Positions 1-29,896 of a DNA stretch of 29,896 bases are shown here, piece by piece. The notes below the pieces were generated by a model, which worked only from the letters and a program-made list of their open reading frames with translations, searched no databases and had not been told where the DNA came from. Each line of letters starts with the position of its first letter. Position 1 is the first letter of the stretch. The position numbers and the translations under genes were made by a program. Source of the DNA: a virus; the IMG/VR virus record IMGVR_UViG_3300027582_000012, positions 1-29,896 of that record, one strand, 5' to 3'.

Positions 1-473
1 GGCGCTTCAAAGACCTCTACCTGTCAGGCGGTGTCGTCTTCGGTGCTACTGGCGGCAACGTCTCAAGCAAGACGCTGGATGACTATGAAGAAGGGACGTG
101 GACTCCTATTATAAACAGAGAAACAACTAGTCCTTCTGTTACTTACGGAACGCAAACAGGACGTTATACAAAAATTGGTAGATTTGTTCACGCTACGTTT
201 TTAATTCAAATTACTGGGTTTACAAATAGCGGATCTGGCAGAACAAAAGTTGGAGGGTTGCCTTTTTCTTCTGTTGCAAGTGAAGCGCCGGGCGGATCTT
301 TTTACCGATTAGACGGCATAAATACTACGGCGACTGGACAATTTACATCTCAACTTACAGGCGGTACGGAGTTTCGAATAGTTGATTTAGAGTCTGATGG
401 AGGCGTTACGCTTATAGAAGCCGCTCCTGCAACTGGCTATGTAATTGGTCAAGTCATATACGAAGCATCTTAA
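1..473 (+). CDS. Tail fibre, C-terminal fragment (5' end outside the window)
   Basis: The frame is open from base 3 and ends at TAA 471-473, giving 156 residues with no start of its own. It begins RFKDLYLSGG and carries LDDYEEGTWTP at about residues 26-36, a junction I know from many marine phage tail fibres just before the variable receptor-binding tip. The remainder is Gly/Thr/Ser-rich and looks like beta structure. No S74-type self-cleaving chaperone is visible. The N-terminal part of the same kind of gene runs off the right end of the window at 29896, so both pieces probably belong to one gene in a circular or permuted genome. Base composition changes sharply just after the EEGTWTP codons, which suggests an exchanged tip. 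Confidence 0.8.
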   Translation, partial: RFKDLYLSGGVVFGATGGNVSSKTLDDYEEGTWTPIINRETTSPSVTYGTQTGRYTKIGRFVHATFLIQITGFTNSGSGRTKVGGLPFSSVASEAPGGSFYRLDGINTTATGQFTSQLTGGTEFRIVDLESDGGVTLIEAAPATGYVIGQVIYEAS

Positions 474-479
474 CCCTAT

Positions 480-501
480 AGCCTCAGTGGATTCTGGGGC
501 T
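480..501 (+). other. Hairpin between tail fibre and next gene
   Basis: AGCCTCA (480-486) can pair with TGGGGCT (495-501) including one G-U pair, around an 8-nt loop. No T-tract follows, so it is not a standard intrinsic terminator. It could be an RNA-processing or attenuation site between the fibre stop and the gene at 521. Confidence 0.3.
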
Positions 502-520
502 GGACTAACAGGAGACAACA

Positions 521-748
521 ATGTCATTAACTAAAGAAGTAGTAGCAGACAAGATCGAAGTAGTCACAGGCTATGACGAGGACGGCAACGCCACCACCTC
601 TGTTCAAGTACGGACTGCTACTAAGGTACTCGAAGACGGCGCTGTAATTTCACAGTCGTATCACCGTCATGTAATTCAATCAGGTGACGACTACTCAGCT
701 GAACCCGCTAACGTACAGGCTATTTGTGTAGCCGCATTCGGAGAATAA
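521..748 (+). CDS. Small acidic phage protein of unknown function
   Basis: This 75-residue protein starts at ATG 521 behind a strong ribosome site (AGGAG at 509-513). It is acidic, with a short polar pattern GYDEDGNATTSVQVR near residues 17-31 that looks like beta structure, and has no signal peptide or membrane segment. It is the first of a run of small genes between tail fibre and lysis genes, where T7-like and related marine phages often carry accessory proteins. I recognise no catalytic motif and assign no function. Confidence 0.75.
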   Translation: MSLTKEVVADKIEVVTGYDEDGNATTSVQVRTATKVLEDGAVISQSYHRHVIQSGDDYSAEPANVQAICVAAFGE

Positions 749-750
749 AA

Positions 751-1080
751 ATGACTACATGGACTATTGCAACACTCGAGCGTGACATCCAGCCAGCAGA
801 CATGGATGGCGCAGTAGTCGTTGCACACTGGCGGGCTACTGATTCAGAAACTGTAGGCGAGGGTGACGACGCTGTTACCTACTCTGCATCCTCCTACGGT
901 ACTGTAGGCTTTACACCAGACCCTACAGCGCCCGGATACGTCCCCTACGCCGACTTAACTGAAGAAATGGCCTTGGGCTGGGTATGGGAGTCTGTAGATA
1001 AGGACGCTACTGAGGCGGCTCTAGCGGCTAAGATTGAAGCAGAGAAGAACCCTGTCACTGCTAACGGCGTACCTTGGTGA
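751..1080 (+). CDS. Conserved phage protein of unknown function (ends GVPW)
   Basis: I chose ATG 751 over an upstream in-frame start because GGAG lies 7 bases before it. The 109-residue product begins MTTWTIATLERD, has a central beta-like stretch (VVVAHWRATDSE, YSASSYGTVGF), then a helical segment (LTEEMALGWVWESVDK) and an Ala/Lys-rich helix, and ends NGVPW. I know similar short proteins with this start and a terminal G-x-PW from other phages, without known function. No membrane segment or active-site motif is seen. Its stop overlaps the GTG start of the next gene, implying translational coupling. Confidence 0.75.
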   Translation: MTTWTIATLERDIQPADMDGAVVVAHWRATDSETVGEGDDAVTYSASSYGTVGFTPDPTAPGYVPYADLTEEMALGWVWESVDKDATEAALAAKIEAEKNPVTANGVPW

Positions 1081-1472
1081 ACCTAAAAGACTTCAACACT
1101 TTATACAATTACAAGCACGATCCAGACGGTCGTGATTTGTGGCGAGTAATAAAGCCAGTCGAAGAAGTCTATCGGGGTGACTGCGAAGACTATGCGCTGT
1201 CCGTCCTGTATTACGTTGTGTGCAAAGAGTCTTGGATAAAATTTTGGTGGATGCTATTTACATTTAGTGCAGAGATATGCGGGTGCAAAACCAAGACGGG
1301 TGGTCATGCAGTCCTTCGTGTTGGTAAAATGTATATTGATAACTGGACAAAGGAATGGGTTGACCGAGCGCACATGGAATCTCTTGGTCACAAGTTTTGG
1401 TCTTGGAATTACACGATATTACCAACAACTGTAGTAATAAAAATGATTTTAGGGAAAACAAAAAATGACTGA
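1077..1472 (+). CDS. Transglutaminase-like cysteine peptidase (BTLCP type)
   Basis: This 131-residue protein carries a papain/transglutaminase-like triad in the expected order: Cys36 in RGDCEDYAL, His77 in GGHAVLRV and Asp88 in MYIDN. Order and spacing match the bacterial transglutaminase-like cysteine peptidase family; function is inferred from the motifs. The start is either GTG 1077, whose GTGA overlaps the previous stop, or TTG 1074; I prefer GTG. A hydrophobic patch (about 53-63, Trp/Phe-rich) lies between Cys and His, but there is no clear signal peptide. It sits before the lysis genes, so a role in cell-envelope breakdown or protein processing is possible but unproven. The gene is AT-richer than its neighbours. 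Confidence 0.7.
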   Translation: MNLKDFNTLYNYKHDPDGRDLWRVIKPVEEVYRGDCEDYALSVLYYVVCKESWIKFWWMLFTFSAEICGCKTKTGGHAVLRVGKMYIDNWTKEWVDRAHMESLGHKFWSWNYTILPTTVVIKMILGKTKND

Positions 1473-1659
1473 TTTTAGTATTGATGGACGTGAGATTGAT
1501 GTTGAAAGCCTGAGTGATCAAGGTAAAGCCGCACTGCAAAAGGCGGTAAATTTAAATCAGCAACTCTTAGGAATAGAAGAGCAACGCCAAGACCTTAACC
1601 TTCTTATGAATCACTACGCCTCAATCGTTAGAGAAGAGACTGCTGAAGAAGATGAGTGA
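1465..1659 (+). CDS. Small helical phage protein (DUF6447-like)
   Basis: The 64-residue product has the pattern FSIDGREIDVESLSDQGKAALQ, then a long predicted helix with Gln/Leu heptads (about 28-60) and an acidic end. From memory it resembles a short phage family (DUF6447) with a TIDGKEYxxxDLSDEAK-like start and a C-terminal coiled coil, but I cannot confirm membership. It overlaps the peptidase gene upstream by 8 bases and the next gene by 8, so it is part of a coupled run. Function is unknown. Confidence 0.7.
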   Translation: MTDFSIDGREIDVESLSDQGKAALQKAVNLNQQLLGIEEQRQDLNLLMNHYASIVREETAEEDE

Positions 1660-1930
1660 GTCGCTCTTAGATCGCATAGGTGTATCGGGTTATAATAAAC
1701 CCAAGCGTACACCCGGCCATCCAAAAAAGTCGCACGTTGTCGTGGCTAAGGAAGGCGATCAGGTAAGGACTATACGCTTTGGTCAACAAGGTGTGTCTGG
1801 CTCCCCTGCTAAGTCTGGAGAGTCTGAGACGGCAAGGAACCGCCGTCGATCATTTAGGGCGCGTCATGCAAAGAACATAGCCAAGGGCAAGATGTCTGCG
1901 GCGTTTTGGTCATCAAAGGTGAAATGGTAA
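1652..1930 (+). CDS. Basic phage protein of unknown function (GKMSAAFW motif)
   Basis: This 92-residue, strongly basic protein has two blocks: PKRTPGHPKKSHVVVAK with IRFGQQGVSGSP (about 17-50), and a C-terminal block RRRSFRARHAKNIAKGKMSAA ending FWSSKVKW. I recognise this pattern from many marine phage genomes, where its function is unknown. The basic, small nature would fit nucleic-acid binding or a minor virion protein, but that is inference. It starts within the end of the previous gene, and its TAA shares a base with the next ATG (TAATG). Confidence 0.8.
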   Translation: MSESLLDRIGVSGYNKPKRTPGHPKKSHVVVAKEGDQVRTIRFGQQGVSGSPAKSGESETARNRRRSFRARHAKNIAKGKMSAAFWSSKVKW

Positions 1931-2085
1931 TGAGAAAGCCAAAGAAAGGTTTGTATGCAAACATAGCGGCGAAGCGTAATCGCATCGCTAGTGGCTCTGG
2001 CGAGCGTATGCGTAAGCCCGGTACTGCCGGTGCGCCTACTGCACAATCGTTTAAAGACGCCGCTAAGACGGCCAAGAAAAGATAA
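1930..2085 (+). CDS. Very small basic phage protein (KKGLYANI type)
   Basis: A 51-residue product starts at ATG 1930 inside the previous stop (TAATG) and ends at TAA 2083-2085. It reads MRKPKKGLYANIAAKRNRIA, then SGSGERMRKPGTAGAPTAQS and a Lys-rich tail. I recognise the GLYANI, SGSGExMRKPG and GAPTA pattern as a small conserved protein of marine phages, function unknown. Its length makes it easy to miss, but the motif and coupling support it. It is highly basic with no membrane segment. Confidence 0.75.
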   Translation: MRKPKKGLYANIAAKRNRIASGSGERMRKPGTAGAPTAQSFKDAAKTAKKR

Positions 2086-2088
2086 GCC

Positions 2089-2421
2089 ATGAGTGTCGAG
2101 CAGTCAGTTGCCAAGCTGGAAGCACAGCAAGAGGCAATGGCTCAAGATGTAAGTGAGATGAAGTCTGCGTTGACTAGTATCGCTCAGACTTTGCGTGATC
2201 TATCCAGCATGGAGCAGAGGCAGATTTACTTGGCGGAGACTGTAGCCCGCGCGCACAAGCGCATTGATGAGATTCAAGCAATCGTGAAAGATGAAGTAAA
2301 GAATCACGAGAAGCGCATCCAAGCAATCGAGATCAGCATTGCGAAGAACCAATGGATCGAGCGCATTATCATGGCGGCCTTAATGACTGGCATCGGTATA
2401 TGGATTAAAGGCGGAGTCTAG
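2089..2421 (+). CDS. Coiled-coil protein with C-terminal membrane anchor (XhlA-like)
   Basis: The 110-residue protein is almost entirely helical with heptad-like spacing (about 3-82), followed by one hydrophobic segment at 91-107 (IIMAALMTGIGIWI) and a short tail. This layout, cytoplasmic coiled coil plus C-terminal anchor, resembles the XhlA haemolysin-type lysis accessory proteins. Its position directly before the holin supports a lysis role. Alternatives are a spanin-like or membrane-scaffold protein, but no lipobox is present. Its TAG overlaps the next GTG by one base. The ribosome site is weak. Confidence 0.6.
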   Translation: MSVEQSVAKLEAQQEAMAQDVSEMKSALTSIAQTLRDLSSMEQRQIYLAETVARAHKRIDEIQAIVKDEVKNHEKRIQAIEISIAKNQWIERIIMAALMTGIGIWIKGGV

Positions 2422-2816
2422 TGCTTGAGCTACTAGTCGGACCCATATCCAACCTGTTAGACAAGGTTATTCCTGACGCGGATGAGCGCAGTCGTCTAGC
2501 CCACGAGATCGCCACATTAACTGAGAGGCAAGCCCATGAAATCGCCAAAGCTCAGATCGCAGTCAACAAAGAAGAAGCATCCCATACGTCAATGTTTGTC
2601 AGTGGTTGGCGGCCTGCTGTGGGCTGGGTCTGTTGTGCTGGGCTTGCTAGTAATTATCTTCTGGTGCCTTTCGCAAATTTTGGGCTTGGTATTGCTGGCT
2701 CTGCTTATATGGTCCCCTTGTTAGACCTAAGCGAGATGATGCCTGTACTTCTTGGTATGCTTGGGCTTGGTGCAATGCGCACGGTAGAGAAGACAAAGGA
2801 CGTTGCTCGTAAATGA
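2421..2816 (+). CDS. Phage holin, 3-TM family
   Basis: The 131-residue protein has an amphipathic N-terminal half with HEIAKAQIAVNKEEA (about 39-53), followed by SGWRPAVGWVC at 61-71, which begins the first membrane segment. Two further hydrophobic stretches follow (about 86-101 and 106-120). This pattern, NKxEA then GWRPxxGWVC, is typical of the 3-TM holins first named in gene-transfer agents (GTA_holin_3TM). Such holins open the inner membrane to release the endolysin. It starts at GTG 2421, overlapping the preceding stop, and ends ATGA-overlapped with the endolysin gene, forming a standard lysis cassette. Confidence 0.85.
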   Translation: MLELLVGPISNLLDKVIPDADERSRLAHEIATLTERQAHEIAKAQIAVNKEEASHTSMFVSGWRPAVGWVCCAGLASNYLLVPFANFGLGIAGSAYMVPLLDLSEMMPVLLGMLGLGAMRTVEKTKDVARK

Positions 2817-3172
2817 CTTATAAATATTTTTCAAAGGCCGAGTTCCGGTGCAGAGAGACCCAAGAGAATAACGTCTCCGAAGACCTAATTCTGGCTCTCG
2901 ATACCCTCCGAGAGTGCGTCGGCTTCCCCCTGATCGTGACCAGCGGGTTTAGGTCTGTGAACCACAGCGCGGAGATCAATAAGCCCAACGGCCCCGGCAC
3001 CCATGCCCGCGGAATCGCCGCTGACCTTAAAGTAACCAACGGCTTTGAAAGAATGAACATCGTGCATGAGGCTTTGAAGATGGGAGTCTTCACCGGCATA
3101 GGTGTTCACAAAGATTTTATCCATCTTGATATGCGTGATTCCACACCAGTCATGTGGAGCTACTACAACTAA
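2813..3172 (+). CDS. Endolysin, M15 family zinc peptidase
   Basis: The 119-residue protein matches the peptidase M15 (M15_3) fold used to cut peptide bridges in peptidoglycan. Visible zinc ligands are His64 and Asp71 in THARGIAADLKV and His104 in FIHLD; SGFRS at 44-48 is the usual preceding motif. It begins YKYFSKAEFRC, typical of phage M15 enzymes. No signal peptide is present, consistent with holin-dependent release. Start ATG 2813 overlaps the holin stop (ATGA). It is the last gene before the early promoter region. Confidence 0.9.
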   Translation: MTYKYFSKAEFRCRETQENNVSEDLILALDTLRECVGFPLIVTSGFRSVNHSAEINKPNGPGTHARGIAADLKVTNGFERMNIVHEALKMGVFTGIGVHKDFIHLDMRDSTPVMWSYYN

Positions 3173-3186
3173 TAAACATAAAGTGT

Positions 3187-3215
3187 TTGCATTGCCCTTG
3201 AAATAGACCTATAGT
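3187..3215 (+). promoter_or_regulatory. Sigma70-type promoter of the early block
   Basis: TTGCAT (3187-3192) and TATAGT (3210-3215) are separated by exactly 17 bases. The -10 matches TATAAT in five of six positions; the -35 keeps TTG. It lies in the gap after the lysis genes and before the early genes, so host RNA polymerase could start the 3254 operon here. Confidence 0.6.
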
Positions 3216-3221
3216 GTCTAT

Positions 3222-3235
3222 GTTCCATGTGGAAC
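3222..3235 (+). promoter_or_regulatory. Palindrome at transcription start, possible operator
   Basis: GTTCCA-TG-TGGAAC is a perfect 6-bp inverted repeat with a 2-bp centre. It begins 7 bases after the -10, covering the expected start site, as operators often do. The HTH protein at 4652 or the one at 4866 could be the binder, but nothing in the sequence links them directly. Confidence 0.45.
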
Positions 3236-3253
3236 TACCAAGGGAGATAGCAA

Positions 3254-3568
3254 ATGGCACGTTTTGATTTCTACGAAATTCTCATTAACCACCCGACGTG
3301 GGAAGAAAGTTTCCACGACATCACTGACCCCGATATTCGTCGCGAGATTATGTGTGATGTTGAAGATATCTCATCCGAGATAGCCCCTACCGCAATGCAA
3401 CAAACTGGCAGTGAGATCGAATGGGTAGACCTAATCTTTAACGATGAGGTTGACCCGGCTGTCGTGGTTGCTAAAACCCGCGAGCTTCTATGGAACTACT
3501 CAGAGTCCATGATCGTCGATCTTGTTCAAGCTGAAGCCGCTAAACACGCGGAGGCTTACGATGCTTGA
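3254..3568 (+). CDS. Acidic early protein of unknown function
   Basis: The first gene behind the early promoter encodes 104 residues starting MARFDFYEILINHP at ATG 3254, with an AGGGAG ribosome site at 3241-3246. It is rich in Asp and Glu and mostly helical, with no membrane segment and no motif I recognise. First-transcribed acidic proteins of phages are often host-takeover factors, but nothing here proves that. It overlaps the next gene by 8 bases. Confidence 0.75.
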   Translation: MARFDFYEILINHPTWEESFHDITDPDIRREIMCDVEDISSEIAPTAMQQTGSEIEWVDLIFNDEVDPAVVVAKTRELLWNYSESMIVDLVQAEAAKHAEAYDA

Positions 3569-3779
3569 TCTAAGTAAAAGCGACGAGGCTTTCTTGTCCG
3601 ATCGGTTCAAAGATTATCTGACCGTAGCTAGTCGTGATTTCCGTCACGGCTTCGAGGATGGCGTGGCTTGTAATGACCAAGCCTACCCAGCAACTGACAC
3701 CTACCTATCAGGCTACGCCGACGGCTATGCCTTAACCCAGATGCGCCAAGCATCACAACACGCCGGAGAAACATTATGA
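3561..3779 (+). CDS. Small early protein of unknown function
   Basis: ATG 3561 is preferred over an upstream start because GGAGG stands 7 bases before it. The 72-residue product has an aromatic/acidic centre (FRHGFEDGVACNDQ, then TYLSGYADGYALTQM). Similar short proteins with a GYxDGYAL pattern occur in phage early regions without known role. No catalytic motif or membrane segment. The TGA overlaps the ATG of the annealing-like gene. Confidence 0.7.
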   Translation: MLDLSKSDEAFLSDRFKDYLTVASRDFRHGFEDGVACNDQAYPATDTYLSGYADGYALTQMRQASQHAGETL

Positions 3780-4372
3780 ATGGCATCGTAAAAATCCACG
3801 GAAAAGAATATAAGACCGTGGCACTCCGGGTCGCAGAGTTTAGAGCGGCCCATCCCGACTACACGATCTTGACCGAGCTGGTCGAAGCTAACGACGTGCT
3901 GGTCATTATGAAAGCAACTATCTCGGCGGCTGGAATGGTCATTGCTACTGGTCACGCTGAAGAGGTACGCGCCGCCAGCAAGATCAATAGCCAGGCGGCT
4001 ATGGAAGTGGCTGAGAGTTCGGCGGTGGGTCGCGCATTGGCTTTCTTCGGACTGGCTGGCGAGGAGCTTTCTATCGCGTCTGCCGATGAGGTTGCACACG
4101 CTATCCAGCAACAACAAGACACCGGGCCGATCATGGCTCACAACGAAGCATTACAGCGCAACTATGCGTCTGTGTACTTCATCAAAGAACACCTCGCATT
4201 GAAGGCATGGGAAGCCGTAGCAGAGGCGTGGGGCGAGATCAGCAACGACGACAAGAAAGCCTTGTGGGTTGCACCTAGTAAGGGTGGCATCTTCACAACT
4301 GCCGAGCGTAGTGATCTCAAAAGCAATGAGTTTAACGAAGCACGTAAATTAATCTTGGGAGAGACAGCATGA
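3776..4372 (+). CDS. Rad52/Sak-like single-strand annealing protein (candidate)
   Basis: The 198-residue protein contains AAGMVIATGHAEEVRA (51-66), then INSQAAMEVAESSAVGRALAFFG (70-92, key residues N71, S81, S82, G85, R86, A87). Phage single-strand annealing proteins carry a comparable block in which a short helix with xAxGRAL is followed by a glycine loop, and Rad52- and Erf-type proteins have an analogous one. The C-terminal third (about 125-198) looks like a helical partner-binding tail. The next gene ends in an SSB-type tail, which fits a recombination pair. The specific family assignment is from memory; a general DNA-metabolism role is safer. Confidence 0.55.
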   Translation: MNGIVKIHGKEYKTVALRVAEFRAAHPDYTILTELVEANDVLVIMKATISAAGMVIATGHAEEVRAASKINSQAAMEVAESSAVGRALAFFGLAGEELSIASADEVAHAIQQQQDTGPIMAHNEALQRNYASVYFIKEHLALKAWEAVAEAWGEISNDDKKALWVAPSKGGIFTTAERSDLKSNEFNEARKLILGETA

Positions 4373-4671
4373 ATAAAGACATAACCTTTGTAGATGGGAT
4401 GATCTGCAAGCGCCAACAAAACGCACCGGACTTTGTGGTGTGCAACATCTCAGTAAAGAAGTCGGAGATGATCCCCTTCTTAAATGCTCAGTCAGGTGAT
4501 TGGGTTAATGTTCAAGTTCTTAAAGCAAAAGCGAGCGACAAGATATATGCCAAACTCGATACCTGGGAACCAGACCCGTCAAAAGTTCATGCAGATGGCG
4601 TTCAACAAGTCCGAGACACCCTTGCAACCCAGACCCCGGCTGACCAGTTCAATGACGACATCCCATTTTGA
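4369..4671 (+). CDS. ssDNA-binding-like protein with SSB C-terminal tip
   Basis: The 100-residue protein begins with a compact beta-like domain (ITFVDGMICKRQQNAPDFVV, then GDWVNVQVL and KIYAKLDTWEP), consistent with a small OB-type fold, and ends in a flexible acidic tail whose last residues are FNDDIPF. Bacterial SSB proteins end in an acidic DDDIPF tip that recruits repair and replication proteins, so the identical DDIPF ending is a strong hint. It is coupled to the annealing-like gene (ATGA). I know related N-terminal domains from other phages, where the protein is usually annotated as unknown. Confidence 0.6.
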   Translation: MNKDITFVDGMICKRQQNAPDFVVCNISVKKSEMIPFLNAQSGDWVNVQVLKAKASDKIYAKLDTWEPDPSKVHADGVQQVRDTLATQTPADQFNDDIPF

Positions 4672-4864
4672 TGTAGGCGCGTCGTTAATAGCGGCGCAAA
4701 AACAAGCTGGCATATCGAATCTAAAGTTGGCAAAAGACTTTGGCGTATGCAAGCAAACTGCAACCCGGTGGAGATCAAAGGCAGATCAAAAGGTAAGCGT
4801 TGTTTTTGCTCTCTCTGATTACTTCGGTATGAGTTGCGAATCTTTTTTAGATTTAGGGAGATGA
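4652..4864 (+). CDS. Cro/CI-type HTH regulator
   Basis: The 70-residue product starts at ATG 4652, overlapping the previous gene by 20 bases. It has a Cro/CI-like helix-turn-helix at about 19-41 (ISNLKLAKDFGVCKQTATRW), followed by a small helical part (SVVFALSDYFGMSCESFLDL). It is the size of a single-domain Cro-type regulator. The ribosome site is poor, so translation may depend on coupling. It could control the early promoter at 3187, which carries a palindrome. Without an integrase gene nearby, a lysis-lysogeny role is uncertain. Confidence 0.65.
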   Translation: MTTSHFDVGASLIAAQKQAGISNLKLAKDFGVCKQTATRWRSKADQKVSVVFALSDYFGMSCESFLDLGR

Positions 4865-4865
4865 C

Positions 4866-5060
4866 ATGAGCCACACAATGCAAATTCTTGACCACCTAGA
4901 AAGTAAACCGATCACTGCTATGGAAGCCTTGAACGACTACGGGTGCTTTCGGTTGGCGGCGCGGATCAATGAGCTTCGCATGGGCGGTCACGATATCCGT
5001 ACAGAAATAAAAAACAAAGATGGCAAGCGGTATGCGATGTATCACTTGCTGAAAAAGTAG
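4866..5060 (+). CDS. Small winged-helix protein (HTH_39-like)
   Basis: The 64-residue product, preceded by GGGAG (4857-4861), reads ILDHLESKPITAMEALNDYG followed by CFRLAARINELRMGG and HDIRTEIKNKDGKRYAMYHL. This is the compact winged helix seen in many phages (Pfam HTH_39): helix, recognition helix RLAARINELR, and a beta wing ending in a Tyr/aromatic strand. It probably binds DNA; its target is unknown. It ends AAA AAG TAG, and a perfect GC hairpin follows 12 bases later. One base separates it from the previous stop. Confidence 0.75.
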   Translation: MSHTMQILDHLESKPITAMEALNDYGCFRLAARINELRMGGHDIRTEIKNKDGKRYAMYHLLKK

Positions 5061-5072
5061 AGGCAAAAAAAA

Positions 5073-5090
5073 GCCCCTCGCGAGAGGGGC
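5073..5090. terminator. GC hairpin with GNRA loop, terminator-like
   Basis: GCCCCTC and GAGGGGC pair perfectly around a GCGA tetraloop. Eight A precede it, but no T-run follows on the plus strand, so as an intrinsic terminator it fits the minus strand better. On the plus strand it may slow polymerase or protect the 3' end of the early transcript. Confidence 0.5.
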
Positions 5091-5397
5091 CAATCACTGT
5101 CCAAGGGAGGGACGTTTGTGATATCTTCGGAGTCGTCAAACAAGAAGATGAATGGATTATACACCACAAAACCATTCCGTATCCTCCCTCATCTACTTTT
5201 TTGTCAGAGATTACTGGGCGTTAGGCCGAGGAACCTAAGAACCTCGGAGACAGAGTTGACCCTCTCTATGATGCGCCTCCCTGTGCCGAGAGCTGGTAAA
5301 GGGAATAGATGTCAAGATTCGATACAGTAATCAAAGCTCGTCATTACTAATTAACTAATTTGCTGGAGCTTGCTCCGGCATTAAAAGGGAAGTGTGG
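5091..5397. other. Intergenic region with two further hairpins
   Basis: Apart from the doubtful ORF at 5118, no clear gene is seen here. CCGAGG (5226-5231) pairs with CCTCGG (5242-5247) around a 10-nt loop. GCTGGAGC and GCTCCGGC (5362-5379) can form a stem with one G-U pair just before the next ribosome site. A TTGACC at about 5255 has no matching -10 at the right distance. The region could carry regulatory RNA for the replication gene at 5398. Confidence 0.35.
5118..5330 (+). CDS. Doubtful small ORF with strong ribosome site
   Basis: GTG 5118 stands 7 bases after GGGAGG (5105-5110), an excellent ribosome site, and opens a 70-codon frame. The predicted peptide is unusual: Arg/Ser/Leu-rich, without clear secondary structure or any family I know. 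The same DNA read one frame back encodes a more protein-like peptide but lacks a start codon. I list this as a possible gene because of the ribosome site; it may be noise in a regulatory gap. Confidence 0.25.
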   Translation: MISSESSNKKMNGLYTTKPFRILPHLLFCQRLLGVRPRNLRTSETELTLSMMRLPVPRAGKGNRCQDSIQ

Positions 5398-5775
5398 ATG
5401 ATAATTTTAAACGATGGTACTTACTACGAACCCGATGATGAGCAAATCATTTATTGGCAGAATGCTTTTCCAAAGGTCGATATCTTTGCTGAATTAAGTG
5501 CGATGGCCGCGTGGTGTGACGCCAATCCAAAGAAGCGTAAGAAGGATGGCAAGCGTTTTGCGGCTAGCTGGTTAAGCCGAGCATCTCAGCAGGAACGTGG
5601 GGTGTCACCATTTGCGGAGAAAATGACTACAAATTCTGGTAAAATCGCGATGAAAGCTTGGTCAACGGTAGACGATTGCACTCACGATTTTATGAAATCA
5701 GAAAGTTACAGGTCGCATTGCTTGGAAAAATACGGCCAGTACGTCACGTTTGGCGGCGAGCGGGTGACAGCTTGA
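5398..5775 (+). CDS. Replication-associated protein (short, partner of origin region)
   Basis: ATG 5398 is used because AAGGGA lies 8 bases upstream; GTG 5392 is the alternative. The 125-residue product contains an acidic start (DGTYYEPDDEQIIYW) and, at about 25-58, a helical block FPKVDIFAELSAMAAWCDAN followed by PKKRKKDGKRFAASWLSRA. I know this block (VDxxxELxxMxxWxxANPxxRKxxxGxxRFxxxWLSR) from the C-terminal end of phage replication-initiation proteins. Here it stands nearly alone, with a Lys/Arg-rich DNA-binding look. The stop codon opens the inverted repeat at 5775, which contains iterons, so an origin-binding role is a reasonable inference. No primase or helicase domain is present. Confidence 0.55.
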   Translation: MIILNDGTYYEPDDEQIIYWQNAFPKVDIFAELSAMAAWCDANPKKRKKDGKRFAASWLSRASQQERGVSPFAEKMTTNSGKIAMKAWSTVDDCTHDFMKSESYRSHCLEKYGQYVTFGGERVTA

Positions 5776-5903
5776 GCACTCCCCCTGACAAACCGAAAAC
5801 CGTGCAAGCCCAACAAGCCATGCAAACCCCGTACCTATGCGGTTTGTTCGCTTTGTTCCCTTTGTTTGCTTTGTTCCCTTTTACGGTTTTTAGGGGGAGT
5901 GCT
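5775..5903. repeat. 12-bp perfect inverted repeat enclosing an iteron region
   Basis: AGCACTCCCCCT (5775-5786) and AGGGGGAGTGCT (5892-5903) are exact reverse complements. Partial pairing extends further on both sides: TTG/TAA outside, and ACAAACCG-like bases inside. The left arm begins at the stop codon of the upstream gene; the right arm contains the AGGGGGAG ribosome site of the gene at 5907. Inside, ACAAACCG (5788-5795) can pair with CGGTTTGT (5840-5847), while AAAACCG (5796-5802) can pair with CGGTTTT (5884-5890). It could be a replication origin cruciform, a translation switch, or both. Confidence 0.7.
5843..5878. repeat. Four tandem 9-bp repeats (iteron-like), possible origin
   Basis: Four adjacent 9-mers fill these 36 bases: TTTGTTCGC, TTTGTTCCC, TTTGTTTGC and TTTGTTCCC. 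As two 18-mers they differ at one base. Direct repeats of this size next to a replication-associated gene and inside an inverted repeat are typical of protein-binding origins; the function is inferred from position and pattern only. Confidence 0.5.
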
Positions 5904-5906
5904 TAA

Positions 5907-6299
5907 ATGAGCGAGCGATGGACTGTGAACAGCAAGTTCCAAGCAGAGCAGTTCTGCAAGTACGTTATGGAAAACGCTGAGGCTGGTAAGACATACGAAA
6001 TCTACCAGCCAAATCTGACCGGGCAACAACTGAAAGCCGTCCATGCGTATTGCGATCATGTCGCTCGAGATATGAATGCGGGTGGGCACGATATGCAACA
6101 CGTTTTAAACGGAGCTAAATTATCCATACCGCCAACTGGCAAAATGCTATACCACGTTATGTGGAAGCCAATCCAAAACGCAATGCTTCAGAAAGCCGAT
6201 CTCGTAAAGGTCGGCAAGTATGAGGTTGATCAGATATATCAAGTGATGTCGCGACACGTCGCAGAGAACTTCGATATTGACGTAAGGTTTGGCAAGTAG
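5907..6299 (+). CDS. Conserved phage recombination/replication-region protein
   Basis: The 130-residue product has a C-terminal pattern I know from many phage replication regions: GQQLKAVHAYCDHVARDMNAGG (about 39-60), LSIPPTGKMLYHVMWKPIQNAM (72-93) and YQVMSRHVAENFDIDVRFG (111-129). The function of this group is not known to me; such genes stand next to NinB/NinG-type recombination genes, and here a NinG-like gene lies 1.6 kb downstream. ATG 5907 follows AGGGGGAG at 5892-5899, which lies within the inverted repeat, so translation may be limited unless the upstream gene is being translated. Confidence 0.65.
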   Translation: MSERWTVNSKFQAEQFCKYVMENAEAGKTYEIYQPNLTGQQLKAVHAYCDHVARDMNAGGHDMQHVLNGAKLSIPPTGKMLYHVMWKPIQNAMLQKADLVKVGKYEVDQIYQVMSRHVAENFDIDVRFGK

Positions 6300-6313
6300 T
6301 TTCTGGGGGAACT

Positions 6314-7486
6314 ATGAGCTTACTTGATTACTGTACAACTGAACGTCAAAGACAAGTCATTACTCTGCACTTAGAGGGGCTTGGCTATCAAAAGATTGGC
6401 GACAAGCTGGGACTCAGCAAGTGGTCGGTCAGAGATATTATAAAAAACGTAAAGCACAAGGCCGCGATGAAAGGCCACTCCCCTGAGCACGACATGGTTC
6501 ATACGGTGCCCGATGGCTACACGGTCAAGGGTGTCTCCACGTTATATAACGCTGACGGAATCCCTACTTCGCAATGGGTCAAGTCCCAGATCGACTCTGA
6601 AAAACAGCTTGAGATGATGCGCGAAGTCGTCGCCTCAATGTCTGAAGATATAAAACCAGAAAGCCCTGTCCCCTCGCCAAACATTAATGCCGATGAGTTG
6701 CTCAATTGCTTTGTGATTACTGACTATCACATGGGAATGCTGGCGGACAAGGATGAGGTAAACGCGTCCGGTCAAACTGGCAACGGCGATTGGGACTTGA
6801 AGATAGCTGAAGAAACGCTGGTAAACTGGTTTGCTGAGGCAATCAGAATAAGCCCAGAAGCGGACACTGCTATTTATGCACAGCTAGGCGACTTCGGCCA
6901 CTATGATTACGAGCCATTGACACAGGCTTCCAAACATTTACTCGATTCGGACAGCAGGAATTTTAAGATCGTGAGGGCCACGATACGAGTGACCCGTCAA
7001 GTCATCCGTATGCTTTTAGAGAAGCACAACCATGTGCATATAAAATGGTGTGACGCAAACCACGACCCCTTCAGCGCGATATGGATGCGCGAATTACTAA
7101 CCGCTTTGTATGAGAGCGAGCCGCGCGTAGTCGTTGATGACACAGCAGACACTTATTACGCCTATGAGTTTGGCAAGACGGCCCTGTTTTTCCATCACGG
7201 TCACAAGCGTAAAGTGGCAAACGTCGATACAGTATTTGCCGCGAAGTATCGAGAGGTTTTCGGCAGGACAGAACACGCTTACGCGCACATGGGTCATTAC
7301 CACAGCGTCGATAAGAAAGAGACTAACCTCATGGTGGTCGAACAGCACAGAACTCTCGCTTCGGCAGATGCTTATAGCAGTCGAGGTGGATGGCTTAGTG
7401 GTCGCGAGGCTAACGTAATCACGTACCACAAGGAATACGGTCAGGTCGCGTACAATACAATCTCATATAAGATGATCGCCAAGTGA
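6314..7486 (+). CDS. HTH plus calcineurin-like metallophosphoesterase
   Basis: The 390-residue protein joins two parts. Residues 7-46 form a LuxR/sigma-type helix-turn-helix (ERQRQVITLHLEGLGYQKIG, then LSKWSVRDII). Residues 132-340 carry the metal-binding motifs of calcineurin-like phosphoesterases: DYH at 137-139, GD at 192-193, NHD at 249-251, HGH at 295-297 and GHYH at 327-330. This DNA-binding plus phosphoesterase pairing is known in other phages; a nuclease acting on phage DNA is likely, but the substrate is unknown. It lies between replication- and recombination-type genes. GGGGGA precedes ATG 6314. Confidence 0.8.
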   Translation: MSLLDYCTTERQRQVITLHLEGLGYQKIGDKLGLSKWSVRDIIKNVKHKAAMKGHSPEHDMVHTVPDGYTVKGVSTLYNADGIPTSQWVKSQIDSEKQLEMMREVVASMSEDIKPESPVPSPNINADELLNCFVITDYHMGMLADKDEVNASGQTGNGDWDLKIAEETLVNWFAEAIRISPEADTAIYAQLGDFGHYDYEPLTQASKHLLDSDSRNFKIVRATIRVTRQVIRMLLEKHNHVHIKWCDANHDPFSAIWMRELLTALYESEPRVVVDDTADTYYAYEFGKTALFFHHGHKRKVANVDTVFAAKYREVFGRTEHAYAHMGHYHSVDKKETNLMVVEQHRTLASADAYSSRGGWLSGREANVITYHKEYGQVAYNTISYKMIAK

Positions 7487-7492
7487 GTCGAT

Positions 7493-7741
7493 ATGATCCA
7501 AATTATTAGCTGTCCGTTACCCGGCGGTGGAAGGGCATTGCTAAAGACTTCCGACATAGGCGGCGCAACGACTGCCAAGAATCCCCAAGAGTGTGATGTC
7601 TACGTTCTAGGATGGGCGCAAGAAGGGATCACGATAGATTTGAGTGTTGAAGAATTCGCAGAGGTATGGGTCTCTGCATTACTTGATGAGGGAGAAACAC
7701 AAGAGTATGAGATCGTATTTACCTCCGATGACTTGCACTGA
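7493..7741 (+). CDS. Small acidic phage protein of unknown function
   Basis: This 82-residue acidic product begins MIQIISCPLPGGGRALLKTS, with an Asn/Pro loop and a C-terminal helix-strand part (SVEEFAEVWVSALL, then YEIVFTSDD). No metal or catalytic motif is evident and no membrane segment is present. The ribosome site is weak, 6 bases after the phosphoesterase stop, so translation is probably coupled. It overlaps the zinc-ribbon gene by 14 bases. Function unknown. Confidence 0.6.
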   Translation: MIQIISCPLPGGGRALLKTSDIGGATTAKNPQECDVYVLGWAQEGITIDLSVEEFAEVWVSALLDEGETQEYEIVFTSDDLH

Positions 7742-7892
7742 ATGCCATAAAATAATGGTGCCGCAGTTCAAGCAAGAATACCCCCACAAGCTCGATGGCT
7801 GGTCATGCGATTGCGGACATAGCGAGAAAGCTATTCTCAGAGAGCGACAATACACGAGGGAGACAGATGGCAGTCAAGCGCGAACCCTGTGA
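7728..7892 (+). CDS. Small zinc-ribbon protein
   Basis: ATG 7728 gives 54 residues starting MTCTECHKIMVP. Cys3 and Cys6 (CxxC) with Cys27 and Cys29 (GWSCDCGHS) form a likely four-cysteine zinc site. The frame overlaps the previous gene by 14 bases and the NinG-like gene by 26, so it is squeezed between two coupled genes. A longer frame upstream would start inside the previous gene without support. It may bind DNA, RNA or the neighbouring nuclease; function is unknown. Confidence 0.55.
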   Translation: MTCTECHKIMVPQFKQEYPHKLDGWSCDCGHSEKAILRERQYTRETDGSQARTL

Positions 7893-8250
7893 CATTTGGT
7901 TTAGCAAGGCGGTAAGGCTACGGGATGAAAAGTGTTTGCACTGCCACAAGACTGATCGACTGGAGTGCTCACACATCTATGGACGGGCCAACAAGCGGGT
8001 GCGCTGGTCAATGTCAAATTGCATAGCCCTCTGCCACGCCTGCCACAGATATATGACCTCTAATCCCGTGGCGCATTTTGACTTCTTGAATGACCTATTG
8101 GGCGAGGAGCACATGGATAAGCTAAGGATGGATCGCAACGAGATTTACAAGACTAATAAACTGCTGAGGAAAGATATCGCGGCGCATTACCGCGATGAGG
8201 TTAGGCAGAAGGAACTTGATCCTGACTACGAGATTCAGAGCTGGAACTAA
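7867..8250 (+). CDS. ninG: NinG-like recombination endonuclease
   Basis: The 127-residue product starts at ATG 7867 behind GGGAG (7858-7862). It shows CDIWFSKAVRLRDEKCLHC (8-26), LECSHIYGR (32-40), and SNCIALCHACHRYMTSNPV (50-68). Paired cysteines plus the ECSH and CHxCH motifs, with the SNPVxHxxF ending, match the NinG/Rap family of lambda-like phages, which cuts branched DNA in recombination. It is shorter than lambda NinG, which has an extra N-terminal part. Its 3' end overlaps the reversed gene at 8201 by 50 bases, an unusual tail-to-tail overlap. Confidence 0.75.
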   Translation: MAVKREPCDIWFSKAVRLRDEKCLHCHKTDRLECSHIYGRANKRVRWSMSNCIALCHACHRYMTSNPVAHFDFLNDLLGEEHMDKLRMDRNEIYKTNKLLRKDIAAHYRDEVRQKELDPDYEIQSWN

Positions 8251-8404
8251 TGTGGTCAAGGAAGTGCTGTTTCAACACTGGATTCCTTTTTAGTTTCTTG
8301 AGCGCCCTGATCTCAGTGATCCTGATTGTTTGACGGCTTACACCAAGAACGTCTGCGATTTCTTGATGTGTCATGTTGTAAACAAAGTTGATAGCTCGTG
8401 ACAT
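8201..8404 (-). CDS. Sigma70 region 4-like HTH protein, reversed
   Basis: The 67-residue minus-strand product contains AINFVYNMTHQEIADVLGVS (4-23) followed by RQTIRITEIRALKKLKRNP (24-42). This is the region 4 helix-turn-helix of sigma70 factors: EIADxLGxS-RxxIRxxExRAL. Only region 4 is present, with no region 2, so it cannot act as a full sigma factor. ATG at 8404-8402 follows GGAGG on that strand and overlaps the stop of the upstream minus gene (TAATG). Full sigma factors use region 4 to contact the -35 element, so it may redirect host polymerase, or act as a regulator; this is inference. Its 3' end overlaps the NinG-like gene. Confidence 0.75.
   Translation of the reverse strand: MSRAINFVYNMTHQEIADVLGVSRQTIRITEIRALKKLKRNPVLKQHFLDHISSSSESRSQDQVPSA
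8260..8291 (+). terminator. Bulged hairpin and T-run after NinG-like gene
   Basis: GGAAGTG (8260-8266) can pair with CAC and TTCC (8276-8286), with a bulge, followed by TTTTT at 8287-8291. It lies 10 bases after the NinG stop, where the plus-strand early transcript would be expected to end because the next genes point the other way. It sits inside the reversed coding sequence. Confidence 0.4.
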
Positions 8405-8550
8405 TAATCCTCCCACACTTCTAGTGAGCCTTCGTTCATGTCGCACAGGGTGTGATCGCCAGCCTTGTACGCCTCCATCTCTGATTCGTACTCAGGCTCA
8501 GACGTGTACGCCTCGCCCCCGTCCCGACCAATGATTGTGTATCCCCACAT
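8404..8550 (-). CDS. Small very acidic protein, coupled to the sigma-like gene
   Basis: The minus-strand frame starts at 8550 with AGGGAG seven bases before the ATG, and ends at a TAA overlapping the next start. Its 48 residues begin MWGYTIIGRDGGEAY and contain 13 Asp/Glu against 2 Arg/Lys. I recognise no family. Very acidic short phage proteins sometimes mimic DNA or bind RNA polymerase; the coupling with a sigma region 4-like protein makes this worth testing, but there is no direct evidence. Confidence 0.65.
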   Translation of the reverse strand: MWGYTIIGRDGGEAYTSEPEYESEMEAYKAGDHTLCDMNEGSLEVWED

Positions 8551-8670
8551 ATTTTTTCTCCCTTGGTTAGTGATGAGCAGATATTTGCATACCTAAATTT
8601 AAAAGTACACACGTTATGTTTATTTATTTGATGTGTTTGTTGGTGGGGTGTTGTAAATATACATTTGTGG
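8551..8670. promoter_or_regulatory. AT-rich divergent control region
   Basis: This gap separates the reversed pair from the plus-strand genes and is clearly AT-rich (runs such as TTTATTTATTTG). It should hold the start signal for the minus-strand pair, but I find no convincing -35/-10 on that strand. The plus-strand promoter at its right end is described separately. Confidence 0.4.
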
Positions 8671-8676
8671 TATACT
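8651..8676 (+). promoter_or_regulatory. Extended -10 promoter
   Basis: TGG-TATACT (8668-8676) is an extended -10 (TGn before a TATAAT-like hexamer). TTGTAA at 8651-8656 would be only 14 bases away, too close for a normal -35, so the extended element probably carries recognition. The predicted start is near 8683, which is itself an ATG. Confidence 0.5.
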
Positions 8677-8706
8677 CATCGGATGTGTACTACAGTGAAG
8701 AGAGCG

Positions 8707-8877
8707 ATGTTCTGCACTCGTAACAATGTCCAGCACATTGAGAACCTCGGTATAGTTTGCGAACTAGTCGGGCGACTCAAAGGTTTAACAGAGTCTGAAT
8801 ACTTGGACCTCTGTGCGATAAGCAAGCTGGAGAATGCACGAGCGTTGGAGATGGCTAAACATTACCCAAGCCAGTAA
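8707..8877 (+). CDS. Small helical protein of unknown function
   Basis: I choose ATG 8707 (GAAGAG lies 4 bases upstream), giving 56 residues; an in-frame ATG at 8683 gives 64 and would be leaderless from the promoter at 8671. The product reads NNVQHIENLGIVCELVGRLK, then LTESEYLDLCAISKLENARAL, essentially two helices. No metal-binding arrangement or membrane segment is clear and I know no family. It is the first gene of the second plus-strand block, ahead of a hairpin region, a small membrane protein and the methyltransferase. Confidence 0.55.
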   Translation: MFCTRNNVQHIENLGIVCELVGRLKGLTESEYLDLCAISKLENARALEMAKHYPSQ

Positions 8878-8892
8878 GGCGAGGGAATAACA

Positions 8893-8923
8893 GGCCGAAA
8901 AGGCCGAGGGGCTTTGCACCCCC
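8893..8923. other. Two adjacent hairpins before a membrane-protein gene
   Basis: GGCC-GAAAA-GGCC (8893-8905) is followed by GGGG (8908-8911) pairing with CCCC (8919-8922) around CTTTGCA. Seven A follow rather than T, so it is not a standard terminator. It lies between the gene at 8707 and the ribosome site at 8931. Confidence 0.4.
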
Positions 8924-8941
8924 AAAAAAAGGGAGAACGAC

Positions 8942-9151
8942 GTGGAATTGAATTTATTACAGCAGTATCCAGCGCGAGTAGTGGCTGGCATTATCTTGTT
9001 TGTAGCGGCGCTAGGGATTGTGGGCAACGCTGACTTACAGGACCAGATTGATCAGCAAGAGTGGTACTGCGAGAACGTAGAGTTGTGGATCGAGTCTAAT
9101 GGTCGCAATGGTCATCCGGATTATAAGGGCATTGATTGTGAAGGTTCTTGA
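8942..9151 (+). CDS. Small single-pass membrane protein
   Basis: GTG 8942 follows GGGAG (8931-8935). The 69-residue product has a hydrophobic segment at about 13-30 (VVAGIILFVAALGIVG) with a positive residue before it, then an acidic helix and a Cys-containing end: EWYCENVELWIESNGRNG followed by HPDYKG. The YCExVxLWxxxNGxxGxPDYKG pattern occurs in small membrane proteins of several phages, function unknown. It overlaps the methyltransferase start by 14 bases. Confidence 0.7.
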   Translation: MELNLLQQYPARVVAGIILFVAALGIVGNADLQDQIDQQEWYCENVELWIESNGRNGHPDYKGIDCEGS

Positions 9152-10076
9152 TCTATTCGCTGGGATCGGTGGATTCACCATCGGTCTTGAGCGAGCAGGA
9201 TTCGAGACAGCGGCTTTCTGTGAGATAGACCCTTATGCTCAGAAAGTCCTACGCAAGAATTGGCCTGGAGTACCCATCTATGACGATGTTAGAACAATCA
9301 CAGCAGAGCGATTGGCTTCAGACGGAATTGGAGTCGATGTCATTACAGGCGGGTTCCCCTGCCAGGACATCTCAGTTTCAGGAAACCAAGCAGGAATACA
9401 AGACGGAACCCGAAGCGGCTTATGGTCAGAGTGCGCCCGTTTGCTTGGGGACATTCGACCTAAATACGCCATCTTTGAAAACGTCACAAACTTGCTTAAC
9501 GGACACGGGGGAGATTGGTTTAAGCGAGTTCTCTGGGACATTTCCGCGCTCGGGTATGATGCGGAGTGGCACTGTATACCAGCTTCCGAACTTGGCGCGC
9601 ACCATCACAGAGATAGGATCTGGATTATTGCCTACCCCCGCGGCCAGTACGGGCGGAACAACGGGCAACTGGCAACCGATCAGGCCCAGCGGACACAGAG
9701 CGCAGCTAACTTTACAGCAACACGTGAGGATGTGGCCGACACCGCTAGCGCAAGAAGCAAAACACGCAGCGCCGACAGAGTGGGAAATGACAACCAATCA
9801 TGCGGCGACTCAGAACAGCTTGCGTGTGCAAGTCAACAAGCGGAAAGTTTGGCCGACTCCAACAGCACACAATGCCAAAGAAGGTGCTTATCCTTCGGAA
9901 TACAATCGCAATACGCCAACATTATCGGCGCAAGCGGGTGGAGCGTTGAACCCAATGTGGGTCGAGTGGCTAATGGGATTCCCTCTAGGTCACACAGACT
10001 TAAATGCTTAGGCAACGCGGTAGTGCCGCCAATACCAGAGTTAATAGGGAGGGCTATAAATGAAGCTAACCTATAA
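9138..10076 (+). CDS. C5-cytosine DNA methyltransferase
   Basis: I use GTG 9138, 9 bases after AGGG, because the conserved start KVLDLFAGIGGF follows at once; a longer frame begins at 9099. The 312 residues carry the main C5-methyltransferase motifs: DLFAGIGG (5-12, S-adenosylmethionine binding), E29, GGFPCQDIS (71-79, catalytic Cys75), ENV (114-116), HRDRIW (157-162) and LKCLGNAVVP (288-297). The region between motifs VIII and IX (about 170-270) is polar with repeated VADT/LADS units and holds target recognition. The enzyme methylates cytosines, probably protecting phage DNA from host restriction; no restriction endonuclease gene is adjacent. A second long frame overlaps it. Confidence 0.92.
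   Translation: MKVLDLFAGIGGFTIGLERAGFETAAFCEIDPYAQKVLRKNWPGVPIYDDVRTITAERLASDGIGVDVITGGFPCQDISVSGNQAGIQDGTRSGLWSECARLLGDIRPKYAIFENVTNLLNGHGGDWFKRVLWDISALGYDAEWHCIPASELGAHHHRDRIWIIAYPRGQYGRNNGQLATDQAQRTQSAANFTATREDVADTASARSKTRSADRVGNDNQSCGDSEQLACASQQAESLADSNSTQCQRRCLSFGIQSQYANIIGASGWSVEPNVGRVANGIPSRSHRLKCLGNAVVPPIPELIGRAINEANL
9235..10011 (+). CDS. Nested ORF inside the methyltransferase (WPTP-repeat protein, uncertain)
   Basis: This 258-codon frame, shifted by +1 against the methyltransferase, stays open through most of it. Its peptide is not random-looking: ARTSQ (44-48), FPRSGMMRSGTVYQLP (103-118), LLPTPA (131-136), WPTPLA (167-172), WPTPTA (206-211) and LNPMWVEWLMGFP (238-250). I recall the same pattern from many phage proteins annotated as hypothetical. 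Several motifs coincide with methyltransferase motifs in the other frame (IGSGLLPTP over DRIWIIAYP, WPTPTA over LADSNS). ATG 9235 lacks a ribosome site. It could be a genuine overlapping gene, or a by-product of conserved methyltransferase codons that databases have named. Confidence 0.35.
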   Translation: MLRKSYARIGLEYPSMTMLEQSQQSDWLQTELESMSLQAGSPARTSQFQETKQEYKTEPEAAYGQSAPVCLGTFDLNTPSLKTSQTCLTDTGEIGLSEFSGTFPRSGMMRSGTVYQLPNLARTITEIGSGLLPTPAASTGGTTGNWQPIRPSGHRAQLTLQQHVRMWPTPLAQEAKHAAPTEWEMTTNHAATQNSLRVQVNKRKVWPTPTAHNAKEGAYPSEYNRNTPTLSAQAGGALNPMWVEWLMGFPLGHTDLNA

Positions 10077-10254
10077 ACAAGTAAAGGATGCGGCTAAGAT
10101 GGAAAGCGAGGGCGTCGAGGTATGGGCGCTCTCACAAATCTTCGATGTACATGATATGACGATGCGCAAATACTTACGCGCCTATTACAAGTACGGCAAA
10201 TCATTCTGGTCACGTTATCCAACTGAGGTGGAACATGGCGGATCATCGGCATAA
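10060..10254 (+). CDS. Small HTH-like protein before terminase genes
   Basis: The 64-residue product overlaps the methyltransferase end by 17 bases; GGGAGG at 10048-10053 supports ATG 10060. It contains a helix-turn-helix-like stretch, YKQVKDAAKMESEGVEVWAL then SQIFDVHDMTMRKYL (about 5-39), and an aromatic/basic part (YYKYGKSFWSRYP). It precedes the packaging genes, so DNA binding near the packaging site is possible, though a terminase small subunit is more likely at 10377. It is also overlapped at its end by the gene at 10235. Confidence 0.6.
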   Translation: MKLTYKQVKDAAKMESEGVEVWALSQIFDVHDMTMRKYLRAYYKYGKSFWSRYPTEVEHGGSSA

Positions 10255-10402
10255 GCTAGACAAGGAAACGCGAGACAGACACTTCCCTGAGTACAATGGG
10301 GGTAAGGGGTCAAGACCGCGCAAGTTCGCAACTAACAGTAGTCAATCCTATAAGGATGGCTGGGATAGGATATTCGGTGGCAAAGACAAGAGCACAACTT
10401 AA
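10235..10402 (+). CDS. Very small phage protein (NGGKG motif)
   Basis: ATG 10235 opens a 55-residue frame beginning MADHRHKLDKETRDRHFPEY, then NGGKGSRPRKF, and ending with YKDGWDRIFGGKDK. Short proteins with FPxxNGGKGxxPR followed by YxxGxDRIFG are common beside terminase genes of phages, which is the main support. It overlaps its neighbours on both sides (20 and 26 bases). Function unknown. Confidence 0.65.
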   Translation: MADHRHKLDKETRDRHFPEYNGGKGSRPRKFATNSSQSYKDGWDRIFGGKDKSTT

Positions 10403-10667
10403 CCGAGAGACACGCCAAGCCGAGATGCGGAAGAAGATTGAAGCATCCGGGTATGAAACGCATGTCCATGAAGTCGTTAAAAAATTGCTAGATCCTGAGC
10501 AAGAACTTGACTCCATTGATGTACAGCGTATGAAGTCTGCGGCTGACCTATCCATAAAGATGATGGCTAAGTTCATGCCAGACCTTAAATCCACCGAGAT
10601 CACTGGTCCAGATGGCGGTGGTTTAGTCGTTAACATTCAGCGTAAGAGATTCGATGGCGACGATTGA
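10377..10667 (+). CDS. Probable terminase small subunit
   Basis: GTG 10377 has AGGA six bases upstream and gives 96 residues; an in-frame ATG at 10356 has no spaced ribosome site. The product is helical and basic at its start (AKTRAQLNRETRQAEMRKKI), then ETHVHEVVKKLLDPEQELD, and SAADLSIKMMAKFMPDLKST (about 55-75). AAxLxxKxxxKxxPDLKSTE is a feature of phage terminase small subunits and their neighbours. It ends in the large-subunit start (14-base overlap), the standard position. It is shorter than most small subunits, and no clear HTH is visible, so identity rests on context. Confidence 0.6.
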   Translation: MAKTRAQLNRETRQAEMRKKIEASGYETHVHEVVKKLLDPEQELDSIDVQRMKSAADLSIKMMAKFMPDLKSTEITGPDGGGLVVNIQRKRFDGDD

Positions 10668-12117
10668 ATACGTGATGAAGCCACAAGGCGTGGTACTCGA
10701 GGAGTTCGCTGACTGTCGCGCGCGTAACTCATTCATTATGGGGCCACTAGGCTCCGGCAAGACCGTCCAAGTAATCCTCAAGCTCCTTGAGCTGATGTGC
10801 CAGCAAGCACCAGTGACGCGGGAGAGTCATCCCAACTACGGCATTCGGCTCAGTCGGATCATTGCCGCTCGAAATACTTACAGTGAATTGTTCTCAACCA
10901 CGATTAAGGATTGGATCGAGGTGCATGGCGATCTAGGTGAGTTCAAGCAGGGGAACAAGGAACCGCCAACGCATCGACTCGAGTTCAAGCTGGAGGATGG
11001 GACGACGGTTAAGAGCGAGGTCATCTTCATAGCCTTTGATCGCCCTGAGCACGTCAAGAAGGCGAGGGGTATCCAGACTACATGGGTGTGGCTAAACGAG
11101 GCTAAGGAGCATTCTAAGAGCGTTGTGGACATGCTTGACCTGCGATGCGGTCGATACCCGTCGATGAAGGAAGGCGTGAAGCCTACGCATTATGGGATGC
11201 TGGGAGACTCGAATGCGCCCGATGAGGATCACTGGTATTACAAGCTGGCTGAAGAAGATCGACCAGAGGATTGGAAGTTTCACCGCCAACCGGGTGGTGT
11301 ATATCGGGAAGGCGACGGATGGTATCTCAACGAAAAGGCAGAGAATCTTAATAACCTACCGGACGGCTATTACCGGCGAGGTCTACAGGGTAAGACTGAT
11401 GATTGGATCAAGGTTAATCTCGCGAATGAGTACGGCTTTGTCTCTAGCGGTAAGCCAGTTCATCCTTTGTACACTGATTCTATTCACTGCATGGCTGACG
11501 TTTATCAGCCTAATACTGATCAACCTATTGTGCTTGGCTTTGACTTCGGTCGGACTCCAGCTTGTGCGTTTCTTCAGAGAGATGCGTTGGGCCGCTGGGT
11601 TTGTTTTGATGAGTTTTGTCTGACTGACTCTGGGGCGGTGGACTTTGCACCTAGCCTCAAACGTTACATTGATGCGAACTACCCGAAGTGCCGATTCAGA
11701 GGCTGGGGTGATCCATCGGGTGACAATAAGAACCAAGCCAATGCAGACACGCCCTTCAAGATCATGCGAGCGGCTGGCATACCCTGTACGCCTACACTGA
11801 CAAACGATCCTGCATTGCGACGTGCGGCGCTAGAGATACCGATGAAAGAACTCTGCATGGATGGTAAGCCACGATTCTTGATTAGCCCTAAAGCACGAAT
11901 GATTCGTAAGGGATTGCAGGGTGGCTTCTGTTACCGGCGCATTCAGATATCGGGTGAGAAGTACACGGATGAGCCTGATAAGAACGAATACAGTCACCCG
12001 GTTGAAGCATTGGAGTACGCACTGCAAGGTGAAGGCGAAGGCAGACAGGCACTAACTAACTTACATACGCAGAACAGAAAGGTGCGCCAGATGAAGATGG
12101 ATGTCCGTGTCTTCTGA
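10654..12117 (+). CDS. terL: Terminase large subunit
   Basis: The 487-residue protein has the packaging ATPase and nuclease. Walker A is GPLGSGKT (30-37); Walker B with catalytic Glu is WVWLNE (144-149, E149). The nuclease domain shows VLGFDFGRTP (D297), the acidic E320 and WGDPSG (D353), and a final HPVEALEYAL (448-457). It packages phage DNA into the prohead with portal and small subunit. Length and order of motifs are normal for podoviruses. It begins inside the previous gene and ends overlapping the next by 17 bases, so expression is coupled. Confidence 0.95.
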   Translation: MATIEYVMKPQGVVLEEFADCRARNSFIMGPLGSGKTVQVILKLLELMCQQAPVTRESHPNYGIRLSRIIAARNTYSELFSTTIKDWIEVHGDLGEFKQGNKEPPTHRLEFKLEDGTTVKSEVIFIAFDRPEHVKKARGIQTTWVWLNEAKEHSKSVVDMLDLRCGRYPSMKEGVKPTHYGMLGDSNAPDEDHWYYKLAEEDRPEDWKFHRQPGGVYREGDGWYLNEKAENLNNLPDGYYRRGLQGKTDDWIKVNLANEYGFVSSGKPVHPLYTDSIHCMADVYQPNTDQPIVLGFDFGRTPACAFLQRDALGRWVCFDEFCLTDSGAVDFAPSLKRYIDANYPKCRFRGWGDPSGDNKNQANADTPFKIMRAAGIPCTPTLTNDPALRRAALEIPMKELCMDGKPRFLISPKARMIRKGLQGGFCYRRIQISGEKYTDEPDKNEYSHPVEALEYALQGEGEGRQALTNLHTQNRKVRQMKMDVRVF

Positions 12118-12454
12118 TATCGCATACGTGGCGTTCTCTATCGACGAGGGGCATTGGTGGTCGTGGATGCTACACCCCGAGATTAGGCATTGTTACGTCG
12201 TGATTCCGAACGATGGCGAATGGTTTGCGGTTGGCAAGTCAACGCAAGGGATTGAGTTCATAATCGTCGATAACATTACCGATGTAGTCGAGAACGATAT
12301 TCTGATAAAATCGCAGGTTCATAGACCTAAGCGCGGTCTGTTTATGTTGAATACGTGCGTTGGGTATACGAAGCAGGTGTTGGGTATAAACAAACCGTTT
12401 ATCTGGACGCCTTATCAACTGTATCGGTATTTGGAGAAGCAGGATGGCAGGTAA
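12101..12454 (+). CDS. Phage protein of unknown function, possible permuted papain-like fold
   Basis: The 117-residue product overlaps TerL and carries two points of interest: His30 in EIRHCYVVI and Cys86 in LNTCVGYTKQVLGI, followed by FIWTPYQLYRYL. Such order (His before Cys) is found in permuted NlpC/P60-like hydrolases, and I recall similar short phage proteins with TCVxxxKxxLGI and TPYQLYxYL. A hydrolase role is only a suggestion. No signal peptide. It sits between terminase and portal, so it might also be a minor head protein. Confidence 0.55.
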   Translation: MSVSSDIAYVAFSIDEGHWWSWMLHPEIRHCYVVIPNDGEWFAVGKSTQGIEFIIVDNITDVVENDILIKSQVHRPKRGLFMLNTCVGYTKQVLGINKPFIWTPYQLYRYLEKQDGR

Positions 12455-12665
12455 GATGCGGCAAAGCTTGCGCGGTATCGACAGGATACACCGCAAAGGC
12501 TTCAAGAAGATTGACCGGGTTCGCAGAGGCAAGAGCCTTCTTGGCGAGCTTGGTGTTAAGAGCGGCAGTAACCGAAAAGCACAGCAAGACACTATTGGTT
12601 ATGACGGTAAAGACTTCACACGTAACGGGGAAAAGACCACCCGTGACTCGTTAAGGATGGGATGA
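12444..12665 (+). CDS. Small basic phage protein of unknown function
   Basis: ATG 12444 follows GGAG (12433-12436) with a 7-base gap. The 73-residue product is basic, with AGKMRQSLRGIDRIHRKGFK then KIDRVRRGKSLLGELG, and a polar end (TIGYDGKDFTRNGEKT). No recognised motif. Basic proteins in the packaging/head region may bind DNA or serve in the virion. It overlaps the previous gene by 11 bases and ends 1 base before the next start. Confidence 0.6.
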   Translation: MAGKMRQSLRGIDRIHRKGFKKIDRVRRGKSLLGELGVKSGSNRKAQQDTIGYDGKDFTRNGEKTTRDSLRMG

Positions 12666-12666
12666 A

Positions 12667-12978
12667 ATGAAATCACCGAAAGCACCTAAGCCATCAGCAC
12701 AGCAAGTAGCTGTCGAGCGCCGTCAGGCAGTAGCACTGGATGAAGAGATTGCGGAGCAGGAAGAACGCTTCCGTGCTATGGCTCGCGGCAAGCTAGGAAC
12801 TAAGTCTTTATTGGGCGGTGTACCACGTAGCCGTGCAGAGTCCGCAGGAGGCCGTGCAGGAGCGGCTCCAGCTCGAACCATGTTAGGCATGGGCGGTATG
12901 GGCGGCGTCTCTCCCGGCGGTGCTGGCGGCGGTATGCGCTCTGGCCCGTACTCTGGCACACAAGCACAACTTAAATAG
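12667..12978 (+). CDS. Pre-portal phage protein, Gly-rich tail
   Basis: The 103-residue product reads KSPKAPKPSAQQVAVERRQA (2-21), then an acidic helix (DEEIAEQEERFRAM) and ARGKLGTKSLLGG, followed by a Gly/Met/Ala-rich tail (about 60-95). I know similar proteins directly before podovirus portals, starting KAPKxPxPS and with RGxLGxxSLLxG, function unknown. The tail is low in complexity and probably disordered. No membrane segment. Confidence 0.7.
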   Translation: MKSPKAPKPSAQQVAVERRQAVALDEEIAEQEERFRAMARGKLGTKSLLGGVPRSRAESAGGRAGAAPARTMLGMGGMGGVSPGGAGGGMRSGPYSGTQAQLK

Positions 12979-12986
12979 GTAGCACT

Positions 12987-14552
12987 ATGAGCTTGCCCCC
13001 GCATCTTGGCTCGGTCCAAGACATAAAGGAACGTGAACAGAAAGCGTTTAGCACTCAAGCAATGTGGCATGACCAATTGCAGGATGTGTACGAATACTTT
13101 CTACCGCAACGTAACCTGTTTGATACCGAGAACACCGGTCAGAAGAAGATGGACCGCATCTTTGACTCGACTGCGTTGACAGCTATCCAGCAAGGTGCGA
13201 GCAAGCTACAGGAAAACATTGCTCCGATCTGGTCACGTTGGGCTACCTTCCAGCCGACCGAAGAGATCATCCGGTTGTTGGAGTCAGGCCAGTTCGATGT
13301 ATCCGAAGAGGATGTGCGAGCCAACCTAGATCAGCAGTGCGAGCTGGTCTTTGATTACCTGAATCGCTCTAACTTCCATACTCAGTTCTATGAAGCGGCG
13401 CTTGATCTTCTCGTGGGTACGGCAACCATGAAGATCGAAGAGACAGACGATGAGACCAACCCTATTTGCTTCAACACGATCCCACAGAAGGGCATTGCGT
13501 TTGAAGAGGGTCCGTACGGAACGGTCGAGACACACTGGCGACGGTTTCAAGTCAAGGCTCGCTTACTAGAGCGTATGTGGCAGGGCTTTGAAGCCTCGCA
13601 GAATGTACGCAACATGATCGAGAACAGTCCCAACACTGAAGTTAGCGTGTCTGAGGGCGTGATCTTTGACCCTAAGAGCAAGCGATACTACGGATGCCTG
13701 TGGGTTAACAATGAAAAGTCTTTCTCATGGACTGAAGACTTCGGGGAATCAAGCCCTTGGGTTACTGGTCGATACACAAAGGTAGCCGGTGAGATACGTG
13801 GTCGCGGTCCAGCAATGCAGTCATTGCCCGATGTACGCTCACTGAACAAGGCGAAAGAGTTTGTCTTGCAGAAAGCCGCAATAGACCTTGCCGGTATGTA
13901 TACGGCTACTGACGACGGCGTTACTAACCCGTACAATATGGTGATTGCCCCCGGTGTCGTAATTCCAGTCGGATCAAACAACACCAACAACCCTTCTATT
14001 CAACGTCTCGATACAGGATCGAACCTTGCTCTCGCGCAATTTGAAATCGTCGAGCTTCAAAACGCTATCAAGTTGGCAATGTTCAACGACTTGCGTGATC
14101 CTTCTGGTCCTGTTCGTAGCGCCACTGAAGTTGCTATTGAATCCAGAGAGCTTGCAAAGCGGATCGGGTCGGCATTTGGGCGACTTCAGACCGAGATACT
14201 CATACCAATACTCAAGCGTGTCGTCGCTATACTGACTCGACGCGGATTGATCGTACCTATCGAGCTTGATGGCCGCGATGTACGAGTTAAGTTCACATCT
14301 CCACTAGCACGAGCGCAAGACGGCGAAGACTTACTGGCTGTTCAGCAAGCCGTACAGTTCGTATTAGGTACGTCTGGCCCCGAGCAGGTACTCATGGCTT
14401 ATAAGACTGAGGACTTCGGTACGTGGGCGGCAGAAAAAACAGGGATGCCCTCTGAATTGGTACGGTCTGAGGTCGAGAAACAGCAGATCATCCAAGCCGG
14501 TGCACAAGCTCAGATGCAACAACAACAACCACAACCAATGGAAGCTGAATGA
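12987..14552 (+). CDS. Portal protein (head-tail connector)
   Basis: The 521-residue protein fits podovirus portals: it starts HLGSVQDIKEREQKAF, then MWHDQLQDVYEYFLPQRNLF (27-46), IFDSTALTAIQQGASKLQEN (58-77), and a central beta-rich wing (about 150-250). Residues 260-420 contain the connector core with LNKAKEFVLQKAAIDLAG and SATEVAIESRELAKRIGSAFG. The C-terminal end is Gln-rich. A dodecameric ring of this protein sits at one capsid vertex and feeds DNA with the terminase. Length and features are normal. It is coupled to the next gene by ATGA. Confidence 0.92.
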   Translation: MSLPPHLGSVQDIKEREQKAFSTQAMWHDQLQDVYEYFLPQRNLFDTENTGQKKMDRIFDSTALTAIQQGASKLQENIAPIWSRWATFQPTEEIIRLLESGQFDVSEEDVRANLDQQCELVFDYLNRSNFHTQFYEAALDLLVGTATMKIEETDDETNPICFNTIPQKGIAFEEGPYGTVETHWRRFQVKARLLERMWQGFEASQNVRNMIENSPNTEVSVSEGVIFDPKSKRYYGCLWVNNEKSFSWTEDFGESSPWVTGRYTKVAGEIRGRGPAMQSLPDVRSLNKAKEFVLQKAAIDLAGMYTATDDGVTNPYNMVIAPGVVIPVGSNNTNNPSIQRLDTGSNLALAQFEIVELQNAIKLAMFNDLRDPSGPVRSATEVAIESRELAKRIGSAFGRLQTEILIPILKRVVAILTRRGLIVPIELDGRDVRVKFTSPLARAQDGEDLLAVQQAVQFVLGTSGPEQVLMAYKTEDFGTWAAEKTGMPSELVRSEVEKQQIIQAGAQAQMQQQQPQPMEAE

Positions 14553-14824
14553 CTTGGGAAACAATTGAGGGCGCAAGCCCGGATGCCAAGAGACAGAAAG
14601 CCAAAGCACAAGAACAGATAACGGAACTCACCAAAGCCTATGCCCGATGCTTCAACACTGAAGACGGGCAGAAGGTCTTAGAGGATCTGACCCGTCGCTT
14701 TCTATTCGATAACTCAACCGCCCTATCTAGCCAGAACGTCGCGTATGAAGCGGCGTATCACAATGGTGAAGCTGGCGTTATCCGCATGATCATCCACTAC
14801 ATACAGCAAACCGAGAGACTATGA
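14549..14824 (+). CDS. Bbp19-like structural protein
   Basis: The 91-residue helical product has KAYARCFNTEDGQKVLEDLT (29-48), then RRFLFDN and YEAAYHNGEAGVIRMIIHYI (67-86). The ARCFxTEDGQKVLxDLxxRF and xxGxxxVIxxI pattern matches the Bbp19-like proteins of BPP-1 type podoviruses, which lie between portal and scaffold. It is probably a minor structural or assembly protein. Start and stop both overlap neighbours (ATGA). Confidence 0.75.
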   Translation: MTWETIEGASPDAKRQKAKAQEQITELTKAYARCFNTEDGQKVLEDLTRRFLFDNSTALSSQNVAYEAAYHNGEAGVIRMIIHYIQQTERL

Positions 14825-15138
14825 CCGAAGAAACCAAGAAGCGTGGGCGCAAGTCGAAGCCCAAGTACGAGGTATCCGGCAATGACATGGACCACCTAGC
14901 AACTATTGGGTGCGAACTTGATTGGCTGGAACGATTACATGACCGATATGGCTTTGAGAAGTTCGAGTACATCCATAAGTTTCGAGCTTTCAGGTGCTAC
15001 AAAGACGGTCAACACGTTGATTGGATCGACGTAAACGATCTTGCTGTGATCAATGGCAAGCGCAGGGTGGAATCTATCCTGCTAAGACACCAGCCCGTAA
15101 ATGTTAAACGAGCAGTAATTCAATATCCTTGGAGATAA
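14821..15138 (+). CDS. Phage protein of unknown function between portal and scaffold
   Basis: The 105-residue protein starts with a Lys/Arg-rich stretch (ETKKRGRKSKPKYEV), followed by a likely alpha/beta part (CELDWLERLHDRYGFEKFE, then FRAFRCYKDGQHVDWIDVND). No clear motif. Position suggests a minor capsid or assembly role. It starts in the previous stop (ATGA) and its stop comes 2 bases before the scaffold ATG; the end of its coding region carries the scaffold ribosome site. Confidence 0.7.
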   Translation: MTEETKKRGRKSKPKYEVSGNDMDHLATIGCELDWLERLHDRYGFEKFEYIHKFRAFRCYKDGQHVDWIDVNDLAVINGKRRVESILLRHQPVNVKRAVIQYPWR

Positions 15139-15140
15139 TC

Positions 15141-15875
15141 ATGGAAGAACAGGCCGTAGAAAGTAACGACACCCTGCAATCATTAGTAGACGCCGCAGAA
15201 CCCACATTAGGTGAAGGCGAATTCTTTTTGAGTGATGGGATCAAGGGCGTTGGCGATCAACCCGAGTGGTACAAAGCCGACAAGTACAAGTCAGTATCAG
15301 AGCAAGCCAAGGCATACACCGAGCTAGAGAAGAAGTTCGGGGGATTCACTGGCGCACCTAAAGACGGATACTCCGTTATTGAAGGTGTAGAGTCAGACGA
15401 CGCGTTATGGCAGGAGCTAGTGTCGTTTGGTGAGAAGACCAACATGTCTCAGTCTGCAATGAACGACGCATGGGAATTATTATCCGCACAAGATCAAGCG
15501 GCTGAAGAAGTATCAATGGAAGTTGAGCTTCAGAAGCTAGGCGATAACGGTGTAGAGCGTGTCAAGGTTGTCGAGCAGTACATGAAGAACAATCTCGATG
15601 GCGACACATACGAGCGGTTACGTTATGCCGTAAACAGTGCCGAAGCTGTTGAGCTGATCGAAGCCTTAGTTAAGTCAACCGCCCCTGCTAAGTTGCCGAT
15701 TGATGGCTACATTGAACCGGGTGGCGTTACATGGACTGACATTGAAGCTGAGATGTTTAAGAAGCATGAGAGCGGCCAGATGCTTCGTGCGGTCGATCCT
15801 AACCACGAGGCCAAGGTTCAACGCATGATGAAAGAGTTTGGTGGTGATAAGCCCAATGTACGCGTTGTTGGCTAA
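15141..15875 (+). CDS. Scaffolding protein
   Basis: ATG 15141 is preferred over 15129 because GGAG (15131-15134) is 6 bases before it; this gives 244 residues. The protein is acidic, largely helical and lacks cysteine, as scaffolds are. It has DQPEWYKADKYKSVSEQAKA (about 38-57), YTELEKKFGGFTGAPKDGYS, and a C-terminal end with MFKKHESGQMLRAVDPNHEA. The WYKxDKYKSVxEQAKAYxELEKKFG pattern is common in phage scaffold proteins. It lies directly before the capsid gene. It helps assemble the prohead and leaves it before maturation. Confidence 0.85.
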   Translation: MEEQAVESNDTLQSLVDAAEPTLGEGEFFLSDGIKGVGDQPEWYKADKYKSVSEQAKAYTELEKKFGGFTGAPKDGYSVIEGVESDDALWQELVSFGEKTNMSQSAMNDAWELLSAQDQAAEEVSMEVELQKLGDNGVERVKVVEQYMKNNLDGDTYERLRYAVNSAEAVELIEALVKSTAPAKLPIDGYIEPGGVTWTDIEAEMFKKHESGQMLRAVDPNHEAKVQRMMKEFGGDKPNVRVVG

Positions 15876-15895
15876 TACGCAGTGTGTGGTATCAT
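15868..15895 (+). promoter_or_regulatory. Promoter before the capsid gene
   Basis: TTGGCT (15868-15873) and TATCAT (15890-15895) are 16 bases apart, with TGG before the -10 (extended -10). Its -10 region GTGGTATCAT resembles GTGGTATACT at 8667-8676. High need for capsid protein makes a promoter here plausible. Confidence 0.5.
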
Positions 15896-15901
15896 AGCGA
15901 G

Positions 15902-16023
15902 ATCGGATACCCCTTTCACAAGGCCCGGTAGTTTTAGGTTGAACGACTGACCGACTATCGGGTACTCAGTCCAAAATCTCTTAATCAATTTTTTTTTCAA
16001 TTTGACATAGAGGAGACTGAATC
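15902..16023 (+). promoter_or_regulatory. Structured leader of the capsid gene
   Basis: CCCGGTAGT (15924-15932) pairs with ACTATCGGG (15954-15962) with one G-U pair and a 21-base loop, giving a 9-bp stem; inside, GGTT and GACC may pair further. TACCC (15909-15913) and GGGTA (15960-15964) compete. A nine-T run at 15989-15997 and a strong AGGAG (16011-16015) follow. The leader could stabilise the capsid mRNA or regulate it. Confidence 0.5.
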
Positions 16024-16857
16024 ATGTCAATTAATCTCTCCGCAGTAGCGGTAACTGAATTTGACAGCATGGTGAAGCACGCCTACGCAAACATGGGCTT
16101 GCTTAAGAACGCTGTCACACTCCGAAACAACGTCGTAGGTGATACCTACAAATTCCGTCGTATGGGCAAAGGCCTTGCTAACCAGAAGGCTAGTTCTGCC
16201 GATGTAGTTGCAATGGGTGTTGGACACGAGTTCAAGACTGCAACACTCGTAAACTGGAACGCGCCTGAGTTCACAGACATCTTTGACGCACAAGACGTAA
16301 ACTTTGACGAGAAGCAAGAGCTGGCATCTACAATCGCTGGTGCCTTGGGTCGTCGTTGTGACCAGCTTGTCATTGATGCTATGGACGCTTCTACTCCACT
16401 GACTACTGCTGTAGCCGCTGGTGGTACTAACCTCACAATCGCTAAGGTCAACCAAGCACAGGTTGAGCTACGTGATCAGGGCGTACCAAATACAGAGCTT
16501 TTCGCAGTAATCGAAGCTGGTGGATTGGGTGGACTCTTGGCTGATGAGAAGGCAACTTCTTCTGACTACCAAGCGGTCAAGGCTCTTGTATCTGGTGAGA
16601 TCAACTCTCTTGTTGGCTTCCAGTTCATCATCCTTGAAACTCGTGCGGAAGGCGGTCTGACTGAAGCGGCTAACGTCGTGGACTCTTGGTTCTTCCAGCG
16701 TCCGTCTGTCGGCCTTGCTATCGGTATCGACATGAAGACTGAGATCAACTACGTTCCTGAGAAGACTTCTTGGCTGTCTAACGGCATGCTGAAGGCTGGC
16801 TCTGTCGTTCGCGACGAAGGTGGTTTGGTTAAGGTTCAGTACGACAAGACTGCATAA
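16024..16857 (+). CDS. Major capsid protein
   Basis: The 277-residue protein has features of the BPP-1 Bbp17-type HK97-fold capsid proteins: FDSMVKHAYANMGLLKNAVT (14-33), NVVGDTYKFRRMGKG (35-49), WNAPEFTDIFDAQDVNFDEK (78-97) and TIAGALGRRCDQLVIDAM (102-119). Codon use is strongly biased (CGT, GCT, AAC, GAC favoured), more than its neighbours, as expected for a protein made in large amounts. It has its own probable promoter, structured leader, strong AGGAG site and a terminator after it. It is shorter than many capsid proteins but complete. Confidence 0.88.
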   Translation: MSINLSAVAVTEFDSMVKHAYANMGLLKNAVTLRNNVVGDTYKFRRMGKGLANQKASSADVVAMGVGHEFKTATLVNWNAPEFTDIFDAQDVNFDEKQELASTIAGALGRRCDQLVIDAMDASTPLTTAVAAGGTNLTIAKVNQAQVELRDQGVPNTELFAVIEAGGLGGLLADEKATSSDYQAVKALVSGEINSLVGFQFIILETRAEGGLTEAANVVDSWFFQRPSVGLAIGIDMKTEINYVPEKTSWLSNGMLKAGSVVRDEGGLVKVQYDKTA

Positions 16858-16866
16858 GTCTTACAC

Positions 16867-16893
16867 GGCCCCTTCGGGGGCCATTCTATTTCT
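16867..16893 (+). terminator. Intrinsic terminator after capsid gene
   Basis: GGCCCC and GGGGCC pair perfectly with a TTCG tetraloop (16867-16882), followed by ATTCTATTTCT. Ten bases after the capsid stop, it probably partly stops transcription, lowering the expression of tail genes. Confidence 0.8.
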
Positions 16894-16902
16894 GGGTGGG
16901 TT

Positions 16903-17463
16903 ATGGCGAGCAAGATCGACTTAATTAGCAATGCACTTATTCTAATTGGTGACACTCCGATTAATTCACTTACTGGTGGATCACGGCGCGAGACTGTCGC
17001 GAACAATCTATACGACAACATTGTCCAAAACGAGCTGACAAAGCATCGCTGGGGCTTTGCTCGTAGGCAAGAACAGATGTCCCGCTTGACGGACGTGCCT
17101 GTGAACCCGAATCAATGGGCAACAATTTACCAGCTACCGACTGATTTATTGTTTCTAATCACTGTATCGCCTGATTCCAACTATCAGATATACGGCGACA
17201 AGGTGTACAGCAATTCAGATAACGCCATGTTTGCTGACTATATTGCCAACACGCCCGAGGCTGAGTGGCCTGTGTACTTCGCCAAGATGATCGAGTACGC
17301 ACTGGCTATGGACTTCGCCGCAAGCATTAGAGACAGCTCTGCGGCTAGAGGTGAGATGGCCGCGGCCTATGTGAATGCGTCCCGTATGGCGCGTTTCACG
17401 GACTCTCAGCAGTATCCGACGCAACAATTAAGAAGTAACCCATTTACTAACGTGAGGTTCTAA
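16903..17463 (+). CDS. Tail tubular protein A-like (T7 gp11-like)
   Basis: The 186-residue protein has the standard start SKIDLISNALILIGDTPINS followed by a helix with ELTKHRWGFARRQEQM (46-61), and YQLPTDLLFLITV and AEWPVYFAKMIEYALAMDFA later. IxNxALxxIGxxPI and RWxFAxRR mark the podovirus gatekeeper (adaptor) proteins joining portal and tail nozzle. Length is as expected. It is first after the terminator and coupled to the next gene (TAATG). Confidence 0.85.
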   Translation: MASKIDLISNALILIGDTPINSLTGGSRRETVANNLYDNIVQNELTKHRWGFARRQEQMSRLTDVPVNPNQWATIYQLPTDLLFLITVSPDSNYQIYGDKVYSNSDNAMFADYIANTPEAEWPVYFAKMIEYALAMDFAASIRDSSAARGEMAAAYVNASRMARFTDSQQYPTQQLRSNPFTNVRF

Positions 17464-20012
17464 TGGCTAAGACTCGATTTATCCAGTCTAGCTTTGTAAG
17501 TGGTGAGTTATCCCCGCTTCTCAAGGGCCGTATTGATATCAACCAGTATTATCAGGCTGTCGAGACTGCTGAGAACGTCGTGATCGTTCCACAAGGCGGG
17601 ATGCGCCGTCGTCCTGGTACTGAGTTTATAACCGAGTGCGTTAAAGGTATTTCAAAGAAGTCACCGACGTACACCATGCCCAATGGTGGCACATCATCGG
17701 TACTCAATGACGGCGATGACACGACAAGCACGTCAACAACTACACCGATTGGCACGACTGACCCGTATGTTGTCGCCAAGATGGATTTGTTGGTTGATCT
17801 CCCCATGAAGTTTATTGATCTGCGCCAGATCAGCCTATCAACCGGCACAAGTAGTCAGTTCAAAGTCCAGTATTCAACTGATGACGTGACCTATACCGAT
17901 GCCGCAAGCGTCCCTTTGCTTGGCACTAACCCGCAGAACTTCCGATTACTGGTTGATCAGACCGCTCGGTACTGGAGACTAGCCCGTATTGGCGCGACTG
18001 ACTTGGGTGCCGCGACGGTTACGATTGCTGGTCTGTCTCTATATGAAGAGTCTGCAATTCTAAGCACGCCACGCCTTGTAGACATGAGCGTCGAGGATGA
18101 CCGGCACTACCTTGTGGAGTTTACGCGAGACAATATCGCTATATTCCGCTCTCGGCTTGTAGGCATAAACATTCAGACCACTAGGGTTGCGGACATCAAG
18201 CCCTTGTATAGCGGTTTGACGTCGGCTGAGATAGAAAATATCCGCGTGGCTCAGGTTGAAAACGTCATGCTTATCGTTGGTGACTTCGCGCCGATGCGAC
18301 TAGTAAACCTTGGGACGGATAGCGATTGGTTTTTGGATCTGATCCCGTTCACTAACGTACCTCAGTACGACTTTGACGACGCACTAAGCCCTATCCCTGT
18401 TGATGAGATACAGGTTATGACGCTAGGTCATACCGGGTCGGGCCAATGGAAGCGTGGAGATCGTTTCGAGATAGACGTTGAGGGCGTTCTTTCCAAGTCT
18501 ATTAGCTTTGCTGGTGACTCGACTCCCGATGAGCAAGCGTCAACCGTCTTTAACATCCAGAAGAACCTGCAAGAGATGCCGGTATTTGGCGAGACGGGGG
18601 TAGCTGTAACCAGAACAGGAGCTGAGCAGTACACAATCACCATATCGGGCGAGTCAACTAAAGACTTTGAGCTGTTTTCTGCGTATGTGACCGAAGGCTC
18701 TACAGATCACGAGATTAATTTCACCAAGACGCAATCAGGCTCACCCCGGAAAGAAGATGTCTGGTCGTCCACCCGTGGATATCCAAACAGCATTTGCTTC
18801 TATGAGGGCCGCTTGGTCATAGGCGGAACTGAGTCAAAGACCCAATCAATCTTCATGTCTAAGACGGGATCATTCTTCGACTTCGATATTGATGACGGTG
18901 ATGACGATGAGGCAATCTTTGCGACGATCTCTTCACGTAAACTGAATGACATTGTTGACGTGTATCCCGGTCGTAACTTGCAGATATTTACATCGGGTGC
19001 GGAGTTTGCTGTAACCAGTAAGCCGACAACGCCTAGCTCGATTACAATTCAGCCGCAGACTTCACACGGCGCGAACAAGGTTGAGGTCCAAGACGTAGAC
19101 GGATCGACCATATTCGTTGACCGACACGGCAAGTCCCTCCTGAGCTTCCTGTATTCGTTTAACGAGGACGCTTACACGTCAGACGATAGATCGGTACTGG
19201 CCTCTCACTTAATCAACCAGCCGGTCGATATGGCCCTCCTAGCGGGTACTGCGAGTGATGACGCTAATTGGCTGTTTATCGTCAATACAGATGGCACGGC
19301 GACGATCCTTAACACGCTAAGAAGTCAGGACATCAACGGCTTCACTAGCTGGAAAACAGACGGCGACGTTAAGAGCGTTTGCGTTGTAGATGATCAGCTC
19401 TTTATGACTGTCGAGCGCACTGTAAACAGAGTTAAGAAGCTTTTCATTGAGCGCTGGGACTTTACTTACTTGATGGATTGCTCGATTAAGAGCGTCCAAG
19501 TAGCCGGTGATATCGACGGACTGGACCATTTAGACGGTGAATCGGTCAAGGTGTTAACTCGTGACGGCCAAGCTGATGCGAACGAAGGCTATGTGCTGTC
19601 GTCTTACACGGTAGCTAGTGGCGAAATCACTCTTGATCCTAGTGAGGTGTACAGCTTTACCACGTATGAGGTTGGCTTACCCTTTGTTCCTACTATTAAG
19701 CCTATGCCACTGAATACAAACATCGGATCGGGCCAGAATCAGATGCGCTTGAAGAAGATTGTCCGCATGAACCTGCGTGTCTACGAGTCTTCCGGCATTC
19801 ACATTGACGGCATTGCCGTACCTGTTCGCGAGTTTGGTGAGGCTGGTACTACATCCCCTTTAACTGGCGGGTCGATTATTCCGAAAACTGGCATAATAGA
19901 AGACGTTTACGATATTAACGGCTGGGGCCGTGAGGTCATCCCGACGATTACTTGTCCTGATCCTACGCCCATGCACATACAGATGATTGAATACGAGGTC
20001 GAAGGTAACTGA
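17463..20012 (+). CDS. Tail tubular protein B-like nozzle protein (gp12-like) with discoidin-like insertion
   Basis: The 849-residue protein starts SSFVSGELSPLLKGRIDINQ (9-28), then ENVVIVPQGGMRRRPGTEFI (37-56), a mark of podovirus nozzle proteins. At about 76-196 it has an inserted stretch (SSVLNDGDDTTST, QFKVQYSTDDVTYTDA, then ARYWRLARIGA and VTIAGLSLYE) resembling a discoidin/F5-8C sugar-binding domain; after it the usual sequence resumes with HYLVEFTRDNIAIFRSRL. The rest has blocks typical of gp12 (YPNSICFYEGRLVIGGTESK, then VTSKPTTPSS). It forms the tail tube tip. The insertion suggests added surface binding. Confidence 0.85.
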   Translation: MAKTRFIQSSFVSGELSPLLKGRIDINQYYQAVETAENVVIVPQGGMRRRPGTEFITECVKGISKKSPTYTMPNGGTSSVLNDGDDTTSTSTTTPIGTTDPYVVAKMDLLVDLPMKFIDLRQISLSTGTSSQFKVQYSTDDVTYTDAASVPLLGTNPQNFRLLVDQTARYWRLARIGATDLGAATVTIAGLSLYEESAILSTPRLVDMSVEDDRHYLVEFTRDNIAIFRSRLVGINIQTTRVADIKPLYSGLTSAEIENIRVAQVENVMLIVGDFAPMRLVNLGTDSDWFLDLIPFTNVPQYDFDDALSPIPVDEIQVMTLGHTGSGQWKRGDRFEIDVEGVLSKSISFAGDSTPDEQASTVFNIQKNLQEMPVFGETGVAVTRTGAEQYTITISGESTKDFELFSAYVTEGSTDHEINFTKTQSGSPRKEDVWSSTRGYPNSICFYEGRLVIGGTESKTQSIFMSKTGSFFDFDIDDGDDDEAIFATISSRKLNDIVDVYPGRNLQIFTSGAEFAVTSKPTTPSSITIQPQTSHGANKVEVQDVDGSTIFVDRHGKSLLSFLYSFNEDAYTSDDRSVLASHLINQPVDMALLAGTASDDANWLFIVNTDGTATILNTLRSQDINGFTSWKTDGDVKSVCVVDDQLFMTVERTVNRVKKLFIERWDFTYLMDCSIKSVQVAGDIDGLDHLDGESVKVLTRDGQADANEGYVLSSYTVASGEITLDPSEVYSFTTYEVGLPFVPTIKPMPLNTNIGSGQNQMRLKKIVRMNLRVYESSGIHIDGIAVPVREFGEAGTTSPLTGGSIIPKTGIIEDVYDINGWGREVIPTITCPDPTPMHIQMIEYEVEGN

Positions 20013-20422
20013 TGGCTCTCCCTATATTTGCAATATTAGCGGGCTTAAGCGCAGGTGTATCAGCCTACGGTCAAGTTCAAGCCGGAAAGGCTCAGAAGGT
20101 AGCACTGAAAGAGCAAGCCAAGCAGGAAGAGCTTGCGGCAGAAAGCCAAGAGCTACAGCGTCGGCAAGAACTTAACAAAGCATTGGCGGCTAACGTCGCG
20201 GCACTCTCGACTGCGGGAATATCTGGAGAAGGCACCCCAGCAAGTCTGGCTCTGGCAAGCGCAAAGCAAGTCGGGTTAAGTGAAGCTACTATTGATGTGT
20301 CTGAGAATCTAAGACAAGCGGCATTAAAGCGACAAGCTAAACAAGCGACTCAAACAGCAGGATTAGCGGCGGCAAGTACATTGCTTAGTGGTGGCGTGAA
20401 AGCGGCGCAGTTAGCGGAATAA
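20012..20422 (+). CDS. Internal virion protein (T7 gp14-like)
   Basis: The 136-residue protein has a hydrophobic N-terminal stretch (LPIFAILAGLSAGVSAYG, 3-20), then long Ala/Gln-rich helix AQKVALKEQAKQEELAAESQ (28-47) and LQRRQELNKALAANVAALST, and EGTPASLALASAKQ. This is the known pattern of gp14-like internal proteins, which form the outer part of the ejection channel in the host membrane. It begins overlapping the nozzle stop. Its size is below T7 gp14 (about 196) but normal for this phage type. Confidence 0.75.
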   Translation: MALPIFAILAGLSAGVSAYGQVQAGKAQKVALKEQAKQEELAAESQELQRRQELNKALAANVAALSTAGISGEGTPASLALASAKQVGLSEATIDVSENLRQAALKRQAKQATQTAGLAAASTLLSGGVKAAQLAE

Positions 20423-20426
20423 AGTT

Positions 20427-21992
20427 ATGGCTCAGAAGCGCATTGATTATTACGGACAGTTTACGCCTACAGGTGTAGACACCTCTCAGGCTAAACGCTT
20501 GCAGGCTCTCTCTGGCTTGGCTGAACAGGTCGGGGACATTGCGTTTGAGGTTGGGGCTAAGATCCAAACGAAGCGCGGCCAAGAGGCTGGTCTTGCGGCT
20601 GGGGCAGAGGCCGCTGACAAAGGCGAGATGATCGAAACGCAAAAAGGTTTCTTGTCACAGATATCCATATTTGATCAGGCATACAACAATGCACTGTCAA
20701 AGGCATATGTTGCTGGCGTTGATAACGATGCGCGAGAGAATGTCAATCGCCTACTTACTGACAACCCCGATGACATTGATGCGTTTGATGAAGCTGTCAA
20801 CGCTTATCGGAATGGCGTAACACAGAATATAGCCGAAGAATTTAGACCATTGATTAATCAGTCAATGGATCAAATGATTACTAGCGCCCGCTCACAGGTA
20901 CACCAATCTCAGACAGCCAAGAACCTCAAGAACGCAGATGACACGCTGATTCGCTCCGGTCAAACAGCAACCGAGGCCGCATTGAAGGCGGCACGTATCG
21001 GTGATGATGAGTCGGCAATGATTGGTCGTATGAATGCCTTTTCTACCTTTGATGCTCGCGTTGAAGCTGGAACGATGACTCCGGCGGCGGCTGAAACTGC
21101 CAAGCAGAACCTTATAGTAGCTACGGAAGGCGAGAAAGCCCGAGGTGGATTGCAAGCTCTTATCAAGAATCGTGGCGCTTATGCGGCGGTTGAGTTTATC
21201 AATGCGGTAGCTGAGACGCCTGTTAGTAACTTCACGCTAGACCAGCAAGAAGAATTAGCGAATGTCCTACGTGCTGACTTGAATGAGTACATATCACTGA
21301 CCAACATCCAAGAGAAGCAAGCTGAGGACGCACTGAAGGCCCGTCAAGGCGAGAACTTCACTAGCCTGTACGTTGGCTTGATTAACGGCGAAACCGACGT
21401 AGGCGACATTACACGCACTGCTATGGCTGGCAATCTCACACAGTCACAACTGACTACACTGACCAACGTAATGAACACTCGCGGTCAAGGTATTGATGAC
21501 TTCAATCTGATCTATGACATCCAGACGCAGATGTATCAGAACCCAGAAGCGGCGCGTAACTTGATTATTGCCAACACTGGCACTCGGCTTACCGGATCTA
21601 GGGCGCAAGAGCTATTAACTACGCTAGGCGAAGAGCCAATATTAAACACGGCAACAGCCAACCGCTTTCGAACTTTCTTAAAAAACAACGTGGCTACTAC
21701 CGACTTGCTTGGAAACATTACTGGCGAGAACAAAGAGCGGGCAATATTCTTGATGTTTGAGTTTGATAATCGAGTTTTGGCAGGTGAGGCACCGGAGGCA
21801 GTGGCATTGAATCTAGTGTCTGTTGATGACATTCTCAGAAAGAACTTTGATAGAGAGTTTGAAAAACTTGAGGCTGAGATAGGAACCCTAACTAAATCCG
21901 AATACGACGAAAGATTCCAATTGTTGACGACACAGCAACAGCGTATGGAAAACTTTGAGAGCATGATGGCTGATATTAAGAGAGGACAATAA
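20427..21992 (+). CDS. Internal virion protein (gp15-like)
   Basis: The 521-residue product is nearly all helix with many Ala, Gln, Asp and Glu, and has no membrane segment. It opens QKRIDYYGQFTPTGVDTSQA (3-22), then LAEQVGDIAFEVGAKIQTKR, EAGLAAGAEAADKGE and SKAYVAGVDNDARENV (91-106). Order after the gp14-like gene and size support a middle core protein that makes part of the ejection tube. Sequence similarity to T7 gp15 is not visible by eye; identity comes from order and start patterns. The last part, close to the next gene, is AT-richer. Confidence 0.75.
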   Translation: MAQKRIDYYGQFTPTGVDTSQAKRLQALSGLAEQVGDIAFEVGAKIQTKRGQEAGLAAGAEAADKGEMIETQKGFLSQISIFDQAYNNALSKAYVAGVDNDARENVNRLLTDNPDDIDAFDEAVNAYRNGVTQNIAEEFRPLINQSMDQMITSARSQVHQSQTAKNLKNADDTLIRSGQTATEAALKAARIGDDESAMIGRMNAFSTFDARVEAGTMTPAAAETAKQNLIVATEGEKARGGLQALIKNRGAYAAVEFINAVAETPVSNFTLDQQEELANVLRADLNEYISLTNIQEKQAEDALKARQGENFTSLYVGLINGETDVGDITRTAMAGNLTQSQLTTLTNVMNTRGQGIDDFNLIYDIQTQMYQNPEAARNLIIANTGTRLTGSRAQELLTTLGEEPILNTATANRFRTFLKNNVATTDLLGNITGENKERAIFLMFEFDNRVLAGEAPEAVALNLVSVDDILRKNFDREFEKLEAEIGTLTKSEYDERFQLLTTQQQRMENFESMMADIKRGQ

Positions 21993-24900
21993 TGGTTAGT
22001 AAGTTAATAACTCAAGTTGCCGAAGGTATCTCTCGGTCTGGCTCTCCAGCCTATAAAGATGAAGTTGCTCGATCTGTTGCGCGAGAAGCGTTTGCCAAAG
22101 AGGTTAGCGATTCTGGGTTAGAAGCTGGTGCATACATTGATGAATTTGACATTAATGAGCTTACTGTTGGGCCAGAAGCAAAAAGATTATTACGCGCATT
22201 AGAGCGGGATGATTACTTAGGTTTTGATCGTATAGACGACGTATTTGTTCAGTTGTTTGATGAAGGTGGCTTAGAGGGTTTTGATCCATCGCCTCAGCTT
22301 AAATCTGCATTTGGCAGATATCTCAATGAAGCTACAGGTATGACTGGTCCTGGGATGTCCTATTTCGATAAGCCACAACCAAAGGTTAAGTCAGGCTTTA
22401 AGGCTTATCACGGTAGCCCATATCAGTTTGAGCAATTTGATATAGAAAAGATTGGCACCGGCGAAGGCGCGCAGGCATATGGCTATGGCTTGTATTTTGC
22501 TGAATCAGAAGATGTTGCTCGCGGATACAGAGAAGCTCTTACGAGTCCTCGCATTGAGGTTGGCGGTAAACCTGCTGACCTTATATATACCGCAGATATT
22601 CGAGAGCGCTTTGCTGATTTGTATGACGAGGTTGGTGATGAAATCTCACAAGAGCGCTTAGATGTTATCTTGAGCAACATGAGCCAAGCCAACACTGAAA
22701 GTGACTTGGAAAATGTACTCTCATCCTTTAGGCCAGAAGAGCGGCGCTTATTTGAAACATACGTCCGACCTCGCTCTGAATTTGTAGAGCCGAAAGGCGC
22801 AGTGTATGAAGTTCAGATCCAAGCAGGTCAAGATGAGCTTATCAATTGGGATAGACCAGTAGCAGAACAACCACCAAAAGTACGAGACGCTTTGCTAAAA
22901 CTTGAGGGCGTTGATGAAAACACTAAAGGTGAGTTTGCGTATTACCGACTAGCGCCTCAAGCCACAGGCAAAGAAGCACAAAAGCAAGCCACAGAAAAAG
23001 CGAAAGAGCTTGGCATAAAAGGCATTAGGTATGCCGATGGTATGTCGCGTAAGACTGAAGGCGGTACGAGTAACTTTGTAGTTTTTGATCCACGCATCAT
23101 TGAGATATCGCGCCAATATGGCATAGCGTTGCCGATGGCTGGCCTTATGCTGGCTAATCAAGACGCACAAGCCGCTGAGTCTATGAGCTTGACCACTGAG
23201 CCGCGTCCACCAATGCGTATGCCTACGTTTGAAAACGATGACGCTACCGGCAAGGTGCTTGATGCACGACAAGGCGCAGACCTATCGCCATACGACCGAG
23301 CCATGATGAAGGCTCAGGTTGATCAAGAGCCGATGACACCCTTCGAGGCTATACCTGCAAGGGCTGAACGCTTTGCTCGCGAGGTCACAATACCTGCGAT
23401 TAGTGATATTGCTGGTGGATTGATCGAAGCGCCACGTCAGGCGGTTGCTGGTTTCTTGGATGCGACTGCTGAAGCGGCTCGCATGATGGAATCCATTATC
23501 CCGCTAGGCACTATCAGCGGTGCAGAACCTGAGTATCTTGAGATTGAAGCCGACCCTCGCACCGTAACGGGCGCAGGTGTACGTGCTATCAGTCAGTTCC
23601 TTACAGGTTTCATTCCAGCATTACGCGGCGTCAAGGCTCTTGGTGTCACAGGTGTTGCGGCTCCAGCAACGGCAGGTGCTATCGCTGACGCTACAGTGTT
23701 CGATCCGCAAGAAGAGCGACTGTCTAACCTTATCCAAGACGTACCCTCTTTACAGAACCCAATCACGGAATACCTTGCGGCTGGCCCAGAAGATACAGAC
23801 GCCGAGGGACGGTTTAAAAACGCCGTGGAAGGACTTGCGCTTGGCGGAGCCGCAGATAGCTTGATACAAGGTGTTCGCCTTGTGAAGAGCCGCAGGGCGC
23901 TTGTAGAGGCGGCTGAAGCAGAAGGCAAGCCAGTCGAGCAGATGATCGAAGAGGCTATGGCTACCATGAAGGGTGGAGTGCCAGCCCCTCGTGAGATGCC
24001 GCCCGGTCAAGAGTACATTCCGTTTGATGAGGCGGCTGAAGCTGTACAGCCTACAATCCGCGTACCTGAGTTCAAGATGGGTGCCACAGATGCGGAACCA
24101 GAAGCGGCTCGCAATATCAATCTTGCTAACCTCAATACCACTGAGGATGTATCAACCCTTATTGACGAGGTAGCTAGGGCTGATGCGCCGAATATGAACG
24201 ATGCGCGTCGTCAAAAGATTACCAATCAAGACCTTCCAAAGTTAGCAGACGACCTTGGCATGACTGTCGAAGACTTGTTAGCACGTCGGCAGGGTTCAGC
24301 ATTCAACGCGGAACAGATCCTAGCGGCTCGCAAAATCCTCGTGGCGTCTGGCGAGAACCTAGTTAAGTTGGCTGGTGCGGCTAAGAACGGTAGTGAGATG
24401 GACCTTGCACTATTCCGCAGGGCTATGGGTCAACATCGAGCCATTCAAGCGCAAGTGTCAGGCATGACGGCTGAGGCTGGTCGTGCATTGCAGTCATTTA
24501 GAGTTGTGGCGGCAAGCTCACGAGAGCAAGAGCGCATGATTAAAGAGGCGCTTCAGACTACAGGCGGCGAAGCTGTATCGCGTGACATGGCGGCTATGCT
24601 ATCAGAGCTAGATGACCCAGCTCAGATTGGTCGCTTTGTTAAGGATGCGAACAGAGCCACTACCAAAGACCAGCTTTACGAGGTGTGGATTAACGGCTTG
24701 CTGTCTTCACCTACGACTCACATGGTCAACATACTATCTAACGTCATGGTCGTTGGACTTACTGTTGGTGAGAGAAAAATCGCAAGCTCTATTGGTGGAA
24801 ACATACCGCCCGGCGAAACGTCTGCACAACTTAAAGGTGTGGTCGATGGCGCGCGTGATGGCTTCCGATTAGCGTGGAATGTGCTGAAGACCGGAGAGCC

Positions 24901-26389
24901 TACTGATCCATTGCAGAAGGTAGAGGCTGAGAAGTTTCGAGCTGTAACCTCTGAGAACCTTAACATTGCTGGCCCTGCTGGTCGCTTTGCTGATTATATG
25001 GGTGAAGCGATACGCGTCCCCGGTCGTCTACTAACAGCGGGAGATGAGTTCTTTAAGGCTATCGGCTACCGTATGGAGCTGTACTCGCAAGCCTACCGCC
25101 AAACATTTAACGAAGGCTTACGCGATCAGGCGGCGGCAAAGCGGGTCATTGAGATCATCGAGAACCCGCCCGAGAACATTAAGCAAGCGGCAGTCGATGC
25201 GTCACGCTATCAGACCTTTACTAACCAGCTAGGCAAGACTGGCAAGGCCGTTGAGCAGGTGCGGAACAACATCCCATACGCTCGCGTGGTCATGCCGTTT
25301 GTTCGGACGCCTGTAAACATCATGTCGTACACCTTCGAGCGCACTCCATTAGCTCCGCTGTCCAGCGCATTCCGCGAAGAGATTGCGGCAGGTGGCGCAC
25401 GTCGTGACTTAGCATTAGGCAAGCTGATTTCTGGCTCGATGTTAATGGCTGTATCTGCTGATCTCGTATTGAGCGGATCAGTAACAGGTGCTGGGCCAAC
25501 CAATCCCAAGATGCGAAACATCATGCGGGCTACTGGCTGGCAACCATACTCGATCAAGATTGGCGATAAGTATTACGCATACAACCGCCTTGATCCTGTA
25601 GGTGCATTGCTAGGCTTGTCGGCAGATGTCTCAGAAATTATTGGTCAAACAGATGAGGCTGAAGCGTCACAGCTTGCTACTGCGGCGGCGCTGTCGGTTG
25701 CACAGAACATGGCAAGCAAGACGTATATGTCTGGTGTGACTGACTTCTTCGATGCTTTCTTTGGCGCAAGCACAGACCCCGAGGCTAAGAACTACAAGCT
25801 GGACCGCTATCTACAGCGCATGGTTAGCTCTGCTGTTCCTTCATTTGTTGCAAACATTGAGCGCAATTTAAGCCCGGAGATGAGTGCTACATACGGTTAC
25901 ATTGATCGTATTAAGTCACGTTTACCGGGTTACTCCGACGACCTTCCCCCGCGTAGAAATATATTTGGCGAACCCATTGTATTAGAGGGCGGTATTGGTC
26001 CCGATATCATGTCGCCCATCTACGCATCTACAGCGAAGGACGATCCTGTCGCGGATGAGATGGTGCGCCAACAGGTATCTGTGGGAATGCCTCGCAGACA
26101 GATCCAAGGCATTGAGTTAGACGCCAAGCAATATGATCGCTATGTGCTTTTGTATAGCGGTATCGAGGCTCAGATGTCTTTGAAAGAACAGCTTAGATCC
26201 ATGTTTGATACACGTAGTTACAAAAATGCTACTGATGGGCCTGAAGGTGGTAAGTCTTTAATGGTAAAATCAGTGTTCACAGCATACAGAGACATGGCAC
26301 AAGCACAGATGTTGGCAGAGGATGAGACGCTAACGAACCAAATCACGCTCGCACAAGAGCAAAGAGTAGAGAAACTACTGGGACGCTGA
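21992..26389 (+). CDS. Large internal virion protein (gp16-like) with ADP-ribosyltransferase-like domain
   Basis: The 1465-residue protein is ejected with the DNA. Residues 136-375 look like an ADP-ribosyltransferase: KAYHGSPYQFEQFD (137-150, H140), GEGAQAYGYGLYFAESEDVA (157-176, Y168) and TSNFVVFDPRIIEIS (359-373). This H-Y pattern with GLYFA and NFVVFD is found in ART domains of phage polyvalent proteins. Hydrophobic helices follow (about 525-565), then DPQEERLSNLI and DAEGRFKNAVEGLALGGAAD, and a C-terminal half with IPYARVVMPFVRTPVNI and WQPYSIKIGDKYYAYNRLDP, typical of gp16-like proteins. I see no lysozyme or transglycosylase domain. The first about 370 codons are AT-richer than the rest. 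Confidence 0.85.
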   Translation: MVSKLITQVAEGISRSGSPAYKDEVARSVAREAFAKEVSDSGLEAGAYIDEFDINELTVGPEAKRLLRALERDDYLGFDRIDDVFVQLFDEGGLEGFDPSPQLKSAFGRYLNEATGMTGPGMSYFDKPQPKVKSGFKAYHGSPYQFEQFDIEKIGTGEGAQAYGYGLYFAESEDVARGYREALTSPRIEVGGKPADLIYTADIRERFADLYDEVGDEISQERLDVILSNMSQANTESDLENVLSSFRPEERRLFETYVRPRSEFVEPKGAVYEVQIQAGQDELINWDRPVAEQPPKVRDALLKLEGVDENTKGEFAYYRLAPQATGKEAQKQATEKAKELGIKGIRYADGMSRKTEGGTSNFVVFDPRIIEISRQYGIALPMAGLMLANQDAQAAESMSLTTEPRPPMRMPTFENDDATGKVLDARQGADLSPYDRAMMKAQVDQEPMTPFEAIPARAERFAREVTIPAISDIAGGLIEAPRQAVAGFLDATAEAARMMESIIPLGTISGAEPEYLEIEADPRTVTGAGVRAISQFLTGFIPALRGVKALGVTGVAAPATAGAIADATVFDPQEERLSNLIQDVPSLQNPITEYLAAGPEDTDAEGRFKNAVEGLALGGAADSLIQGVRLVKSRRALVEAAEAEGKPVEQMIEEAMATMKGGVPAPREMPPGQEYIPFDEAAEAVQPTIRVPEFKMGATDAEPEAARNINLANLNTTEDVSTLIDEVARADAPNMNDARRQKITNQDLPKLADDLGMTVEDLLARRQGSAFNAEQILAARKILVASGENLVKLAGAAKNGSEMDLALFRRAMGQHRAIQAQVSGMTAEAGRALQSFRVVAASSREQERMIKEALQTTGGEAVSRDMAAMLSELDDPAQIGRFVKDANRATTKDQLYEVWINGLLSSPTTHMVNILSNVMVVGLTVGERKIASSIGGNIPPGETSAQLKGVVDGARDGFRLAWNVLKTGEPTDPLQKVEAEKFRAVTSENLNIAGPAGRFADYMGEAIRVPGRLLTAGDEFFKAIGYRMELYSQAYRQTFNEGLRDQAAAKRVIEIIENPPENIKQAAVDASRYQTFTNQLGKTGKAVEQVRNNIPYARVVMPFVRTPVNIMSYTFERTPLAPLSSAFREEIAAGGARRDLALGKLISGSMLMAVSADLVLSGSVTGAGPTNPKMRNIMRATGWQPYSIKIGDKYYAYNRLDPVGALLGLSADVSEIIGQTDEAEASQLATAAALSVAQNMASKTYMSGVTDFFDAFFGASTDPEAKNYKLDRYLQRMVSSAVPSFVANIERNLSPEMSATYGYIDRIKSRLPGYSDDLPPRRNIFGEPIVLEGGIGPDIMSPIYASTAKDDPVADEMVRQQVSVGMPRRQIQGIELDAKQYDRYVLLYSGIEAQMSLKEQLRSMFDTRSYKNATDGPEGGKSLMVKSVFTAYRDMAQAQMLAEDETLTNQITLAQEQRVEKLLGR

Positions 26390-26390
26390 T

Positions 26391-29300
26391 ATGACCGTAG
26401 CAGACAACACAAGCCGTAACCAATATTCCGCGACTTCTGGTCAGACGGTATTCGCGTATACGTTCGAGATCGTAGACAAGAGCCACATTGTCGTGCTGAA
26501 GAACGGCGTAGCCCTCTCAGAAGGCACCAATTACTCTGTGTCGAACGTAGGCAATGATAGTGGTGGAAACGTCACTCTGACTGTGGGAGCGACCACAGGC
26601 GACGTACTGACCCTGTATCGGGACATGCCCTACTCTCGCACACAGAACTATACAAACTCTGGTGACTTCCTAGCCTCTGAAGTAAACAGCGACTTTGATG
26701 ATCTGTGGTTAGCAGGTGAGCAGACTGACCGCTCATTCTCACAGTCTATCCGCAAGCCTATTACCGACTCTGACTCTATCTCAATGGAGCTACCCGAGGC
26801 GGCTACTCGCGCAAACAAGTTTATCAAGTTTGATGCAAATGGCGCAGTTGATTTGGCGGCAGGCGTAACGACCGATGTTGATGCGGAGGATGTGTCAATT
26901 GAAGATGCTGGCGGCTATTACACCTCCGATAATGTTGAAGGCGCACTGCAAGAGATAGGCGCTCAACCACCCGGATTTGATCCAAATACAGACAGCTTTA
27001 ATATTGGTAGTGATGCTGTTTCTTCTGGCACAGATTCAATTGCTTTAGGGCATGATGCTAGTGCGACTGCCGCTAGGGATATCGCATTAGGACTTGATGC
27101 GGTTGCTTCTGGAGGCGGGTCAATTGCCATTGGTCAAGAAACAGACTCAACTGGTGTTCGATCCATTGCCATTGGTAAAGGAGCGCAATCTACACTTTCC
27201 ACTTCAATTGCTATTGGTGAGGATGCTTCTACTCTCAACGGTGCAGGTGGTGGTCCGGTCGCAATCGGCTATAGCGCATTAAGCACTGGAATATCCGGCA
27301 TATCTTTAGGGGGTAATGCAACGGCTAGTGGATCTCGAAGCGTATCAATTGGTGACACTGCTACTTCTTCGGGTCCAGACTCCATTGCTATTGGGCGTCA
27401 ATTAACCACTACTGGGGCAAACGCGATAGGCATTGGTTACGGTGCAGAGGCAAATAACGAGAACGCCATTGCGATTGGGCGATTAGCAGCCACTGGGAAT
27501 GTAGGCTCTACTGTCATAGGCTACTCTGCCACGTCTGACGTAAATAACATAAACGGCGTTGCTATTGGCTATGGCGCAACGGCAAATCAAATAGCCAGTG
27601 TTGCTATTGGAAACAATGCAACATCAAACTCGCAATTTGGTACGGCTTTAGGCAGAGACTCTAATGCAGACTCAGGGAGTTATGCGACAGCTTTGGGTTA
27701 TAGCTCAGAGGCGGCAACCTATGCCACGGCTGTTGGCGGTAATGCAGATGCTACTGGAGCTAACTCCACTGCCGTTGGTTACGGCTCTAATGCCAGCAAT
27801 AACGGTACAGTAGCATTAGGCAACTCGGCCCAAGCTCTAAATCTCCAAGCCATTTCAATAGGGCAAAACGCTTCATCATTAGGGTCTAACAACATTGCAA
27901 TAGGCAATGCTCCGACAACGACGGGTGTTAGCTCTATAGCTATTGGGACAAGTGCTAACGCAAGCGGCGGCACTTCGATTTCTATTGGTGCGGATTCTGA
28001 GGCTACAGTCGCAGGTTCTATTGCGGTTGGTAAATCTGCCAGTGCAACCGGCTTAGGAGTACCCATTGCAATTGGACGCGACACGGAAAGTAGCGGAGCT
28101 TATGGGATTTCTATGGGCGAGGCCGCTATTGCTTCTGGCGCACAAACCCTTGCTATTGGTTATGGAGCTGAAGCAAATAACGACAACGGGATTGCCATTG
28201 GCAGACAGTTAACGGTAGCCGGTCAAAAAGCTATTGGTATTGGGTGGGGCGCTGTTGCTGGCAACGTTGATTCAATAGGAATTGGAACGTCTGCAAACGC
28301 TCTAAACACCTATTCCATTTCAATTGGGGTCACGTCACAAGCTTTATCGGCGGGAGGAGTCGCAATAGGTGGAGGGGCTATTACTTCAGCTTCTAACACA
28401 TATGGCGTTGCTATTGGTTACGCGGCACAAGCGAATGACGTAGGCGGCATTGCTATTGGTAACAACGCGATAGTCAGCAATACCGGTACATTTGGAACGG
28501 CTATCGGTAGAGATTCTTTAGCTGATAACGGGCCTTACGGTACAGCTCTGGGCTACAACTCAACAGCATATTTTTATGCCACGGCTCTTGGCAGTAATAC
28601 AGATGCTACTGGGAACTACTCCACTGCCATTGGTTACGGAGCTGATTCTTTAGGCGAAGACGCGATTGCTCTTGGTCATTTCGCTGGAGCTGATGCCGAT
28701 AACACCATCCACATTAATGCCAGCGGGGTTAATACGAACCAGCCGCAAACTGCTGGTCACATTGTAATTGAAACCGACGATGCCTCGCTAACTTATGATG
28801 GCACTTGGTCTTTGGCTGGCGGGGCACTGTCAACCGATGGTCTTGATGTTACGGGCGATGTAGCTTTTGGCGACAACGACAAGGCTATTTTCGGTGCTGG
28901 CTCTGACCTACAGATTTATCACTCAGGCGCTACGAGTTTTATTACGGAAAATGGAACAGGTGATTTACGTATTGGTGCTAATAATCTTTTGTTACGCTCA
29001 GATGATATTTTTGTGCAGTCAGAAGACGGGACAGCCAATGCGGCTCGTTTTAACGCTACTACGGGCGTAACACTCTACAGAGCAGGAGTCGCCAAACTAG
29101 ACACAACCACCACAGGCATCGACGTTACTGGCACAGCCACGACGGATGGGTTGCTTAGTCAGGACACATCAAAAGCGGTTAAGTTTACAGGATTTAAGTC
29201 TAACGGAGTAGGAGACTCAGGTTCTAATGCTCACGGTGAAATTGTTTTAGGTGCTACGTCTGCTTATCAAGGTATTATTACTTATAACGGAACAGAAGGT

Positions 29301-29896
29301 GATATGTATTTTGAGAATACATGGGACGATGCCTCTGCTTTAACGCATATTACTTTTGATGACAAGAAAGTATTAACAGCACAGGGCAACGGCGACATCA
29401 GCTTCTACGAAGACACAGGGTCAACTCCGAAGTTCCACTGGGATGCCGCTGATGAGGCGTTGGGTATTGGTACTACTAATCCTCGTCAAGACTTAGAAAT
29501 TTTTAACGGCGATACAGGGTCAGGTATTAGGTTAGCCGCTACTGCTACAGCCTATTGGGACATTGAGCGTGACCCAACTTCAGGGCATCTTACATTTACA
29601 GATGACGGAGCAGGCACAGTATTAACTGTGGGGCAGAACGGCTTGGTTGGAATCGGCACGGACTCGCCTGACCATATTTTATGTTTAGAAGATGCCGAAC
29701 CTACACTTAGAATATTCGATGCAGATAATACGCTTAATCAAGAACAAACTATTGCATTTGGCACAGAACCGGGAGATAGAACGCACGCTGAAATAGCGGG
29801 GATTAACGCAAATACAGGAAACGCGGCTGGGGATTTATCTTTTAAAACCAATGGTGGTTCTTCTGTAACAGAACGCATGCGCATAACCTCAGACGG
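26391..29896 (+). CDS. Tail fibre, N-terminal part (3' end outside the window)
   Basis: ATG 26391 lies one base after the gp16-like stop; the frame stays open for 1168 codons to the end. Residues 7-130 (RNQYSATSGQTVFAYTFEI, FDDLWLAGEQTDRSFSQSI) match the virion-binding domain of T7 gp17 fibres. Then follow about 560 residues of YadA-head-type repeats (SIAIG units), and from about residue 800 pieces known from marine fibres (DNDKAIFGAGSDLQIYHSG, LGIGTTNPR, ERMRITSDG). The C-terminal end is probably the fragment at 1-473. A fibre of at least 1,324 residues is implied. It should recognise the host surface. Confidence 0.9.
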   Translation, partial: MTVADNTSRNQYSATSGQTVFAYTFEIVDKSHIVVLKNGVALSEGTNYSVSNVGNDSGGNVTLTVGATTGDVLTLYRDMPYSRTQNYTNSGDFLASEVNSDFDDLWLAGEQTDRSFSQSIRKPITDSDSISMELPEAATRANKFIKFDANGAVDLAAGVTTDVDAEDVSIEDAGGYYTSDNVEGALQEIGAQPPGFDPNTDSFNIGSDAVSSGTDSIALGHDASATAARDIALGLDAVASGGGSIAIGQETDSTGVRSIAIGKGAQSTLSTSIAIGEDASTLNGAGGGPVAIGYSALSTGISGISLGGNATASGSRSVSIGDTATSSGPDSIAIGRQLTTTGANAIGIGYGAEANNENAIAIGRLAATGNVGSTVIGYSATSDVNNINGVAIGYGATANQIASVAIGNNATSNSQFGTALGRDSNADSGSYATALGYSSEAATYATAVGGNADATGANSTAVGYGSNASNNGTVALGNSAQALNLQAISIGQNASSLGSNNIAIGNAPTTTGVSSIAIGTSANASGGTSISIGADSEATVAGSIAVGKSASATGLGVPIAIGRDTESSGAYGISMGEAAIASGAQTLAIGYGAEANNDNGIAIGRQLTVAGQKAIGIGWGAVAGNVDSIGIGTSANALNTYSISIGVTSQALSAGGVAIGGGAITSASNTYGVAIGYAAQANDVGGIAIGNNAIVSNTGTFGTAIGRDSLADNGPYGTALGYNSTAYFYATALGSNTDATGNYSTAIGYGADSLGEDAIALGHFAGADADNTIHINASGVNTNQPQTAGHIVIETDDASLTYDGTWSLAGGALSTDGLDVTGDVAFGDNDKAIFGAGSDLQIYHSGATSFITENGTGDLRIGANNLLLRSDDIFVQSEDGTANAARFNATTGVTLYRAGVAKLDTTTTGIDVTGTATTDGLLSQDTSKAVKFTGFKSNGVGDSGSNAHGEIVLGATSAYQGIITYNGTEGDMYFENTWDDASALTHITFDDKKVLTAQGNGDISFYEDTGSTPKFHWDAADEALGIGTTNPRQDLEIFNGDTGSGIRLAATATAYWDIERDPTSGHLTFTDDGAGTVLTVGQNGLVGIGTDSPDHILCLEDAEPTLRIFDADNTLNQEQTIAFGTEPGDRTHAEIAGINANTGNAAGDLSFKTNGGSSVTERMRITSD
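27000..28690 (+). repeat. YadA-head-type repeats, with a long internal duplication
   Basis: About 40 units of 13-16 residues each centre on the motif (S/T/G)xAIG or ALG, as in IALGHDASA, SIAIGQETD, AIGYGAEANN. These make left-handed beta rolls in trimeric adhesins. At larger scale, the block at 27436-27790 recurs at about 28158-28645: GAEANNENAIAIGR versus GAEANNDNGIAIGR, and DATGANSTAVGYGS versus DATGNYSTAIGYGA. The spacing rises from 722 to 855 bases between the two ends. Confidence 0.85.

Follow-up and report, generated by a model that had tools for sequence, protein, structure and literature searches.

A gene nested in the +1 frame of a phage C5-methyltransferase gene very probably encodes the other, DNA-recognition half of the same enzyme

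The gene for the small chain of M.EcoHK31I lies inside the gene for its large chain, in another reading frame. In M.EcoHK31I, motifs I-VIII and X are carried by the larger of two polypeptides and motif IX by the smaller, and the recognition domain is predicted to lie in the large chain (PMC3404938). M.AquI is likewise built from two chains, which are split in the variable region, with motifs IX and X both in the smaller one (PMC3404938). The window analyzed here is the whole of a 29,896-base IMG/VR virus record in which a C5-cytosine DNA methyltransferase locus is followed downstream by terminase, head-tail adaptor, head, and tail genes. We consider it highly probable that a single stretch of this DNA encodes both chains of a two-polypeptide C5-methyltransferase, namely, an alpha chain with motifs I-VIII and X and a nested beta chain with the recognition region and motif IX (Table 1).

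Table 1. Coordinates of the alpha and beta frames and of their features in the window
Feature	Position	Strand	Remarks
Alpha, C5-cytosine DNA methyltransferase ORF	9099..10076	+	325 aa from ATG 9099; motifs I-VIII and X, without IX
Beta, nested gene in the +1 frame	9280..10011	+	243 aa (MTMLEQSQ...TDLNA); putative target-recognition region and motif IX
Shine-Dalgarno-like GGAG	9267..9270	+	9 nt upstream of ATG 9280
ATG of the initial annotation, probably not a start	9235..9237	+	No silent-site constraint over 9234-9278
Doubly constrained overlap	9279..9638	+	Alpha motifs IV-VIII over the N-terminal part of beta (...PARTS...TFPRSGMMRSG...)
Three (W/L)PTP motifs of beta	9628..9861	+	At 9628, 9733, and 9850
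Mainly +1-coding region	9639..9998	+	Putative beta recognition region; predicted disordered linker in the alpha frame
Putative beta motif IX, LNPMWVEWLMGFP	9946..9984	+	hhalign onto KLSPREAARLQGFPDD of ordinary C5-methyltransferases
Alpha motif X, LGNAVVPP	10008..10031	+	hhalign; frame-0 silent rate rises again from 9999

Both frames are open across 9235-10011, as the initial annotation had it, in ORFs of 325 aa and 258 aa, and the motif pairs that it listed overlap exactly: DRIWIIAYP with IGSGLLPTP at 9612/9613, LADSNS with WPTPTA at 9849/9850, and GGFPCQDIS with AGSPARTSQ around 9351. It had proposed either an overlapping gene of wide occurrence or a frame that stays open solely through the conservation of methyltransferase codons and had named frequent +1 stops in relatives as evidence against a gene. 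Relatives were collected from viral contigs, one set by the +1 peptide and one by the methyltransferase protein regardless of the +1 frame, and both sets together with annotated phages gave 90 distinct scorable genes. The null was obtained by shuffling synonymous codons within each gene, which leaves the methyltransferase protein and the codon usage unchanged. The window gene alone has no stop in +1 against a mean of 3.9 expected (p about 0.01). Stops are nearly absent from the 90 related genes (4 seen against 308 expected), which, like the pairs in the selection count below, are non-independent samples, and the +1 frame is wholly open in 87 of them; their +2 frame, taken as a control, has 958 stops against 816 expected. 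Eleven ordinary C5-methyltransferases without the +1 protein show no deficit (140 stops against 147 expected), and the shuffle null is therefore sound. All 73 bacterial loci are open in +1 (0 stops against 227 expected; 743 against 744 in +2), a sample biased toward an intact +1 frame because it was retrieved via a +1 motif. An artefact of codon usage or composition is ruled out by the codon shuffles, the +2 control, and the ordinary enzymes.

Selection was counted with an OLGenie-like script of our own (transition weight 2, JC correction, not tree-aware) on 33 non-overlapping pairs of related genes. Rates are labeled with the effect in frame 0 first and that in +1 second, and the catalytic part begins at the PYAQ codon at 9234. 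Upstream of the +1 ORF, silent changes in frame 0 (SN) have a rate of 1.02, which falls over the ORF 4-fold and then 11-fold, to 0.26 in the catalytic part and 0.09 from motif VIII to motif X. In these two regions, dNN/dNS is 0.71 (0.59-0.85) and 0.23 (0.20-0.26) for +1 versus 1.70 and 2.29 for +2. The +1 frame thus shows purifying selection. From motif VIII to motif X, substitutions that are silent in +1 and change frame 0 occur at a rate of 0.48, and dNN/dSN for frame 0 is 1.2; since dSS is saturated, frame 0 is not claimed to be free of constraint here, and we describe it as weakly held with some constraint kept.

The periodicity of divergence per codon position changes at 9279, 9639, and 9999. 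Frame-0 third positions diverge at 0.44-0.53 in 9144-9233 and 0.41 in 9234-9278, and then at 0.14 in 9279-9323 and 0.05-0.10 in 9549-9638. Over 9639-9998, the fastest-diverging position is position 1 of frame 0, i.e., position 3 of the +1 frame, and after 9999 the third positions of frame 0 are fast once more. The earlier suggestion that the second frame has shaped the polar target-recognition region of the enzyme is supported, as +1 is the frame under constraint there and that of the methyltransferase is little more than filler. We conclude that +1 holds a real, conserved gene. The stop deficit, the fall in synonymous rate, and the purifying selection in +1 favor a widespread overlapping gene, and a frame open only through methyltransferase codon conservation is refuted by the stop and synonymous-rate tests.

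The second frame had been read as a 258-residue peptide from ATG 9235. That ORF is open, but the conserved start is ATG 9280: silent-site constraint sets in at 9279, coinciding with this codon, and the collapse of divergence at this point identifies it as the true start of a 243-aa protein. An ATG is present at the beta start site in +1 in 91 of 95 relatives. The Tyr codon that creates ATG 9280 is TAT in 82 relatives and TAC in 5; at the neighboring Tyr codon, on which ATG 9235 would depend, TAT (29) is outnumbered by TAC (56). A start at the nonconserved ATG 9235 was rejected on silent-site divergence and codon choice. One of GGAG, GAGG, AGGAG, GGAGG, or AGGA lies ahead of the beta start in 69 of the 95 relatives, and the Gly codon that forms GGAG is GGA in 42 of 47 cases versus 189 of 658 outside the overlap. 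No unusual RNA fold was found around 9220-9320 (z +1.4), and a promoter and terminator scan of 8800-10300 gave no matches. For alpha, GTG 9138 is a likelier start than ATG 9099.

Alpha matches PHROG_363 and, over residues 15-232 only, PF00145 (1.9e-50), whose motifs I, IV (PCQ), VI (ENV), and VIII are all present. Profile-profile comparison (hhalign) with six ordinary C5-methyltransferases gave 99.9% over motifs I-VIII and placed motif X (GNxV, C-terminal helix) at residues 285-309 with a weak score and in the right position; the AF2 model of alpha has helices at 285-292 and 298-311, at motif X. Motif IX was not found in alpha, as the Pfam match stops at residue 232 and hhalign gives only I-VIII and X. 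That the methyltransferase frame has the main family motifs therefore holds for I-VIII and X, and motif IX is placed in the +1 frame. In the AF2 model, pLDDT is over 90 in most blocks of residues 1-168 and under 50 at residues 196-248, and the best Foldseek match to the model is M.HhaI, over about 167 residues only. The alpha stretch where the target-recognition region is expected is weakly constrained and, judging by the model, disordered.

The +1 protein of the window matches PHROG_1008 ("DNA methyltransferase") at 3e-26 over residues 19-256, and no family was matched in Pfam and NCBIfam. By hhalign, beta residues 221-236 (ALNPMWVEWLMGFPLG) fall on motif IX (KLSPREAARLQGFPDD) of ordinary C5-methyltransferases, and beta thus appears to contain a IX-like segment. 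This is the sole match of its kind for beta and extends over 16 columns (E 0.071, prob 0.8); with such an E value, it is the position that carries the argument for motif IX and not the score. A PDB sequence search with the beta profile found nothing, and AF2 modeled beta poorly (pLDDT 59). Among relatives, beta contains from one to about five (W/L)PTP motifs (in the window, 9639-9861 in +1). Taken together with the alpha chain, the nested protein is very probably the other, DNA-recognition half of the same enzyme. The initial annotation missed that the nested protein looks like this other half, as seen in motif IX, and also missed the real start.

Relatives of the +1 peptide were found by tblastn in 109 phage records, mostly beneath genes annotated as methyltransferases. 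The initial annotation had such peptides listed as hypothetical proteins in many phages; in phage records, they far more often lie unannotated under a gene labeled as a methyltransferase, and one annotated nested copy is that of phage Redbud. A single pattern scan across bacterial genomes yielded 425 relatives, and 80 of these were kept. The latter include Pseudomonadota, Bacillota, Actinomycetota, Planctomycetota, Spirochaetota, Acidobacteriota, Bacteroidota, Verrucomicrobiota, Thermodesulfobacteriota, Myxococcota, Nitrospirota, Gemmatimonadota, Elusimicrobiota, Synergistota, Fibrobacterota, Fidelibacterota, and others. Some match was seen in about 8-10% of the sampled genomes in two groups, a share that consists in part of weak matches with stops. 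The nested arrangement recurs, mostly unannotated, in hundreds of viral stretches and in bacteria of well over a dozen phyla. Wherever alpha and the +1 protein are in different frames, the register is always +1 and never +2 (273 loci including duplicates). Only two candidates for a standalone beta without a methyltransferase were encountered (L254 and L255), and these were rejected, both being C-terminal fragments with no catalytic domain nearby.

Several copies have peculiarities of their own. E. coli PT62 has an intact prophage copy (L351; NZ_CP090448, 1254489-1255226), annotated only as a methyltransferase and well suited to laboratory work; a related prophage copy in E. coli PCP07014 (L350, 1500-2261) is annotated as a pseudogene and has a stop at the same spot in the alpha and beta frames. 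Plasmid pTO42E of Enterobacter hormaechei (L352, 2038-3063) represents a divergent subfamily in which GEQV replaces ENV in alpha and the +1 segment reads LNPALPRWLMGFPISWD; by DNA similarity, a related gene occurs in 53 E. coli genomes. Another locus (L182) carries a LAGLIDADG-like homing endonuclease sequence (MNPRIDAYAAGLLDGEGCVLL...) at 1942-2884 in the +1 frame, out of frame inside a methyltransferase ORF (1335-3057), upstream of the beta-like segment and in the same frame as it. The out-of-frame HNH in the methylase of phage ShiLan is comparable (PMC11855218).

In a split class, comprising actinophages (Achebe, PhluffyCoco, and Samy) and Paraburkholderia, the frame-0 ORF ends just past motif VIII and the +1 ORF spans the (W/L)PTP repeats, the IX-like segment, and motif X. 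Since this ORF runs through both IX and X, its product is the C-terminal part of the methyltransferase. In an alphaproteobacterial locus (L242, 2727-3716), LNPDWVEWLMGFPIGWTE is in the alpha frame and positions 2-319 of the PF00145 profile are covered, with the (W/L)PTP motifs still in +1; this gene is possibly an intermediate between the nested and single-chain forms. Two close relatives differ in that L180 is split in two frames and L181 is one fused ORF; since motif X is lost downstream in L181, the fusion may stem from an indel or a sequencing error. Split and fused forms are placed inside the nested ones in a catalytic-domain tree (midpoint root; bootstrap unsettled), and the nested state therefore looks older within the family.

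Alpha, translated from frame 0, would provide the AdoMet-binding catalytic lobe with the catalytic Cys and motifs I-VIII, followed by a flexible linker and, at the C terminus, the motif X helix. A free beta chain would arise by internal initiation at ATG 9280, downstream of the GGAG, and would bring the variable/target-recognition region, (W/L)PTP motifs included, together with motif IX to alpha. The two chains are predicted to assemble into one enzyme in which beta would determine specificity. By analogy with other phage methyltransferases, the enzyme probably serves to protect phage DNA from host restriction. It seems rather likely, though clearly less certain than the two-chain reading of the window itself, that the enzymes of this family, in phages, prophages, and many bacterial phyla alike, are obligately two-chain, with the recognition region and motif IX in +1 only and a frame-0 region that serves as filler kept open to reach motif X.

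Among other explanations, the one that survives best is a programmed +1 frameshift near motif VIII that gives an alpha-beta fusion and no separate beta chain. The frames are in the right register for this, and related genes are found split (L180) or fused (L181), but the +1 constraint, the start codon, and the Shine-Dalgarno-like site precede the point of the required shift by about 350 nt, the shift product in nested genes would be without motif X, and the fusion in L181 may reflect an indel error; we regard a frameshift as unlikely. Beta is always in the same +1 register of a C5-methyltransferase, exactly motif IX is missing from alpha, the same ORF goes on into motif X in the split class, and in L242 the motif is carried by the alpha chain. 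These observations make it slightly less likely still that beta is an independent protein of different function (a regulator, anti-restriction factor, or toxin-like protein) overprinted on the methyltransferase gene, a view with which the lack of a solved relative in the PDB search, the poor AF2 model, the lack of a Pfam match, and the weak hhalign score would agree. That +1 is open merely as a side effect of codon usage and of the conservation of methyltransferase residues, with no second protein, is very improbable, for although part of the frame (GSPARTS over GGFPCQDIS) would follow from frame-0 residues with C- or G-ending codons, the shuffles that keep both expect far more stops than are seen, ordinary C5-methyltransferases have no stop deficit, frame-0 silent sites are conserved only from 9279 onward, and over 9639-9998 frame 0 is the varying frame.

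If the two-chain reading is true, the C5-methyltransferases of this family in phages and prophages carry wrong annotations, and their specificity is unreadable from the annotated chain. Any such enzyme annotated, cloned, or codon-optimized as one ORF would lack its other half, and synthetic codon-optimized versions should be dead because recoding destroys beta. Beta is an overlapping gene of over 240 codons that occurs in many phyla, and few nested gene pairs known in prokaryotes would be as long or as widely retained. To our knowledge, gene finders drop long same-strand overlapping genes. Two frames that trade constraint along one gene make a clean natural system for dual coding, and the occurrence of nested, split, and possibly fused forms together in one tree is useful for its study.

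No earlier description of the nested family was found in the literature searched, coverage of which was partial. The +1 protein of the window is by profile a member of PHROG_1008, the label of which is silent on the alternative-frame location of its members and on which part of the enzyme they form. In Paenibacillus phage Redbud, gp51 ("g50 internal gene") is an annotated nested +1 gene in a C5-methyltransferase gene, as in the window; it is listed as hypothetical with no function assigned and is about 38% identical to the +1 peptide over the C-terminal third.

M.AquI (CYCGRG) likewise forms one C5-methyltransferase from two polypeptides, but with motifs IX and X in the small chain it resembles the split actinophage class and differs from the nested window gene. 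M.EcoHK31I (YGGCCR), going by its published description, has the same motif division as the window gene, which would thus work like it. In both, the small-chain gene is nested in another frame of the large-chain gene; in the window, this frame is +1 and under selection. The recognition region appears to belong to the small chain here, unlike in M.EcoHK31I: the stretch of the large chain where recognition is placed in that enzyme is a weakly constrained linker in the window, and the small-chain frame is the conserved one. M.EcoHK31I is also part of a restriction-modification system, whereas the window gene is a phage gene, and the family of the latter is far wider, with members in phages and in bacteria of well over a dozen phyla.
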